Positions 1 through 64,000 of a DNA stretch of 64,000 nt are shown piece after piece. Location: assembly GCA_903866275.1 (NCBI GenBank), contig CAIPMU010000018.1, forward strand, positions 1 to 64,000, written 5' to 3'. Numbering within the stretch: position 1 is the first letter of the stretch; each line of letters starts with the position of its first letter. Below the pieces are notes generated by a model. That model did not search any database. It saw nothing but the letters and a program-made list of their open reading frames with translations, and was not told the DNA's origin. The position numbers and the translations under genes were made by a program. The DNA is from Vampirovibrio chlorellavorus (GTDB lineage Bacteria > Cyanobacteriota > Vampirovibrionia > Vampirovibrionales > Vampirovibrionaceae).

Positions 1-74
1 CTACCCATCACCTGATCTGGGAAACAAGCCCAAATTAACTCCCACTCCTGCTCACTTAATCTGCGGTATGCCAT
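1..74 (-). CDS. transposase, N-terminal fragment (cut by window edge)
   Basis: Only the first 24 codons are in the window, starting with the ATG at 72-74 on the minus strand. The peptide begins MAYRRLSEQEWELIWACFPD. This matches the usual N-terminus of IS5/IS4-group transposases, where a short L-[ST]-x-x-[EQ]-W-x-x-[LI] segment leads into ..P... No stop codon interrupts it before the edge. It would belong to the insertion sequence that interrupts trbB. The family call rests on this short segment only, so the subgroup is uncertain. The DDE catalytic part is not visible. Confidence 0.6.
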   Translation of the reverse strand, partial: MAYRRLSEQEWELIWACFPDQVMG

Positions 75-137
75 TGAAAACGCTGCTCCAGTTCAACCAG
101 ACAGCCAATATTCTACAACGAACTTACCGGATAGGCT
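1..137 (-). mobile_element. IS5-like insertion sequence, one end
   Basis: End of an insertion sequence running off the left edge of the window. It contains the start of a transposase gene, and its outer end lies between about 127 and 137, inside the conjugation gene trbB. On the minus strand the probable terminal sequence begins AGAGCCTATCCGG, which resembles the ends of IS5-family elements from memory only. A CTAG sits at 138-141 and could be a target-site duplication, but the second copy would be outside the window. The exact border is inferred from where trbB stops resembling its family. Confidence 0.6.
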
Positions 138-951
138 CTAGCCTTAAAAACGCACCTTCTGCGCTATTGGCATGCAATGAAGCCACACCACCGGGATGCC
201 CTGTGGACCAAGCTGTTAGCAGATCAAAGGCTTCTTTCCCGCGCACTTCGCCCACGATGATGCGATCAGGCCGATGGCGTAAAGTCGCCTTCACCAGTGC
301 TTGCAAGGAAACATCTCGGCTGCTACGCATCGCCACGATATTGGAAGCATCCGATTGCAGCTCGACGGTGTCTTCCAGCAGAATTAAGCGATGTTCTGGG
401 CTATGCTCGGTAATCGCTTGAATCACCGCGTTAATGAGCGTGGTTTTCCCGCTGGAAGTCCCGCCCACAATCAAGATATTTTTACGGGCTTTGATCCAGG
501 TGTCGATCACGGCTTTTTGGGCCTGGCTCAGAATGCCAGCAGCCACATAATCGTTCAAACTGAAAATCTGAATCGCCTTGCGCCGGATACTGAAAATAGG
601 CCGTTCCACCACAGGCGGGATCATCCCGGCAAACCGGGAGCCATCATAGGGCAATTCACATTCCAATATGGGATTTTCTTTCGTAATGGCTGTATTACTG
701 AGCGAAGCAATCACATTCAGCAGGGATTCTGCCTGAAACGGCTCAATGCTTCCGACAGGGCGTTGCCCTGAGTGCAAATCATCCACCCAAACGCTGCCAT
801 CTGGATTGGCCATGATTTCAATAATGGCGGGATCGCCCATATAGTCTTGGATAAAGTCGGGAATATCTTGCAGCAACCGCGCATGAAAGCGTTCATGCTG
901 CTCCCCCCTCAAAGTAGGTAGCAAAATAATATGCCTCATAATAAAGCGCAA
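124..951 (-). pseudogene. trbB: conjugative transfer ATPase TrbB/VirB11, 3' end lost to an insertion
   Basis: Hexameric secretion ATPase of the TrbB/VirB11 family, which powers pilus assembly or DNA transfer in P-type conjugation systems at the inner membrane. The 275 residues carry the N-terminal EIMANPDGSVWVDDL segment, a Walker A motif (GGTSSGKTTL, about residues 162-171), the Asp box (LLEDTVELQ), a Walker B/His box (RPDRIIVGEVRG) and TGHPGGVASLHANS. Family members run about 40-50 residues further. Here the frame stops directly after the conserved A-x-L-R-L-E position, where insertion-sequence DNA begins, so the gene is truncated. Two in-frame ATGs (951 and 939) are possible starts. No other trb gene is visible, so this is one gene of a conjugation module continuing to the left or a remnant of it. 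Confidence 0.85.
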
Positions 952-1152
952 AACCCAATGCGCTTGACGACGAAACTCTGTTAGCGAAAGTGGTTTGAAA
1001 AACTTGGGTTCATGTTAACGACTAATCCAAAAATCATGCAAGCCCCATGTTTCAGACGTTTACAAACTGCTTAACACATGACTGGAGGTGGAAGTGAGTG
1101 GATCGGTTGATTATCTTCACGCTCTATTCGTAAAACTAGGATGGATTGAGTC

Positions 1153-2070
1153 TCACATATCCCGGTTCAAGGCTTTGTGAAGCTTGTCTAATGCCAGAGT
1201 ATGCTTGTCTTCAGGCATCTTATTTAAGTTCAAAAGTTTCCATTTTACAGCAGGCAGGTCCTCAATGCCTACCAGGCCCAGTAATGACCAGTTGGGTGAG
1301 CGGCCCTTAAAGGACAGTAGAAACTGTTTTTCATCCCCGGTCAGCCCCTGATGAATTGCCTGAATTAAATCTTCACGAGCCTCTTCCAGTTCTTCAACCG
1401 ATACGTGAATCTCCGCCATATTGGCAAATTCACCTTCGTACACCGCGCGAATGTCTTTTCGGTGCGGATTTAAAAGTTCTGCCATAGGACGGTTACCGCT
1501 GATGAGATAAACCAGAAAAGTTTTACGGAGATCATCCGTCATGCCTTCGTTTTCTAACAGCCATTTAATATCAAAGAGATCACGTGGGTGTTGGCGGTCC
1601 AAAGCGGCACAAATTTTACCCGCATAAACATCTGCAAAGGACATAACCTGCATACTGGCATAACCAAAAATTGCTTCTACCGCATCCACAACGTCTTTTT
1701 CTTCTGGCGGGAACACACTCCCGCGCAACACTGGCGATAACTCCAATTTGATTTGGACACCTTGCTGAACAATCAGTAAACGTAACCCATCCGGTGCTTG
1801 ATTGGGGCGACCTGCCTGAACACCTGGCAAACTGGTTTTAATATCCTGGATGATTCTCTCCAATGCCTCTCCAACCTGTTGAAGCGCTGTTGTTCTATCA
1901 TCCATCGGGAGATAAACCAAATCGATGTCCACAGATAGTCTTGGTAAATCCCTCAAAAATAGATTGATTGCGGTTCCCCCTTTTAAGGCAAAGCACTTTT
2001 CTTTGGCCACGAAGGGTAAAATACGGACCAAAAGCTGAACTTGCTTATAATAGATGCTATTCCTGTCCAT
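1153..2070 (-). CDS. abiEii: AbiEii/AbiGii-type nucleotidyltransferase toxin
   Basis: Toxin half of a type IV (AbiE) toxin-antitoxin system, a nucleotidyltransferase that blocks growth and can abort phage infection. The 305 residues show the polymerase-beta-like fold signatures: KGGTAINLF at residues 30-38, SVDIDL with Asp48 and Asp50 as the metal-binding pair, a third strand QIKLELSPV, and the lysine-containing segment KICAALDRQHPRDLFDIKWLL typical of the family. Length is normal. Its start overlaps the end of the antitoxin gene by 14 bases, the usual order and coupling for AbiEi-AbiEii. The pair sits inside the integrated element, as expected for an accessory defence or maintenance module. 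Confidence 0.9.
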   Translation of the reverse strand: MDRNSIYYKQVQLLVRILPFVAKEKCFALKGGTAINLFLRDLPRLSVDIDLVYLPMDDRTTALQQVGEALERIIQDIKTSLPGVQAGRPNQAPDGLRLLIVQQGVQIKLELSPVLRGSVFPPEEKDVVDAVEAIFGYASMQVMSFADVYAGKICAALDRQHPRDLFDIKWLLENEGMTDDLRKTFLVYLISGNRPMAELLNPHRKDIRAVYEGEFANMAEIHVSVEELEEAREDLIQAIHQGLTGDEKQFLLSFKGRSPNWSLLGLVGIEDLPAVKWKLLNLNKMPEDKHTLALDKLHKALNRDM

Positions 2071-2938
2071 ATTTCTTTTCTTCTTGCATTGCTTCCGGGA
2101 CGGTGATCAGGTACTTGGGATCCAGTTTCCCACCCTTGGCCAAGCCCCTTTTGCCAGAACCCAATAAGCCACTTTTCCAGGTATAACTTTCTGTGTCTAT
2201 CTTTTCAAACCATGCATGCCGATGACGCTCAGCAAACCACAGGAATAGACGGCGGACTTTCACATTTTGACAAAGCGCTAAGAGCTTATTCAGGCGTTTT
2301 GGTGATAAATTCACCAATCCCTGCATTAACTGATCGGCATGTTCAAAGGATATCTTTTCTGGCACATCCAATAAAACCTCAAACCAAGCTCTTTCTGGGG
2401 AAGATGCCATGACATCACCGAAGGATAAAGCCATGTCTGTGGGCATCTTAGTTTCAAAATCTTTCAGGGCATCAAGGCCATTCTGATGATTTCTCCCCAG
2501 TAACTGGGCCTCATTATGCCGAACAAAGGTAACATGGGGCAGCAATTTATTCAGCCAGACAGGCAAGCTGTCCAGTCCATACAGATGGATGGTTTTCTGG
2601 TTTCCCAGCTCAAGGTAGTGTCCCAATCCTTGATAAGTCAGCGCTGTTAGCCCACCCGGACGCAAATCACTGCCCATGCGCTGCAAGGAGGAAACCACCC
2701 CTTGCCAAGTGAGTTGGGTATCTGGCCTTTGGTACACACCATAGACAATAGAAGCCAACTGACCACTTTTGACCCAGTTATCCAGTGTATGGCGCGATAA
2801 TCCTTGCGCCAACAGCCAAGACTTGGTGACAACCAAGCCATAAGGGACATAATCAAGGGGTTTCTGTTTGTGAGTAACGGCCATCTTTGGTTTATCACTT
2901 TCAAAATACGCGGCGATATTTGCCGTAAATTCACCCAT
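2057..2938 (-). CDS. abiEi: AbiEi-family antitoxin and autorepressor
   Basis: Antitoxin of the AbiE pair. AbiEi proteins have an N-terminal winged-helix domain that represses their own promoter and a C-terminal domain needed to neutralise the toxin. In the 293 residues the N-terminal part (about 35-95) contains WLLAQGLSRHTLDNWVKSG followed by IVYGVYQRPD, the expected helix-turn-helix and wing. The stretch LRPGGLTALTYQGLGHYLEL is typical of AbiEi_3-type proteins. The gene precedes and overlaps the toxin gene. Two identical 15-base operator-like sites in opposite orientation flank its start codon, one inside the first codons and one about 50 bases upstream, fitting autoregulation. Confidence 0.85.
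   Translation of the reverse strand: MGEFTANIAAYFESDKPKMAVTHKQKPLDYVPYGLVVTKSWLLAQGLSRHTLDNWVKSGQLASIVYGVYQRPDTQLTWQGVVSSLQRMGSDLRPGGLTALTYQGLGHYLELGNQKTIHLYGLDSLPVWLNKLLPHVTFVRHNEAQLLGRNHQNGLDALKDFETKMPTDMALSFGDVMASSPERAWFEVLLDVPEKISFEHADQLMQGLVNLSPKRLNKLLALCQNVKVRRLFLWFAERHRHAWFEKIDTESYTWKSGLLGSGKRGLAKGGKLDPKYLITVPEAMQEEKKYGQE
2911..2925. promoter_or_regulatory. operator-like site 1 of the abiE operon (inside the abiEi start)
   Basis: The 15 bases CGGCGATATTTGCCG, an imperfect palindrome, lie within codons 5-10 of abiEi. The exact reverse complement occurs at 2984-2998 upstream of the gene. Each copy is followed on the plus strand by TAAAT. Paired sites around the start fit repression by AbiEi, as known for other AbiE systems. 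Binding is inferred. Confidence 0.55.
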
Positions 2939-2979
2939 GTTTAAACCTTAACATAGTTTCCGGTTTATTCAAGATACCA

Positions 2980-3002
2980 TTTGCGGCAAATATCGCCGTA
3001 AA
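2980..3002. promoter_or_regulatory. operator-like site 2 upstream of abiEi
   Basis: An inverted repeat TTTGCGGC-N7-GCCGTAAA (one mismatch between arms) whose core, 2984-2998, is the exact reverse complement of site 1 at 2911-2925. It lies 42-64 bases before the abiEi start, where the promoter is expected. It is probably the main autorepressor site. Confidence 0.6.
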
Positions 3003-3052
3003 TCCATCAGGAGCTAAACCCAAGTTGCATGTAGCGGTGTTCTTCAGAAGTC

Positions 3053-4429
3053 TTAATAACGATACTTCTTTGATTTTTGTGGCTCCATCTTAGGCGCTGC
3101 TGACGACACGGATTGTTTATTATCTGGAAGTGCCAATTCTACCGGCTGGGGCTTGGCCTTTTTGGGCAAGGCGATGACAAAATTTTCGCGAATCCAGTCG
3201 GTGGCCTCTTTTTGCTTGATGTTGATGTACTTCATGGTGGTCTCAATATCATTATGACCCAGGACATACTGGACTCTGGGCAATGGCATGCCCTGATCGG
3301 CCAGCATTTTGGCATAAGCTCGGCGTAAGTCGTGCGGTCGAACGGCGCAATTGAGGGTTTTGGCCAGCTGTTCTGCTTCTTTGAGAACCGCTTCTTTGGT
3401 TCTGCTCGGGAAGAATAGCTCAATATCATCTTCAGGAGTGTACTGGACGGTTTCTTTGGTCGCACCGGGTTGAGTTTCTCGGGCCTTAATCAGGGCAATC
3501 GCCTTGTTTAGAGCAAGTGCTTTTGATAAGCGAGTAAAACGAGAACCCATGGACTTATCCGACAGTTGATTCCCTCGATTGCTCACCATCACATAGGGCA
3601 GATCGGATTCAGGCCGCAAGTTTTCTATCCACTCTTTCAGCTTATCCGCCAGCTCTTGAGGCATGGGCACCAAACGCTCCTTCCCCCACTTGCCCGGCAC
3701 CAGGATTTCGTTCTTGACGAAATCAACCCCGCTAATCTTGATATTGGCCGCTTCCATCTTGCGTAACCCGGCAAAGCCATACAGAAACAGCAACAAGTCC
3801 ATGGTTTGAATATCATTGGTGGTTCGGCCATCGTTCCAGCGGCTGTTGAAACTGAGCGCATCCCACACTTCTGCCAAGTCCAGAGAGTGCCGCTGGGGTT
3901 TCACCCTGGCCTTGGGGCGGATCTGCTTGATTTCTTCCAGCACCGAGGGTGTCTTGTACCCTTTTCTAATCAAAAACTGTACAAAGCTCGATACGGCTTT
4001 GTAGATGTGCATCTTGGTGGAGTAATAATCCCGGCGAGACTCTTCATCAAAGTGGAATTGAGCGAACGCCAGGCGCAAACCATCCGCGCTTAAGCCCTCT
4101 ACGGATTCTTGTCCTCCATTGGCACGCCAGTACTTCTTAAATCCCCAGTCGAGATCATTCAAATAGCTTTCACTGACCGGAGTAGACGTTCCAGAATGGG
4201 TTCCGGCCAGCATTTCTCGACGCCATTGGGCTTTAAGATCCGAATAGCCCCCAGCAGATCTATCTTGTAACAGCCCAGCCAATGTTTCGGCAGTGATAAC
4301 CTTATAGGGCTTCTTTCCCTCATACCTGATTTCAACAGGTAGATGACCTCGCCGACTATCAATCTTCAGCTTTTCCAGTTGAAGTCCGGTTATCTGGGCA
4401 ACTTCTGCTAGACGATATTCTTTACTCAC
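3053..4429 (-). CDS. int: tyrosine recombinase/integrase of the tRNA-Pro element
   Basis: Site-specific recombinase that would integrate and excise the element. The 458 residues have a core-binding helical domain in the first half and a catalytic domain with FAGLRKME (first Arg), a beta-hairpin lysine region around KWGKERLVPMP, RPHDLRRAYAKML (His and second Arg) and LGHNDIETTMKYI (His and nucleophilic Tyr). The first 55 residues (YRLAEVAQITG..., then RRGHLP) look like a MerR/excisionase-type DNA-binding helix-turn-helix, not a standard arm domain. The C-terminus is a Lys/Pro-rich tail. The start is GTG. The gene begins 112 bases from the 3' end of a tRNA-Pro gene in the same orientation, the classic placement of an integrase beside its attachment site. 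Confidence 0.9.
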   Translation of the reverse strand: MSKEYRLAEVAQITGLQLEKLKIDSRRGHLPVEIRYEGKKPYKVITAETLAGLLQDRSAGGYSDLKAQWRREMLAGTHSGTSTPVSESYLNDLDWGFKKYWRANGGQESVEGLSADGLRLAFAQFHFDEESRRDYYSTKMHIYKAVSSFVQFLIRKGYKTPSVLEEIKQIRPKARVKPQRHSLDLAEVWDALSFNSRWNDGRTTNDIQTMDLLLFLYGFAGLRKMEAANIKISGVDFVKNEILVPGKWGKERLVPMPQELADKLKEWIENLRPESDLPYVMVSNRGNQLSDKSMGSRFTRLSKALALNKAIALIKARETQPGATKETVQYTPEDDIELFFPSRTKEAVLKEAEQLAKTLNCAVRPHDLRRAYAKMLADQGMPLPRVQYVLGHNDIETTMKYINIKQKEATDWIRENFVIALPKKAKPQPVELALPDNKQSVSSAAPKMEPQKSKKYRY

Positions 4430-4540
4430 AGCAAAACCCTCACACTGTATTCCTGACTTGTCCAGTTATGCCATGGCTTTTGGATCAGAGTCAAATGTGA
4501 GAGTCAGAGTCAGATTCTGCCGCTATACTTAGTGAAGTAA

Positions 4541-4617
4541 TGGTCGGGATGACAGGATTCGAACCTGCGACCCTCTGCTCCCAAAGCAGATGCGCTACCA
4601 AGCTGCGCTACATCCCG
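4541..4617 (-). tRNA. tRNA-Pro (anticodon TGG), probable attachment site
   Basis: Read on the minus strand, a 77-base cloverleaf runs from CGGGATG (acceptor 5' strand) to CATCCCG-A-CCA, with the CCA tail encoded. The anticodon arm CTGCT-TTGGGAG-CAG gives TGG, so proline. The T arm has GGTTCGAATCC. The 3' end faces the integrase gene, so the element at lower coordinates probably integrated into the 3' part of this gene. I see no second copy of the 3' end within 1-4500, so the other attachment half should lie left of the window. Confidence 0.95.
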
Positions 4618-4739
4618 ATGTGACACCAAAGACGAATGTCTGACTTGATCCTACACCAAGGGTTACTCACTGTCTATTGTTGCGTCTCAATCTCCCGTAA
4701 ACAATGGAGTGATCGAGCCTTGGCAAGATGAGCGCTTCG

Positions 4740-4955
4740 TCAACTGGCCTTGGGGTAGCTCAAGCGCTGGGTCAGCTGATCCAGACGGGTGATCTCGTCT
4801 TGCAGACGTTCCATTTTCAGCGCCATGTTCGGCAAGGGCCAGAACTGTGCCAGAATTTCCACGAATTCCATCTCATGACGCAGGCTTTCCAGGCGTTTTT
4901 TCAGCTTGGCCCGCTCCTGGAGCAATTGAGGACCCGAAAAAGATCGCTTCAACAT
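4740..4955 (-). CDS. small coiled-coil protein, unknown function
   Basis: A 71-residue protein starting MLKRSFSGPQLLQERAK, almost wholly helical with heptad-like Leu/Glu/Lys spacing, so a short coiled coil is likely. I chose the ATG at 4953-4955 because AGGAG (4965-4969) lies nine bases before it; an in-frame TTG seven codons upstream has no ribosome site. It has no signal peptide or membrane segment. It is the first gene on the chromosomal side of the tRNA-Pro gene and shares its orientation. No function can be assigned. Confidence 0.55.
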   Translation of the reverse strand: MLKRSFSGPQLLQERAKLKKRLESLRHEMEFVEILAQFWPLPNMALKMERLQDEITRLDQLTQRLSYPKAS

Positions 4956-5586
4956 ATCGCCGTTCTCCTGATTCAAGTTTTTCTACCGACTGGTTGTGCT
5001 GGTCCCGATTCAGGACAGGGGCAAATGTCCGGGTTCAGGATCATTTGAACTGTATTCATATAATCGGGATGTTGATGAGATATACAATATATAAAAAATG
5101 GCACGCTTTAAAATTGCCATGACCGATCAGTTTCGTCATATTTGTTTACAAATCACTACCCGTGAACGAATCATTGAATGCATAAGGGCTCGCCCTCACG
5201 GACCTGTCCATATCAAGGAAAGCCTTTCAGCACATACTGCAAGCTCTGAGTCTCCACATAGCGCTACACGCTATTGAATCATGCTGACTGAGGCTACTCA
5301 AAATCCGGTGTTCAAGGTATGCTAAGTCGCATTTCCTGGACGGGATCTGTAACATCCGAAGTGCTCACCGTGCGCCGTGCACGCTGACTTTTGCCATGAG
5401 TCAGTATTCAGTCATCGGATGATAGGCCGGTGTGATGGCTCAGCGCATGCGATGCTGACTTTACATGGACCGTTACATTCCCCAGTTTGCACCGGCATTT
5501 ATGGTTTCATGGCACTAAAAATGCTTCACCTGCTTTACAAGACAGTGTAACCGGCAATTCAGTCAGAGCTGAAACTTGAAGGCCAT
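4956..5586. other. 631-base intergenic region, no gene seen
   Basis: Divergent spacer between the small coiled-coil gene and the 1051-residue protein. The half near 5060-5110 is A/T rich and probably holds the promoter for the minus-strand gene. GCTGACTTT occurs twice (near 5384 and 5454). No coding frame with a ribosome site and no RNA fold was recognised. Confidence 0.5.
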
Positions 5587-8500
5587 ATGTCCCTAACCAC
5601 CGGGGTAAGCCACCCCAATACCGGCCCATTGCCAACCCATAAACTGCGTTTCCAGGGTGATTTAACCCCGGTAGCTTCTCGTGGCGCGGGTGGACCTGTC
5701 GGTCTTCTGGGCAGTCTCGCACGGGGTATCGGGAACCTGCGTGCGCCGGGTCAATCGGTTGAAAACTTCTTTCTGAATACGGCCAAGGAAGGACCAATGG
5801 CCATCGTGCCTCTGGAATCTGCTGTGGTGGTGGGGCGTTCCGAGCGGGCCTACCGTCGTGATGGCTTTTTGGAGCTGCAGGAGCGCGTGACCGAAGAGAT
5901 TGCCGCTGCAGTGGTCTGGCTGTTCGGGGTGGGCTTTTTGCAGAAACAGTTTGAAAAAGCCTCGCAAAAGCTGAATCCCGGTAAAAATGAACATCTCTCC
6001 ACGCACATAGCCTGGAATCAACCCTGGGCGAAGACCACACATGTGGATCTGAGCCCGCAAGAGATGTTTGCCCGCAACAAAAAGGAAATTAATATCCTGT
6101 TGGGCTTGAAGTCTGCTCGCTGGCTGTTTAGTGTGGGCAGCGCCCTGGTGGCGGTGGGCTATCTGATCCCCAAGGGGAACCAGCTCAAGACCAGCTTTAT
6201 CCTGAAACATCTGGAGCGCAGAAAAAGAGCCTCGGAGGGATCAAACGTCCAGTTTGGCGATCCTCGCCAGGCGCACTCGCCTGTGGGCGCGACCTTGGGT
6301 CATGGCTCAACAGTCCTGTCTTCCCAAGCCAGTCGCCTGACGCCTGCTGCCTTGCCTTTTTTCTCGGCCGCCAGCAACGCCGCCAGCAGCCCCACCACTG
6401 TTTTACCGACTGGTAACGGCAACATCGCCCAGTATCCAGCCTCCAATAGTCTTAACCCCACAAATTCGTTCAATACCAGTCCATTCCAGTCCAATCGATC
6501 CAATATTCAGGGAGTTCCATCATTTCAGCCCCATTCGGCCAACTTTCAGGCGCGAACGGTTAGTACAGTCAATCCCTCTGGCATAGCCGCAGGGGTTGCC
6601 GGGTATAACCCCTCTGCCAGATTGACGCCCCCTGCAAGCAGCAATGTGACCCCTCATCATGGCGACGTGCGCTTTGGGGGCGGCTTGCCCGGCCTCTCGA
6701 TGGTTCAAGGGCTGGGACATCTGGTGGAGCAGACCCCTTACGGCAGCATTCTAGTCGTCGATGCCGGTATTGCAGGCGGTCGTGGCTATGTGGCCAGCAA
6801 GCGCAGCCCGTATGAGACTGCCGAGGTTCTGTTCCGGGATATTGGTTCCCTCTACTTCTATATTCTCTGTGTGCCGCACCTGATGAAGTTGATGAGCAGC
6901 ACAATCGATCCACGCTTTAAGAGCAGCAGTCATCTGCAGCCCAAGGTGGCCGGACTTCTCCACGAGGCATTGAAATCGGTCACCTCTCCCGCCGCCTTGA
7001 CCAGGGCGCTGAATGGGGCCGGTGAATCCATGATGGCCCCAGAAGGTCAGTTGCGGCAGGCATTGCGGCAGGCTGACGGAAACACGCTCAGGCAATTGTT
7101 GACGCAGGAGGCCGAGGTCTATCTGGGTAAAGGTCCCTTGTCTCCAGAGATTCAGGGTGCGCTCTTTGCGCGGTTGATCCAGCACGTGGAGCCGGGTCAG
7201 ATTCAATCCCTGTTGACCGCCATTGATGAAGGTCAGGAGGCCTTTGGAAGTTTGGGCAATACCGAACGTAAAAACCTGATGATTGCTGTGAAGCAGGCCT
7301 TTCGGCATACGGTTGGCCTGAAAGAGATTCCCTTGGGAAACCCGGCTGCCCTCAAGACTCACCCGGCTTTTGCGTCTCTGTTTAGTGCCCTGGAGCGGGA
7401 GCATCCTGAAGAAATTCAACCCCTTCTCCAGCGCATTGAGCGGATGGCCACGCTGGATGGCATGAATCAGAGTCATTCCATGTTGCGCCGCAGCCTGAAC
7501 CTGATGCGGCCTGACGGGAATAACAAGGCGCTGATTGCCCAAGGGGATCGGCTCGCCAATTGGCTGGACGAGGCCATTCACCGGCAGCAGCCCATTCAGG
7601 AGAGGCTGGAGGCGCATTTGGCACAACTGGGCGAACAGCTTCATGCCTTGAGTGAGGCCAGTCGTCAGGAAGTGCTCCATGTGCTTAATCAGGGCGTTTC
7701 GGGGTCCTTGGGTAACCTTCAGAACGCCATGCGCTCGGCCAGCACCGGCCAGTTGAGTAAACTGGAAGCTGCCCTGACCCAACTCAGTGAGCAAAAGGGT
7801 AAGCTGCCAGAGATGCTGCCCATTCAGCCCAGCAAGCTGCAGGCTATCAAGGTTAAGGTGAAAAGTCTGATTCCTTATATCAAGACCGAAGCGGTCAAGG
7901 TGCACGAACTCAAGGAGCGCCTGAGTGACCTTAACCGGATGTTGGGTCAGTCGCATGCGTCTGGCACGTCTCCTGTGGTTGCGCTGAAAAGCAGCCTGCA
8001 TGAAGTGATGGCGACATTGGACAATCGGGCCAGCGGCATTGAACGCGACATTCTGAAAACCTATCGCAATGAAATTGAAACCTTACTGGGCAAAGGGGAG
8101 CAACCGGGTACTGGCCGGTTATTTGCTCTGGCCATTCAGCAAGACGATACCGCGCTGGGGCAAAAATTGCAGGAACTGTTGCGCGGAGGGCTGCTCAATG
8201 ACAGTCGCTTACTGAGTCAGGCGCTGGATACCGTGGGCGAACTGGAGACGGATTCTCGTAAAGTGCCGGGAACGCGCAATGCGGATAAAATGCGGCAGGC
8301 CATTCAGGACTACGGAAACACCCTGATGAAGCGCCTGAGTCAGCCGAAACTGGCCGAGTTGTCAGGACAGGCCCTGCAGCACGAACTCAATGCGTTCCTG
8401 AATTTGAATAAATATCTGCATTTTGGTTCACGCGGGATTGCACTGGCAACCACGATGGCCTGTATCGGCTGGCTGGTGCCCATTGTACAGACCCGAATGA

Positions 8501-8742
8501 CGAAACAGCTCACAGGCATGGATAACAATCCGGGCATTGCCAGCGCCAAAAAACAGGTGGATCATGAGAATAGCCCGACAGCGGCTCAAACGGTCGCATC
8601 CACGGCATCGTCTATGATTGGCAGTTTATCCGATAGTCTCAAGAAGGCTTCTGTGCCAACGTTGCCCAAACCCAGCTGGATGCCGCCTTCGGTGCTACCG
8701 CCTGCCTTGCCAAATTTACCGGGTCTGGCACCTTCTGCCTAA
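5587..8742 (+). CDS. large uncharacterised membrane-associated protein (1051 aa)
   Basis: Not recognised as a known family. The N-terminus has no signal peptide and includes HKLRFQGD. Hydrophobic segments lie near residues 98-118 (AAAVVWLFGVGFL), 176-196 (LFSVGSALVAVGYLIP), 418-438 (SLYFYILCVPHLMKL) and about 943-963 (ATTMACIGWLVPIVQ). Between about 205 and 345 there is a low-complexity Asn/Ser/Pro-rich stretch. Residues 450-930 are long, Leu/Gln/Glu-rich helices suggestive of coiled coils. The tail is Pro-rich. The last membrane segment followed by TKQLTG (972-977) recalls the membrane-segment-plus-TG pattern of the two paralogues at 47-50.6 kb. Ribosome site GAAGG precedes the ATG. Coding is clear from length; function is unknown. 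Confidence 0.8.
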   Translation: MSLTTGVSHPNTGPLPTHKLRFQGDLTPVASRGAGGPVGLLGSLARGIGNLRAPGQSVENFFLNTAKEGPMAIVPLESAVVVGRSERAYRRDGFLELQERVTEEIAAAVVWLFGVGFLQKQFEKASQKLNPGKNEHLSTHIAWNQPWAKTTHVDLSPQEMFARNKKEINILLGLKSARWLFSVGSALVAVGYLIPKGNQLKTSFILKHLERRKRASEGSNVQFGDPRQAHSPVGATLGHGSTVLSSQASRLTPAALPFFSAASNAASSPTTVLPTGNGNIAQYPASNSLNPTNSFNTSPFQSNRSNIQGVPSFQPHSANFQARTVSTVNPSGIAAGVAGYNPSARLTPPASSNVTPHHGDVRFGGGLPGLSMVQGLGHLVEQTPYGSILVVDAGIAGGRGYVASKRSPYETAEVLFRDIGSLYFYILCVPHLMKLMSSTIDPRFKSSSHLQPKVAGLLHEALKSVTSPAALTRALNGAGESMMAPEGQLRQALRQADGNTLRQLLTQEAEVYLGKGPLSPEIQGALFARLIQHVEPGQIQSLLTAIDEGQEAFGSLGNTERKNLMIAVKQAFRHTVGLKEIPLGNPAALKTHPAFASLFSALEREHPEEIQPLLQRIERMATLDGMNQSHSMLRRSLNLMRPDGNNKALIAQGDRLANWLDEAIHRQQPIQERLEAHLAQLGEQLHALSEASRQEVLHVLNQGVSGSLGNLQNAMRSASTGQLSKLEAALTQLSEQKGKLPEMLPIQPSKLQAIKVKVKSLIPYIKTEAVKVHELKERLSDLNRMLGQSHASGTSPVVALKSSLHEVMATLDNRASGIERDILKTYRNEIETLLGKGEQPGTGRLFALAIQQDDTALGQKLQELLRGGLLNDSRLLSQALDTVGELETDSRKVPGTRNADKMRQAIQDYGNTLMKRLSQPKLAELSGQALQHELNAFLNLNKYLHFGSRGIALATTMACIGWLVPIVQTRMTKQLTGMDNNPGIASAKKQVDHENSPTAAQTVASTASSMIGSLSDSLKKASVPTLPKPSWMPPSVLPPALPNLPGLAPSA

Positions 8743-8801
8743 CCGGCAGGATCCTGGCATGGAGATGCACCCTACGGGGTCCTATTGAACGGGCTTGCTG
8801 T

Positions 8802-8942
8802 TTAGCCGATAGCGCCGCAAACCTGTACCATGTGCATGCTGGTCACGGGACGATGATCGCTGAGCGCCCCCAGGGTGAGGCCGCCCAGAATTGCCAGCGT
8901 AAAACTCAACACGGTAAATGGTAGTCCTTGATCGAACCGCAT
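8802..8942 (-). CDS. 46-residue single-pass membrane peptide
   Basis: A short frame starting MRFDQGLPFTVLSFTLAILG, with one hydrophobic segment (about residues 8-27) and a short polar tail ending VCGAIG. The ATG at 8940-8942 is preceded by AGAAGGGA at a good ribosome-site distance (about nine bases). It lies convergent to the end of the 1051-residue protein gene, 60 bases away. A longer frame on the same strand in another register has no ribosome site and a non-protein-like composition. No function assigned. Confidence 0.5.
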   Translation of the reverse strand: MRFDQGLPFTVLSFTLAILGGLTLGALSDHRPVTSMHMVQVCGAIG

Positions 8943-9210
8943 CGTAAAAATCCCTTCTGGAAGTTTTTACACTATATTTAAAAAACAATCAAAAGCAAAA
9001 AATTGCCCTTGCTTGAACTCAACGATCAGCCGTCCATCTCAGGGCCTGAGATTAGGCTATGACTCAACTTGCATTAACTCCTGCATGTTTAATACCCCCA
9101 ATAACCTGTGGTGAAACAAAAATTTTAATGTGTAGTCGTCTAAAGGCAATCCGGTGTGAGCGAATCCTGAATTTGATGAATAATGAACGCTTTCATTTCG
9201 GGGTAAAGGA

Positions 9211-9239
9211 TTGATTTCCATAAGAGAGGTGGCTATACT
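9211..9239 (+). promoter_or_regulatory. sigma70-type promoter of the HxlR regulator gene
   Basis: TTGATT (9211-9216), a 17-base spacer and TATACT (9234-9239) lie 37 bases before the GTG start of the regulator. The rest of the 333-base gap 8943-9275 shows no gene. The direct overlap of the -10 with ATAACAAG-type sequence might include an operator, but no clear repeat is seen. Confidence 0.6.
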
Positions 9240-9275
9240 ATAACAAGTAAAGTAGTTTACAGAAGGATAGCTTGC

Positions 9276-9710
9276 GTGCCTAAGATGGTAGACAAGACCA
9301 ACAGTGCGGTGGTGGAAGATACCCGAAACGATGTTGTCCTGGACGATGTCACTGAAAATCTCAACCGGCTCATGCATGCGGGTCTCTATGGCATTGAGTC
9401 GCCGATTGAGCGCGCGATGGAGCTTATTGGTGATAAGTATTCCTTTCAGATTATTCATATTTTGAGCCAGTTTGATTGCCAGCGCTTTGTGGAACTGGAG
9501 CAGCAAATTCCCGGCATTTCGCCCCGCACGCTGAGTGCGCGACTAAAACATCTGGAAAAATTTCGTCTGATAAACCGCCACCAGTTTTCGACCATACCCC
9601 CAAAAGTGGAATACAAACTGACCGAGCGGGGCCGCGATTTGGCCACCACCTTAAAAACGCTGGAAAGCTGGGTGAATACCTGGTATCCTTACACCCCTGC
9701 CAGCGTTTGA
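9276..9710 (+). CDS. HxlR-family winged-helix transcription regulator
   Basis: DNA-binding regulator of the HxlR (MarR-like) family, usually dimeric repressors or activators that sense small molecules or redox state. Of 144 residues, about 45-135 form the winged helix: PIERAMELIGDKYSFQIIH, then IPGISPRTLSARLKHLEKF (recognition helix region) and the wing VEYKLTERGRDL. The first 45 residues are an extra acidic extension. The conserved N-terminal Cys seen in many redox-sensing members is absent; the only Cys is in FDCQRF. The GTG start is chosen because AGAAGGA lies eight bases upstream. No neighbouring gene is in the same operon, so the target is unknown. Confidence 0.85.
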   Translation: MPKMVDKTNSAVVEDTRNDVVLDDVTENLNRLMHAGLYGIESPIERAMELIGDKYSFQIIHILSQFDCQRFVELEQQIPGISPRTLSARLKHLEKFRLINRHQFSTIPPKVEYKLTERGRDLATTLKTLESWVNTWYPYTPASV

Positions 9711-9726
9711 TGCGGTGCTAGTTTAC

Positions 9727-9760
9727 CCAAAAGCCACTCCAGGACCGGGGTGGCTTTTGG
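9727..9760. terminator. bidirectional terminator hairpin
   Basis: Arms CCAAAAGCCACTCC and GGGGTGGCTTTTGG around a six-base loop, with T-runs at the end of each arm. It lies between the convergent regulator gene and the exported protein gene and can serve both. Confidence 0.75.
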
Positions 9761-9808
9761 ATGTATGGGGTTAGGTGCCCCGTCGGGCAGCGGGCACAGT
9801 GGTTGTTT

Positions 9809-10537
9809 TTAGAGTAGTCGTTCCGCCTTCATGCGAAATTCCACGGGGGGACCATTGGGGCTTTCCAAAATCAATTTCAGTTCATCCAGATCCACGAGAT
9901 CGGCGAAGTAGAAATAATAGGCGTTAATGGCCTCGTAGTTACCGGTGCTTTGCCCCCCATTAATGGCATCGGCGACCTGATCCAGATTTTGTTTTTCGGG
10001 TTTTAAATTAAACTCCTTGCCCCGTCCAAAGCCCACAATACGGGCGGAATAGGCTTTGGCAAAGTCCGGGCTGTCTCCGTAAAAACTGACCGCAAACTTC
10101 ACCATGAAGCGGTTTTTGGTGTCAGAATAGTACATCACATCACGGGCAAATCGATTGCGGGCTGCGTCTAAATCACTCTTGGCAGGTTTAACCGGGAAAC
10201 CGGCCTTGGCCGCCTTCGTCGCCAGCATCATAAAGGGGGAATAAACGTTCAGCAGTGCCCCGTTCTCCCCTTCAATCCAGTTATCGCCCAGCAAGGTCGC
10301 CAGATTGAGCCGACTGCCCTTCATCCCATACACCAGCGCGGCATTCACGCTATGGGGGGGATCCACCTTAACCCACGCTTGCGCGCTGGAAGCCCAGCTG
10401 GTACAGAGGCCAATCCCCAATAAGGCCAGCGCCGCCAGCTGACGCCTGACAGAAAAATAGGTCATGGTTCTGGCAAAAAAAGCACCCGATAAAAAACCGG
10501 GGAGGGACTTGGTTATTGGGCGGGGCTGAGCTACCAT
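9809..10537 (-). CDS. exported protein, unknown function
   Basis: A 242-residue protein. The start at 10535-10537 (MVAQPRPITK) is chosen because GGAG lies nine bases upstream; an upstream in-frame ATG at 10594 lacks a site. After a basic stretch, LAALALLGIGLCTSWASSAQA forms a hydrophobic core ending in an Ala-x-Ala signal peptidase site near residue 53, so the mature protein should be outside the cytoplasm. The mature part is mixed alpha/beta with a Tyr-rich stretch (INAYYFYFADLVDLDELKL). No family recognised. The gene stands alone between the terminator and deoB. Confidence 0.75.
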   Translation of the reverse strand: MVAQPRPITKSLPGFLSGAFFARTMTYFSVRRQLAALALLGIGLCTSWASSAQAWVKVDPPHSVNAALVYGMKGSRLNLATLLGDNWIEGENGALLNVYSPFMMLATKAAKAGFPVKPAKSDLDAARNRFARDVMYYSDTKNRFMVKFAVSFYGDSPDFAKAYSARIVGFGRGKEFNLKPEKQNLDQVADAINGGQSTGNYEAINAYYFYFADLVDLDELKLILESPNGPPVEFRMKAERLL

Positions 10538-10796
10538 GTGAAAGCACTCCAAGGCATTGTATGGCGAGGTTGAAAATGGGTTTTCGGATTGCATCCGACC
10601 CTGTTACGTCCAACCATCGCTTGCCCTCATTCTACAGGAGAGTGCGCCGGGCTCCAAGCAAATCCACGGAACCCACGCCAGTTTCAAGTCACTCAGGCAC
10701 CAACCGGCTTCAGTCCTGAATCGCCCTTGGGGCAATTGACCACCCGGCCCTGCCTTTATGAACGCATGCTTTATTCCCTACCAAGGAGACTCCCCC

Positions 10797-12071
10797 ATGT
10801 CTGCAACCCATCCCGCCAAACGTGTATTTGTAGTCGTGATCGACGCCTGGGGCGTGGGCGCGCTGCCGGATGCGCCCGAGTATGGCGATAGTCTGGACGC
10901 CAACACCATGGGCAACATCGATCGCCACGCCGACAGCCTGAACTTGCCCAATCTGGAAAAACTCGGCGTGGGCAACATTCTTCCCCTGAGCCGTATTAAG
11001 CCCCAAGATGCACCACTGGGTAGCTATGGCAAAATGTCCGAGTTTTCGCGCGGGAAAGACACCACCACCGGCCACTGGGAAATGGCGGGCATCTATCTGG
11101 AAACCCCATTCCCTACTTACCCGGACGGCTTCCCGCCTGATATTATCGAGCGGTTCCAGCAGGAAACGGGCATCACCGCCATTTTGGGCAATAAACCCGC
11201 CAGCGGCACCGAAATCTTGAAAGAACTGGGCGAAGAACACCTGAGAACAGGTCATCCCATTATATACACCAGCGCGGATAGCGTGTTTCAGATTGCGGCC
11301 CACATTGGCCCCGAGAGCAAAATCGACCTGAAGACCCTCTACTTTTGGTGCGAGAAGGCCCGTGAGATTCTGGACGGCCCGCACAAGGTTTCCCGCGTGA
11401 TTGCTCGCCCCTTTGAAGGGCAAACCCCGGACAACTTCAAACGCGTGGGTAAAGATCGCCGCGATTACGCCGTGTTACCCCCGGAAGCTACCTTGTTGAA
11501 TCGCATCAAGACCGCCGGTGGCGTGGTGCTGGGTGTGGGTAAGATCGAGGACATCTTCTGCTTCTCCGGTCTGACCCATTCCATCCACACCGGCAGCAAC
11601 CCGGAAGGCATTGCGGTCACCCAAAAAATCGCCGAAGGCCAACAGGATCTGGATGCCCTGAGCCTGGAAAACAAGTCCTTGAGTGAATTTTCGCAGGCCG
11701 ACAAGCAGTTTATCTTTGTGAATCTGGTGGAAACCGACAGCAACTATGGCCACCGACGCGATGTGAACGGTTACGCCCGCGCGCTGGAGCAATTTGACGC
11801 CGGATTGGGCGATTTGATCAACGCCATGACCGACGACGATCTGCTCATGATCTCCGCCGATCATGGCTGCGACCCAACTGCCCCCGGCTCGGATCACACC
11901 CGCGAGTACGTGCCCATCCTGATGTACAGCCCAAAGTTGCCTGCTCGCAATCTGGGCATCCGGGAATCCTTCGCAGATATTGGCAAAACTACCTTGGCCT
12001 GGCTCAATTTGGAGTCACCCGAACAACGCGGCCGCAACATGCTGGAAACTCGCGAGAGCGCCCTCGTCTAA
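10797..12071 (+). CDS. deoB: phosphopentomutase
   Basis: Interconverts ribose-1-phosphate and ribose-5-phosphate (and the deoxy forms) in nucleoside salvage, a cytoplasmic alkaline-phosphatase superfamily enzyme with two Mn ions. The 424 residues show [18 protein letters not shown] (first metal Asp), [15 protein letters not shown] at about residues 84-98 with the active-site Thr, [12 protein letters not shown], and [19 protein letters not shown] with the Asp/His ligands near the C-terminus. The start MSATHPAKR is preceded by AAGGAG eight bases upstream. Length is slightly above the usual 390-410. The next gene begins seven bases after the stop, suggesting cotranscription. Confidence 0.95.
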
Positions 12072-12077
12072 GCGAGT

Positions 12078-13058
12078 ATGAAAACCATTGCACCTGCCAA
12101 GCCAACGAAGCCCGTTTCATCGAAACAGGGTTCATCCAAGACTGCAAAAACCCCTGTAAAGTCCAAGCCGGCTAAACCGCGCTTGAGCAAAGCCCCCAAG
12201 CCCTCAGCACGATCTGCTGAAGAGTGGCTGGCCTTGGCCCCGGTGCTGGATGGACTGGTGGCGCAATATAAAATCCCCAGCTATGTGCAAAGTGACCCCA
12301 TTCAAATCCCCTATCGTTTTGTGGGTGACCCCAAGGCCTGCGAGTTGTCGGCCTTTATCACAGCCCTATTCAGCTATGGGCGACGCGATCTCATCATCGA
12401 CACGGTGAGCCAGCTATTCCAACTCACCGAAAATGATCCGGTAGGTTTTCTGGAACACTTCCACCCGCAACGGGACGCCAAGTTGTTTCAACACTTTGTG
12501 TATCGCTTCAATAAGGGGCCGGATCTGGTGGTGCTGTGGGAGCGCCTGCAATGGGCGTATCGCGAGTATGAGTCGCTGGAGAACCTCTTTACAGCATCCA
12601 TTCCCGCGCAATCCAAACGGAATGGCGAACCCGTGGATCGGTTAAAAACCGGGATTGCGGGCTTTACCGATGCGCTGCTGGGCGATCAGCCTACACCCTC
12701 GTATGGCCTGAAGTTTCTGTTTGCCCACCCGGACAAGGGTGGGGCCTGCAAGCGCTTCAATATGTTTCTGCGCTGGATGGTGCGGCAAGATGTGGAATTC
12801 TCCGGGAAAGTGGACTTTGGGCTGTGGCAAAAAGCCCTAAGCCCAGCCGAGTTGCTGGTGCCGCTGGATACCCATGTGATGAAGATGAACCGGGAATTGA
12901 GACTCTCTGCTCGCACCGATGGATCGTGGCAAACCGCCGAGGAGATTACCAGCGTGTTTCGGCTCCTGTGCCCCAAAGATCCGGTGAAGTACGATTACGC
13001 CTTGTTTGGCTTTAGCCTCGACAAGCGCTCCCCCGCCGAAATTTTAGATACGTTTTAA
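12078..13058 (+). CDS. TIGR02757 family protein (HhH-like, function unknown)
   Basis: Conserved bacterial family of unknown biochemical role, distantly similar in layout to helix-hairpin-helix glycosylases. The typical segments are SDPIQIPYRF, the helix ending ITALFSYGRRDLI, RLQWAYREYESLENLF, GACKRFNMFLRWMVR and VPLDTHVMKMNRELRLS (about residues 70-290). The first 45 residues are an unusual Lys/Pro/Ala/Ser-rich basic tail that could bind nucleic acid or simply be a linker. It lies seven bases behind deoB with only a weak ribosome site. No functional link to deoB is known to me. Confidence 0.85.
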   Translation: MKTIAPAKPTKPVSSKQGSSKTAKTPVKSKPAKPRLSKAPKPSARSAEEWLALAPVLDGLVAQYKIPSYVQSDPIQIPYRFVGDPKACELSAFITALFSYGRRDLIIDTVSQLFQLTENDPVGFLEHFHPQRDAKLFQHFVYRFNKGPDLVVLWERLQWAYREYESLENLFTASIPAQSKRNGEPVDRLKTGIAGFTDALLGDQPTPSYGLKFLFAHPDKGGACKRFNMFLRWMVRQDVEFSGKVDFGLWQKALSPAELLVPLDTHVMKMNRELRLSARTDGSWQTAEEITSVFRLLCPKDPVKYDYALFGFSLDKRSPAEILDTF

Positions 13059-13104
13059 TCATTTTTTCCCGATAAAATTGGGAGCCCCTCATTGGCATTC
13101 TCCT

Positions 13105-13113
13105 TGTTATAAT
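13105..13113 (+). promoter_or_regulatory. extended -10 promoter element
   Basis: TGTTATAAT, a perfect extended -10 (TG at 13105-13106, TATAAT at 13108-13113), in the 270-base gap before the 62-residue protein gene. It implies a leader of about 210 bases, in which no riboswitch or peptide was recognised. Confidence 0.5.
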
Positions 13114-13328
13114 GAGGAGGTTATTGGTGTAGGGACTGTCTTTAATAGCTGGCACGGCTGGAATGCTTAAGGCATTTGCAGAGGGAATACTGGATTAAAC
13201 CCATCGAATGAGAGCATAAAACTTAAAAATAGTCAGCCTTTATGACTTTCTGAATGTCTCCCCGCGTGGGCACCCACACCGAACCCAAGCTTTCATACAC
13301 CCCTTTAAACCCAAAGAAATGTAGGCCC

Positions 13329-13517
13329 ATGAACAAAGACGAACTGGAATCCATGCTGGACGGCGACGAACTGATTAAAACGCTGGATGTGAAAACGCTG
13401 GTGCTGGACATCGTGCGGGAACTCCCCGAAGAAGACCTGATGAAAATCTTTTGGGACAAGTTGCCCGAGCTCTCCAGAGAGTATGTGCGGGATTATCTGT
13501 ACATGAAACGTTCGTAA
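13329..13517 (+). CDS. small acidic protein, unknown function
   Basis: A 62-residue, mostly helical acidic protein starting MNKDELESMLDGDELI and ending REYVRDYLYMKRS. The ATG at 13329 is preferred over an upstream in-frame ATG at 13254, because the added residues (MSPRVGTHTEPK...) look non-coding; the ribosome site before 13329 is weak (GTAGG). No membrane segment or known motif. It has its own putative extended -10 promoter and converges on the membrane-anchored protein at 13550. Confidence 0.55.
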   Translation: MNKDELESMLDGDELIKTLDVKTLVLDIVRELPEEDLMKIFWDKLPELSREYVRDYLYMKRS

Positions 13518-13549
13518 ATTTAAAAAATTCAGATTGTTTTAAGTTTATT

Positions 13550-13972
13550 CTAATGGCTCGAATTGCCGGGAAGCGGTGTAGGGATGCCCGGAAAGCGTTG
13601 CGGGATGAACGCCTGTGTTTCCCCGGTGCGAACGTTTACCATCCAGCGATCGGGCAGGAATTGATAGGTTTTTCGGGTCACATGCGCGCCCTGCCCGCTG
13701 TTCACGGGGGTAATAAAAAGTTGGGCATCATTCAGCATCACAATGCCCATGTGGTCGCAGCGCAGGCTCACATCCTGCAACTGGTTTTCGGATTGCTTGT
13801 ATAAATAAGGCGCTTTGGGCTTGTAGAGTTGGGCGTCCCGGCCCACCCCAGTTACCACGCAGCGATCTTCGGCGGCTACGGGGTGGCGCATGTCGTTGAC
13901 CAGCAAGGTCAATCCAATAAAAAAGAGCGCAAAAGGCGAAAACATCAGCAAAAGTTGGGTTTGACGGGTCAT
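13550..13972 (-). CDS. membrane-anchored protein, unknown function
   Basis: A 140-residue protein beginning MTRQTQLLLMFSPFALFFIG, with one N-terminal hydrophobic segment (about residues 6-25) that would anchor a small domain outside the cytoplasm. Two Cys (CVVTGVG and LRCDHMG) could pair there. AGGAG lies nine bases before the ATG. It is divergent from metH across 116 bases and convergent with the small acidic protein. No family recognised. Confidence 0.7.
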   Translation of the reverse strand: MTRQTQLLLMFSPFALFFIGLTLLVNDMRHPVAAEDRCVVTGVGRDAQLYKPKAPYLYKQSENQLQDVSLRCDHMGIVMLNDAQLFITPVNSGQGAHVTRKTYQFLPDRWMVNVRTGETQAFIPQRFPGIPTPLPGNSSH

Positions 13973-14016
13973 GGGTGGAGGCTCCTGGGTGCCGCCAGCG
14001 AAAGGCCGTCAAAAGA

Positions 14017-14045
14017 TTGGCGCTGGCGTGAAGACGGACTATTCT
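14017..14045 (+). promoter_or_regulatory. putative metH promoter
   Basis: TTGGCG (14017-14022), 17-base spacer, TATTCT (14040-14045), 43 bases before the metH ATG. An inverted repeat CGCCAGCG (13993-14000) / CGCTGGCG (14021-14028) overlaps the -35 end and could be an operator. No cobalamin or SAM riboswitch pattern was recognised. Confidence 0.45.
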
Positions 14046-14088
14046 ATATCATAGTGCAAGGTGTTTTGTTTGCAATGATTGGCTCGAA

Positions 14089-17000
14089 ATGTCCCCAACC
14101 TCGCCCCGTACCGCAATTCGGTCCCTCCCCGACCACTCGTTTTTCCGGCAATGCCAGGAAAAAGTGCTGTTATTTGATGGTGGCATGGGTAGCATGCTGC
14201 AAACCTATCCCCTCAACGAGGACGATTTTGAGGGGCTGGAAGGCTGTAACGAGATTCTGGTGCGCACGCGCCCCCAGGTGATTCAGGAAATTCACGCGGC
14301 CTATTTCGATGCCGGGGCGGACGTGGTGGAAACTGACAGCTTCGGCTCGGCCAGCATTGTGCTGGCGGAATACGACATTGCCGATCAGGCTTACGATCTC
14401 AGCTTTCGCGCGGCCAAAATCGCCCGAGAAGTCGCACAGGGATACACCGATCGTCCGCGATTTGTGGCCGGTTCCATTGGCCCCACCACCAAACTGCCCA
14501 CGCTGGGGCATATTGGGTATGATGCCCTGAAGGAATCCTATCTGGCCCAAGTGCAAGGGCTGGTGGACGGTGGGGCGGACATGCTCCTGATTGAAACCTG
14601 TCAGGATCTGCTGCAAACCAAGGCCGCCATTGCCGCCGTGCACTCGGTACGTCGCTCGCTGAACCGCTATGTGCCCACCATGGTTCAAGTCACCATTGAA
14701 ACCACAGGCACCATGCTGGTGGGCATGGACATTGCATCCGTCGTCACCGCGCTGGAGCCCTACGACATTGATGTCCTGGGCATGAACTGCGCCACCGGCC
14801 CGCAGGAGATGGTGGAGCATGTGCGCTATCTCTCTCAGCACAGCCCGTTTTATATTTCTTGCCTGCCCAACGCGGGCATCCCGGAGAACGTGGGCGGGAA
14901 GGCCCATTACCACCTCACCCCGGATGAATTGGCAAGCCACTTGCAGCATTTTGTGAAAGATCTCGGCGTGCATGTGGTGGGCGGTTGTTGCGGCACCACG
15001 CCCGCGCATATCAAGGCCGTTAGCAGTCTGGTGGGCCAGATGACCCCGGGCAAGCGCCAACCGCAATACGAAAACAGCCTGAGCAGTCTTTACTCCAGCG
15101 TGCCCATGTTTCAGGATCCGCCGCCGGTGCTGATTGGCGAGCGCACCAATTCCAACGGCAGCAAGAAATTCCGCGATTTATTGGCCGAGGACAACTACGA
15201 CGCACTGGTGGACATTGGCCGTCAGCAAGTGCAGCAAGGCGCGCATCTGCTGGACGTTTGCACCGCCTATGTGGGCCGCGATGAAATCAAGGACATGACC
15301 GAGACCATCACCCGCTTTAACGCCCAACTGGACGTGCCGCTGATGATTGATTCCACGGAAGCCCCGGTGTTGGCCCAGGCCCTCAAGCTGATTGCGGGCA
15401 AGGCCATCGTCAATTCCATCAACCTGGAAGACGGCGAAGAGCGGCTGGATGTGGTCTTGCCGCTGTGCCACGAATTTGGCGCAGCCGTGGTGGCCCTGAC
15501 CATCGATGAAGACGGCATGGCTAAAACCGCCCAGAAAAAGTTTGAAATCGCCAAACGCATTCACGATTTGGCCGTCCATACGCACGGCATGACCGCGAAA
15601 GATCTGGTCTTTGATACGCTCACCTTCACGCTGGGCAGCGGCGATGAGGAGTTCCGCAAGGCAGGCATCGAAACCATTGAGGCCATGCGCCTCATTCGCG
15701 ACGCCTTCCCGGAAGTGGGCTTTGTGCTGGGCATCAGCAACATCAGTTTTGGATTGAAACCAGCGGCGCGGCATGTGTTAAACAGCGTCTTCCTCCACTA
15801 CTGCCTGGAAGCCGGGCTGAGCATGGCCATCATCAACAGCGCGCACATTTTGCCCCTGCACCGCATCAGCGATGCCGAGCGGGAGTTGTGCCGCCAGCTC
15901 ATTTTCGATGAGCGCCAGTTTGCCGAAGACGGCACCGTGACCTTCGATCCCCTGATGGCCCTGCTGGCTTACTATGAAGAACATTCCGGCACCGCTGTGG
16001 AAAAGAAAACCAAGGAACTGCCCGCCGGAATTGAAGATCGGCTGAAGTACCGCATCATCAACGGGGAAAAAACCGGGCTGGACGCCGATATTAATTTGGC
16101 CCTGCAAGATTATCCAGCCTTAGCCATTATTAATGATATTTTGCTGGACGGTATGAAAACCGTGGGCGAACTGTTTGGCAAAGGCGAAATGCAACTGCCC
16201 TTCGTCTTGCAATCGGCGGAAGTGATGAAGACCGCCGTAGCCTTCCTCGAACCGCACATGGAAAAAGTGGATGGCGGACACTCAAAGGGCGTCATGGTTC
16301 TGGCCACGGTCAAGGGCGATGTGCATGATATCGGTAAAAATCTGGTGGATATTATTCTGACCAACAACGGCTACAAGGTGATTAACTTAGGCATTAAGCA
16401 GCCGCTGGAAACCATGTTGACCGCCCTCAATGAGCATCAGGCTGATGCGTTGGGGATGAGCGGCCTGCTGGTGAAATCCACCGCGATTATGAAAGAAAAT
16501 TTAATCGCCATGAAGGAACGCGGGCTGAATATGCCCGTGGTGCTAGGCGGGGCAGCCCTCACTAAGCGTTTTGTGGAAGAAGACTGCCAGCGCGAATACG
16601 AGGGCCCGGTCTACTACGCCAAAGATGCGTTCTCCGGGTTGTACGCCATGGAAGCCATTATGAGCGGCACGCCCGCCAGTGAAATGGCCTCACTATCAGC
16701 GCCCGCAGAATTCTCCAAGACGCTGGTCGCGTCCAATGCGGAGCCTGTTTATCAGGCCGTGGGCGAAATCAACCGGGGCAATAGTGGCCTCTCGCCGGAA
16801 GATCCCGATTACACCAAGCGATCGGATTCGATTGCTGTCAACGTGGACATTCCACAGCCGCCGTTTTGGGGCTCGCGGGTGGTCACTGAAATTGATTTGC
16901 TGGAACTGTACCCGTACATGAACCAACAGGCCCTGTTTGCGGGTCAGTGGCAAGTGAAACGCGGCCCCCGCAGCGCCCAGGAACACGAGCAATTCGTGGC

Positions 17001-17658
17001 CGAAAATATTGTGCCGGTGCTGGAGAAACTCAAGCACAAAGTCATCGCGGAAAAACTGTTGCTGCCCAAAGTGATTTACGGTTTCTTCCCCTGCCAATCG
17101 GAGCAAAACAGCCTGCTGGTTTATGATCCCGTGCTGTGGGAAATCGAGGGCCGCAAAGCACTCTGGCAACGCTTTGACTTCCCCCGAGGCGGACAGCAAC
17201 GGCTTTGTCTTGCGGATTATTTCGCCCCGGCGGACGGAGATCGCATGGATGTGCTGGGCATGCAGATTGTGACCGTGGGACAGGAAGCCTCGCAATACGC
17301 ACAAACCCTTTTTACCAGCGGCAATTACAGCGATTACTTGTACTTCCACGGGTTCAGCGTGGAAATGGCCGAAGCGCTGGCCGAGTACTGGCATAAGCAA
17401 GTGCGCCGCGAATGGGGCATTGGCCACAAAGACGCCCCCGAGATCAAGAAGTTGTTCGCGCAAGGTTATCAGGGCTCCCGTTTTAGCCCCGGCTACCCCG
17501 CCTGCCCCAACCTGGAAGACCAGACCCAGATCTTCGCCATTTTGGAGCCCCAGCGCATTGGCCTCAGTTTGAGTGAAGAATTTATGCTGGAACCGGAAGA
17601 ATCGACTTCCGCGTTGATCGTGCATCATCCCCAAGCGCGCTATTTTGATGTACGATAG
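14089..17658 (+). CDS. metH: cobalamin-dependent methionine synthase
   Basis: Transfers the methyl group of methyltetrahydrofolate to homocysteine via enzyme-bound cobalamin. All four modules are present in 1189 residues: homocysteine-binding barrel (about 20-325) with zinc cysteines in MNCATGP (about 233) and GGCCGTTP (about 300-301); folate/pterin-binding barrel (about 345-610); cap and B12 domain with KGDVHDIGKN (His at about 746 is the cobalt ligand); and the C-terminal reactivation domain (about 930-1180) with RPSPGYP-like SRFSPGYPACP. Length is close to the E. coli enzyme. The start is the first ATG; no clear ribosome site is seen, so a few residues may be mis-assigned. The gene stands alone. 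Confidence 0.97.
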   Translation: MSPTSPRTAIRSLPDHSFFRQCQEKVLLFDGGMGSMLQTYPLNEDDFEGLEGCNEILVRTRPQVIQEIHAAYFDAGADVVETDSFGSASIVLAEYDIADQAYDLSFRAAKIAREVAQGYTDRPRFVAGSIGPTTKLPTLGHIGYDALKESYLAQVQGLVDGGADMLLIETCQDLLQTKAAIAAVHSVRRSLNRYVPTMVQVTIETTGTMLVGMDIASVVTALEPYDIDVLGMNCATGPQEMVEHVRYLSQHSPFYISCLPNAGIPENVGGKAHYHLTPDELASHLQHFVKDLGVHVVGGCCGTTPAHIKAVSSLVGQMTPGKRQPQYENSLSSLYSSVPMFQDPPPVLIGERTNSNGSKKFRDLLAEDNYDALVDIGRQQVQQGAHLLDVCTAYVGRDEIKDMTETITRFNAQLDVPLMIDSTEAPVLAQALKLIAGKAIVNSINLEDGEERLDVVLPLCHEFGAAVVALTIDEDGMAKTAQKKFEIAKRIHDLAVHTHGMTAKDLVFDTLTFTLGSGDEEFRKAGIETIEAMRLIRDAFPEVGFVLGISNISFGLKPAARHVLNSVFLHYCLEAGLSMAIINSAHILPLHRISDAERELCRQLIFDERQFAEDGTVTFDPLMALLAYYEEHSGTAVEKKTKELPAGIEDRLKYRIINGEKTGLDADINLALQDYPALAIINDILLDGMKTVGELFGKGEMQLPFVLQSAEVMKTAVAFLEPHMEKVDGGHSKGVMVLATVKGDVHDIGKNLVDIILTNNGYKVINLGIKQPLETMLTALNEHQADALGMSGLLVKSTAIMKENLIAMKERGLNMPVVLGGAALTKRFVEEDCQREYEGPVYYAKDAFSGLYAMEAIMSGTPASEMASLSAPAEFSKTLVASNAEPVYQAVGEINRGNSGLSPEDPDYTKRSDSIAVNVDIPQPPFWGSRVVTEIDLLELYPYMNQQALFAGQWQVKRGPRSAQEHEQFVAENIVPVLEKLKHKVIAEKLLLPKVIYGFFPCQSEQNSLLVYDPVLWEIEGRKALWQRFDFPRGGQQRLCLADYFAPADGDRMDVLGMQIVTVGQEASQYAQTLFTSGNYSDYLYFHGFSVEMAEALAEYWHKQVRREWGIGHKDAPEIKKLFAQGYQGSRFSPGYPACPNLEDQTQIFAILEPQRIGLSLSEEFMLEPEESTSALIVHHPQARYFDVR

Positions 17659-17688
17659 ACAGGGTATTATTGACCTGTTCTATTTGAT
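17656..17688 (+). terminator. weak terminator after metH
   Basis: Arms TAGACAGG and CCTGTTCTA (one bulge) starting in the metH stop codon, followed by TTTG. The T-run is short, so termination may be partial. Confidence 0.4.
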
Positions 17689-17869
17689 TCAGTAATCAGT
17701 GATATTAACGTGGTGATAATGCCCGCAGACATTCAGCTCAAGGGTTCATTGACCAATTCCGTCTTAATCCCTTGCAGGTTAATGCACTGAAGTGTGAATT
17801 CAATTTGAGCACACATTTAAGAGCAATTTTACTGATTAACTTGGATTTTTGCAAAGGCTTGAGGGTGCC

Positions 17870-18859
17870 ATGAATTTTCAGACCGCACGGGTGCATGCAG
17901 CCCTGTTTACCGTCAGCGTGATTTACGGCTGTTTTTATGTGGCCGTGAAAATTTTATTGAAAAGCCTGCTTCTGCCTGAATTTATCCTGCTGCGATTTGG
18001 CATCACCGCAATTATCGTCCTGATTGCGGATCAACTGATTTTCAGGAACCCGCTACCCCGCAAGAAAGATTTGCTAAAAATTACCCAGCTGGGCTTAACC
18101 GGGGTGTTTATCGTTCAAAGTCTGCTGGCGCTGGGGCTAAGCCTCACCACCAGTTTTCATTCCGCCCTGATTATGGCCACCATCCCCATTATTACCCTGA
18201 TGATTAGCCTGTTAAAAGGGCAAGAACACTACCACAGGGGCAAAATTATGGGCATGTTGATTGCCTTTGCTGGAGTAGCGGTTCTATTGTGTTCCAGTAA
18301 TCCGCGTGATCCATTGCCACCGCATTATGTACTGGGCGATGGGGTTATTTTCCTCAACGCGATTGCCTTTGCCTGGTTTTTAACCGAGAGCCGACAAATG
18401 CTGACTCAATATAATGCGTTTTCTTTTATGGCGTATTGCTATATTGTCTCTGCAATGCTGTTTGGGAGCGTTTTCGCCATCGGAAATCAAATCGGGCGGG
18501 GCAGTTTTGGACTGGAGTTTCTGCCCAGGGTGGGGCTGGAACAATGGCTGTTGATTGCCTTTGTGGTGCTCTACGCAAGTATCGGCAGTTATACCCTGAA
18601 TAACTTTGCCCTCAAGCGAACGCGGGCTTCGGTGGTGGCCATGTATATTTTTGTGCAGCCTGTGATTTCAGCGGTGGCGGCCTATTATTTGCTGGGTGAG
18701 CCATTCTCCTGGAGTATGGCGGCGGCAGCAGTGATCACTTTTGCGGGTGTGATGCTGGCGACCACCAGTCAACCCGTCCAGACCATTCCTGCGGATGTTT
18801 TTCTGGAGCAGGATCAAGAGAAAGCCAGTGGGGCCAGTGTGGAGGGCATGCCGGGTTGA
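17870..18859 (+). CDS. EamA/DMT-family inner-membrane transporter
   Basis: Ten-helix drug/metabolite transporter protein of 329 residues, made of two EamA repeats. Hydrophobic helices run from TVSVIYGCFYVAVKILL at the N-terminus to MAAAAVITFAGVMLATT near residue 300; the EamA repeat end YIFVQPVISAVAAYYLLGE is clear. Members export amino acids, nucleosides or other metabolites; the substrate cannot be read from sequence. The ATG at 17870 follows GAGGG a few bases upstream, better than the in-frame TTG at 17849. It is convergent with the flavin reductase gene, 31 bases away. Confidence 0.85.
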   Translation: MNFQTARVHAALFTVSVIYGCFYVAVKILLKSLLLPEFILLRFGITAIIVLIADQLIFRNPLPRKKDLLKITQLGLTGVFIVQSLLALGLSLTTSFHSALIMATIPIITLMISLLKGQEHYHRGKIMGMLIAFAGVAVLLCSSNPRDPLPPHYVLGDGVIFLNAIAFAWFLTESRQMLTQYNAFSFMAYCYIVSAMLFGSVFAIGNQIGRGSFGLEFLPRVGLEQWLLIAFVVLYASIGSYTLNNFALKRTRASVVAMYIFVQPVISAVAAYYLLGEPFSWSMAAAAVITFAGVMLATTSQPVQTIPADVFLEQDQEKASGASVEGMPG

Positions 18860-18890
18860 TGAGTGCCCCAGCCCGCAATCTGGTATGCGA

Positions 18891-19559
18891 TTAGCCTTTG
18901 ACCGGGCGTTCCAGTTCCAGTACATCCCGCAGTCGGGAGTAGGCGGAACCGGCCAGTCGCGCCACGGGTTGCATGCCCAAAGTGTCAATGCGGCCTGCGG
19001 AGTACAAATCGGCTCGCACATGGAAGCGCACCACCGTGCCTAGCACCACAAAGCCGCTGCCGACTGAGCCATCGCCCACCGGAACAATCTGCTGCAGCTT
19101 GCACTCCATGCTCAACGGTGATTCCAGCACACGGGGCGGTTTGACGACCACGCTGGGTGAGGGGGTCAGGCCGGACTCAGTAAACTCATTCACTTCGCGC
19201 GGAAATTCAGCCGCCGTGGTATTCATCCGGGTGAGAATGTCCTCGCTGACCACGTTGATCACGTACTCGCCTGTTTCCTCAATGTTGAGGAGGGTATCTT
19301 TCTTGCGCTCATCCGAAGCCCGCACCATGGGACAAAACAGCACCGTGGGCGGGTTGGAGCAAACGCCTGTAAAAAAACTGTAGGGCGCCAAATTCAGCGC
19401 GCCCGACGCGGATTGACTGGACACAAAGGCGATGGGCCGAGGGACTACACTGCCAATGATCAGCTTGTAGTTGTCTGTATTGCTGTTTTGAGCCGGATCA
19501 ATCAGCACGAATTGGGTATGATTGGCCGCTGAAGGATCGTGGGGCGTTTGTAAGTTCAT
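18891..19559 (-). CDS. flavin reductase-like FMN-binding protein
   Basis: A 222-residue split-barrel flavoprotein of the flavin reductase/DIM6 family, which binds FMN and may reduce flavin for a partner oxygenase. The hallmark segments are KLIIGSVVPRPIAFVSS near residue 30, NLAPYSFFTGVCSNPPTVLF, the stretch VINVVSEDI, and GDGSVGSGFVVLGTVVRFHV. The ATG at 19557-19559 begins two bases after the hmgA stop codon, so it is the second gene of an hmgA operon. Role in tyrosine breakdown is suggested by this coupling only. Its substrate and physiological electron donor are unknown. Confidence 0.85.
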   Translation of the reverse strand: MNLQTPHDPSAANHTQFVLIDPAQNSNTDNYKLIIGSVVPRPIAFVSSQSASGALNLAPYSFFTGVCSNPPTVLFCPMVRASDERKKDTLLNIEETGEYVINVVSEDILTRMNTTAAEFPREVNEFTESGLTPSPSVVVKPPRVLESPLSMECKLQQIVPVGDGSVGSGFVVLGTVVRFHVRADLYSAGRIDTLGMQPVARLAGSAYSRLRDVLELERPVKG

Positions 19560-19561
19560 GG

Positions 19562-20668
19562 CTAGGGGGCCTCTTTTTTTACTTGCCAGGACATGTAGTA
19601 CTCTTTCCATTCTGCGTTTTGGGCCTCGGGGGTCATCCGGAGCGGCTTTTCCGTGTCGACCATGACTGCGTATTCATCCGTTTCGGTCTTGTTGCGCGCC
19701 GCGTTGACCGCTTGCGGGTGAGGCCCGTGGTGAATCCCCTGGGGATGAAAGGTGATCATGCCCTCGCCAATGCCGTGACGGCTAAAAAAATCGCCCGCAT
19801 GGTAAAACAGGACTTCATCGTAATCGATGTTCCGGTGGAAGAAGGGCACTCGCTCGGCCTGCACGTCCGATTCCAGCGGACGGGGTACAAAAGAGCAAAC
19901 CACGAAGCCCTTGGCCTGCATGGTGCTGTGTACGCTGGGGGCCAGGTGCGCTCGATGGGACATGATGGGGCGAAAATCCCGGATGTTCAGCTGCCACACG
20001 GTGAGATCTCCCTTCCACCCAACGACGTCCATGGGGTTAAAGGGATAATAAACCGAAGTGATCTCGTTCAGGCGCTTGATGCGTACTTCCCATTCAGCCT
20101 CTTCTTGTATGGGCTGGGGATCCGGGGTCTTCACCACAGCTGGATCATACAGGGCGTGCTGCCCCAACAACCCGCGCTCGGGTTGCCGAATGCGGCTGAA
20201 AGATTCAATCACCAGAAAGGCGTTCTCGGCGGTTTCCGGCAGCAGGCGATAGGTGGTGCCGCGCGGAATGACCAGATAATCGCCGGGCTCAAAGTAGAGG
20301 GGGCCAAAGTCGGTTTCAAGGACACCGTGCCCCTTGTGGATGAAATAAACCTCATCCCCGTCCGCGTTGCGAAAATAGTGGGTCATGGGCTGGGTGGGGC
20401 GGGCAAAATGCAGCACCACGTCCTCGTTGTATAACAAGGGCACCCGGTCCAGAATGCTGTCCGAGCCAGTGGGGGCGGTCTTGTTGCAATCAAAGGCGCG
20501 CGGCTTGAGGGGGCCTTCAATCCGGCTCCAGCCGGTTGGGGCATGGGTGCGATAGAGGTGTGACACCGGCCCGTAAAAGCCATCGCGGCCATGCTCTTCC
20601 TCGAAGAGTCCTTCAGGAATGGCCACATGGGCTTGCAAACTCACTTTGCCTTTAATCAGCGGATACAT
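19562..20668 (-). CDS. hmgA: homogentisate 1,2-dioxygenase
   Basis: Ring-cleaving Fe(II) enzyme that turns homogentisate into maleylacetoacetate in tyrosine and phenylalanine breakdown. The 368 residues are of the shorter bacterial type (human about 445). The metal-site region is visible: FFHRNIDYDEVLFYHAGDFF, with His278 and Glu285 (or Asp284), and HPQGIHHGPHP with His314. The cupin-like N-terminal half has GDEVYFIHKGHGVLETDFG. It is followed two bases later by a flavin reductase-like gene. The next pathway enzyme (fumarylacetoacetase family) lies about 400 bases upstream in the same direction, and hppD is 15 kb away. Maleylacetoacetate isomerase is not in the window. Confidence 0.93.
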   Translation of the reverse strand: MYPLIKGKVSLQAHVAIPEGLFEEEHGRDGFYGPVSHLYRTHAPTGWSRIEGPLKPRAFDCNKTAPTGSDSILDRVPLLYNEDVVLHFARPTQPMTHYFRNADGDEVYFIHKGHGVLETDFGPLYFEPGDYLVIPRGTTYRLLPETAENAFLVIESFSRIRQPERGLLGQHALYDPAVVKTPDPQPIQEEAEWEVRIKRLNEITSVYYPFNPMDVVGWKGDLTVWQLNIRDFRPIMSHRAHLAPSVHSTMQAKGFVVCSFVPRPLESDVQAERVPFFHRNIDYDEVLFYHAGDFFSRHGIGEGMITFHPQGIHHGPHPQAVNAARNKTETDEYAVMVDTEKPLRMTPEAQNAEWKEYYMSWQVKKEAP

Positions 20669-20892
20669 CAGACCCCTCGCTTTCCGGGCAGAGTCCCCGG
20701 CACTTCACGCAACTCCCCGCGAGCATATCAAAAACAGGGCACGCCTTCCACTGCGAAGCAGGCAAGAAAACACCTGCGCCAGGATTAAAAAGCCCCCCAG
20801 GTAACCGCCAAAAACAAGTTTGAAACAGGCTCACCACCCTGACCCACCCACTCCTAACTCTCCCTACTAAAAAAAAAGCCCCAACTGCAATC

Positions 20893-21070
20893 AAAAAGAG
20901 CCAAAGGCTCCTTTCATCCATCAAAAAAGCAATCCCACCACGCGAAAGCAACGCACACTTGGCAGGGTTTGGGGGGCGCCACTGTCCCCCAATGGGGGAT
21001 GTTAGGGGGCTTGTCCCCCTAATACCAATCAGTTAGAACTGAAACCATTTTCCAGCAACCGATTAAAGCT
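20893..21070. repeat. dispersed hairpin-rich repeat, copy A
   Basis: Imperfect copy of the element at 36840-37009. Matching blocks include GGTTTGGGG, a CCCCC-AAT-GGGGG hairpin (20986-20998), TTAGGGGG/CCCCCTAA (21002-21022), ACCAA-CAG and CAGCAACCGATTAAAG-like sequence. It ends over the stop codon of the minus-strand fumarylacetoacetase gene, so in that transcript the hairpins would act as a terminator. The adjoining 20669-20892 shows no gene. Confidence 0.7.
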
Positions 21071-22076
21071 GAACCACTTTATTCCGCAGGATCCCCAAAT
21101 TCTGAATCTCCAGCTCCACTTCATCGCCGGGCTTTAGCCAGCGATCCAGCTCCAGCCCGCAGCCAAACCCCACAGTACCGGAGGCCAGAATATCCCCAGG
21201 GTAAAGGGTTTCTTCCATGGAGACATGGGCGATCATCTGTTCAAAGGTCCAGTGAGAGGTGCCGGAATTGCCATCTGACCAAAGCTCGCCGTTGATTTTG
21301 GCGGTCATGTGCAAATCGCGCGGATTGCCCACTTCGTCTTTGGTGACCAGCCACGGGCCAACTACGGTGCCAAAGTCCTTGCCCTTGGCGGGACCGAGAC
21401 GGCACATCATCTCGTGCTTCTGAATATCACGGGCGCTAAAGTCATTCATGATGGTATAGCCCACAATATAGTCGCCCGCTTCCTCCACAGGGATATTACG
21501 GCCTTCCTTGCCGATAATGCAGGCCAGTTCCAGCTCGTAATCGAGCCGACGGGTGTAGGAGGGCCAATGCAGGGTCTCTTTGTGACCCAACAGGGTATTG
21601 GGATTGCCCTTGTAATAGACGGGATAGCGATACCAGGCCTCCGGGATCGGCTCATTGCGCAACCTGAAACCGTTGGCGGTATGCGTCTCAAAGGACAAAA
21701 AGTCCCGCATCATGCGCGGATTGGGCACCGGCGTTTTCAGGAGAACTTCCGATTCTGCGTAGATCAGCCGCTGATCGTCCAGCCCCAGCAAGTCGGCAGG
21801 ATGAGAGGGGTTCAGGGAATCCAGGGCCGACAGGGTTTCCTCGGCGGCCTGCAGGGCAGGTTCGCCCAGCTCAAGAAAGGCCCGCATGTCCGGGGGGAAT
21901 AAAAAATCGGCCCAGCGGCGGGGTTGGGGGCGATGCTCTCGCTCGGCCAGCAGCCAGGCGTAAGCGCCATTTAAATCCAGAATCCAAGGCTCTGGCCAGC
22001 TTTCCAGCTGCCAAACGGCACCAATGCGCTGCATGGCGCCCAAGGGAGTTTGTATCTGGAATGTCAGCAATTTCAT
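21063..22076 (-). CDS. fumarylacetoacetate hydrolase family protein (likely fumarylacetoacetase)
   Basis: Hydrolyses fumarylacetoacetate to fumarate and acetoacetate, the last step of tyrosine breakdown, or a related acylpyruvate. The 337 residues match the bacterial two-domain form: an N-terminal domain (about 1-75, MKLLTFQIQTPLGAMQRIGAV) and the FAH barrel with FETHTANGFRLRNEPIP, YELELACIIGKEGRNI, GYTIMNDFSARDIQ and GDILASGTVGFGCGLELDR near the end. Metal-binding acids lie in ELELACIIG. It sits in line with hmgA, which supports the fumarylacetoacetase role. A TATAAT box ends seven bases before the ATG, suggesting a leaderless transcript. Confidence 0.9.
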   Translation of the reverse strand: MKLLTFQIQTPLGAMQRIGAVWQLESWPEPWILDLNGAYAWLLAEREHRPQPRRWADFLFPPDMRAFLELGEPALQAAEETLSALDSLNPSHPADLLGLDDQRLIYAESEVLLKTPVPNPRMMRDFLSFETHTANGFRLRNEPIPEAWYRYPVYYKGNPNTLLGHKETLHWPSYTRRLDYELELACIIGKEGRNIPVEEAGDYIVGYTIMNDFSARDIQKHEMMCRLGPAKGKDFGTVVGPWLVTKDEVGNPRDLHMTAKINGELWSDGNSGTSHWTFEQMIAHVSMEETLYPGDILASGTVGFGCGLELDRWLKPGDEVELEIQNLGILRNKVVQL

Positions 22077-22082
22077 ATCTCG

Positions 22083-22088
22083 ATTATA
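22083..22088 (-). promoter_or_regulatory. -10 box directly before the fumarylacetoacetase start
   Basis: TATAAT on the minus strand, followed by six bases (CGAGAT) and then the ATG at 22074-22076. Transcription would start at or next to the A of the ATG, leaving no leader. The -35 (TTTTTA at a 17-base distance) is poor. The same arrangement is seen before murJ. Confidence 0.5.
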
Positions 22089-22331
22089 CTGGTTGAAGTC
22101 GGAAATAAAAAGTCAGGACTTTCCTCGATCGGATTGCATTGCACTGTGTTTTGGCAGGGTCAATTGTAAGTACATGTGTTTCAATATCCCGGCAATTTCT
22201 CCCGCCCAGTCAACTTGTATATAATGACACTAACCCTTTTCACCGGCTCAAGTTCGATGGTTTGCTTACCCCCGCAGTTTTATTGTTCAGCGATTCCTTT
22301 TTAACGCTTACGACTCAGGATACCTCTTATT

Positions 22332-23312
22332 ATGGCGCCATTTAATGCCTTTGATCAGCACTACATCCGCACGCCAGCTTACCCGTGGCTGCTGGATGAG
22401 TCCGGCTTTGTTCGCGCCGGGCATGTCCTCAAGCTGATTGACATCTGTGGCAGCGAAGCGGCCCTGCGTCATTTGAATAGTCATGGGCGCAAGGGCTTGG
22501 TGGTTACGGCTTCGATGGATCGTACCAACTTTCACGCCCCAATTCGGCTGTGGGATATGATTCGGCTGCAAAGTCGGGTCACGCAAGTCTGGAAGCACTC
22601 CATGGAAGTGCAAGTGACCGTGCGCGCCGAGAATTTTATCAGCGGCGAATCACGCGATGTGGCCACGGCCTATCTGGTCTTTGTGGCGCTGGATGCCAAA
22701 ACCCGTGAAAAGATTGGATTTCCCACCTTTCAGGCCCTCACCCCGGAAGAAAAACGACTGGCACAGGCTGCTGACATGCGCAAAAAAAATCGGGTGGCCG
22801 AAGGCAAGACAGCGCCGTTTATTCCCATTGAGGACCGTGATAACCCGGTGGAATTGACCCGGTTGATGACCCTGAACGATGCCAATGCCCAATCCAACGT
22901 GTTTGGCGGGATTATTCTTTCCCTCATCGATGAGGTGGGCAGTCAGGTGGCCAGCCGTCAGGTGCTGGGGCAGCCCATCGTGGGTGTGCGTCAGGATCGT
23001 ATGAGCTTTATCGCGCCCACGTTCATCGGGGAAACGGTCGAGGCCAAGGCGATTATCACCAAAACCTGGAATACCTCAATGGAAGTGCAGGTTGAAGTTT
23101 ATGCCCAGAACCCCAACTACCCGGAACCCCGGCAAGTCGCTACGAGTTATCAGGTCTATGTGCGCCTGGGTCCGAATGGCCGCCCCGGCGAAGTGCCACC
23201 GGCTATCCCGGTGACCGACGCGCATAAGCAACGGGCCGACCGCGCTGATCTGCGTCGGGAAATTCGCCAGCAGGAAGAGGCCCATGAGCAAGCTCTGGTC
23301 ATTTCCGAATAA
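22332..23312 (+). CDS. acyl-CoA thioesterase with tandem hotdog domains
   Basis: Hydrolyses acyl-CoA to free acid and CoA in the cytoplasm. The 326 residues hold two hotdog domains, about 1-150 and 175-300, both of the acyl-CoA thioester hydrolase (YciA/BFIT-like) type. Each has the N/D-x-x-x-H/N-GG core region: GFVRAGHVLKLIDICGSEAA in the first and NDANAQSNVFGGIILSLIDEVGS in the second. Each is followed by the second strand with MDRTNFHAPIRLWD and QDRMSFIAPTFIGE. A charged linker (KRLAQAADMRKKNRVAEGK) joins them. Tandem domains usually form a pseudo-dimer. The second domain keeps the N-FGG motif better, so it is probably the catalytic one. Confidence 0.88.
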   Translation: MAPFNAFDQHYIRTPAYPWLLDESGFVRAGHVLKLIDICGSEAALRHLNSHGRKGLVVTASMDRTNFHAPIRLWDMIRLQSRVTQVWKHSMEVQVTVRAENFISGESRDVATAYLVFVALDAKTREKIGFPTFQALTPEEKRLAQAADMRKKNRVAEGKTAPFIPIEDRDNPVELTRLMTLNDANAQSNVFGGIILSLIDEVGSQVASRQVLGQPIVGVRQDRMSFIAPTFIGETVEAKAIITKTWNTSMEVQVEVYAQNPNYPEPRQVATSYQVYVRLGPNGRPGEVPPAIPVTDAHKQRADRADLRREIRQQEEAHEQALVISE

Positions 23313-23542
23313 GGGCGTCAGTCCGTTTTGAATACGGTGCTTTTCCTGTACACTTTAAAGCCCACTAGCATGGATAGCCCCCTCGTCGACAAGATCTTGA
23401 CCGATGGGATTGCACCGGCTCAAGGTCAGTGCTATAGGCGAATTAATCAGAACACCATACTTTTTCTGGATTCAATCCGCTTGCTAAGCCCATCATTACT
23501 CTATTTAACACTGGTATTCATACAGAAGGGATTTTTACCTCG

Positions 23543-24892
23543 ATGACCGCGACTCGCGACATGATTTCCGTTTCAACACCAGAAACAGCCACACCTCAGG
23601 ATTTGGGGCCTCAGGACATTATCATCGATAAACTGGTTTATGGCGGCGAAGGTCTGGGACGCTTGCCCAGCGGCGAAGTCATTTTCACCAACTGGAGCGC
23701 TCCGGGGGATGAACTCACCGTGTTGCCCCAACCCGGTAAACCCTTGCGCGGACAAATTCAGCAAATCCGTGCAGCCAGCCCGGATCGTATTGCGGCGACC
23801 TGCGCTGTATTTGGCCAATGTGGCGGCTGCAACTGGCAACACATCAGCGGGGAAAGCCAGCGCGACTGGAAAAACCGCATTGTGCAGGAAAGCCTGCAAC
23901 GCATTGGCAAATTTAGCGAGATTTCGGTTCCCGTCACACTGGGAGAAGACGCTACTGCTTGGGCTTATCGCAATCGCGCCCAGTGGGACGTGGAGCCAGC
24001 GGGCCCCAATGGCCCCCTGCTGGGTTATCATGCGGCCCAAAGCAAGGCCATTGTGGAGTTTGATCATTGCCACATTCTTCCGGAAGGATTGAACCAGTTG
24101 GCCCTGCAAATTCGGACGATGTTGCGGCAAAATCCCGGCCTGGCCCAAGGGCTCAAGCGCGTGGAGGCCATTCGCAATCAGGCCGGACAAACCCTGCTGA
24201 TCTTCGACAGCACGAACCGTGCTGCGAGTCTGGCGCTGGCTCACGCGTTAGAAGAAGTGATCCCTGATCTGGTTGGTGTGAGCTTCCGCAATATCAGCAA
24301 ACCGCATCCGTCGCCCGTACTGCTCACCGGGCAAAATTACCTTCGGGAAACGATGGCGGGTAAAACCTATCAGCTTTCGGCGGGCAGTTTTTTCCAGACC
24401 AACCTGCATGGAGCCAGTCAGCTTTTGAGCGTGCTGGAAGCCGCCATTTTACCGAATGCCCAAAGTTTGCTGGATATTTATGCGGGCGTGGGCGTATTCG
24501 CCATGCACTTCAGCGGGCGTGTTCCTCGCGTGCTGGCCGTGGAAAGTGCTCATAGCGCCATGGCCGATGCCAAGGAAAACCTGGGTCTCAATGGCATTAA
24601 AAACGTGGAACTCTCTCGGGGAGAAGCCCGCGCGGTCTTGCACGGGTTGAAAGAAGAATTTGATGTAGCCATCATCGACCCGCCCCGTGCCGGTTGTACC
24701 CCGGAAGTGCTGGTGTGGATCAACAAGTACGTGAAACAGCAACTGTTGTATGTGAGCTGTAACCCCACCACGCTGGCCCGCGACTTGAAAACCCTGGCTG
24801 CAGCAGGTTGGCATGTTGATCGTGTGCAACCGGTGGATATGTTCCCGCAGACATACCATATTGAGTGTGTGGCGGTTCTTCGTCGGGCCTAG
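23543..24892 (+). CDS. rlmD: 23S rRNA (uracil-C5)-methyltransferase RlmD/RumA-like
   Basis: SAM-dependent enzyme that methylates a uracil of 23S rRNA (U1939 for RlmD). The 449 residues contain an N-terminal TRAM domain (about 25-80), an iron-sulphur cluster set C87, C93, C96 (CAVFGQCGGC) and C176 (DHCHIL), and the SAM fold with LLDIYAGVGVFAMHF, IIDPPRAGC and YVSCNPTTLARDL, where Cys406 is the nucleophile. The four cluster cysteines favour RlmD over TrmA; RlmC/RlmCD cannot be excluded by eye. The ATG is preceded by AGAAGGGA about eleven bases upstream. It stands alone. Confidence 0.92.
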   Translation: MTATRDMISVSTPETATPQDLGPQDIIIDKLVYGGEGLGRLPSGEVIFTNWSAPGDELTVLPQPGKPLRGQIQQIRAASPDRIAATCAVFGQCGGCNWQHISGESQRDWKNRIVQESLQRIGKFSEISVPVTLGEDATAWAYRNRAQWDVEPAGPNGPLLGYHAAQSKAIVEFDHCHILPEGLNQLALQIRTMLRQNPGLAQGLKRVEAIRNQAGQTLLIFDSTNRAASLALAHALEEVIPDLVGVSFRNISKPHPSPVLLTGQNYLRETMAGKTYQLSAGSFFQTNLHGASQLLSVLEAAILPNAQSLLDIYAGVGVFAMHFSGRVPRVLAVESAHSAMADAKENLGLNGIKNVELSRGEARAVLHGLKEEFDVAIIDPPRAGCTPEVLVWINKYVKQQLLYVSCNPTTLARDLKTLAAAGWHVDRVQPVDMFPQTYHIECVAVLRRA

Positions 24893-25168
24893 ATTATTGA
24901 TTGAGTTTTAGCCGTCAGTTTGAACTGACTGATATTGGATTGAACCCGTTACATTTCCAAAAACTGCTGGATTGGGCGTTATTTCAGCGTGAGATGTGAA
25001 TCTATCGGTTTTGCTTGACTGCATTTTCGATTTTAATTTCAATATATCGTTACAAACCCTAAAGTTTATGTTAAAGATGACGATAAACTATGTGTAATGC
25101 GATTTTGAGCCTCGATGAATCATCACCGTTTGTGCTACTCCCCAGGAAGGACAGTGTACGGAGCAATC

Positions 25169-26071
25169 ATGACGAAGTTGAATTTACCAACGCTTACTTC
25201 TGAAAAGGGCAATACTCTTGCTGAATATGTACTGATTGCCTTCTGTGGTGTTGGCTTATGCCTGGTTGGCTGGCTTGCCTTGGGGAATCAGTTGAATCTG
25301 GAGTTTTTAGGTTTTAAAACCCAGACCGCTAATCAGATTGGCACTTCCAGCAGTCTGGTAACCCAACATGCCCGAACCGCCAGATATACACAAATCTCGC
25401 CTACAGCTTTATATAATGCTGTGTTATACGGTAACAACAACACAACCGCCATTCAGGTCACTGCTGCCAATGGAGATACCCAACTCGGGTTATTTCTGAG
25501 CAGTTTTAATACGAATCCAGTGGTTACTCCAATGATTTTGACGCCAAGTCAGATTAAGGCCATTGAGCGGGATATGTCCAATCGAACGTATTTGATTGTA
25601 GCCCTTGAACGACAAATGATTGGGATTTTGAAATATGCGAATAATAATTCGACTGCGTTTATGAATACGAACACGATGATTGCGGGACAGTCTGTTTCTG
25701 CAATGAATCTGGCGATTGCCATTCAGACGCAGGTTGATCTTCTGCTACATCAGCAGGCGCAACTGCAAGCCTCCAATGCGAGTGCGGCTGATCTCAGCAA
25801 GATGAGTAGTCTGGTTTCTATGGTTACGGGTGATGCTGCTGCGATTTACAGTGCGACGCAAACCTTGCAGGCTCAATATTTGCAAACTCTGACTCAGTCT
25901 ACAACCAACAATGCGGTTGTCGCCTCCAAAAATGCTGCCGCAAAAGCTGCTCAAACGGCTGCCCAAACTGGTTCAACAACGTCGAATGCTGTTGCGAGCA
26001 CGACAACGTCAGCCACTGGTATGTGTACCACGGGTCAAGGTATCAGCACTGGAACAACTTGCACGCCCTGA
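25169..26071 (+). CDS. long Flp/TadF-like pilin or pseudopilin
   Basis: A 300-residue protein with a class III (Flp-type) prepilin N-terminus: SEKGNTLAEYVLIAFCGVGL, i.e. Gly, then four residues, then Glu-Tyr at +5/+6, followed by a hydrophobic helix (about 19-45). Such proteins are cut after the Gly and assembled in tight-adherence pili. Classical Flp pilins are only 50-80 residues. Here a 250-residue Thr/Asn/Ala/Gln-rich domain follows, with Cys only near the very end (MCTTGQGISTGTTC). The start follows GGAG six bases upstream. No tad genes are next to it; fliI is convergent downstream. A minor pilin or surface adhesin is plausible. Confidence 0.7.
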   Translation: MTKLNLPTLTSEKGNTLAEYVLIAFCGVGLCLVGWLALGNQLNLEFLGFKTQTANQIGTSSSLVTQHARTARYTQISPTALYNAVLYGNNNTTAIQVTAANGDTQLGLFLSSFNTNPVVTPMILTPSQIKAIERDMSNRTYLIVALERQMIGILKYANNNSTAFMNTNTMIAGQSVSAMNLAIAIQTQVDLLLHQQAQLQASNASAADLSKMSSLVSMVTGDAAAIYSATQTLQAQYLQTLTQSTTNNAVVASKNAAAKAAQTAAQTGSTTSNAVASTTTSATGMCTTGQGISTGTTCTP

Positions 26072-26132
26072 TTTAATCAGTGGGCCTTACTACGATTAAG
26101 CAGTGCCCCTTAATGTCATACGCGCTAACCGT

Positions 26133-27464
26133 TTAACTTCGGATTCGCACTGCGATTTTTTGCATCCACTCTATGGTGCTATCCAGAGGGGCATTGTCGT
26201 CGATGTCTTGTTTTAGCAGGCGATCAATTTCGTCCTTGAGCCCCACGGCCTGATCCAGCTTGGGGTTGGAGCCCGGTACATAGGCCCCGATATTGATCAG
26301 GTCTTCCGAGCGCTTGTACGTGGCCATCAAGTCCCGGATTTTACCGGCGGCGTCGCGGTGCTCTTTCGTCGTAATTTGGGTCATGAGTCGGCTGATGGAA
26401 GAGAGGACGTCTACCGCTGGGAAATGGTTTTGATGGGCCAGTTCCCGACTGAGTACAATGTGCCCGTCCAACAGACCCCGTACTGTGTCGGCTACGGGTT
26501 CGTTCATATCGTCCCCTTCCACCAGCACAGTGTACAAACCGGTGATCGATCCGGTATCCGAGGTGCCACTGCGTTCCAGTAGTTTGGGCATAAAGGCGAA
26601 GACGCTGGGGGTGTAGCCTCGGGTGGTCGGGGGTTCGCCAACGGCCAGCCCGACCTCGCGCAAGGCCATGGCCACGCGAGTGAGGGAGTCCATCATGAGC
26701 AAGACATTCTTGCCGCTCTTGCGGAAATATTCCGCCACGGTGGTGGCCACCAGCGCTGCTTTAATCTTCATCAGGGCCGGTTGTTCTGAGGTAGAAACAA
26801 CGACGACTGCCCGTTTCATGCCTTCCGGGCCCAATGAATTTTCAATGAAATCCTGTACCTCGCGGCCCCGTTCACCAATCAGGGCGATGACGCTGAGATC
26901 CGCTTCGGTGTTTCGGGCAATCATGCCCAGCGTGGTACTTTTCCCGATCCCGGACCCTGCGAAAATCCCTATACGCTGACCTTTGCCGACCGTGGTGAAG
27001 CCATCGATCGATTTAATGCCCAACGCGATCGGCTCTGTAATTTCCCGACGCTTGAGCGGATGGGGGGCGTGGGCATGGACATGAAAGGCCAGTTCCTGAG
27101 AGATGGGAAAGCGGTCATCCAGTGGATTCCCCAGGCCGTCCAGTACCCGTCCTATCAGCTCCGGTCCAACATTCATGCGGAAGGAATGGCCCGTATTGAC
27201 GACCCTTGCTCCCGGTGACAAATTGCCCATTTCGCCCAGCGGCATGAGCAGTAGTTTGCCTTCTTTGAAGCCTACCACTTCGGCGGGAATGGTGGGTGTA
27301 AATTTGTCACCGGTTTCAATCAGGCACACGTCCGCTATTTTGGCTTTGGGGCCGCGCGATTCGATGACCAGCCCAATCACCTGATCCACCAGTCCGACGG
27401 GTTGATAGGGGTCTGTTTTGTCAATGAGTCCGGTGAGCTGGTCCATCGACGAATCGACGCTCAT
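26133..27464 (-). CDS. fliI: flagellum-specific ATPase FliI
   Basis: ATPase of the flagellar type III export apparatus, energising delivery of rod, hook and filament subunits at the inner-membrane face. The 443 residues show the F1-beta-like fold: Walker A GSGIGKSTT (about 169-177), IALIGERGREVQDF, Walker B VLLMMDSLTRVAMA, and GSITGLYTVLVEGDDMNEP. Length is normal. Its start overlaps the fliH stop by four bases (ATGA), so it is the last gene of the flgB-flgC-fliE-F-G-H-I run. It converges on the Flp-like pilin gene. Confidence 0.96.
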   Translation of the reverse strand: MSVDSSMDQLTGLIDKTDPYQPVGLVDQVIGLVIESRGPKAKIADVCLIETGDKFTPTIPAEVVGFKEGKLLLMPLGEMGNLSPGARVVNTGHSFRMNVGPELIGRVLDGLGNPLDDRFPISQELAFHVHAHAPHPLKRREITEPIALGIKSIDGFTTVGKGQRIGIFAGSGIGKSTTLGMIARNTEADLSVIALIGERGREVQDFIENSLGPEGMKRAVVVVSTSEQPALMKIKAALVATTVAEYFRKSGKNVLLMMDSLTRVAMALREVGLAVGEPPTTRGYTPSVFAFMPKLLERSGTSDTGSITGLYTVLVEGDDMNEPVADTVRGLLDGHIVLSRELAHQNHFPAVDVLSSISRLMTQITTKEHRDAAGKIRDLMATYKRSEDLINIGAYVPGSNPKLDQAVGLKDEIDRLLKQDIDDNAPLDSTIEWMQKIAVRIRS

Positions 27465-28711
27465 GATGGCGCGTCCCCTGCGTCATCGTCTGTTGTGGAG
27501 GGCTCTGGTAATTCATGTAATTCCGGCAGGTTATTATCGGCTTCAGCTGTATTCAACGCTTCCGCTAATGCGAGTTCCATTTCATCGGGCATTGCCTGAA
27601 CTGGTGCCACCACCTCGTTAATCGTTGATGCGGAACCCTCTGCGTCGGTAGTTTCAGGGGGGCTTTCATGCATGCCTAGTGAAAAACCACCTAACGCCTG
27701 AATTTCAGTGGGAAATTCCTCCCAGGCAACCGGATCGGATTCCGTCACGGAAGCGGTTGTGACGGCTTTTTCGGATCTTGCCGCCAAAATGGGCGTGATG
27801 CTTTCGGGCGCCTCGGGACGGATGGCGGCATTGGCCTGGTCCAAGGCGATGGGCGAGGTTTCTTCTGCATCGGGTATGTTTCTGGGCAACTGCAGTTGTG
27901 GCTCGATGGCCGATAAATATTGCTCTAGCTGGGTGTCCGGGCTCAGGTCAAAACAACTGTCCTGACCAATAATATAAATTTGTTGTGCATCGAGAATGGG
28001 ATCAGTCATAAATTCAAAGCGGTGCATGTCTGACACGCTTTGCTCCGTGGCCGCATTATAACTGCGCAGATCCTGAATGACCTGAGCGTTGACCACGACC
28101 TGTACTTTGCCAGTGATGTACAAACGCTCCACCGCCCGTCGAATCATATGCAGGGTCGTCTCCGGGGAATCGCTGAGTTCCCGGTGCAAAATCTGTTTCA
28201 CCAGATGGCGGATCAAGCCCAGCGTGTCTTTTTCAAAGTGTTGCATCACCCGCTGTTCGGCGAGATAAGCGCCATCAACCAACACCTGGGCGCCTTTCAG
28301 TAAACTTTGCGTTTCTTCGGTGACCTGATTGGTGGCGTCGCTGTATCCTTCCTCAAAGCCGGTTTTAAACCCTTCTTCGTAGGCTTTTTCCCGGATGCCT
28401 TCCTCTTCTGCGCGGGCTTGGGTGATCATTTCCTTGGCCTGGGCGTTGGCGCGCTCCAGAATTTTAGCCGCCTCATCCTGCGAACGGGTGAGGAAGGACT
28501 TTGCCTGCGCTTCCACTTCCAGTAAGCGTTCGCGGGCAATAATGGCCAGTGAACTCTCGATCTCCCGTTTGAGTTCCGCATCCCCTTGTAATTGATAGGG
28601 TTCGCCCACCGAGACTTGTTCCGCCTGATGCCTTTGTTGAGTGACCCCCGGCAGGCGCGGGGGCGCACCATCCCTAGGGTTGCTCCGCACAAACTTACTC
28701 AATGAAGTCAT
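27461..28711 (-). CDS. fliH: flagellar assembly protein FliH with long C-terminal extension
   Basis: Regulator of FliI that ties the ATPase to the export gate. Residues about 50-245 are the usual FliH region: Glu/Ala/Lys-rich coiled coil (SLAIIARERLLEVEAQAKSF), GFKTGFEEGYSDA, then the globular domain with HRELSDSPETTLHMIRRAV and VVVNAQVI. The remaining 170 residues are Pro/Glu/Ser/Ala-rich and look disordered, making the protein about 415 residues against 220-270 normally. The start is uncertain: ATG at 28709-28711 or GTG at 28726, both overlapping the end of fliG. The stop overlaps the fliI start. Confidence 0.88.
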   Translation of the reverse strand: MTSLSKFVRSNPRDGAPPRLPGVTQQRHQAEQVSVGEPYQLQGDAELKREIESSLAIIARERLLEVEAQAKSFLTRSQDEAAKILERANAQAKEMITQARAEEEGIREKAYEEGFKTGFEEGYSDATNQVTEETQSLLKGAQVLVDGAYLAEQRVMQHFEKDTLGLIRHLVKQILHRELSDSPETTLHMIRRAVERLYITGKVQVVVNAQVIQDLRSYNAATEQSVSDMHRFEFMTDPILDAQQIYIIGQDSCFDLSPDTQLEQYLSAIEPQLQLPRNIPDAEETSPIALDQANAAIRPEAPESITPILAARSEKAVTTASVTESDPVAWEEFPTEIQALGGFSLGMHESPPETTDAEGSASTINEVVAPVQAMPDEMELALAEALNTAEADNNLPELHELPEPSTTDDDAGDAPS

Positions 28712-29723
28712 CCTCTTCGGCGCCACGGTTCACGGTGATTTCACCCGTGGCTTCCAGTGCGCGGATAATGCCCACGATAAAGGTCTGCTTTTCCTGAACA
28801 TCTTTGGCGCGCACCGGGCCCATGTATTCCATGTCGTCCTTGAGGATGGCGCAGGCGCGATCGGACATGTTCTTGAAGATTTTTTCCTGTACATCGTCGT
28901 TGGAGCCCTTGAGGGAGAGGGCCAGATCCTTGGTGTCCACTTCGCGCAGCACACGCTGAATGGAGCGATCGTCCAGCATGATGATGTCCTCGAAGACGAA
29001 CATCAGCTCGCGCACCTGCTCCGCGATTTCGGAATCCTTGATTTCCAGACTGTCCAGAATGGCTTTTTCCGTGGTGCGATCGCTGCGGTTGATAATCTCG
29101 GCCAAAGACTCGATGCCACCGGCCATGCTGAAGTCGGCGGTTACCACCGAGGAGAACTTGTTCTCCATAATCCGCTCCACTTCCCGAAGGACTTCCGGGT
29201 TGGTGCGATCCATTTCGGCGATGCGAATGGCCACTTCGGCCTGCATCTCCGGGGAGAGTGCGCCCAATACCGCAGCGGCACGTTCCGGCTTAAGATACGC
29301 TAATACCAGCGCCACGAGCTGGGGGTTTTCATTCTGAAACGAGGTGGCCAGCTGGGCCGGATCGGCGTTGTTGAAAAAGTCGAAGGGGTTGGTTTGCAGG
29401 GTGGCGACCAGACGTTCCAGAATCTTGTCCGCCTGGGCGTCGCCGTAAGCCTCTTCCAGCAGTTGACGGGCGTAAGCCACACCGCCTGTGGTTAAATAAC
29501 CGCTGGCCTGAAACAGGTTATAGAACTCAGAGAGAATGCCGTTCAGGATCTCCGGGTTGACCCGTTGCAGGGAGGCAATTTCCAGTGCGATATGCTCCAC
29601 TTCGATGTCGTCATGAATATTTTTCATGATCTCCGAAGCGGTTTTGGGCCCCAGCGCAATGAGCAAGGCCGCCACCTTCTGGGAGTTGCTCATGTATCGA
29701 AGAGAAAGGTTCTCGTTGCCCAT
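28695..29723 (-). CDS. fliG: flagellar motor switch protein FliG
   Basis: Rotor protein of the flagellar C ring that couples stator torque to rotation and sits on FliF. The 342 residues have the expected N-terminal domain (QKVAALLIALGPKTASEIMK), middle domain with HPQLVA-like NPQLVALVLAYLKPERAA (EHPQ motif replaced by ENPQ), and the C-terminal torque helix region with FEDIIMLDDRSIQRVLREVD and KGSNDDVQEKIFKNMS, which carry the charged residues of the motor interface. Length is normal. It follows fliF and overlaps fliH. Confidence 0.96.
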   Translation of the reverse strand: MGNENLSLRYMSNSQKVAALLIALGPKTASEIMKNIHDDIEVEHIALEIASLQRVNPEILNGILSEFYNLFQASGYLTTGGVAYARQLLEEAYGDAQADKILERLVATLQTNPFDFFNNADPAQLATSFQNENPQLVALVLAYLKPERAAAVLGALSPEMQAEVAIRIAEMDRTNPEVLREVERIMENKFSSVVTADFSMAGGIESLAEIINRSDRTTEKAILDSLEIKDSEIAEQVRELMFVFEDIIMLDDRSIQRVLREVDTKDLALSLKGSNDDVQEKIFKNMSDRACAILKDDMEYMGPVRAKDVQEKQTFIVGIIRALEATGEITVNRGAEEDDFIE

Positions 29724-29794
29724 TTGGTCACTACGCTTTCACACTCACCGGGCCTGCAGGCCGACTGTTTTTATTATAGCTTGTTCCGACGGGT

Positions 29795-31375
29795 TTACAT
29801 CTCTTTCATGTAAGTCACCAGCACTCGGGCCGCCTCTTGCGGATCGCTGGTTACCAGGGTGTTAATGGAGTTCTTCATATGCTCCATCTCAGGGTCCAGC
29901 TGAACTTCCAGCATGGCCATGTCATCACCTTCCAGTAACTGGGGCTGAGACTCAGCGGGCAGGTAAGCATAGTCCTCGTGGTTTTCAACAATTTCACCTT
30001 CAGCCGGTTTCTTGAAGAGGCTGTAGAAGATGAACAGGGCAGCAGCACCCAGAATCACCATTGCTGCGACCGAGGCCAGTTGCAGATAGAAGTTTTGCTG
30101 TTGCGCGTCCTGAGCCACTTTGGTCAGTTCTTTCTCTTTGTCCACCGGAGGAGAAGAGAACTGGAAGCCTTTAATATCCACGGAATCACCGCGGGCGCGA
30201 TCCACGCCTGCCGCGTTTTCCACTAACGAAGTAATCTCTTCGGTTTCCTTGGCGGTGAGGACTTTGTTTAGCACCACGGCCACGGTCAAACGTTCTACGG
30301 CACCGGGTGCATAGATTACTTTCTTGTGTTCTTCAGAGTTCGTGAAGTTCGTGGTGGTTTTGCTGTGCTTGTAATTGTTATTCTTATTCTTGTCTGTATC
30401 ACCAGAGTACTGGGGCGTGGAGTTGGCTTGTACGCCAGGAGCGCCGCTTTCCGTGACCGGTTTGTTGCCGCCGGCGTACTCCTCGTTATCCGTTTGCTGA
30501 CTGACGGCCAGACCCGTAGGCGTGCCATCGGAACCACCGGAAGGGATTACCCGGTTGATTTCCGCTTCGGCTTGATCGAAATTTAACATCGCGCTGACCG
30601 AAACCACGGCGTTTTCTTTGCCCACCACGGGGGTGAGAATCGACAGCACTTTTTTGGCGACTTTGTCCTCAAAGCCTTTCTGGCGCATTTCGGATTCCGT
30701 TTGACCGGACGCCATCAGGCCGGTGGCATTTACCAGCGAATTGCCGGAGTTATCCGCGATGGCCACGTTGTCGGCTTTCAGGCCGGGCACGGCGTGGGCC
30801 ACCAGATTTTTAATCACCTTCACCTGCTCATCATGTAAGCGGAAACCGGGCTCCACCATTAGCATGACTGACGCGGTAGTGGGTTGTTCTTCATCGCTGA
30901 ACACGCTGTGCTCGGGTTGAGAGATGATCACCTGCGCGTTTTTAATCCCCTGAATGGAGGTGAGAATGCTCACGATCTCCTGGGTGTTCAGTTTTTTGAT
31001 CCACTCTTTCTGAATATCGCCTTGCAACACCGGCGGCACTTTGGCCAGATTGATCGTATTTTCACCGGTGAGTTCGGTGGCGGTGGCCAGCACCAGTTCG
31101 TTCTTTTTAGTGCGCGGCACCAGAATGGTGTGCCCCCCGTTGGCAATGCGATAGGGTTCGTTCATCCCCTTCAGTTTTTCCACGGCAGCGGCAGCATCGG
31201 GCAGGCTCATGTTGTCGTAGAGAATATCAAAATCATCGTTGGTCCGCTGAAATATAAAAAACGTGGAAAAGATCAGGGCCATGACCAGTGTGCCCAGCAT
31301 AATTTTCTGGTTAAAGCTCAGCAAGCCCCACCGCTCGGCAAAGCCGTTCATCATGGCGTTAAACGATTGATTCAT
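29795..31375 (-). CDS. fliF: flagellar MS-ring protein FliF
   Basis: Forms the membrane ring that is the foundation of the basal body. The 526 residues have two membrane helices, near 24-44 (IMLGTLVMALIFSTFFIF) and about 445-465 (LASVAAMVILGAAALFIFY). Between them are ring-building motifs: DAAAAVEKLKGMNEPYRIA, ITSIQGI-type VSILTSIQGIKNAQVIISQPE, and VVGKENAVVSVSAMLNFD. The C-terminal tail (ITLVTSDPQEAARVLVTYM-like) is the FliG-binding region. Gene order fliE-fliF-fliG is standard. The gap to fliG is 71 bases. Confidence 0.96.
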   Translation of the reverse strand: MNQSFNAMMNGFAERWGLLSFNQKIMLGTLVMALIFSTFFIFQRTNDDFDILYDNMSLPDAAAAVEKLKGMNEPYRIANGGHTILVPRTKKNELVLATATELTGENTINLAKVPPVLQGDIQKEWIKKLNTQEIVSILTSIQGIKNAQVIISQPEHSVFSDEEQPTTASVMLMVEPGFRLHDEQVKVIKNLVAHAVPGLKADNVAIADNSGNSLVNATGLMASGQTESEMRQKGFEDKVAKKVLSILTPVVGKENAVVSVSAMLNFDQAEAEINRVIPSGGSDGTPTGLAVSQQTDNEEYAGGNKPVTESGAPGVQANSTPQYSGDTDKNKNNNYKHSKTTTNFTNSEEHKKVIYAPGAVERLTVAVVLNKVLTAKETEEITSLVENAAGVDRARGDSVDIKGFQFSSPPVDKEKELTKVAQDAQQQNFYLQLASVAAMVILGAAALFIFYSLFKKPAEGEIVENHEDYAYLPAESQPQLLEGDDMAMLEVQLDPEMEHMKNSINTLVTSDPQEAARVLVTYMKEM

Positions 31376-31444
31376 GCGATACCGTCCATTGCTTGCTACA
31401 CATTAAAAATCCGGGGTAAATACCCTGAAAAACCATCTAAACGC

Positions 31445-31792
31445 TTAAATACTCATGTGCGATATTTCCTGATACGCGGCCACCAGTTTGTTGCGAACCT
31501 GCATGGCCAGTTGCAGGGCCAGATCCGCTTTTTCTCCCGCAATCATCACCGTATGCAGGGGAATATCACCACCCACGGCGTAGGTTTCTTTGGCCTGATT
31601 GGCTTCGTTTTGCAGGTTGTTGATGGAGGTCATTTGTTGTTTGAGCAGACCGCCAAAACTGTCCAGAATATTGCCCACGGGTTGCCCATCCGGCGTGATG
31701 GCCTTGGGTGTCGCTTTGTGCACGGTAATGCCGGATTTCAGCAGGCTGAAATTGACGCCGTCATCGTTTATGGAATTGCTGATACCGTCCAC
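31445..31792 (-). CDS. fliE: flagellar hook-basal body complex protein FliE
   Basis: Small protein joining the MS ring to the proximal rod; among the first substrates of the export apparatus. The 115 residues end with the conserved helical segment GEKADLALQLAMQVRNKLVAAYQEISHMSI, whose QVRNK-x-x-x-AYQEI-x-x-M-x-[IV] pattern is diagnostic. The middle holds SFGGLLKQQMTSINNLQ. It lies between flgC and fliF in the same direction. Confidence 0.93.
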   Translation of the reverse strand: MDGISNSINDDGVNFSLLKSGITVHKATPKAITPDGQPVGNILDSFGGLLKQQMTSINNLQNEANQAKETYAVGGDIPLHTVMIAGEKADLALQLAMQVRNKLVAAYQEISHMSI

Positions 31793-31917
31793 ACCGAATC
31801 TCCTTGTGTTTTTAAAAAACTCTCTCTGCCTGATTGACGAGTGTCATTTGATCGGGTTTTTCTGCTTGAATTTGTCGTGACCCTGTTGTTCTTTGCCTGT
31901 TTGATGAACCGCAGCCG

Positions 31918-32463
31918 TTAAATTTCCAGAGCGGCCTGATTCATGCCTTTTACGGATTGGAGGGCTGATACGTTCGCTTCGTAGGCGCGGGAGGCGGCGA
32001 TCATATCCACCATCTCCGTGACCACGTTCACATTGGGCATTTCCACATAGCCTTCGGCGTTGGCGTCCGGGTGCGAGGGGTCGTAGACCATCCGCATGGG
32101 GGTTTTCTGATCATCCACGATTTGGGTGACATGCACGCCAGCCCCGTTAAATTCAGCCTGCGTAATACCAGCGTTCAGCATTAACTTGCCATCCGGGCCC
32201 ATGCTGATGCCGTGACTGGCGGCTTTCATGGGCAGGGTAAACGAACTGTCGCTGCTGTCGCTGCCTTCACTACCACCTGGCACATCAAAGCGATTGGACG
32301 CTTCGGCTAGCACAGGTGCAAACACCACGTTCTTGCGGTGGTAGCCGCCTAGGGTGCCATCTGCCTTGCGGGTGGTGTTCACGTTGGCCAGATTGCTGGA
32401 GATCACATCCATGCGCAAGCGCTGGGCGGTGAGCGCGGATGCAGTAATATCAAATGCGTCCAT
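31918..32463 (-). CDS. flgC: flagellar basal-body rod protein FlgC
   Basis: Proximal rod subunit exported without a cleaved signal. The 181 residues have the N-terminal rod motif ITASALTAQRLRMDVISSNLANVNTT and the C-terminal VEMPNVNVVTEMVDMIAASRAYEANVSALQSVKGM. It is longer than the common 135-150 residues because of a Ser/Asp/Gly-rich insert around residue 75 (GGSEGSDSSDSSF). Its ATG overlaps the flgB stop by one base (TAATG). Confidence 0.95.
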   Translation of the reverse strand: MDAFDITASALTAQRLRMDVISSNLANVNTTRKADGTLGGYHRKNVVFAPVLAEASNRFDVPGGSEGSDSSDSSFTLPMKAASHGISMGPDGKLMLNAGITQAEFNGAGVHVTQIVDDQKTPMRMVYDPSHPDANAEGYVEMPNVNVVTEMVDMIAASRAYEANVSALQSVKGMNQAALEI

Positions 32464-32918
32464 TAGCTACCTCCACTAATGACGGCCCGCAGGCTCTTGA
32501 GGGTATGACTTTGCATGTTGCTGAGCGCCACATAGCGCTGGGTATTCTTGGCCAGCTGGGCCATCTCGTTTTCCACGTCTACAGAGTTTCCGTCGGTACG
32601 GTAGGTCTGATCTTTCAGCTCGCTGACCGTCAAGGGGACATCTTCTACGCTGGTATCGGATTGCCCAATGGCAAAATGCCCCGAGCGGGTAGCTTGCAAG
32701 GGCAACGCATCGTCGTTGCTGGCCTGGCGGGTGATGGCGCTCTGGTGATTGGCCGTTTGAATGGCCCGGTTCAACGCGCCTTCAAAGTTGATGTCGCGCC
32801 GGTGATAGTTGGGCGTTTCCACGTTGGCCAGGTTGCTGGCAATGACCTGATGCCGACGGGACAAGCCGTCCATCGCCTTGGTCATAACCTGCGTTGTGAG
32901 TGATGTAATCAGATCCAT
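32463..32918 (-). CDS. flgB: flagellar basal-body rod protein FlgB
   Basis: Proximal rod subunit, first clear gene of the basal-body cluster. The 151 residues contain LSRRHQVIASNLANVETPNYHRRDINFE (rod N-terminal motif) and the C-terminal VDVENEMAQLAKNTQRYVALSNM. AAGGGA precedes the ATG. The promoter should lie in 32919-33300, where a 48-residue frame in the same direction is also found. Confidence 0.95.
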   Translation of the reverse strand: MDLITSLTTQVMTKAMDGLSRRHQVIASNLANVETPNYHRRDINFEGALNRAIQTANHQSAITRQASNDDALPLQATRSGHFAIGQSDTSVEDVPLTVSELKDQTYRTDGNSVDVENEMAQLAKNTQRYVALSNMQSHTLKSLRAVISGGS

Positions 32919-32953
32919 AAGTCCACACCGTTCCCTTTATTCCTCTATTCAAT

Positions 32954-33100
32954 TTAGAAGAGCGGGACGTGCATTTCCTCATCCATGGGATTGAACTTGC
33001 CCCCGATGACCGTCCACCGCATGGGGGAGTCCGACCGGCCAAAACCCGGAACTTTGCCCACGGGGCCTGGAACAATGCCAAAGAAGCGAAAACCCTGCAT
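32954..33100 (-). CDS. possible 48-residue protein upstream of flgB
   Basis: A short frame beginning MQGFRFFGIVPGPVGKVPGF and ending EEMHVPLF, 35 bases before flgB and in the same direction. Codon choice resembles neighbouring genes (G/C-rich third positions), which supports coding. No ribosome site is seen before the ATG, which speaks against it. It could be a leader gene of the flagellar operon or chance. Confidence 0.35.
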   Translation of the reverse strand: MQGFRFFGIVPGPVGKVPGFGRSDSPMRWTVIGGKFNPMDEEMHVPLF

Positions 33101-33297
33101 TTAACGGGCGTTTTTCCGATTATCCAAAAATAGCGTTTTGAAGTTCTGTAGTTCGGAAATAAATCAAAATTACACTCATGTTAGGGGCATACTGCAATGG
33201 GTGCCCCTGGCACAGCGGGTTACCAGCATGGCACACGCAGGGTAGTGGATGGTCACGATAACGATGTTCATCAACTCACGAGATTGGATGAATGCCA

Positions 33298-33504
33298 TTA
33301 CATGGGTTCGCTTTTGTGACTCCCTGACTTTACTGATGCCAGTTCGACGGATTTAACCATTGAACCGGATACAGAATAGTCCGCCATGAGGTGCTTTGCT
33401 TGTGGCTCATGACGTTTAGGAAATACTAAAAAAATATTGGCATTCTGTTGTTTTTGTTGTATATATTGGTTAATTCGATTTTGGGTTTCATTAAAGAAGG
33501 TCAT
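33298..33504 (-). CDS. possible small Gln/Asn-rich protein
   Basis: A 68-residue frame, MTFFNETQNRINQYIQQKQQ followed by NIFLVFPKRHEPQ, in an A/T-rich stretch between the flagellar cluster and the DUF2145-like gene. Composition is protein-like and hydrophilic. No ribosome site precedes the ATG, and no family is recognised, so it stays doubtful. Confidence 0.3.
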   Translation of the reverse strand: MTFFNETQNRINQYIQQKQQNANIFLVFPKRHEPQAKHLMADYSVSGSMVKSVELASVKSGSHKSEPM

Positions 33505-33621
33505 TGGTGCCAGCAGCGAGTGTCTGCGGCTTTTTGAGATGGGATTTATTCAAAGGGAAAGCTGAATTTAACCAATCAGTCACGCACATTGTTATGTTAT
33601 TAGCTATGGAGCATCACCGAG

Positions 33622-34857
33622 ATGAGCGCGATCCAATCCAGACCGCTGTTTTATCGTTGTAAAAGCCGTATCAATTTGAATTCAGGGAAGTCCAGCCTAT
33701 CGTCTGTTGTACAGCCTCAACTAAAAACTGTTTTAGCGGAATTGAAAGAACCACCCCAGCAAGCCAGTTCTCCTCCAAAAAACGTGCGGCGGTGGTCTTT
33801 ACTGCATTTTTCAGGGGCCCTTTCTCGCAGAATCAGCGAGGACTCCACGATTCTGAGCGATGCGTTTCAGATGCACTATGCGGACCCGCCACTGGAATTT
33901 CAGGAAAAGACCAATCCGATTAAATTGAAGCTGGCTGAGGATCTCAGCGACTGGATGGTCAATACGTTGAATCAGAAGGGTGCCGTGGCTGCCGTGGTTG
34001 CCCGCAATGGTAGCGCCCAGGCCCAGCGTCATGACCCAACCGGCATGGCGCATTCCGGGCTGGCATTAAAAGACCCGGTCAAGTCAGACTGGATTATTTA
34101 TAACCTGATTCACGATGTTCCGCATGATACTCAGGAGAGCCGTTTTCTGGACTGGTTGACCGGGGTTCGTCCGCAGAACAGGGAATTTTCCAGCCCGTTG
34201 CGGACCCGTTCCAGCCAACCTCCCAGTGAGGCTGGCTCGTCTCCACCATCCACGCCCCGTTCGGGCTCGACTGAGCCAACGATCCTTCCTGCCGAAGCGG
34301 GTAAGGGCAATCCGTTTCGGAAAAGTCCCTCGGCGAGTAGTGGCTCTAGCGATACCGGCAGCCCGAAAGCCCGTCCCAAAAAAACGCCTCAATCACAAAT
34401 CTGGCGGTCGGAGCCGCTGGAGTTTTTCTACAGTCAGCCCGTGGAGAAAAAAGACGCCTTGCTGTTAATTCCGCCCAAGGATCTTCAAATTCGCCTGCGG
34501 GACGGTATTCTTGGAGGGCATTATAAAAAATTGTACTTTACGCCCAATTATAATCTGGTATCGCATCCACACAGCAATACCAGCCTGAACTGTAACAAGT
34601 GGGTCCTGATGAACATCATGGCCGCTAAGCAGGCGGATTATTCGTATACCAACATCCTGAAGGCCATTGAGCAGTTTTTCAAACCCGGCCGCATTCGGAT
34701 GCACCCGGTCTTGCGACCCATTGCCAAGATTCACCCGACAATCATGCCTCATGAAGTCCCTGCCGTTGGGCCGATTCATACGGTCACGGTGGAAAGCCTC
34801 TATCGCTCAGATTTATTCGAAGAGAAAGAATTTCACGTCCCGCGCCAGTTGAAGTAA
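33622..34857 (+). CDS. DUF2145-like protein with low-complexity insert (possible cysteine peptidase-like fold)
   Basis: A 411-residue protein. Two blocks resemble the DUF2145 family: MAHSGLALKDPVKSDWIIYN around His144 and TPNYNLVSHPHSNTSLNCNK then WVL around Cys324. In that family they are Y-SHAG-x-A and Y-QN-[CS]-NQWV. DUF2145 is thought to adopt a permuted papain-like fold with His before Cys. Between them, about residues 190-270, is a Ser/Pro/Arg-rich disordered insert. The N-terminus has no signal peptide. The mid-segment DALLLIPPKDLQIRLRDGIL also fits the family. Family membership is by eye and moderate. It stands alone between flagellar genes and hppD. Confidence 0.6.
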   Translation: MSAIQSRPLFYRCKSRINLNSGKSSLSSVVQPQLKTVLAELKEPPQQASSPPKNVRRWSLLHFSGALSRRISEDSTILSDAFQMHYADPPLEFQEKTNPIKLKLAEDLSDWMVNTLNQKGAVAAVVARNGSAQAQRHDPTGMAHSGLALKDPVKSDWIIYNLIHDVPHDTQESRFLDWLTGVRPQNREFSSPLRTRSSQPPSEAGSSPPSTPRSGSTEPTILPAEAGKGNPFRKSPSASSGSSDTGSPKARPKKTPQSQIWRSEPLEFFYSQPVEKKDALLLIPPKDLQIRLRDGILGGHYKKLYFTPNYNLVSHPHSNTSLNCNKWVLMNIMAAKQADYSYTNILKAIEQFFKPGRIRMHPVLRPIAKIHPTIMPHEVPAVGPIHTVTVESLYRSDLFEEKEFHVPRQLK

Positions 34858-34982
34858 AGGCAGGAGCCCTGTTGAATAGGCGTCCGGCGTGGACCCAACC
34901 ATGTCACTCTCCCGCCTTGCTCGCCTTTTTGCTATGCTGATGACAGACAAGCTGGCTAGCCAATTTGGGAGGACCGTTTCGC

Positions 34983-36056
34983 ATGAGTCAAAGTACTAAC
35001 CCCACATCTGATAACCTGAATCCGGTGGGTTTAAAAGGGATTGAATTTCTGCAGTTCACCACGCATGAACCGGAGCGTGTGGATGCCTTGCTCAAGGATC
35101 TGGGGTTGTCCAAGCTCATGCGCCATCGGGATAAAAACCTCTTCTACTATCGCCAGAATGATATTCACATCCTGCTGAGTCACGGGGAAAACGGGTTTGA
35201 GCGTGCCTTTGCCGAGCAGCATGGCTCCTCCGTCTGTGCGATGGGCTGGCGGGTGAAACATGCACAAGCCGCTTACGAAGAAGCCATTCGGCGTGGGGCA
35301 AAGCCCTTTATTCCTGGTAAAATCGGAGCCTGCGATCTGTCTCTGCCTGCCGTGTATGGGATTGGCGATAGCATTATCTACTTTGTGGGCGAGGCGGAAT
35401 CCAACGCGGCCAGCTACTTGCCTGCCCAGGGCTTCATCCCGCTGGATGCCCCTGAACTGGTGCCGGATAAGGGCTTTATCCGGGTGGATCACCTCACGAA
35501 TAACGTATACAAAAACACCATGTCTTACTGGGCGGACTTCTACAAAACCATTTTCGGTTTCACCGAAGTGCGCTACTTCGACATCAAGGGCCAAAAAACT
35601 GGCCTGACCTCGTTTGCGCTGAAGTCCCCGGATAGAACGTTTTCTATTCCGATTAACGAAGGCAACGAGGCCGAATCGCAGATTGAGGAGTACCTGCGTG
35701 AGTATCGCGGTCCCGGTGTGCAGCACATCGCTTTCCTTACCGCCGATTTGCCCGCCTCCGTTGAAAAAATGGCCGGTAGCCGGATAGAAACCCTGGACAT
35801 TAATCCGGAGTATTACCAGAGTGTGTTTGATCGGGTGCCCAACGTGGTCGAGGATCACCAACGGCTGGAGCGCCTGCAGATTCTGGTTGATGGTGATGAG
35901 CAGGGTTATCTCCTCCAGATATTTACTAAAAACCTCTTCGGGCCCATTTTCATTGAGATGATCCAGCGTAAAAATCATCAGGCCTTTGGTGAAGGAAATT
36001 TCACAGCCCTGTTTGAATCCATTGAGCGGGATCAGGAGCGGCGCGGCGTGCTGTAG
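34983..36056 (+). CDS. hppD: 4-hydroxyphenylpyruvate dioxygenase
   Basis: Fe(II) enzyme that converts 4-hydroxyphenylpyruvate to homogentisate, feeding hmgA. The 357 residues make two vicinal-oxygen-chelate domains. The C-terminal one carries the metal ligands His170 (RVDHLTNNV), His248 (GVQHIAFLT) and Glu325 (GPIFIEMIQRK), with GYLLQIFTKN and the closing helix GNFTALFESIE. The ATG at 34983 follows GGAGG; an in-frame start 18 bases earlier is less likely. hmgA and the hydrolase are 13-16 kb away on the other strand, so the pathway is split. The NUDIX gene follows after 54 bases. Confidence 0.95.
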   Translation: MSQSTNPTSDNLNPVGLKGIEFLQFTTHEPERVDALLKDLGLSKLMRHRDKNLFYYRQNDIHILLSHGENGFERAFAEQHGSSVCAMGWRVKHAQAAYEEAIRRGAKPFIPGKIGACDLSLPAVYGIGDSIIYFVGEAESNAASYLPAQGFIPLDAPELVPDKGFIRVDHLTNNVYKNTMSYWADFYKTIFGFTEVRYFDIKGQKTGLTSFALKSPDRTFSIPINEGNEAESQIEEYLREYRGPGVQHIAFLTADLPASVEKMAGSRIETLDINPEYYQSVFDRVPNVVEDHQRLERLQILVDGDEQGYLLQIFTKNLFGPIFIEMIQRKNHQAFGEGNFTALFESIERDQERRGVL

Positions 36057-36110
36057 CGCGTAACGCAATCCGCCAGCGGCCAGAAAGAGCAACCAGAAAG
36101 ACCCAACTGT

Positions 36111-36752
36111 ATGCAACCTTTTTCGGTGGAACCCGGTCAGCATCCGTGGCTGGAGTGGATCAAGCAAGTGCATGCCATTTCGCACTGGGGACTGACTTAC
36201 GCCAAAGATCCCTTTGATCTGGAGCGCTACGAGGTGCTGAAGCAGCTCAGCGTGCAGATGATGGCAGATTTCACGCTGATGGACAAAAGTCGCATTGAAA
36301 CGCTGTTCGCCAATGAAGAGGGCTACATTACCCCTAAAGTAGACGTGCGTGGCATTGTTTTTAGGGATAAAAAAATCCTGCTGGTTCAGGAAAAGCGGGA
36401 TAACCGCTGGACCGTTCCCGGCGGGTGGGCGGATGTTGGCCTTAGCCCCAGTGAAGTGGCCGCCAAGGAAGTCTTTGAAGAGGCTGGGTTAACGGTCAAG
36501 CCCACTAAACTGTTGGCCATGCTGGATCGCAAGTTCTTTGCCCAGCCGCACACGCCCTATCACATTTACAAGGTATTTATTCAGTGCGACTGGATTGAGG
36601 GAGACCCCCACGGCGGGCTGGAAACCTGGGACGCCCAATTCTTCGCCCCAGACCAATTGCCCGAACTCAACCCCCATAAGGTCACGCCAGAACAGCTGTC
36701 GCTCCTCTTCGCTCACGCCCAGGACCCCCATCGCCCGACGGATTTTAATTAA
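36111..36752 (+). CDS. NUDIX hydrolase of the YjhB type
   Basis: Hydrolyses nucleoside diphosphate-linked compounds, possibly ADP-ribose or a related dinucleotide. The 213 residues have an N-terminal helical domain (about 1-65, LEWIKQVHAISHWGLTYAKD) typical of Nudix_N_2 proteins. The Nudix box lies at about 104-127: GGWADVGLSPSEVA, then AKEVFEEAGL. The usual Arg of REUXEE is Lys here. The catalytic glutamates are present. It lies 54 bases behind hppD in the same direction and may be cotranscribed; no functional link is evident. Confidence 0.88.
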   Translation: MQPFSVEPGQHPWLEWIKQVHAISHWGLTYAKDPFDLERYEVLKQLSVQMMADFTLMDKSRIETLFANEEGYITPKVDVRGIVFRDKKILLVQEKRDNRWTVPGGWADVGLSPSEVAAKEVFEEAGLTVKPTKLLAMLDRKFFAQPHTPYHIYKVFIQCDWIEGDPHGGLETWDAQFFAPDQLPELNPHKVTPEQLSLLFAHAQDPHRPTDFN

Positions 36753-36839
36753 AGGGGGGATGAGAGATCACTCATAGAGTGATTGGTGTGAACCTGTGAC
36801 GACTAACTTGCCTTACAAAAAGAAAACTGGCCCGTCTGC

Positions 36840-37009
36840 CCAAAAGGAGCAAAGCTACTTTTCCTCCCCTAATAAAAGCGCCACAGCAACGCAGCAGAAA
36901 ACAACACCTGGAGCGGTTTGGGGAAAACAGTTTCCCCAATGGGGCCCAAGGGAAAATATAGAGGGGGCAAGCCCCCTGACACCAACCAGCAACACCCGAT
37001 TAAAAGTCA
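36840..37009. repeat. dispersed hairpin-rich repeat, copy B
   Basis: Imperfect copy of 20893-21070. Shared blocks: AAAGGAGCAAAG-like start, GGTTTGGGG, CCCC-AAT-GGGG (36934-36944), AGGGGG-CAAG-CCCCCT (36962-36977), ACCAACCAG and CCCGATTAAAAG. It lies just behind the stop of the minus-strand gene at 37023, where the hairpin followed by T-rich sequence can terminate transcription. Copy A has about 10-30 extra bases in the first half. Confidence 0.7.
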
Positions 37010-37022
37010 GGTGGATAAGAAC

Positions 37023-37526
37023 TTATTTTTTATTGAACATCCCAAAGAGGAAGCTGATAAAACCCCCTTCTGGCTGGGGTTCATCGTAAGTCCCACCGGC
37101 AATGCTCATGGCATATTGGGGCTTACTCACGCCCGCCTCATATAACTGCTTGGCAATGGAATGATAATACCAGGAGAGTGACTCTTTCTTGCCATTGAGA
37201 AAGCGCATTTTGGCACGCTCAATGGGATAAATCGCCGAGAGAGGGCCCACTTCGTTGATTTCCGGCTTACCGGCTTCATTCCAGTGGCCACCCACGTGGC
37301 GAATCAGTACTTCGCCCAGATAGCAGCCAATGCGCAGGGTTAAGGCTTCACTGACGTGCTTGGCATTAGGCGGATCAAAATGCTCGCTGATAAACTGATC
37401 CAGCCGCTGCAAACTTTCCACGGAGTAATCCAGCCCGACCTGAGGGGCCATTTCGTCCATCACTGTTAAAAACTCGCCCGCCTCTTGCTGATAAGGGGCA
37501 TGTTGCTCAGGATTAACCGAAGCCAT
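37023..37526 (-). CDS. conserved-looking hypothetical protein
   Basis: A 167-residue soluble protein starting MASVNPEQHAPYQQEAGEFL. Noticeable parts are LQRLDQFISEHFDPP, ALTLRIGCYLGEVLIRHVGG-HW and the C-terminal GGFISFLFGMFNKK. The G-x-YLGE-x-x-x-x-x-x-GG-x-W pattern occurs in uncharacterised bacterial proteins of similar length, but I cannot name the family. The ATG at 37524-37526 is preferred because GGAG stands ten bases before it; an in-frame GTG nine bases upstream is too close to that site. It is followed by repeat copy B. Confidence 0.75.
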   Translation of the reverse strand: MASVNPEQHAPYQQEAGEFLTVMDEMAPQVGLDYSVESLQRLDQFISEHFDPPNAKHVSEALTLRIGCYLGEVLIRHVGGHWNEAGKPEINEVGPLSAIYPIERAKMRFLNGKKESLSWYYHSIAKQLYEAGVSKPQYAMSIAGGTYDEPQPEGGFISFLFGMFNKK

Positions 37527-37792
37527 ACCGTTCACGCTCCTTCACTCCAAAAATCGCCCATTCGGCTCAACTATTCAGGGATCTCTTTAACCTTCATTAT
37601 ACAAAATATTTCAGCCAGAGATCATCCTCTATCTCTAGTGAGTTTGGATTTAAAATAAAATAAACACTTGAATTCTGGACCTCCTCCGATAGCCAGCGTT
37701 TCAAAGCCCGGTGGGGGCACAAGGTCGGTGTGAGTTCCTGGGGTTTGTGACTTTTGTTATTTTGCGCCGTGAATGGAAAATCAGGCTGGGCT

Positions 37793-39367
37793 TTAAATCA
37801 GTGAAAAGTCGGTGGCGGCTTCCCGAAGTTGATCGATGATGGCGGCGTCCTGCTTGAGCAGCGCACTGGACTCAATGTGTTCTGTGGCCCAGGTGGCAGC
37901 ACCGCTGAGTCGGAACTCTCCTCGTCGTTCAGTCAGAATCGCCTGAATTTGGGGCATGCTGTGGTCTACCACTGCCGTGAGGGGGGTATTGGTCAACGCG
38001 GCGAGTGCGGCGGCAATGCCAATGCCTTCTCCCAGTAAGGAGTTATGCTGTACAATGCGTCCTGTGCCCTGACCGATGGGCGAGTACCCGGCAGACCGGC
38101 AGACAAAGGCAAAGTTTTTCAGGTGGGGCACCAGTGGTAAACCGACATCCAGTCCCACGTTGAAGACCGGCTTGGGCAGTTCCTCGTTGGGATAACGCTT
38201 CCAGAGCTGGGCACCTCGTAAATCCAGCCAGTAGGAAAAGGTCCCGATGGCTTTTTCGGGTGAGACGCCGCCTTCAATCGCTTGTCGGGCGGTCATGTTT
38301 TGCCGGGACAGCAACGTTAAGGTCTGGCGCACGTACAATGCCTGCGGCGGGATAATGTTGGCCTCAGAGAACCCGCCTTTTTCCCGAAGGTATTGTTCAA
38401 ACCATTGCATTTCTGCCCGGAGCGGTTCGGGGATGGCTCCGCCCTGAGATAGTCCAATCAGGCCTTCAAAAATGTGGTCAGGGGCAAAGCCCAGGGCATC
38501 CGCGCGGGCCACCATGCCGTTAAACCCGAGACTGCCATCACTCAGCCGGGCCGTGTTGGCGCCATCGATGGCAATGGGGGCGGTCGGGTAGGTCTCTGGT
38601 GTTCCGTGTCGCCAGATGTGATAATCGATGCCGATGACCGGGTTGAGAATGTCGAGATAATCGTACTCTTCCGGGGCAAAGGTCGGGCGGTGGATGTATT
38701 CCGCACGCAAGGCCGGGGGATGATAGGGCAAGGCCTGATCCAGAATGACCGGGAGTTGGGGATTCTTGCGTAACTCGGCTTCAAAGGCCCGAAACCCCCC
38801 CACGGGAATGCCGGTAATCCGGAAGACCGGGGATACCCCCAAAAAGTTCTGATCCTCGCCCAGCATGCCGCCCAGTCCCGTTAGATACGGCACACCCAGT
38901 GCGCGGGCCACATCGGCATCCGGGGTGCTATCAATCAAGACCTTGGGACGCAGGGTGATAGCAATGTTATCGACCGGCCCCTCGGACGTTGCAGCGTCCC
39001 AGTGGCCGGGAGTCAGTGTGACCAGCTCGGGTAACCCGTCATGTGTTAGTTGCACAGTGACTTCAACGCCGCTGGTGACCTCGATGTTGGCTTCCGCCAG
39101 CAGTTGGGTCAGGACGTCGTGCGCCCGGTCCGGGTTCAGGGCCACCCGCACCATCCCGGCGCGCTGAAAAAATTCCATAAACAGGCCCGTGACCAGCTCC
39201 GGGGTAATGTCCATGTAGCTCAAGCCCCCCCGCACGGAGAGGCCTCCCAGGGGGCCGTTGCTGCGACGGGCCAGCCGGACAGTTGCACCGGCTCGGGCAG
39301 CCGAGACCGCGGTGAGAATACTCTCGACCTCATCACCGATGACTAGAACATCACAATCCTGAGACAT
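37793..39367 (-). CDS. FAD-dependent oxidoreductase (FAD_oxidored family)
   Basis: A 524-residue flavoprotein. The N-terminus gives the Rossmann strand and helix (CDVLVIGDEVESILTAVSAA), then ARRSNGPLGGLSVRGGLSYM, which matches FAD_oxidored proteins, and later KVLIDSTPDADVARALGVPY, VGLDVGLPLVPHLKNF and the C-terminal CRSAGYSPIGQGTGRIVQHN flavin-contact segment with a Gly-rich turn. The dinucleotide motif is unusual: GxGxxG is replaced by G-D-E-V-E-S. The rest is well kept, so it may still bind FAD, or be a degenerate paralogue. It has no signal peptide. Substrate unknown. Gene stands alone. Confidence 0.8.
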   Translation of the reverse strand: MSQDCDVLVIGDEVESILTAVSAARAGATVRLARRSNGPLGGLSVRGGLSYMDITPELVTGLFMEFFQRAGMVRVALNPDRAHDVLTQLLAEANIEVTSGVEVTVQLTHDGLPELVTLTPGHWDAATSEGPVDNIAITLRPKVLIDSTPDADVARALGVPYLTGLGGMLGEDQNFLGVSPVFRITGIPVGGFRAFEAELRKNPQLPVILDQALPYHPPALRAEYIHRPTFAPEEYDYLDILNPVIGIDYHIWRHGTPETYPTAPIAIDGANTARLSDGSLGFNGMVARADALGFAPDHIFEGLIGLSQGGAIPEPLRAEMQWFEQYLREKGGFSEANIIPPQALYVRQTLTLLSRQNMTARQAIEGGVSPEKAIGTFSYWLDLRGAQLWKRYPNEELPKPVFNVGLDVGLPLVPHLKNFAFVCRSAGYSPIGQGTGRIVQHNSLLGEGIGIAAALAALTNTPLTAVVDHSMPQIQAILTERRGEFRLSGAATWATEHIESSALLKQDAAIIDQLREAATDFSLI

Positions 39368-39489
39368 TGAACACCCGATGAAAATGCTACAAACTGTTTT
39401 TGATTGGACTTTTCCGACTGCCAGAGACTCGTCTCCAAGGGGAGAAGCCCGTTACGCGCATGCTCCAGAACGCTTTAAACGAAAACCTT

Positions 39490-39948
39490 TCAGGAAGGTT
39501 GAGGGGCAGGGCTGTCAGCCGGGTTCCCGGGTGTGCGGGGCTGGTTTTTCAGCTCGTCAATCTCCAGCAGCGGTTCGCCGCAAGTGATCTCCAGCTCTCC
39601 CCAAAAGCCTGCCAGATAATAGGTGTCGCCTTCCCGATAGAAATAATCGATGGCCCCGTAATCCACGCTGCCGGTCCCCGGATCGATGTAAGGTTGAATC
39701 CGGCTCTGCCAGCGCACCTGTTCCATGTTGGGAAAAAACAGCCGTCCCCGACGGAAGCTGTAATCTGGTCCGTCGCCGTCCTCGTCTTTTTCCGGGGGTG
39801 GTGTGTACAGCGGATAGTTCTCGTTAATCGCGAACTGCATCTGGAAATCCACAAAGCTCATGGTGGTTTTCAGGTTTAGCACAAAACTTTCTTCCAGCAC
39901 TACCTGATTAAAGCCACCCGGAAATTCTGTATAAGGAACGCGCTCCAT
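39490..39948 (-). CDS. hypothetical acidic protein
   Basis: A 152-residue acidic protein, MERVPYTEFPGGFNQVVLEE at the start and a Pro/Asn-rich tail. It is rich in Tyr/Phe/Trp and beta-prone segments (VDFQMQFAINENYPLY, FYREGDTYYLAGFWGELEI), suggesting a small beta domain. No family recognised. AAAGGTG lies eight bases before the ATG. A minus-strand TATAAT at 39984-39989 probably belongs to its promoter and would leave a leader of about 30 bases. Confidence 0.7.
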   Translation of the reverse strand: MERVPYTEFPGGFNQVVLEESFVLNLKTTMSFVDFQMQFAINENYPLYTPPPEKDEDGDGPDYSFRRGRLFFPNMEQVRWQSRIQPYIDPGTGSVDYGAIDYFYREGDTYYLAGFWGELEITCGEPLLEIDELKNQPRTPGNPADSPAPQPS

Positions 39949-40136
39949 GGTATTTCACCTTTAATCCGCATCGTGACTCTCCTATTATACTGCACCTTGA
40001 AACCCCAGCGGCGCAAATTGTTCAGCCAGTTCCGCTGTTCAAAGGAGAAGATGAGACTGTGAAGTCCCTCAAGTCGACCGGGCATGCTGTTTCAGGGCGT
40101 CTATCTTTCTATCGTGCGATAGAAGGGGCTGATGGG

Positions 40137-40700
40137 TCAGTTTTTGAGCGAAAAAAACTTGTAAAACAGCATGCCGAACAGACCAACCCCCGGCAGGAGA
40201 TAGACAAAGGGCACCAGTCCCAACCGCAAATGCACGGGCAAGAAGCGGGAATACACCCCGCCCAGCCGGTGAATATCCAGATCAGTCAAATAAGCGAACA
40301 GGCACAAACCCAGGATCCCCAGTACAAAAAGCCCCAGACCGCCTGCGCCTTCTTCCAGCTTCTGCCGAATGAAGACTCCGCCCAGAAAGGTGCTTATCAG
40401 CAGTAGTGTGGGCATCATCCAGCCCGCAGGAAACCAGGTGTGTGCGGTTACAAAGTAGACGGCCCACTGCACCCCAATATTGATGAATATCGGCAGTAGC
40501 GTGAAATAGCCCAGCAGGCACATCAGATTGAATCCCTGACGCAGGGGATGGGGCGTTTTAACGACTGGCGTAACCACCGTTGTGACGGACTCTCGGTGCA
40601 CTCGGTAAACTCCTTGCGCGGGCTGATTTTGTTGGCGGTATAATAAAAGCTCGATTTTCGGCACCCGTTGAACGATCCACAACGACTCAGCTTTTAACAA
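40137..40700 (-). CDS. multi-pass membrane protein, unknown function
   Basis: A 187-residue protein with a 50-residue cytosolic-looking N-terminus and four predicted membrane helices: LMCLLGYFTLLPIFINIGVQ, MMPTLLLISTFLGGVFI, GLGLFVLGILGLCLFAYL and LVPFVYLLPGVGLFGMLFY. A short Lys/Asn tail ends it. No known family. It is divergent from era across 188 bases. Confidence 0.7.
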   Translation of the reverse strand: MLKAESLWIVQRVPKIELLLYRQQNQPAQGVYRVHRESVTTVVTPVVKTPHPLRQGFNLMCLLGYFTLLPIFINIGVQWAVYFVTAHTWFPAGWMMPTLLLISTFLGGVFIRQKLEEGAGGLGLFVLGILGLCLFAYLTDLDIHRLGGVYSRFLPVHLRLGLVPFVYLLPGVGLFGMLFYKFFSLKN

Positions 40701-40888
40701 GCGCCTGTAGACTCGTGGATCAAATTCCCGGTTCCTTCGGGTTTTAAACTCTTAAATCGGGCAATCCGGGTTTCTCGTGTTTGAGTCCCCGGATTCGATC
40801 ACCCGTTTCCATCAGGCACACTCACTTTCGCTTTCCCCGCCACCCTGGCGGAGCGCCCGCAAGCAGAAGCTCAGGAGATCACTCAATC

Positions 40889-41803
40889 ATGTTTCGTTCC
40901 GGATTTGTCGCGCTACTGGGCCGACCCAATGTGGGAAAATCAACCCTCCTCAACCGGTTGGTGGGCCAGAAAATCGCGATTACCAGCCCGGTGGCCCAAA
41001 CCACCCGCCATCGCATCAAGGGGGTTGTCACCTCCGATAAAGGGCAGATCATCTTTCTGGACACGCCGGGCTTCTCCAAGCCGCTGGACAAACTGGGGAA
41101 CTACCTCTCCGATGAAAGTCTGGCCGCGCTGAACGAGGCAGATGTCTTCGTGCTGGTGGTGGATGCCTCGCAACCGCCTGGTCGCGGTGATCTATGGGTC
41201 GCTCAGCAGATTCGGGAGACGGGCAAGTTTGCCATTCTGGTGCTGAACAAGATTGATGCTCTGAAAAACCGCCCGGAAGTGCTGATTGAGCACCGCATGC
41301 TGTATGCTCGCCTGTTTGAGGGTTATGCCGACAGTCGGGTGATCAGTCTCTCGGCCAAGACCGGCAAGAATATTGATGAGCTGAGCGAGGCGGTCATTCG
41401 GAAACTCCCGGAAGGCCCTGCCTATTTCCCGGAAGATGCCGTGACCGATCAGCGCATGCGGGAAATTTCAGCGGAAATCATCCGGGAAAAACTAATGCTG
41501 AACACCCGCGAGGAACTGCCTCACAGTGTGGCGGTCAGCATTGAAAGTTTTGATGAATCCAACGACGAGCGGATTCATATCGATGCGGTGCTTTACGTGG
41601 ATCAGAAATCTCAAAAAGGCATCGTCATTGGCCATCAGGGGAGCATGATTAAAACCATCGGCATGCAGGCCCGCGAGGAAATTGAAGAGATGCTGGAACA
41701 AAAAGTTCATCTGGCCCTCAATGTAAAGGTCCGTGAGAACTGGCGCAAAGATCCGGTTTTCCTGAAATCTTTGGGCATGGCGTTGCCCGCTGGCCAAAAA
41801 TAA
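40889..41803 (+). CDS. era: GTPase Era
   Basis: Essential GTPase that binds 16S rRNA and helps mature the 30S subunit. The 304 residues show G1 GRPNVGKST (11-19), G2 TTRHRI, G3 DTPG, G4 NKID, G5 SAKTG and a C-terminal KH domain with IVIGHQGSMIKTIGMQAREE. The ATG at 40889 follows GGAG by about nine bases; the frame is open further upstream to 40781 but that part is not Era-like. The length is normal with this start. The DUF2993-like gene follows after 74 bases. Confidence 0.97.
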   Translation: MFRSGFVALLGRPNVGKSTLLNRLVGQKIAITSPVAQTTRHRIKGVVTSDKGQIIFLDTPGFSKPLDKLGNYLSDESLAALNEADVFVLVVDASQPPGRGDLWVAQQIRETGKFAILVLNKIDALKNRPEVLIEHRMLYARLFEGYADSRVISLSAKTGKNIDELSEAVIRKLPEGPAYFPEDAVTDQRMREISAEIIREKLMLNTREELPHSVAVSIESFDESNDERIHIDAVLYVDQKSQKGIVIGHQGSMIKTIGMQAREEIEEMLEQKVHLALNVKVRENWRKDPVFLKSLGMALPAGQK

Positions 41804-41877
41804 ACCATCCTCCTTTAAGCCATCCGATGTTATTGACTTACACCATGTATGGAACCCAGATCAAGGAACCCAGACTG

Positions 41878-42789
41878 ATGAAATTTTCTTCCCGCTTTAC
41901 GTTATCGGCCCTGCCCGCCCTGACCGTGGCCATTCTGGCGCTGCCATTGCTGGCACAGGCGCAAGGCCCTGAGCAATCCCCACAAACGCAATCGGTCACC
42001 AGTAAGCCCATCTTGAGCGGCACGATGCATGCCCCCATTCAGGCCGGTGGCGCCGTGGCGCTGGATCTTCCCGATAGCAGCGCGCAGGCCATTACGCTGG
42101 ATATTTTGAAGGGCCGCTTTGCGGATTACTCCGTGGGCCGCATCACCCTGACCGGCTCTGGGATGGATTTTCGTAATGGAACTTTGGCGGGCTTGAAGGC
42201 CGATATTGCCCAGGGCAACTTCGATAACCTGCTGGTGGACCACTTCTTGCTGACCGCACCGGGCTTTTCCTTTGACACTATGCAGTTGCTCAATAACCGC
42301 ACCTTTGTGCTGTCTGAGCCAGTCACGGCCAGCGTGAACCTGTCCATCTCCGAAGACGGCATGAACCGATTTTTGGCCAACCCCAAAACCATGGGCAAAA
42401 TTGAAAAAGCCATCCAGAAGCAAACCGGCGGCCTGAAGCTGGTGACCTTCTCCAACCCTAGCCTGGCGTTGGTGGGTGGTAACAAGGTGAAAGTTAACGT
42501 GACCGGGATTGTGGCCCAAGGGCTCTCGGTACCGCTGGAAATGACCGGGCATCTGGGCTTACGTAATGGCCAGTTGGTGATGCAGGATTTGGCCATTGCC
42601 TCCGGCGGTAGCGATTTGCAATTGCCGCTGGATGTGGCCAAATCGTTTCAGGACAAGATCAACGAGCTGATTGATTTCAAACGGCTGGGCAAAAACAGCA
42701 TGATCATCACCGCTGATAAGCTCAAGTTTTCGGGCAAAACCCTGCAAATTGATGGTCACGCCACCCTCACCCGGCTTCAGTTTGGATAG
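41878..42789 (+). CDS. exported DUF2993/LmeA-like lipid-binding protein
   Basis: A 303-residue protein with a signal peptide (ALTVAILALPLLAQAQG, cleavage near residue 30). The mature part fits DUF2993, a family of tubular lipid-binding proteins common in Cyanobacteria and Actinobacteria: LDILKGRFADYSVGRITLTG, LAGLKADIAQGNFDNLLVDH, LNLSISEDGMNRFLANP-like segment, and the last strand SGKTLQIDGHATLTRLQFG. The Asn-rich repeat LRNGQLVMQDLAIASGG is typical. It may bind or move lipids at the cell envelope. The ATG follows AAGGA by ten bases and an upstream ATG at 41827 is not needed. Linked to era only by position. Confidence 0.8.
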   Translation: MKFSSRFTLSALPALTVAILALPLLAQAQGPEQSPQTQSVTSKPILSGTMHAPIQAGGAVALDLPDSSAQAITLDILKGRFADYSVGRITLTGSGMDFRNGTLAGLKADIAQGNFDNLLVDHFLLTAPGFSFDTMQLLNNRTFVLSEPVTASVNLSISEDGMNRFLANPKTMGKIEKAIQKQTGGLKLVTFSNPSLALVGGNKVKVNVTGIVAQGLSVPLEMTGHLGLRNGQLVMQDLAIASGGSDLQLPLDVAKSFQDKINELIDFKRLGKNSMIITADKLKFSGKTLQIDGHATLTRLQFG

Positions 42790-43073
42790 ATAGGCTGTAT
42801 AGCGCTTCGATAGAACCACGCAGTTAATGGTGTTATCGTCAGCCTGTTTTCAACCTGCAAATTCGGCAGGTAATCTATTAACTACAGCGCACCAAGGATT
42901 TCCGAGTCAATCGTTTAAGAGGGCTCAGGCAAGCTGGCTCTGGATTAAAGAGTGGAGAACTCTACATCTGTGTTACAGCTTGTTCAACGCTTTCAAGGGT
43001 ATTACATTACAATGATGTTATAAGAATTTCCAGATTTCTACTCTTTGACTTGATTAAAGGATGTTAAAGATAC

Positions 43074-43694
43074 ATGTTTTTGCGCGATTCTCGGAAAATA
43101 CAGGCTTCACTGCCGCCATTCTGTTTTCAGAAAACCATCTTTGGCTTTACCTTGGCGGAGCTTTTAATATCTTTGGCCATTTTCGGAATGGTCGCAACGA
43201 TTGTGATCCCCAAAATTATTACAGCCCAGCAAAACACCCAGTACACTGCCCGTGCCAAGGAAGTGATCAGTTCTGTTTCAGCGGCTTTTCAGCAGTATCA
43301 AGCCAACAATGTGAGTGTCCCAAGTACCTTGGGCATTAAAGATCTCACCCCGTATATGAATTACATTTCAAGAGACTCGACAACCACCATTGATGACATT
43401 CCTGTATATACCACCGTGAGTTGTGCCAATGGCTCTTTTGTCTGTCTGCGCATGCACAATGGCAGCACCATGCTGTATCGACCGACCGAAAATTTTGGAG
43501 GAAGCAGCGCCACAAATGGTGTTCTGGTTCTGCTAGACCCGGATGGCGTTGCCAGTGCGAACAAAAGCATTGACTTCATGCTGAGATACACGGGACGCAT
43601 CATTAGCCTTGGCACATGTGATGCGACCACTTTTTCCAGCCAATTTGCCTATCCTTGCAGTTCCACCTGGGATCCATCCTGGTTTCAATGGTAG
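43074..43694 (+). CDS. type IV pilin-like/pseudopilin protein
   Basis: A 206-residue protein with a class I prepilin N-terminus: after a 22-residue leader comes G-FTLAELLISLAIFGMVATI, with Gly at -1, Phe at +1 and Glu at +5, as needed for prepilin peptidase and methylation. The hydrophobic helix forms the fibre core. The globular domain has four Cys in CANGSFVCLRM and GTCDATTF...YPC that could form disulphides. Type II secretion or type IV pilus minor pilin is likely. No assembly genes are adjacent, so it would use machinery encoded elsewhere. Confidence 0.82.
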   Translation: MFLRDSRKIQASLPPFCFQKTIFGFTLAELLISLAIFGMVATIVIPKIITAQQNTQYTARAKEVISSVSAAFQQYQANNVSVPSTLGIKDLTPYMNYISRDSTTTIDDIPVYTTVSCANGSFVCLRMHNGSTMLYRPTENFGGSSATNGVLVLLDPDGVASANKSIDFMLRYTGRIISLGTCDATTFSSQFAYPCSSTWDPSWFQW

Positions 43695-43936
43695 CGCGCT
43701 GAGTTCTGGTTTATCGGCAGACAATGGATTTTGCGGCATTTTTCAGAGCGAGGGTTGTTAAACGAAGTTTTCATGGCAAAACACGACTTTTCAGTCTGAT
43801 CTTCCGTCAGCCAACTCAAGTGATGCAATGAATCCGTAAAACGGTTGAATTACAGGATTTTCGCTGCTAGCGCGTTTCACCCAGCCGTCACCTCGCCGGA
43901 TCGCCAAGCCCGCTTCTTTTGAAATACTTCAGCCCC

Positions 43937-43966
43937 TTGGGATTCTGTGGGACTGGCCTGTATAAT
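43937..43966 (+). promoter_or_regulatory. murJ promoter abutting the start codon
   Basis: TTGGGA (43937-43942), 18-base spacer, TATAAT (43961-43966). The murJ ATG begins at 43973, six bases beyond the -10, so transcription would start at the ATG. GGGAG between them could instead be a ribosome site if an upstream promoter is used. Confidence 0.55.
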
Positions 43967-43972
43967 AGGGAG

Positions 43973-45670
43973 ATGACTATTGCCCCCGATGAACCCTATA
44001 GCAACCCGGATGCGACTGACGTGTGCGCCGCCAATCAGACTGAACCACCGGTGAGCCAACCAGTTTCAGCGCCTGCGCCAGCTTTTCGGGCGCCCAGTTT
44101 GCTGAAAGCGGCGGGGTTGATTGCACTGGTCACTATTTTTAGCAAGGTCTTGGGCTTCGCCCGCGACTGGGCGGTGATGTATGTCTATGGTACCTCACTG
44201 GTCAGCGATGCCTACTATGCGGCCTTTCAGCTCCCCTCTTTTGCCATTGTACTTCTGGGCGGACTGGGTGGGCCTTTTCATACCGCCACGGTGTCCGTCT
44301 TTTCCCGGCTAATTAAGGACAACGAGGCCCCCAGCGCCGAAGCCAAACATTTGGTGGGCACGTTCATCACTCTCACCGGGGTGGTGTTTACGGTGCTTTC
44401 CATTCTGACCCTGCTGTTTGCTAACCCCTTGATGCATATCATTCTCCACGGGGCCAGACCGGAACTGATTACGCTGGCCGCTCGCCAATTGCAGGTGATG
44501 AGCCCCTGCATTCTGGCCGGGGGCATTGTGGGCATTCTCTACGGGATCTCCAATATTTACCACTGTTTCCTCTGGCCTTCGCTCTCCCCCGTGGCCATGA
44601 GTATTACCATTATGGCCGGGCTGTTGCTGTTTCCTAACGACAACACGGGCATGGTACTGGCGTGGTCAACGCTGGCGGGCGGCTTGTTGCAACTGGTGAT
44701 GCAGTTGCCCGAGTTCTTCCGGCAAAAGTTCAACCTGAAACCCGCCTGGTCGTGGAAAGCCCCGGAAATCCGCAAGGCGGGCGAGCTCTTGTTTCCTGCC
44801 ACCGTGGGCACCACCATTGGCCAGCTGATCACTTATGTGGATATGTTCTTTGTCTCCGCGCTGGGTACAGGCGGCTGGTCGGCTGTGACGCTCTCCAACC
44901 GTTTGGTGCAGTTGCCCTTGGGTGTGCTGCAAACCGCCTTGCTGGTGCCGATTTTCCCCCGGTTCAGCCGAGCCGCTGCCGATGGCAACTTTGACGAGAT
45001 CAAGCGCACCTTCAAGTTGGGCGTGATTTCCCTGTGGTTGATCAGCATTCCGATTCTGGTCTTGATGCTCCTGTTTACCGAGCCGATGGTGCGGCTGATT
45101 TTTCAGCACGGCAAATTCGACGCCCACGCCACCCATCTGGTATCGCTGGCGCTGGTCTTTCAGGCCCTGCAAATCATCCCCTACTTTGCCCGTGATTCAA
45201 TCACCCGTGTTTTTTACGCCTTTCAGGATTCCAAAACCCCACTCATGGTAGGTTTGCTGGCGATCTTTACCAAATGGGGCCTGAACGCGCTGTTGGTGCC
45301 CCAGTTCGGGGTGGGCGGCATTACCTTTGCGATCACGCTGGTCACGTTTATCAACATGCTCCTGTTGGGTGCCCTGTCCAAAAAACACATTCAGGATTTG
45401 GGCTTCAAGGAAATGGTGCTCCCCTTCGCCAAGTTGATGCTCTCTGGCGCGCTAATGTATGGCGTGATCTGGGCCGTGCAGTTCAGTTTGACCCATCAGG
45501 CCGCTGACTTATTCTCCACCCTCAAACCTCAATGGGCTGAACCGATCCAGATTAGCATCGCGACCGTGATCGGCGGTAGCATCTATGTGCTGTCGGCACT
45601 GGCGCTCAGGATCAGCGAAGCCCAATACCTGCAGGAACGTCTGCTTGGTCGCTTCCTGCGCAAGAAATAA
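43973..45670 (+). CDS. murJ: lipid II flippase MurJ
   Basis: Fourteen-helix MOP-family flippase that moves lipid II across the inner membrane for peptidoglycan synthesis. The 565 residues begin with a 40-residue hydrophilic, Pro/Ala-rich tail. The membrane part starts LLKAAGLIALVTIFSKVLGF and keeps FARDWAVMYVYGTS, DAYYAAFQLPSF, the conserved HGARPE-type loop, TLSNRLVQLPLGVLQTALLV and FARDSITRVFYAFQDSKTPL. These include the conserved Arg and Asp residues of the central cavity. The ATG at 43973 is chosen over an in-frame TTG at 43919. It converges on the GH13 gene with only six bases between stops. Confidence 0.93.
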   Translation: MTIAPDEPYSNPDATDVCAANQTEPPVSQPVSAPAPAFRAPSLLKAAGLIALVTIFSKVLGFARDWAVMYVYGTSLVSDAYYAAFQLPSFAIVLLGGLGGPFHTATVSVFSRLIKDNEAPSAEAKHLVGTFITLTGVVFTVLSILTLLFANPLMHIILHGARPELITLAARQLQVMSPCILAGGIVGILYGISNIYHCFLWPSLSPVAMSITIMAGLLLFPNDNTGMVLAWSTLAGGLLQLVMQLPEFFRQKFNLKPAWSWKAPEIRKAGELLFPATVGTTIGQLITYVDMFFVSALGTGGWSAVTLSNRLVQLPLGVLQTALLVPIFPRFSRAAADGNFDEIKRTFKLGVISLWLISIPILVLMLLFTEPMVRLIFQHGKFDAHATHLVSLALVFQALQIIPYFARDSITRVFYAFQDSKTPLMVGLLAIFTKWGLNALLVPQFGVGGITFAITLVTFINMLLLGALSKKHIQDLGFKEMVLPFAKLMLSGALMYGVIWAVQFSLTHQAADLFSTLKPQWAEPIQISIATVIGGSIYVLSALALRISEAQYLQERLLGRFLRKK

Positions 45671-45676
45671 TTTGCG

Positions 45677-47443
45677 CTAATAGCTCGGCAACTGCTTGGC
45701 GAGATTCGGCGTGTTGATCTCAAACATGTGGAACCGTCCAGGGCCGAGATCCACGCTCATCTGGTTAATACCGGGGTAGAAATAACTGGGTCGCCCGTAA
45801 CCCGGCACCCGATTGGTCATGGGCTGGGTGGGCAGAAAACCGGGAATGGCCAAGGTGGCCTTTTGCTCGGCGTTGATGTCTTTGTTGGCCACGATCAGCA
45901 GGGTTTTACCTGCGGCCTGCCGGGCAAAGGCAATCACCTGATTGTTGGGGCCGCCGTTCACCGGAATGGGAATAAACGCGCCTTGCGTCAGCACTGGCCC
46001 ATAGGCCTTACGCAGGTTGAACATCTGGCGCATGAACAGGCCGATTTCCGGGTGGTTGCCCTTGTGCTGCGGCACGAAGTTGAAAATGTCGAAATCGCCA
46101 GTGTAGCCGGTGGTAAAGCCATCCAGAATGTAGGGGTTGGTGTAGGGCTGGGTGGCCATCAGGCCACTGGCCAGCATGCACATGGTGGCGCCACCGTGCT
46201 CCATTAAACTGGGATCATCGTGGGTGAGGAAGGAGCCGATCAGGGATTTGTCACTGCCGCCGTTCTGGCTGGCCCGCTGGAACATGGCCCGATTGGACAG
46301 CAGGTAATCCATGTACTCTTTGGCATTCACCATTGAGTGAAAAATATGGAACTGCCCGTAATACGAATCAAAGCCGGAACGCAGCAGATCTTCGGGAATG
46401 TCACGGGGCAGGTTTTTCAGGGGCGATTGATCTTCCTGACAGTAACTTTCTGCCAGCCAGGCCTTATCCGGGTACTTGCCGGTAAAGTGTTTCCAGAAGT
46501 CCAGCGTGCGGGCACGGGCCACATCCACCCGGAAACCATCCACGCCCACCTTGTTGGCCATCAGATCAAAGAAGCCTTCGTAATAATCCTGCAGCTTTTG
46601 ATCGTTTTTGAACATCACGATGTCCACCCAGTTGGTGGGGGTCATGGTTTTGCCGTTCTTATCCTTGGCGATGAGATCTGGACGAGACTGCGATAGATCC
46701 GAGGAAGCGCAACTGGGCACATCCACCATCACCCGAATGCCGCGCTGATGACAGGCTTCCACAAACTGGCGGGCCTCTTGCAGGGCATCGGTGGTATTGC
46801 CGGGCACGTCAAATTCCGGGTTAATCCGGTGATAATCGGACGGGGAGTACAAACTGCCGCCCGCGCCCAGGCGTCGGTTCTGCCCAATGGGGTTAATGGG
46901 CAACAGGTGCACCGTGTTGATCCCCAGATTGACCAGTTGGTCCAGCTTGTTTATAGAAGAAAGGAAGGTGCCGTTTTCACCCAGCCTGACGGAGATTCTA
47001 CCATCGTTGTTCTTGTCTTCCGCCCCAAAGGTGCGAATGTTCAGGGCGTAAATCACTGCCTGATTTTTATGAAAGAGATCCTTCAAGTCGTTTTTCCACG
47101 GCCGGGGAGCGGTTGTGGTCATCGCCCCGAGGCCATTCAGGCCGGGCACATTGGCAGGCATCCCAGGGGGCGAAGCCTGCATCCGAATCCCGCCCATTGG
47201 CAAGTTGGCGGCATGGTAGGGACTCATCACAAACAGGGGCCATGGCTGGATTGGCGAAGCATTTTGCTGGACAGGCTGATGTTGCATCATCGGGTGAGTC
47301 AGCGGGTTGGTCGTTGAAAAAGCGGTGGGCGTTGGTAGTGGCAGCACCGGTGGCAAGGCAGGCATCATTGGCAACATTGGCAAGGCGGGCATACTGGCAA
47401 ACAGCGACGGCAGTGGATTCAGGGGTGGCAAGGTGGGCATCAT
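45677..47443 (-). CDS. GH13-like alpha-amylase family protein with Pro/Met-rich N-terminus
   Basis: Alpha-glucan-acting barrel enzyme, 588 residues. Region II GFRVDVARA (nucleophile Asp307), region III WLAESYCQ (acid/base Glu332) and region IV FLTHDDP (His408-Asp409) are present, with LVNLGINTVHLLPINPIGQ as the first barrel strand. Region I is altered: VMVDVPSCAS has Asp241 but not the usual Asn-His. Residues 1-110 are Pro/Met/Leu/Thr-rich (MMPTLPPLNPLPSLFASMPA) without a signal peptide. A C-terminal beta domain starts near residue 490 (GKTLLIVANKDINAEQK). It is the last gene of an operon with the two paralogous membrane proteins, each overlap being ATGA. Activity is likely; exact specificity is unknown. 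Confidence 0.88.
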   Translation of the reverse strand: MMPTLPPLNPLPSLFASMPALPMLPMMPALPPVLPLPTPTAFSTTNPLTHPMMQHQPVQQNASPIQPWPLFVMSPYHAANLPMGGIRMQASPPGMPANVPGLNGLGAMTTTAPRPWKNDLKDLFHKNQAVIYALNIRTFGAEDKNNDGRISVRLGENGTFLSSINKLDQLVNLGINTVHLLPINPIGQNRRLGAGGSLYSPSDYHRINPEFDVPGNTTDALQEARQFVEACHQRGIRVMVDVPSCASSDLSQSRPDLIAKDKNGKTMTPTNWVDIVMFKNDQKLQDYYEGFFDLMANKVGVDGFRVDVARARTLDFWKHFTGKYPDKAWLAESYCQEDQSPLKNLPRDIPEDLLRSGFDSYYGQFHIFHSMVNAKEYMDYLLSNRAMFQRASQNGGSDKSLIGSFLTHDDPSLMEHGGATMCMLASGLMATQPYTNPYILDGFTTGYTGDFDIFNFVPQHKGNHPEIGLFMRQMFNLRKAYGPVLTQGAFIPIPVNGGPNNQVIAFARQAAGKTLLIVANKDINAEQKATLAIPGFLPTQPMTNRVPGYGRPSYFYPGINQMSVDLGPGRFHMFEINTPNLAKQLPSY

Positions 47444-49254
47444 GCGTTGGGCACTCCTGCGGGCTTTTTCACGACCGGCTTAAAATTGCGGCCCACAAGG
47501 AAATAATTGTAGAGCGCCGTGGCCGCCAGCAGGCCGCCACCCACGTACAGCCCAACGCGGGTGCGCCACATCTTGCCCAGCATCTCGCTCTTCAGGGCAT
47601 TTCCCAATAGATGCTCTTCGGGGGCTGCGCCCATCATATCAAAGGCCCGGCCAAACTGGCGCTGATCGTTCTGGACACTGTGCACGATGCCGTAAAAAGT
47701 CTCCCGGTTACCCACCAGTTCCTTGGGGGCCTTCCAGTGACCGGCTCCCAGCGTCTCCTGAACGCCATTGATGGTCGGCGACTTCATGAGGGATTTCAGC
47801 GACTTTTTGAGTTCGTTTTTATTGGTCAGGGCATTGGGCGCGGTAAGGGCCTTAAACAGCTTGCGGTAGTGGATGATGGTGCTTTCCGCATTCGCCAGAC
47901 GGGTATTGCGGGTCATCTCCAGCGATGCCAGATGTTCGTCGCTCAGGCCATCCTTGAAACGCTCCAGATAGTCATCGGTTTCTTTCCAGATGTTGGCCAG
48001 CTTGCCGGAAATCTGTTCTTCGCCGTTCACGGTTTCCCGAGACAGTTGGTCATCCAGGAAGGCCAGTGTTTTATCGATCCGGGGCCGGTCTTTCTCCCCA
48101 AGCATGATGAGATGATCAACCAGCTTGTCGCGCTGCACGTCTCGATTGGCGTTGCGAATTTCCTTCAGGCTCATGGCGTTCATGAATCCGGCCTGCTTGA
48201 CCAGATCCCGCCCAAACTGGTGCCACCAGCCGGAAAGTTTTGATTCGGGCACTGCGCCAATCACCTGATTCAGGTAGACTTCCGCCTTGTGTGCCAGGGC
48301 CGATTCAGGGGTGGTTTCCCTGGCGAAGACCCGCTGGGTTTCCATCAGGGCAAACTGACGTTTGACCGCGTTTACGCCACACATCACCGGGTTTTGCAAT
48401 AGATCGCAGGTCAAGCCGGAGATCACGGGGGTGGCCGGGCCAGCAGCCAACATCCACCAGGTATGCGCTTGCACCGAGACCTGGCGCATCTTCTCTTCCG
48501 TCTCCCGGCGACGGTTGGGGCCAGTGGGAATGCCCAATTTGTCCGCCGCGCGTTCAATCTGCTGATCGGTGAGAATATGCAGGGGAAGATAGTTGGGGTC
48601 TTTGTAGAGATTCAGGCGCTGCCCGTAGGAGCTGTCATAGTTCTGGTTCAGGTTCACCCCGGTTTTCAGGTGGACCATTTTGTTGATCATCGCCGGGGTG
48701 GCGGCCATGGCGCCAAACCAGCTTAAAAAGCCCAGATATTCACCCACGCCAAAGATGCCCTGCTTGAGGCCCATTGTGGCCATCGTGGCAATCCCCAGGC
48801 TGGCCGCGCGTTTCAGGTTGTCATCAAAAGTGATGAGTTCATGATCCTTGACCGGTTGATTGCTGGCCACATCGCCCAGCAGGTGCTTGGTTTGCTTGAA
48901 ATTACGGATGGGACCGCCAATGGGTTCCCATTGGATCAAGTGGGCGTAATTGCCGGGGAAAGACTTTTGCAGCTCTCCAAAGAAGTTGTTGCCCATCGAG
49001 AAAAAGGAGTCGCTCCAGCTGGAAGCGTTTGCTGCCGGGTTTACCGGGCTTGGGCTGGCTGGATTCATGGCATTGAGTGCTAACGGCACCGAGGGTAGCG
49101 GGGCAGGCGCGATTGGGTTCAGGGGCATGGGAGAAGCCGTCCAGCCTAAGTTTGCGCCTGTATACGGGGACGGAGCCGGTTGGGGGGCATACAAGGCCCA
49201 GTTGTTTGGCCGAACCGGCGGGAATGGGGTGAAAGGTGTCAATGGTGCACTCAT
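47440..49254 (-). CDS. uncharacterised membrane protein, paralogue of the 442-residue neighbour
   Basis: A 604-residue protein of unknown family. The first 75 residues are Pro/Ala/Ser-rich. Hydrophobic stretches lie around 155-195 (LGFLSWFGAMAATPAMINK), 250-275 (WWMLAAGPATPVISGLTC) and 575-598 (LYVGGGLLAATALYNYFLVG). Residues 197-206 (KTGVNLNQNY), LHILTDQQIERAADKLGIPT and RQVSVQAHTWWMLAAG align with RTGIDLNQKY, LDLLSDAQYEKLIRKMGIPT and RQIISAARADKLILGN of the preceding gene, so the two are paralogues. Residues 290-560 are helical, charged and specific to this copy. Start and stop overlap neighbours by four bases. Function unknown; a scaffold or membrane anchor for the GH13 protein is a guess. 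Confidence 0.82.
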   Translation of the reverse strand: MSAPLTPFTPFPPVRPNNWALYAPQPAPSPYTGANLGWTASPMPLNPIAPAPLPSVPLALNAMNPASPSPVNPAANASSWSDSFFSMGNNFFGELQKSFPGNYAHLIQWEPIGGPIRNFKQTKHLLGDVASNQPVKDHELITFDDNLKRAASLGIATMATMGLKQGIFGVGEYLGFLSWFGAMAATPAMINKMVHLKTGVNLNQNYDSSYGQRLNLYKDPNYLPLHILTDQQIERAADKLGIPTGPNRRRETEEKMRQVSVQAHTWWMLAAGPATPVISGLTCDLLQNPVMCGVNAVKRQFALMETQRVFARETTPESALAHKAEVYLNQVIGAVPESKLSGWWHQFGRDLVKQAGFMNAMSLKEIRNANRDVQRDKLVDHLIMLGEKDRPRIDKTLAFLDDQLSRETVNGEEQISGKLANIWKETDDYLERFKDGLSDEHLASLEMTRNTRLANAESTIIHYRKLFKALTAPNALTNKNELKKSLKSLMKSPTINGVQETLGAGHWKAPKELVGNRETFYGIVHSVQNDQRQFGRAFDMMGAAPEEHLLGNALKSEMLGKMWRTRVGLYVGGGLLAATALYNYFLVGRNFKPVVKKPAGVPNA

Positions 49255-50579
49255 CGCTTTTTACCCCCCGGTGTTGTGTGGGGAGGGGTCATCTGGGTGC
49301 GGGCTTCCACGTGCTGGACGGTTTCAAAGATGCTCTGCCGGTTCAATCGGGGTACGTCGCCGCCGGGCAGGTTGTGCTGAATGGCTGCGGTTTCCGGGGA
49401 GAGTTCCGGGGCCAGTTCTGGCGGCAGGTTGCTCAGGAAGGGCGACAGGTAGGGGCGATCCTGACGGCTCATCACGTTCCAGCAATGCCACAGCACCAGA
49501 CCGGAACTGGCTGCCAGCCCGCCCCACAGGCTGCGGCGGAGCCAGGGGTTTGCTTCGTTGGCTGCACCAAAGAAGACTTCTTTGACGGCGGGGCCGATTT
49601 TGGCCTTGAAGAATTCCAGCGTTTTCTGGGAACGGTTCATCCAGTCGCCCTGCTGGGCATCTTTGGACCAGATGGCTTTCAGGGGGCTGTTGCTGTCTAG
49701 GAGTCTTCCCCAGAGTTCATTTCGGGCAATGTAACCAGCACCAATGGCAGCGGCAATGTTCCCCAGAATCAGTTTATCGGCCCGTGCGGCGCTGATGATC
49801 TGGCGGGTCTGGTCGTTGACCTCCCGTTTGGGGTCTGCCACGTTGGTGGGAATGCCCATCTTGCGGATGAGTTTCTCATACTGGGCGTCGCTCAACAGGT
49901 CCAACCGCGGGAAATCCACGCTGGCAAAGACTTTTTCTACATCCCCGTTGGGCTTGCGATACTTTTGATTGAGGTCGATCCCCGTCCGGTACTTGAAAAA
50001 TTCGTTGATCCCAAGATTGGTTGCGGCGATGCCGAGGAAGTAGGTTGCCACGCCAATCCCCTGACGCAGCCCGTTAAAGCGGTCTCCGCCCAGAATAAAG
50101 CTACCGGCCAGACAGGCGCCACCCAGATAGTAGGGAATATTGGCCACATCCAGAAAATCGGAGAAGGTGAATCGGTTATCCCCCTTGAGCCCTTGCACGA
50201 TGGTTTTGGGCAAGGTGACAAAGCCGTGCTGAAAGCTCATTTTAATCTTCTGAGGCACGGTTTGTTTCAGCAAGCGGTCTGTGAACGGGGTGTCCAGATC
50301 GTATTTCTTCCGGGTAATGGGATCCACCAGCAGATCGGTCAGGGCTACGGCTTTCTCTTCACCATCTCCCCCGGTTTGAACCAAAGTCATGCCGGGCGGC
50401 AAGCCATTTTTGCCGGGAGCGGAACCGGGTGTCGGCAATGGGGTAGAGCCAGCGGCGGCATTGAGGGCGTACGCCGGGGTTTTGCCCATCGGGGTTCCTG
50501 GGGCTTGCACAGGCTGAATCCACTGGGCTGAGAGGCTCAGTGGTGATGTAGCAGTGGTATAGGTTGGCGATAAGCCCAT
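49251..50579 (-). CDS. uncharacterised membrane protein, first gene of the GH13 operon
   Basis: A 442-residue paralogue of the 604-residue neighbour. I chose the ATG at 50577-50579 (MGLSPTYTTATSPLSLSAQ), preceded by AGG nine bases upstream. The frame is open to an ATG at 50681, but the added residues (WFTCSHITFWHTVKVW) look untypical. After a Pro/Ser/Thr-rich N-terminus come hydrophobic segments YYLGGACLAGSFILGG, VATYFLGIAATNLGINE, ILGNIAAAIGAGYIA and SLWGGLAASSGLVLWHCW. RTGIDLNQKY falls at residues 198-207, almost the same position as in the paralogue. The C-terminus is Pro/Glu-rich. A sigma70-like promoter lies at 50719-50747. Function unknown. Confidence 0.82.
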   Translation of the reverse strand: MGLSPTYTTATSPLSLSAQWIQPVQAPGTPMGKTPAYALNAAAGSTPLPTPGSAPGKNGLPPGMTLVQTGGDGEEKAVALTDLLVDPITRKKYDLDTPFTDRLLKQTVPQKIKMSFQHGFVTLPKTIVQGLKGDNRFTFSDFLDVANIPYYLGGACLAGSFILGGDRFNGLRQGIGVATYFLGIAATNLGINEFFKYRTGIDLNQKYRKPNGDVEKVFASVDFPRLDLLSDAQYEKLIRKMGIPTNVADPKREVNDQTRQIISAARADKLILGNIAAAIGAGYIARNELWGRLLDSNSPLKAIWSKDAQQGDWMNRSQKTLEFFKAKIGPAVKEVFFGAANEANPWLRRSLWGGLAASSGLVLWHCWNVMSRQDRPYLSPFLSNLPPELAPELSPETAAIQHNLPGGDVPRLNRQSIFETVQHVEARTQMTPPHTTPGGKKR

Positions 50580-50718
50580 ATGTAAACCTAAAAAGACCCC
50601 GAATTTGGACCAGACTTTGACAGTGTGCCAGAACGTGATGTGAGAACAGGTAAACCAAAAGTTGCCACGGACTCTCTCCATGTAAGAACCGTGAATACAT
50701 TAAATTGTCATGAATCAA

Positions 50719-50747
50719 GGCATAAAATCCAGATTTCTTTTTATCAA
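50719..50747 (-). promoter_or_regulatory. promoter of the membrane protein-GH13 operon
   Basis: On the minus strand TTGATA (50742-50747), a 17-base spacer and TATGCC (50719-50724). The leader to the chosen ATG would be about 130 bases. Confidence 0.45.
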
Positions 50748-50880
50748 TAAAAGAATTGTTTAATCACTCATAAAATCTAAAAATAGATCCATGTGTTTTC
50801 TCGTACAGTGAAACGCGAACTTTGCATCAAATTTGTAAGTCACTGTCAATTTTTGCGCTTGAGGATCTTTTTTGAATCAA

Positions 50881-50902
50881 TTACAGTTGCTCTGTTACAG
50901 TT
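50881..50902. repeat. direct repeat TTACAGTT x2 upstream of the 1444-aa gene
   Basis: TTACAGTT at 50881-50888 and again at 50895-50902, six bases between, so a 14-base period. It lies about 120 bases before the start of the 1444-residue protein. It may be an activator or repressor site; no -10/-35 pair is convincing next to it. Confidence 0.35.
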
Positions 50903-51017
50903 TTGACTGAAAATCTGGGGAAGATGGCATGTTTCATCTTCAACACGCCGGATAACCCCGTTCTGTTGGCACCTGTTACTCTTCGAGGGTTCATCACAGT
51001 TATTTGAGGTCCACACC

Positions 51018-54000
51018 GTGCCCACTATCAAGCATTCACAGCCTCGCTTCGCCGGTTACCGAGTATCCGACGGTCAGGCCAAGCTGTATTTGCCGGGGCA
51101 AAGCCATCTGAAACCGGAGCAGCTGAAGGCTGAAGTGATTCTGCCCGGCGCAAAGCAGGTGACTACTATCCCCATGACCTCAAACGGGGACTACTGGGTG
51201 TCCACGCAAACGGTTCCTCTGGGGACTGATTACCGCTTTCGGACACATCAGAAACCTGAGTTTCAGGTGAAGGTTTCCATCAAGGATCAAACGCCCTTTG
51301 AGGCGCTGACGGTTCAGCAGAAGCAGGGCGAGCACGGGGTCTGGGAATTTACGTCCCCGTTTGAAATTGGTTCTCAAATGGCGTTTCAGGTTCCGGTTCA
51401 GGAGGATATGCCTCGGATTCGCGCGGAAAAACTGGAGCCGGGGCAAGATCCCCAAGTGCTGCCGGTTCGTCGTGAAGGACAAACCTGGGCCTTTGAAGAT
51501 TTGAACGCCAGGCCGGGCACCACCTACCGGTTGTCCCCTGCGCTGGATGCGCTGGAAGTGGTGACCCATAATCCGTTCGGCAGTTTTAACCGGGTGTCTC
51601 CACACGAGCTGAATACACCCCAGAACAGCACCGTCATGGCCGATGTGTTTCTGGACAGTCTGGTGTCCAGCAAGCGCCTCAAGCAGCTGGAACAGGCTGA
51701 ACGAGCCCAGCAGGGTCTGTCAGCCCTGCCGGATGATGAAGCCGCGCAACCGCATCATCCCGTGTTGCCTGTCCGGAACCCCTACAACCAGTTTGCGGTG
51801 GATAAAAACGCGCCGGCGTCGCTTCCGGAAGCTGGTTTAAATGAGATGTTACCCCGGCTGCAACAGGCCGGATTCTCTTCGGTTCTGCTGAAGCCGTTTA
51901 TAGGGGGGGACAATCTCACTTCTCACCGGTATTGGACGGTGGACCCTTATGTTCTGAACAACAGTTTCCGGGACAAAAACAGTTTCCGGGATACCTTGCG
52001 GCAGATGTTGAACCGCAATATGAAGCTGTATGCCGATGGGGCCTTCGTCAATCAGGGGCTGGATGGCGTGCATGTCACTTCCAATCTGGTGCATGGACTG
52101 GCTTCTCCTTATTGGCGCTGGCTGAAGGCGGGCGATGAAAATGCCCCCGGCGGTTTGGCCACCTACCCGAATCTGGCGCATAAAAAGTATACGTTTGGCG
52201 TGTTGCCCACTAAGTTGAACGACATAACCCATCTGCCGGAACTGGCTGAGGGGCATTATGCGGTACGGATCATTAACGATCCCACCGATCAACGCGTTGA
52301 ATACGATAAAAAACGCCCGACGTTCATCGAGTTGTACGATCCCCGTCTGGAAAAAACCAACGGCGATCCTGTAATCTACGAGCGACCGGAAGATCGCCCC
52401 ATCATTAAAACCAGCACGGATTCGGTGCAAAAATACCGCTTCCCGGTTGGCGCACAGGAAGTGCTGGATAAAGCCAAAAAGAACGAGTTACACGGGCCTG
52501 GCTTGCTGGAATGGAAACGTTTTCGACTGGACACGCCCGGTTCTGATGATTCCGGCGTGAAGTGGGACGGGCAGGTCAACACGGCCATGCTCAATACCCG
52601 TAACCCCGAAGTGCTCGATTACCTGAAGGGGGCCGTGGGCTACTGGAGCCGAATGGTCATGAACACCCATGTCGGCAACGTGACTGAAGCCCTGATGCAG
52701 GCCAAGGCCCAGCACAAGGACGCCAACCTGACCCAGTTGCTGGAGGCCATTACCCAGCCCGTCACCCCCACAACCCGACAGGAAGCGACACGGTTACTTC
52801 CCCCGGCCATGACAGATGCTGTGCTTTCCGATAAAGCACTGAGCAAGGTGTATGACGCCGTAGCGCCAGATCACACTCGGGAAGCTTCCGGTAAGGCCTT
52901 TGCCCAGCGAATGCTGGAGGAAGTGCCCTTGAATGTGCTGCCCCTGCCCACGCTCTTTAAGGCTAACTTGTGCTATCCCGGTTTGACGGAAGCCCTGAAT
53001 CCGGTCAAGCGGGGCGGATTTTCCAATTTCATGAATCACGTGGTGCTGGGCAATCTATCCCGTATTCCACTTCTGGGGCACCTCTTCCGGGCGATTCGCA
53101 ATTTCGTTTTCCCCAAACCGTTTCAGGTGAAGCTGGGCGAGAAGCTGGGACATATCTTTGAGCAGTTGAGCCCGGCGGCTCAGGACAAACTGCGTCATGG
53201 CCAGATTCAGTCCTTGCTGGCGGATCGGGTCAGCGAGACCTTGTACCTGTCTCTCTTGACGGACTTGCCACCCAATGAAATCCGGGAAATCCAGAAGGAT
53301 GTCGCGCATCCCAAGCGTTTGGAAGAAGCTTTCTATAAAGGGATACCGCTGGATCTGCTGCAAGCCGATCCGGTTGTTGCCGCAGAGCTCTTGCCTCGCC
53401 TGCTGAATCAGCGTCTGGATAAACTGGCCAGCCGACAGATTGGGAATATGATGGAAGCTGAGTTGAAAAAGCTCGATCCACAGTTGGCTGCCGTGGCTCA
53501 GGCCGTCTTGCAAAAACGGGAAATGGGCCTGAACTGGCGGATTGACGCCGCCCGTGACGTGGGTGATATGGCCCGCGTGTTTGAAACCCCGGCCCATAAC
53601 CGCACTAAGGTTTTTCAGGAAGAAATGGGCTTTGTTCAGACGTTCTGGGATAAGCTCACGCAGGCGATGCGTGGCCCCTCGAACAAGACTTCCATTATCG
53701 CGGAGCTGACCGACTTTGAATTGCTGGCCAATAATAATCAACCGGTGGCCCGGCAAGCCCTGAAGCAGTTCTTTGATCGGAACACCTTCACGGGGACGCC
53801 CAACATGAGCTACCTGTACAGTCCTATTTCACAGTTGATTCATTACGCCCAGCGTCCGGACGAGTTTGGCGGTAGTCAGATTGGCCCTGGCGACTTCCTC
53901 AATCAGATGCAGCGCAGTAGTGAAGCGGTATCTTTCCCTGCCCTCCGGGATGCCCAGAATTTGACCAGCAGTCACGACTACCCTACCAGCAGTCATGTGA

Positions 54001-55352
54001 TGATGATTAACCCGGATCTGTTTACGATGGATCTGGTGAAGTGGCGGGGGCTGAAAGATGACCTGACCGTGTCGATCAACGAGTTGAAAGACAAGGCCTG
54101 TTTTGCAAAAGACCGTGTCGGGTTGCAAACAACCCTGGGTCTGAATCAAAAAGCGTTCGATGGCGTGATGTATAGCCTCACTAAGGCGCTGGAGGACCCC
54201 GAAACGGCTGAGTTGCTGAAAGATCCGGATCTGAAAGTTTTCTATAGCGAGGCGACCAAGTCGAAAAACCCGGCGACCAATATCGGCACGCCCCACGAGC
54301 TGAAGGCAAAGTTTGTGACCGAGCTGTTGGGGACACCAGAAACCCCCGGTGTGTTAATCCCCAGCGATTTGAATCTGACGGCGCCTTCACAACTGACGGC
54401 TTTGGGTGAGGCTCTGGTAGCCCGGATTGCCGAACCCAGCGAGGCCAAGGCCATGCGTGGGGTGATTGTGAATGCGGTGCTGCAAGACAGTATGCCCGAT
54501 CCTCAAAAACAGGCCATCTGGGATGGGCTGGATGCGGCGGTTCAAAAATGGGGCAGTGCATTCGGGTATCAACCGCTGGATATTGTGCTGAATCACGTCT
54601 TTGAAGGCATGACGCCTGAACAGCGCGCGTTATTTGAGAATCCTGACGCCACCAAGCTGGCCTTGTACACCTCGGCCAATGCGCCCGTTATGGATAAGCT
54701 GAAACGGCTCTTTGCCGTGCAGGCGGCCTTGCCGGGTAATCCGTCGGTGTACCTGCAGGATCTCATGGCGGACGGCGGTAGCGAGTGGACGAAAAACGTC
54801 CAGCTTCAAAACCGGAATCTGCTGCGGGTGGATAAGTTCCAGCAGCCCTCTGTGGTGGATGTGAAAAATAAGGCCAGCGATTTCAACAACTATTTCGCCG
54901 AAGTGGGCAAAATCTTTGGCGCGCGGACCAATCCGGGGTTACGGCAGAAATACCCGCAGCTGGAAGCCCTGAACAATGGCGTCTTGCTCCCCGTCACCCC
55001 CAACGAGGAATCCGGTATTCTGCCCATCGTGCGGGATAACGGCAAACATCAGGTCATCACGTTGGTGAATGTGGGTCAGCGCAAAAAACTGGATGACGTG
55101 AACAAGACCGGGGTGGATGAAGCACTGCAAGGTCGTTACGCCACCCCCACACGGAATTACAAAACACCAGAAAATTATCAGCCCGATTTCAGTGAGCTGG
55201 GTCTGAAAGAGGGCACCACGTACGAAGATATTTATACCCACGAGCAGTTTGAGTTGCACGAAGGCCGCCTGCAAGTGGCTGGAGCGCCGTATGCTGGCCT
55301 GCCTGTCAATGGCTGGCGCATGCTGGTCAGGACCTCAAAACCTTCTGCATAA
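51018..55352 (+). CDS. giant GH13-like protein with large helical insert (1444 aa)
   Basis: Not a standard family, but alpha-amylase signatures can be followed. The start MPTIKHSQPRFAGYRVSDGQ leads into beta-rich domains (about 1-200), possibly carbohydrate-binding. The barrel begins near 275 (LNEMLPRLQQAGFSSVLLKP). Region I-like KLYADGAFVNQG has Asp340 and Asn345. Region II-like LNWRIDAARD has Asp843, region III-like SIIAELTDF has Glu896, and region IV-like LTSSHDYP has His986-Asp987. About 490 residues, largely helical, separate regions I and II. The C-terminal part (about 1330-1444, GKHQVITLVNVGQRKKLDD) looks like the beta domain of amylases. No signal peptide. The start codon is GTG, with GAGG about ten bases before. 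It is divergent from the GH13 operon. Catalysis is unproven. Confidence 0.75.
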   Translation: MPTIKHSQPRFAGYRVSDGQAKLYLPGQSHLKPEQLKAEVILPGAKQVTTIPMTSNGDYWVSTQTVPLGTDYRFRTHQKPEFQVKVSIKDQTPFEALTVQQKQGEHGVWEFTSPFEIGSQMAFQVPVQEDMPRIRAEKLEPGQDPQVLPVRREGQTWAFEDLNARPGTTYRLSPALDALEVVTHNPFGSFNRVSPHELNTPQNSTVMADVFLDSLVSSKRLKQLEQAERAQQGLSALPDDEAAQPHHPVLPVRNPYNQFAVDKNAPASLPEAGLNEMLPRLQQAGFSSVLLKPFIGGDNLTSHRYWTVDPYVLNNSFRDKNSFRDTLRQMLNRNMKLYADGAFVNQGLDGVHVTSNLVHGLASPYWRWLKAGDENAPGGLATYPNLAHKKYTFGVLPTKLNDITHLPELAEGHYAVRIINDPTDQRVEYDKKRPTFIELYDPRLEKTNGDPVIYERPEDRPIIKTSTDSVQKYRFPVGAQEVLDKAKKNELHGPGLLEWKRFRLDTPGSDDSGVKWDGQVNTAMLNTRNPEVLDYLKGAVGYWSRMVMNTHVGNVTEALMQAKAQHKDANLTQLLEAITQPVTPTTRQEATRLLPPAMTDAVLSDKALSKVYDAVAPDHTREASGKAFAQRMLEEVPLNVLPLPTLFKANLCYPGLTEALNPVKRGGFSNFMNHVVLGNLSRIPLLGHLFRAIRNFVFPKPFQVKLGEKLGHIFEQLSPAAQDKLRHGQIQSLLADRVSETLYLSLLTDLPPNEIREIQKDVAHPKRLEEAFYKGIPLDLLQADPVVAAELLPRLLNQRLDKLASRQIGNMMEAELKKLDPQLAAVAQAVLQKREMGLNWRIDAARDVGDMARVFETPAHNRTKVFQEEMGFVQTFWDKLTQAMRGPSNKTSIIAELTDFELLANNNQPVARQALKQFFDRNTFTGTPNMSYLYSPISQLIHYAQRPDEFGGSQIGPGDFLNQMQRSSEAVSFPALRDAQNLTSSHDYPTSSHVMMINPDLFTMDLVKWRGLKDDLTVSINELKDKACFAKDRVGLQTTLGLNQKAFDGVMYSLTKALEDPETAELLKDPDLKVFYSEATKSKNPATNIGTPHELKAKFVTELLGTPETPGVLIPSDLNLTAPSQLTALGEALVARIAEPSEAKAMRGVIVNAVLQDSMPDPQKQAIWDGLDAAVQKWGSAFGYQPLDIVLNHVFEGMTPEQRALFENPDATKLALYTSANAPVMDKLKRLFAVQAALPGNPSVYLQDLMADGGSEWTKNVQLQNRNLLRVDKFQQPSVVDVKNKASDFNNYFAEVGKIFGARTNPGLRQKYPQLEALNNGVLLPVTPNEESGILPIVRDNGKHQVITLVNVGQRKKLDDVNKTGVDEALQGRYATPTRNYKTPENYQPDFSELGLKEGTTYEDIYTHEQFELHEGRLQVAGAPYAGLPVNGWRMLVRTSKPSA

Positions 55353-55577
55353 CGGCTTAATAGCCTTTTTCTGAGGGCGAAGATGAGTTTGATTGGTGTT
55401 GCAGGTCCGGGTTGATGTGCTTTGCCGGCTTTTGATTTCACGTGTTCGGATTTACATTGTAAAGATAAAAAACACAATGACGCCGCGACTTTAGGCGGTT
55501 CTGGAAACTCGTCTATGGTCAAAATGCACTGCCTGTGGGAAAATGGTCCTCATTCGAGGAACAGGGTCAAAATTTAT

Positions 55578-55609
55578 CCGGCAATCCTGCCGGGTTTTCG
55601 TTTTTGTTT
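55578..55609 (+). terminator. intrinsic terminator between the 1444-aa gene and the transporter
   Basis: Stem CCGGCA/TGCCGG with loop ATCC, then a T-rich run (GTTTTCGTTTTTG). It lies 226 bases behind the 1444-residue gene and only 55 bases before the transporter start, inside the otherwise gene-free 55353-55663. It either ends the upstream transcript or works as an attenuator in the transporter leader. Confidence 0.7.
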
Positions 55610-55663
55610 AGGCATCGCCTATGCAGGCATTTTTTGATCCAGATCACAAAAAGGAAAACATCT

Positions 55664-57037
55664 ATGCCCCCCGGAATCCTGACGCCGACCCAACCTTCGT
55701 CCAAGCATTCAGCCACACTGGACGCATCGGGAATCGACCCTGAGGCATGGAAAAAGAAAAGTTTCTGGCAACTGTTTAACATCAGTATTGGCTTTTTGGG
55801 CATTCAGTTTGCCTGGGCCATTCAAATGGGCCAGATGAGCCCGCTTCTGGAACGTCTGGGTTCCAACCCGCAACTGCTGGGGCTGATTTCTTGCGCGGGT
55901 CCCGTGACCGGCGTTTTGGTGCAGCCCATTATCGGGGCGCTCAGTGACGGGTGCCAGTTGTCGATGGGGCGTCGGCGACCCTTTTTGTTGATGGGCGCGT
56001 TGTTGACCGCTGTCGCATTGATTTTAATGCCATCTTCCACCGAGCTGTGGATGGCTGCCGTTCTGCTCTGGTTGCTGGATGCCAGCATTAACACCACGCA
56101 AGGTCCTTACCGGGCCATCGTTTCCGATGTGGTGCATAAAAGCCAGCAGGCTACCGCCTACTCGTTGATGGGCCTCACCATCGGCTTGGGCTCAGTGGCG
56201 GCGTTCCTGATTGCGGCACAGATTCCTTCGCTGCATAACCTGTTTTATCTGGGAGCCTCGGCCATGGTGCTGGCCATTCTCTGGACAGTGATCACCACCC
56301 CGGAGCCTCCTGCTTCTCCCATCACAGTGCCCCAGGAATTTGCGGCCCCCAAAGGTAATTTTTTCGTAGATACTATCAAGTCCATTGTCAGCATGCCGAC
56401 TGAGGGTCTGAAACTTTGCGTGGCGCACAGCTTCACCTGGTTTGGGCTGGCCTGTCTGTTTACGTTTTTCTCGGTGTTTGTACCGCACCACGTGTTTGGG
56501 GCGGCAACTCCCCAAAGCCCTCATTATGAGGAAGGCGTGCAGTGGGTTTCTTACTGCTATGCCGCGATGAATGCGCTTTGCTTCCTGTTTTCAGCGTTTA
56601 TTGGCAAGCTCTGCGCGGCCACTTCCAAGAAAATGACACACACGCTGGGTTTGCTTTGCATGGGTGGCGCCTTTCTGGCGATGCCCTTCCTGACGAGCCC
56701 CATGCATGTGATGATTGCAATGGGTCTGGTGGGCCTTGGCTGGGCGACCACCTTGTCCATTCCCTTTGCCCTGCTGTCGGATCACCTGCCTTCGGGTAAA
56801 GCGGGCGTGATGATGGGCACCTTCAACATTTTTATTGCCGCACCGGGTGTGTTGAGTAACCTGCTGGTCGGCCCCATTGTTAGTCATTATCACAACAATC
56901 ACGCGGTGGCGTTGATCGTCGGTGGTGTGGCCATTCTAGTGTCAGCGCTCCTGCTACAAACCGTCAAGGAAGTCCAAGTGCTGCCTTCGCAAGTGCTTCA
57001 CACTGAGGACGCCGAACCGGCCCTCGCGTCGGCCTGA
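55664..57037 (+). CDS. MFS sugar transporter of the SLC45/GPH type
   Basis: Twelve-helix inner-membrane permease, 457 residues. The order FLGIQFAWAIQMGQMSPLLE, LLGLISCAGPVTGVLVQPII-GALSD, SMGRRRPFLLMGALL and LLDASINTTQGPYRAIVSDV closely follows the SLC45/sucrose-maltose transporter branch, whose members import disaccharides with protons. The RRRP loop between helices 2 and 3 and the QGPYRA-x-x-x-D segment are characteristic. The ATG at 55664 follows AAGGA eight bases upstream; the frame is open further but without such a site. Position behind the GH13-like genes suggests sugar or maltooligosaccharide uptake. Confidence 0.88.
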   Translation: MPPGILTPTQPSSKHSATLDASGIDPEAWKKKSFWQLFNISIGFLGIQFAWAIQMGQMSPLLERLGSNPQLLGLISCAGPVTGVLVQPIIGALSDGCQLSMGRRRPFLLMGALLTAVALILMPSSTELWMAAVLLWLLDASINTTQGPYRAIVSDVVHKSQQATAYSLMGLTIGLGSVAAFLIAAQIPSLHNLFYLGASAMVLAILWTVITTPEPPASPITVPQEFAAPKGNFFVDTIKSIVSMPTEGLKLCVAHSFTWFGLACLFTFFSVFVPHHVFGAATPQSPHYEEGVQWVSYCYAAMNALCFLFSAFIGKLCAATSKKMTHTLGLLCMGGAFLAMPFLTSPMHVMIAMGLVGLGWATTLSIPFALLSDHLPSGKAGVMMGTFNIFIAAPGVLSNLLVGPIVSHYHNNHAVALIVGGVAILVSALLLQTVKEVQVLPSQVLHTEDAEPALASA

Positions 57038-57412
57038 TGGTGTTGATAACCCGGTTGTTTGGTCTGTTGGGCAAGAAATGGAGCCCTCCCGGTTTTATTG
57101 GAAACAAGGGGTTTAAACGCCCAAATCCCTGAATGACAGCCTGATCTCGTCTGGTAATGCCCCTTGCATTTTCGCTCTGTATTTGACATGCGCCGTCTGC
57201 TCGGTTGAAAATAGATTGCGATAGTGGCTATAGTCCTCATGCGGGTAAGCTGGTTTCTCAATCACTGTGAAACAGGCCTGAAACCCTTAACGTTCCGTCT
57301 CTTTCCACGTCACGATACCCTGACAAACCTCAAACTACCTCACCATTGGCCTATGCCCTACTGGAGTTCTGGCTTGAACCACTGACTCCCAACCCCTAAG
57401 GTTTTTGATTGA
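57038..57412. other. 375-base leader and promoter region of typA
   Basis: No gene seen. It holds a good promoter at 57205-57234, leaving a leader of about 170 bases before typA. No known riboswitch or thermosensor fold was recognised in that leader. Confidence 0.5.
57205..57234 (+). promoter_or_regulatory. sigma70-type promoter of typA
   Basis: TTGAAA (57205-57210), 18-base spacer, TATAGT (57229-57234), in the direction of typA. Confidence 0.5.
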
Positions 57413-59281
57413 ATGACTGCCTCCACACTTACCCAACCTGAACATGGATTGCTTATGACCCCTGAAACTGCCACTGCTCCCCAAATTTTAAACGACCGCA
57501 TTCGTAACATTGCTATCATTGCCCACGTTGACCACGGCAAAACCACACTGGTGGATGCTCTTTTCCGTCAAAGCGGCATTTTGCGCGAGAACGAGCAATT
57601 GGCGGTTTGCGCCATGGACAGCAACGATCTGGAACGTGAGCGCGGTATTACCATTCTGGCCAAAAACACCGCCATTCCTTACGGTGACTACAAGATCAAC
57701 ATTCTGGACACCCCTGGCCACGCGGACTTCTCCGGTGAAGTGGAACGTGTGTTAACGATGGTTGATGGCGCGTTGCTGATCGTGGATGCCGTGGAAGGCC
57801 CCATGCCTCAAACCCGCTTTGTGTTGCGTAAAGCGCTGGAACTCGGGTTGACCATTATGCTGGTCATCAACAAAGTGGACCGGGCCGCCTCTGATCCTGC
57901 CCGCGCGGTGGATCGTGTACTGGATCTGTTTATCGAGCTGGGCGCGGATGAGCATCAGCTCGACTTCCCCGTGGTTTACGCCAGCGGCTTGACCGGTGTC
58001 TCCACCCTGTCTCAGGAAGACGCCATGAACGGCAATATGGAAAACCTGATCCCCTTGCTGGACAGCATTGTGGAGCATATTCAACCCCCACCCGGCGACA
58101 AGGATGCCTCCTTGCAGTTGCAAGTGTCCACGCTGGATTACAACGAATACCTGGGCCGCATCGTGATTGGCCGCATTTCTCGTGGTCAAATTCGTACTGG
58201 CCAGATGGTGGCCCTGGTGAACCGGGATGGCAAAACCAGCCAGCACCGCGTGACCAAGCTCTATGGCTTCCAGGGCTTGAAGCGGATTGAAATTGAAGTC
58301 GCCGAAGCAGGCGATATTTGCGCGGTGGCCGGGATTCCGGAGGTGCAAATTGGTGAAACGTTGGCCGATACCAGCAACCCTGAAGCGCTGCCTTTGATCA
58401 ATATCGAAGAACCGACGCTGAAAATGACCTTTTCCATCAACAACAGCCCCTTGGCGGGTCGCGAAGGTAAGTTTGTTACCTCACGCCAAATCAAGGATCG
58501 CTTGTGGAAAGAAGTCAAAAGCAACGTCAGTTTGCGGGTGGAAGAAGGCGATACCCCAGACTGCTTCGTGGTCAGTGGGCGCGGTGAACTGCACCTGAGT
58601 ATTCTGATTGAAACCATGCGCCGCGAAGGGTATGAGTTCCAGGTGAGCAAGCCGGAAGTTCTGACCCGCGAAGTCGAAGGGCAGTTGTGCGAGCCGTTTG
58701 AAGAGCTGATCTTCGATGTGCCGGATGAAATGACCGGTAGTTGTATTGAGAAACTCTGTCAGCGAAAAGGCGAACTGCGCCACATGGAAAGCCTTGCAGG
58801 CCGCACCGTGGTGGAATTCAGCATTCCTTCCCGCGGTTTGCTGGGTTTCCGCAGTGACTTTATCCGCATGACCAAAGGACAAGGCATGATGACTCACGCC
58901 TTCAACGAGTTCCGCCCCTGGGTGGGAGAAATTGGTTCCTCACGCAACGGCGTGCTGGTGGCCAGTGAACCGGGTGAGACGACGTCTTACGCGCTGAAAA
59001 ACGTGGAAGATCGCGGCACCTTCTTCGTGAAACCTCGCGTGACTGTCTACCGTGGCATGATCATCGGCGAGAACAGTCGTCAGCAGGATATGGCCCTGAA
59101 CGTCTGCAAAACCAAAAAGCTGACCAACATGCGCAGCGCGGGCGCTGAAGTGCTGGAAGTCCTTCAAACCCCCGTGGAAGTGACCCTGGAGTTCGGTCTG
59201 GATTACATTGAGCAGGACGAACTGATGGAAGTCACCCCGCAGAACATTCGTCTGCGCAAGCAAAACCTGGACTTCAAATAA
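57413..59281 (+). CDS. typA: ribosome-associated GTPase TypA/BipA
   Basis: Translational GTPase that binds 70S ribosomes and helps assembly and stress adaptation. The 622 residues contain G1 AHVDHGKTT (37-45), the switch [15 protein letters not shown]3 DTPGHADF, G4 NKVD, followed by domain II, the EF-G-like domains III and V ([20 protein letters not shown]) and the BipA-specific C-terminal domain ([10 protein letters not shown], then NCK-like [14 protein letters not shown]). The first 30 residues are an extension; an in-frame ATG at 57455 is an alternative start nearer the usual N-terminus. Monocistronic, with a strong terminator behind. Confidence 0.96.
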
Positions 59282-59310
59282 GCCCGGATTCCAGTTTTAA
59301 ATCTAAAAAT

Positions 59311-59346
59311 GACGTCTCAGGCACAATGCTTGGGGCGTCGTTTTTT
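59311..59346 (+). terminator. strong intrinsic terminator after typA
   Basis: A 12-base-pair stem (with G-U pairs) from GACGTCTCAGGC to GCTTGGGGCGTC, followed by GTTTTTT. The remaining 59347-59585, up to trmD, shows no gene. Confidence 0.85.
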
Positions 59347-59585
59347 GTTGCTTGCTTGCGCTTTGGTCAGACAAGATCGCAAGCATCCCTTTCATTCGTT
59401 TCAACAAACATGACTGCATGCGCAATTTCGTGCCTTTCGTGCATAATGATAAGTGAACTTAAGTCAGCGTCTGAAACGATTTCGTACCCTTGTTCGCGCT
59501 TGTGAATCTGTCTGTAATCAACGCCTTTAAGTATTCACCGATTACCTTGAAATGGTCCTTGCCCTCTTTGTCCCGGAATGAATCG

Positions 59586-60266
59586 ATGAAATTTAGCATT
59601 CTCACCCTCTTTCCCGAACTGATTGAAACTTACACCAACGCCAGTATCATTGGTCGTGCGGTCAAAAGTGGCGTCATTTCGGTGGAAGCAGTCAATATTC
59701 GAGATTTCAGCGCCGACTCGCATCACAAGGTGGATGATTCTCCCTTTGGCGGGGGCAGCGGCATGGTCATGACCTGCCAGCCCGTGGAAAGCGCCTTTGA
59801 GAGCCTCGGGGCACTCAAAGAGCCTGCACGTGTGTTGCTCACCACTCCGACCGGGCGGCGTTTTGATCACGCGATGGCCGTGGAGCTGTCCCAGTGCCAG
59901 CAAATTGTGATGCTCTGCGGGCATTACGAGGGTTTTGATGATCGCATTAAAACCCTGATTCCCCGCATTGAAGAAGTGTCTATCGGGGATTATGTGCTGA
60001 CTGGCGGAGAGCTGCCCGCGCTGTGCATGCTGGATTCCATCACGCGCCTACTGCCCGGTGCGGTGCAAAAGTTTTCCTCTGTCGAAGCTGATTCCTTTTA
60101 TGATGGCATGCTGGATTACCCCCACTACACCCGCCCCGCCGAGTACAAGGGGTTAAAAGTCCCGGATGTGTTGCTGAGCGGCAACCATGCTGCCATTGCC
60201 CAGTGGCGCAAACAGCAATCACTGGATAAAACCCGCACCAACCGTCCCGATTTGCTGGAGCCCTGA
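59586..60266 (+). CDS. trmD: tRNA (guanine-37-N1)-methyltransferase
   Basis: SAM-dependent SPOUT enzyme that methylates G37 next to the anticodon and prevents frameshifting. The 226 residues begin MKFSILTLFPELIETYTNAS and show the knot motifs: VDDSPFGGGSGMVMTCQPVE, VMLCGHYEGFDDRIKTLI and SIGDYVLTGGELPALCMLDS. The C-terminal helical domain carries PHYTRPAEYKGLKVPDVLLS. The ATG at 59586 fits the family start; the frame runs open 96 bases further upstream. Length is slightly below the usual 230-250. A strong terminator follows. Confidence 0.97.
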   Translation: MKFSILTLFPELIETYTNASIIGRAVKSGVISVEAVNIRDFSADSHHKVDDSPFGGGSGMVMTCQPVESAFESLGALKEPARVLLTTPTGRRFDHAMAVELSQCQQIVMLCGHYEGFDDRIKTLIPRIEEVSIGDYVLTGGELPALCMLDSITRLLPGAVQKFSSVEADSFYDGMLDYPHYTRPAEYKGLKVPDVLLSGNHAAIAQWRKQQSLDKTRTNRPDLLEP

Positions 60267-60327
60267 TCGGCTTTCCGTTTGAATTCGACCCCAAAAAGAT
60301 CAGAATCAATCAAAATTCAAACTAAGT

Positions 60328-60378
60328 AAAAAGCGGTTGTTGTTTGCCTTTCGGGAACAACAACCGCTTTTGTTTTGT
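60328..60378. terminator. bidirectional terminator between trmD and the cytochrome operon
   Basis: Long perfect stem AAAAGCGGTTGTTGTT / AACAACAACCGCTTTT with an 11-base loop; T-runs on both sides serve trmD (plus) and the respiratory operon (minus). Confidence 0.9.
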
Positions 60379-60407
60379 CTGTTTTAGCTCAGTGAGCGTC
60401 GCCTGCT

Positions 60408-61805
60408 TTAGCGCTGGCTAATCTGCGGGCTGCTGACTTCAGGATGATTCAGAGAGGCCAAGTACTCGGCCAATGCATCGAGTTCTTCCTGCGTGCCCGC
60501 CACGGGTGGCATGATGTGCACGTAGGGGTTTTTCTCCGGATTGGTCTCATGCAGCATGGTCAGCAACCCTTTGATGGCTTCTGAATCCCGCTGGCCGAGC
60601 AGCCGTTTCATGCTCCGGTAGCCATCGGTGGTGTGACAGGCCATACACTGGCTCTGGAACATGGCCCGACCGGCGCGCCAGGTGGTGGAATCGGGATGAC
60701 TCGCCAATGCGGTCACGGATTCACCCGGTTTGGGCAAGGCCGCTAACCCGGCCCAAGGGGCCGTTTTCAGGAAGCCATGCTCGTTCAGGCCCGCAATGGC
60801 GTCTTTGCGAATGCCGTTGGAGTACATGTAGTTGTAAATGGCGAAGGGTTTGCGCAGCATCTCGCGGGTGTACTCGGCCATGCCGGTCACCACGATTCCG
60901 CAGCACAAGTAGCACAGTGCCATTTTGAACGAAAAGCCCTTGGGATTGAGGTACGGCCCCACAAAGGCGAACACCAGAATGGTCCCGGAGAGGATCAAGC
61001 TCAGGTAGGTCACCCGCGCCAGAATGGAGAAGTTCCCCACCCCGGAAGCCTGAACGCCGGTCCACAGGTTGGCCACCACGCTGGCGGGCAGGTTCTGGTA
61101 GTACCAGAAGGCCAGCACTGGCCCCAGAATGAACATGGGAATGAACCATTTGGCGGCATACCGCAACATCCGGGTGCGGAAGGCCTCGTTGTCCTTGATG
61201 GCCGCCGCCGTCACCAGCGCGTACATCCCGGCAATAGCGATCATCGCGGTGATCCGAATCAGCAACGAGGGCCAGTAGGTTTCGTTAAAGAAGCCCTCCA
61301 GCCATTTTTTGGAAACCAGCCAGTGACCGGGGGTCAGCATATAGGTGATGATCCCGTTGATGATGACCAGAGTGAGCACGGAGAACACCGCATATAACCG
61401 CGCCAGCTTGAGGTGCTTGTCTTTCGCGAGCCGCTCCCAGGTGTAGTAGTACACGAAAATCGTAGTCAACTCCGCCAGAAAGAACAGGTACTCTTCGGCC
61501 CAACCCAACGTGTAGACCTGAATGAGGCTGTGCGTGGCGTTGGGGTTTACCAGACTGATGGTCCACCAGATGGAGACCCCGGAAACCACCCCGAATACCG
61601 TGGTCAGCAGGAGAAAGAACTGCGAGTGTTTTTTTAGATAACCGTACAGGTCTTTGTCGTTGTTCTTGAAGGCCAACCCTTCGGTGACGGCGAAGAAGAT
61701 GCCGCCGCCCACCGCAAAGTGAGAGACAAAGACGTGTAAACAGGAGATCAGCCCGATAATCCAGGCGGTGCCGATTCCGGGGACTTCCCACATGGGATAA
61801 TTCAT
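60408..61805 (-). CDS. CydA-like membrane protein fused to a monohaem cytochrome c
   Basis: A 465-residue respiratory protein. The first part has about nine membrane helices and resembles subunit I of cytochrome bd-type oxidases: GTAWIIGLISCLHVFVSHFA, WWTISLVNPNATHSLIQV, LGWAEEYLFFLAELTTIF, YMLTPGHWLV. The C-terminal 100 residues form a cytochrome c domain with CMACH at 387-391 and a likely Met ligand in VHIMPPVAG. It probably receives electrons from the Rieske/cytochrome b core and passes them on. The ATG at 61803-61805 overlaps the cytochrome b stop (ATGA) and follows GGGGGG. The last gene of the operon. Confidence 0.82.
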   Translation of the reverse strand: MNYPMWEVPGIGTAWIIGLISCLHVFVSHFAVGGGIFFAVTEGLAFKNNDKDLYGYLKKHSQFFLLLTTVFGVVSGVSIWWTISLVNPNATHSLIQVYTLGWAEEYLFFLAELTTIFVYYYTWERLAKDKHLKLARLYAVFSVLTLVIINGIITYMLTPGHWLVSKKWLEGFFNETYWPSLLIRITAMIAIAGMYALVTAAAIKDNEAFRTRMLRYAAKWFIPMFILGPVLAFWYYQNLPASVVANLWTGVQASGVGNFSILARVTYLSLILSGTILVFAFVGPYLNPKGFSFKMALCYLCCGIVVTGMAEYTREMLRKPFAIYNYMYSNGIRKDAIAGLNEHGFLKTAPWAGLAALPKPGESVTALASHPDSTTWRAGRAMFQSQCMACHTTDGYRSMKRLLGQRDSEAIKGLLTMLHETNPEKNPYVHIMPPVAGTQEELDALAEYLASLNHPEVSSPQISQR

Positions 61806-62914
61806 GACCAGGCCCCCCAAAGGGTGAACGTAACAAAACCAAGAATAACAATGACACCAAAGCGGGTGGCCCAGGCGCTCAGCTTGGCCGAGTGCCCTTT
61901 ATCCCACAGCGGCACCAGCGCCAGAATCAGTGCAATCAGGGCGAAGAAGGCCATGCCGACCATTTCGCCTTCAATGGGGCCAATGGTGGACGGCATCAGT
62001 TTCAGGAACTGAAACATCGCCAGGAAGTACCATTCCGGCTTGATGCCATCCGGGGCCGCCGCAAACGGATCGGCTTCGCTACCCAAACTCCAGGGTGCCA
62101 GGGTGGCAAAGGCCGCCAGCAGGTTGAAAAACAACAACCAGACCATCACGTCTTTTAAGACGAAGGTCGGGAAGAAGTCTTCGTATTTCTTTTTCTCGGC
62201 GGGTAGCTTTTTAAAGGATTCCGGCTCGGACATGCCGAGCGATTGCACCAGCCAGAGGTGTCCGCCCAGCAAGGCCATCAGGCCCAGCGGTAGCACAAAC
62301 ACGTGAATGGTGAAGAATCGTGAAATCGTTGCCTGCGAAATTTGTGGCCCACCGCGCAGGATGTTGGCCAGGAACTCGCCGATAAAGGGTGTCTTTCCGG
62401 CAATATCCAGACCAATCTTGGTGGCGAAGAAGGAGACTTCATCCCACGGCAACAGGTAGCCGGTAAAGCCAAAGCCCATCATCAGCACCAGCAGAATCAG
62501 GCCCGTCCACCAAGTGATTTCTCGGGGGGGACGGTAGGCCTTCATGAAGTAGGCGCTGAACATGTGCAGGAACACCACACCAATCAGCAGGTTGGCCGCC
62601 CAGCTGTGCAGGGAGCGGATAAACCAGCCGAACTCGACCTTGGTGGTCAACTTCAGGATCGACGCGTTGGCCGATCCCAGTTCCGGTATGTAATAGATGC
62701 TGAGCAGAATCCCGGTGATGACCTGAATAGCGATCAACATGAAAGCCACCCCGCCCATGTAGTACCACACGCTGTGGGCGTGCATGGGGACTTTTTTCTT
62801 GGCCGCAAAGGCGACCAGCGGGCTTAGCTGGAAGCGTTCATCGAGCCAAGCGTAGGATTTCTGAAATCCTTGCGAGTTTTTGATACTTTCAAGCACGGGA
62901 CACCACGATTTCAT
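61802..62914 (-). CDS. cytochrome b of a b6/bc-type complex
   Basis: Membrane core of a quinol-oxidising complex, 370 residues. Two b haems are held by His103/His117 (LHSWAANLLIGVVFLH) and His204/His219 (IHVFVLPLGLMALLGGH). The second pair is separated by 14 residues, the b6-type spacing (bc1 has 13). PDGIKPEWYFL carries the PEW motif of the Qo site, and GYLLPWDEVS follows helix C. b6 and subunit IV regions are fused in one chain. The start overlaps the Rieske gene by 26 bases; a GTG at 62896 is an alternative. The next gene overlaps by four bases. Confidence 0.94.
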   Translation of the reverse strand: MKSWCPVLESIKNSQGFQKSYAWLDERFQLSPLVAFAAKKKVPMHAHSVWYYMGGVAFMLIAIQVITGILLSIYYIPELGSANASILKLTTKVEFGWFIRSLHSWAANLLIGVVFLHMFSAYFMKAYRPPREITWWTGLILLVLMMGFGFTGYLLPWDEVSFFATKIGLDIAGKTPFIGEFLANILRGGPQISQATISRFFTIHVFVLPLGLMALLGGHLWLVQSLGMSEPESFKKLPAEKKKYEDFFPTFVLKDVMVWLLFFNLLAAFATLAPWSLGSEADPFAAAPDGIKPEWYFLAMFQFLKLMPSTIGPIEGEMVGMAFFALIALILALVPLWDKGHSAKLSAWATRFGVIVILGFVTFTLWGAWS

Positions 62915-63398
62915 TTTTCACAACGGCAACGGCGAGAGCTTTCAGCGGCTTGGGCGGCGGCCCGGCAATATTCTTGCCGGTAGCGGGCTCGTAAGTGCCT
63001 CCGTGGCAGGCGCAATAAATTTTCTGCTTGTCTTCCTTGTATTGCACCGTGCAGCCCAAATGGGTGCATACGGCGCTGAAGGCGTGAAACTCACCGGCTG
63101 CGTCGCGGTAGATAATGGCGGGCTGACTGCCAAACTTAAAGTTTTTCGCCGTGCTGGGCGCCAGAGTATCCGGTGCGCCCAGCGAAACGCTGCTGATTTG
63201 CTCGGCTTCTTCCGAGCCGCCGGAGCTGCCCAGGTACTTGATGATGGGGTAGATCGTCATGCCGGTCCACAATACGCCCACACCGGCCAGCGCGCCTTTG
63301 ATAAAGGTGCGGCGACTGCAGGGTTTATCGGGGTTCAGGGAGCAAGCCGAGGGAGCTTCGTCCTGATGGGAATCAGTTTGGGGGGAATGATCATTCAT
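62889..63398 (-). CDS. Rieske iron-sulphur protein
   Basis: Carries the 2Fe-2S cluster that takes electrons from quinol at the Qo site. The 169 residues start MNDHSPQ with GAAGGA about ten bases upstream. PCSRRTFIKGALAGVGV (about 26-42) is a twin-arginine export signal that stays as membrane anchor. Cluster motifs CTHLGC (111-116) and CACHGG (129-134) supply Cys111, His113, Cys129 and His132, with Cys116-Cys131 as the disulphide. It lies 16 bases behind the upstream membrane gene and overlaps cytochrome b. Confidence 0.96.
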   Translation of the reverse strand: MNDHSPQTDSHQDEAPSACSLNPDKPCSRRTFIKGALAGVGVLWTGMTIYPIIKYLGSSGGSEEAEQISSVSLGAPDTLAPSTAKNFKFGSQPAIIYRDAAGEFHAFSAVCTHLGCTVQYKEDKQKIYCACHGGTYEPATGKNIAGPPPKPLKALAVAVVKNEIVVSRA

Positions 63399-63414
63399 TG
63401 CAAATCGTCCTTCT

Positions 63415-64000
63415 TTAGACAATGCCTGAAACGGAAACCGCAGACGCATCTGCCGGGGGCTTTTCAAACGCGCTGTAGACCAGTCGGCTCAGCCAGATCA
63501 GGTATCCGGCCAGTAGCACCGTGGAAATCACAAACACGATGAGCAGATCCCATTGGGTGGACACCGGAATTTGCTCCGGCTTCAGGATGGGATGCAGGAT
63601 CATCACCCGCAGGAGGTGACGCATCACGACCATGCCCAGCACAGTCAGCAAACCAGCACCCACGGCGACCTGCATACTGCGCAGCCCACCGGAACGCCAA
63701 GCCATCAGCGCGCCCAACAAGGCCACCACGCTCAACACCGCTGAGGCGCCAAACACAACGGTTGCCACGAGATCGTGACCCATGTAGGCCGCCGTTGCCG
63801 CTTTGGGCAGGGAGAACATGAACCACAGGCCGGTCAGGAACTCCACCAGCGTGGCCCCTAAAAACAGTCCGGCTCCGTTGCGAATCCACCACTGGGAATA
63901 GGGTTTATTGCAATGATCGTAGTAGATCCCGAAGCAACCCATGCCCAGACCGGTCACGGCAAACGCGCCAATCATAAAGTGCAGGTAACGGGGAATCAAT
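63415..64000 (-). CDS. CydA-like membrane protein, cut by the window edge
   Basis: About 194 residues are visible, with five to six membrane helices: PRYLHFMIGAFAVTGLGMG, GLFLGATLVEFLTGLWFMF, FGASAVLSVVALLGALMAW, LLTVLGMVVMRHLLRVMIL and LLIVFVISTVLLAGYLIWL. The PRYLHF start with its His and the MRHLLR His recall haem-binding helices of CydA-like or related quinol-handling proteins. The frame is open to the edge, so the true start is probably outside. It precedes the Rieske gene by 16 bases and belongs to the same operon. The match to a named family is tentative. Confidence 0.65.
   Translation of the reverse strand, partial: LIPRYLHFMIGAFAVTGLGMGCFGIYYDHCNKPYSQWWIRNGAGLFLGATLVEFLTGLWFMFSLPKAATAAYMGHDLVATVVFGASAVLSVVALLGALMAWRSGGLRSMQVAVGAGLLTVLGMVVMRHLLRVMILHPILKPEQIPVSTQWDLLIVFVISTVLLAGYLIWLSRLVYSAFEKPPADASAVSVSGIV

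Follow-up and report, generated by a model that had tools for sequence, protein, structure and literature searches.

What is the task of a GH13 (alpha-amylase family) enzyme that is encoded in one operon with two putative membrane proteins outside any described family? This question is raised by a locus of Vampirovibrio chlorellavorus that lies in a window of 64,000 nucleotides, the window being the whole stretch of DNA that was analysed. A first-pass annotation had described here three minus-strand open reading frames joined by ATGA overlaps, two of them paralogous and the third GH13-like, and had offered two readings: a membrane-tethered alpha-glucan system or a set of proteins delivered by a secretion system. 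The features of the operon are as follows.

49251..50579, minus strand: gene A, 442 aa, start ATG at 50579
47440..49254, minus strand: gene B, 604 aa, paralogue of A
45677..47443, minus strand: gene C, 588 aa, GH13 (alpha-amylase family) barrel
49251..49254, minus strand: ATGA overlap of the A stop and the B start, read in the sequence (gaps in related loci are given below)
47440..47443, minus strand: ATGA overlap of the B stop and the C start, read in the sequence (gaps in related loci likewise below)

Gene order and inheritance of the operon

The three frames were found where the annotation had placed them, and both overlaps are seen in the sequence, at 49254-49251 and 47443-47440. For gene A the ATG at 50579 (MGLSP...) was chosen over the start of a longer open reading frame at 50681 because the relatives begin with MG[IL][AST]P. 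Spacing is equally tight in related loci, where the A-B gap is mostly -4 to +1 (68 loci) and the B-C gap mostly -8 to +2 (72 loci); a single operon is borne out by this gene order with overlapping or abutting genes. In three genomes (G195, G203 and G212) B and C form a single open reading frame of 1030, 1082 and 986 aa, respectively, in the order B then C. The fusions span three genera of Vampirovibrionaceae, and the Vampirovibrionaceae genome that holds locus L072 carries a natural B-C fusion. Genome G212 contains two copies of the operon (L048 and L049), one with a fused B-C and an intact catalytic triad, the other unfused.

Contigs of related genomes were collected by an alignment-based search, which gave 80 contigs, a search by C alone having returned no match. 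In these contigs and in the stretches retrieved with their neighbours, the order A, B, C is found on every contig of sufficient length. The arrangement is syntenic in Vampirovibrionaceae, a sister family and Gastranaerophilaceae (the sampled families f1 and f2 were read as Vampirovibrionaceae and Gastranaerophilaceae, respectively), and its named carriers include V. chlorellavorus NCIMB 11383 (L066) and many Candidatus Gastranaerophilales. Absence of the arrangement from related genomes had been named beforehand as the observation that would speak against the operon; it is present in them, so the claim survives.

A profile of B matched 131 of the 292 genomes of the phylum, namely every Gastranaerophilaceae genome in the sample together with the genome of the window and a single one from family f43. 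Within the order 13 of 18 genomes matched, the four f37 genomes and one incomplete genome (G242) giving no match. Both A and operon-type C were found in the same 50 genomes of a class sample of 117, in which G262 showed a weak distant match to C only; A and B had no match in sampled f3, f39-f42 or photosynthetic cyanobacteria. The three genes are the sole ones found together in all loci (61/61), and with few exceptions the genomes sampled from two orders hold one copy of the operon. Within Gastranaerophilaceae the trees of the three proteins have correlated distances (r 0.84-0.94, against at most 0.23 after permutation). Inherited vertically, the operon belongs to the core of Gastranaerophilaceae and likewise to that of two families of Vampirovibrionales. 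A phage origin was considered and discarded, since B had no tblastn match in 50,697 phage records.

A pair of paralogues and a GH13 enzyme

Homology between A and B, suggested initially by eye, was confirmed by BLASTP (E 3e-13, 31% over 140 aa) and by profile-profile comparison (hhalign 98.3%, E 2.4e-14 over 182 columns), and in most related genomes the profile of either protein also weakly matches the other. The motif [KR]TG[VI][ND]LNQxY that had been read in both proteins is indeed present in each at about residues 197-207. Four hydrophobic segments are colinear between the two, located at 142-160, 173-191, 267-285 and 353-371 in A (alignment of 51 homologues) and at 143-161, 167-185, 265-283 and 569-587 in B (alignment of 36 homologues). 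Segments 2 and 3 flank a conserved charged cap (TG[VI][DN]L.Q.Y ... LL...Y/E...GIP), which in A covers residues 192-266 with the pattern TG[VI]D..Y...FPRxDLL...GIP. The proteins differ in what separates segment 3 from segment 4: 67 residues in A and about 285, mostly helical, in B. The B proteins of Gastranaerophilaceae usually have 750-900 aa.

The designation of A and B as membrane proteins holds in that the four segments exist, but not at the strength given to it, as the hydrophobicity peaks in the window proteins reach only 1.26-1.38 (Kyte-Doolittle, 19-residue window); family means of the segments are 0.94-1.78. Segments this weak leave room for A and B as peripheral or partly soluble proteins, and because all the long loops are rich in Lys/Arg the positive-inside rule cannot fix their topology. 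Judged from the sequences, insertion in the membrane is likely. The Pro-rich N-termini noted in the first-pass annotation are found in the window and near relatives and are not conserved in Gastranaerophilales.

Neither protein gave a hit above cut-off in Pfam or NCBIfam or a convincing match to PDB sequences. AlphaFold models (pLDDT 73 and pTM 0.64 for A; pLDDT 78 and pTM 0.68 for B) agree in their common part, where both have helices in the same order plus a small beta hairpin; Foldseek searches with both models gave no match in the PDB at E<=0.001, and the A model had none among viral models. On these profile and structure comparisons the pair is an undescribed family, as had been supposed, and no known family with another role was found. 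A 1051-aa protein encoded elsewhere in the window (5587-8742, plus strand) also has no Pfam match and has relatives in f1, f38 and f2, like A, B and C; its occurrence in the same families as the operon makes it a possible further component specific to the lineage. As a remote homologue of A or B it was rejected (hhalign probability 1-8%).

Protein C consists of a Pro/Met-rich N-terminus (about residues 1-115) followed by a GH13 barrel, in agreement with the earlier assignment. It matches PF00128 above the cut-off (E 3.6e-8), and its profile retrieves 4gkl (E 1e-38), 3dhu (E 4e-33), the maltosyltransferase 1gju (E 1e-30) and GlgE (about 1e-20) from the PDB. The catalytic residues D307 (nucleophile), E332 (acid/base) and D409 (transition-state stabiliser) are invariant in 80/80 C proteins, and so are R305 and H408; by its residues C is a catalytically competent GH13 enzyme. 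Region I reads DVPSCAS in place of DVxxNH: its Asp (D241) is invariant and the Asn-His pair is replaced by Ser-Cys, a change that is nearly invariant in the family. The D-x-x-x-N-H form of this region is common, not universal, in GH13, and the lack of the Asn-His pair suggests that the activity of C may be unusual. Of the three proteins C has evolved most slowly (median tree distance 1.15 vs 1.66 and 2.61).

No signal peptide was detected in C, as expected from the first reading, nor was any hydrophobic segment in the window protein. An exported paralogue of C in Gastranaerophilaceae (L060:7403-8950 and L061:7991-9526, both plus strand) starts with a typical Sec signal and is located elsewhere in the genome from the operon; the difference argues that operon C stays in the cytosol. 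In L061 the nucleophile and the acid/base of this paralogue are replaced by Cys and Gln, so it may be a pseudoenzyme, and its 1476-aa neighbour in L060 shows no similarity to the protein encoded by gene D (see below).

Metabolic setting, neighbouring genes and competing explanations

In addition to C, the genome of the window encodes TreZ, TreY, GlgX, a MalQ-type 4-alpha-glucanotransferase and a TreS-like protein, and GT5 glycogen-synthase-type proteins were detected in 8/9 operon carriers tested. These enzymes, together with GT5 in most carriers, indicate that alpha-glucan metabolism is present. The carrier without a GT5 match, G195, implies that C need not act on glycogen made by the cell itself. 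The genes for TreY, the MalQ-type enzyme and TreZ are adjacent in L226:5520-12943 (contig C18 of the same genome, about 160.5-168 kb), forming a trehalose-from-glucan cluster.

The explanation that we favour, with moderate confidence, is that C is an active enzyme positioned on the cytoplasmic face of the membrane by a platform of A and B, where it acts on alpha-glucan. According to this proposal A and B, an ancient duplicated pair, would assemble into a hetero-oligomeric platform that sits in the cytoplasmic membrane or on it; C would be made in step with them through translational coupling and held on the cytoplasmic face via the C-terminal end of B. Its substrates at the membrane may be chains of alpha-glucan or maltodextrin, which it would cut or transfer, imported or stored alpha-glucan being one example. 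A tether for C is deduced from the B-C fusions, the overlapping genes and the co-inheritance. Of the two initial readings the membrane-tethered alpha-glucan system is thus the better one, given the fusions, the invariant catalytic residues and the perfect co-occurrence.

The surroundings of the operon comprise the following genes.

51018..55352, plus strand: gene D, divergent giant protein of 1444 aa, weak GH13 match
55535..57037, plus strand: MFS transporter akin to GPH/sucrose symporters; follows D in the same genomes
43919-45670, plus strand: MurJ (lipid II flippase) gene, convergent with C

The amylase match of D is limited to residues 273-342, and D adjoins A in part of Vampirovibrionaceae only, which places it outside the core unit; no conserved neighbour beyond A, B and C is kept across the family. 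Some neighbours are the basis of a different account, in which A, B and C would serve the assembly of an envelope polysaccharide or lipid-linked glucan together with undecaprenyl-phosphate recycling and C would act on an envelope glucan, possibly on the periplasmic side. An UppP-like gene lies directly upstream of the operon in 25/61 loci, following kdsD-kdsC-queD in part of Gastranaerophilaceae (names assigned by eye from the sequences), and in the window C converges on MurJ, which ends 6 bp away. The MurJ adjacency is not conserved in relatives, however, and with 25 of 61 loci the UppP and kds genes were rejected as fixed partners; as C also lacks the signal peptide that its exported paralogue carries, we regard this account as unlikely. 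Somewhat less probable still is that C is mainly a structural partner, like the ectodomains of rBAT/4F2hc, with A and B as the functional part, for instance a channel or a lipid-handling device. Obligatory co-occurrence would suit such a role, as would the joining of a GH13 domain and a membrane-associated protein in one chain, and the unfused second copy of C in G212 (L049) has Pro/Tyr in place of H408/D409, but none of the 80 operon C proteins departs from the three catalytic carboxylates and C evolves more slowly than A or B.

Co-regulation without a complex, in which C is a soluble intracellular amylase and A and B have an unrelated membrane task, is given a slightly lower chance again. 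It accords with B and C being separate proteins in most genomes and with an N-terminus of C that appears as a low-complexity tail with no obvious docking motif; it fits poorly with B-C fusions in three genera and with exact co-occurrence and co-evolution across two orders. Delivery of the proteins into prey or host cells, the other initial reading, is now very improbable. A, B and C are devoid of Sec signals, and a type IV secretion system has been proposed for the predator Vampirovibrio (PMC4451040), yet the operon is found in every sampled Gastranaerophilaceae genome as a vertically inherited unit, in gut commensals as well as predators, the four hydrophobic segments are kept in both the A and B families, and no common delivery signal was found, the N-terminal F-x-G motif being weakly enriched and unspecific. 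As a targeting motif (hydrophobic-x-F-x-G, in A, D and others) it was rejected: it is about 3-fold over internal windows (7/323, p 0.019 post hoc) in one Gastranaerophilaceae sample, with no enrichment in Vampirovibrionaceae or a cyanobacterium. Short N-terminal motifs such as INFxG/NFSAK were observed in several signal-less proteins (L158-L177, L059, L061 and the Gastranaerophilaceae homologues of A).

Significance and comparison with known systems

Literature searches returned no description of an A-B-C operon, and a 2024 review on the alpha-glucan enzymes of prokaryotes (PMC11046441) includes in its main text no membrane-tethered, cytosol-facing GH13 enzyme and none of the membrane-tether terms searched for. 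The enzyme is of a known kind and the A/B pair is an undescribed family, so that two of the three operon proteins fall outside any described family or fold. The carriers belong to two orders of non-photosynthetic cyanobacterial relatives that include common gut bacteria, and with V. chlorellavorus among them the operon represents a concrete target for understanding alpha-glucan use by these largely uncultured bacteria. A more far-reaching view is put forward tentatively, as possible rather than probable: A and B may be membrane scaffolds that work as a pair and represent a new family and a new fold, and with the GH13 protein they may constitute an obligate, stoichiometric membrane glucan machine, core and lineage-defining for Vampirovibrionales and Gastranaerophilales, which would carry out at the inner membrane a carbohydrate reaction undescribed in other bacteria.

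Among characterized systems, the GH13 amylases (4gkl, 3dhu), the maltosyltransferase 1gju and GlgE (3zss) share with C the barrel, the D/E/D triad, R305 and H408. C differs from them in its long low-complexity N-terminus, in the Ser-Cys that stands for Asn-His in region I and in its genetic link, by a shared operon or a fusion, to a membrane-associated protein. The alignment to GlgE chains is restricted to the barrel part; the GlgE N-terminal domain was not found in C, Pfam GLGE_C gave E 0.18 only, and no GlgE equivalog is among the NCBIfam hits listed.

The best NCBIfam hit to C is treS_nterm (E 6e-14), of the TreS/oligo-1,6-glucosidase group, and C has, following the first strand, a DxNxDGxI loop similar to the metal-binding loop of this group. 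The score is nevertheless 51 vs a curated cut-off of 678 bits, and the C-terminal part of trehalose synthase is absent.

In rBAT/4F2hc, the heavy chains of heteromeric amino-acid transporters, an extracellular GH13-like domain with an N-terminal single TM segment is combined with a 12-TM transporter partner of the LeuT fold. The likeness to the A-B-C operon lies in the coupling of a GH13-type domain to a membrane protein or partner. In contrast to rBAT/4F2hc, C has no TM segment of its own, and A and B have only four weak segments each and no Pfam or fold match to any transporter; moreover, the fusions carry the GH13 domain at their C-terminal end, and this domain is presumably cytosolic and retains an invariant catalytic triad.
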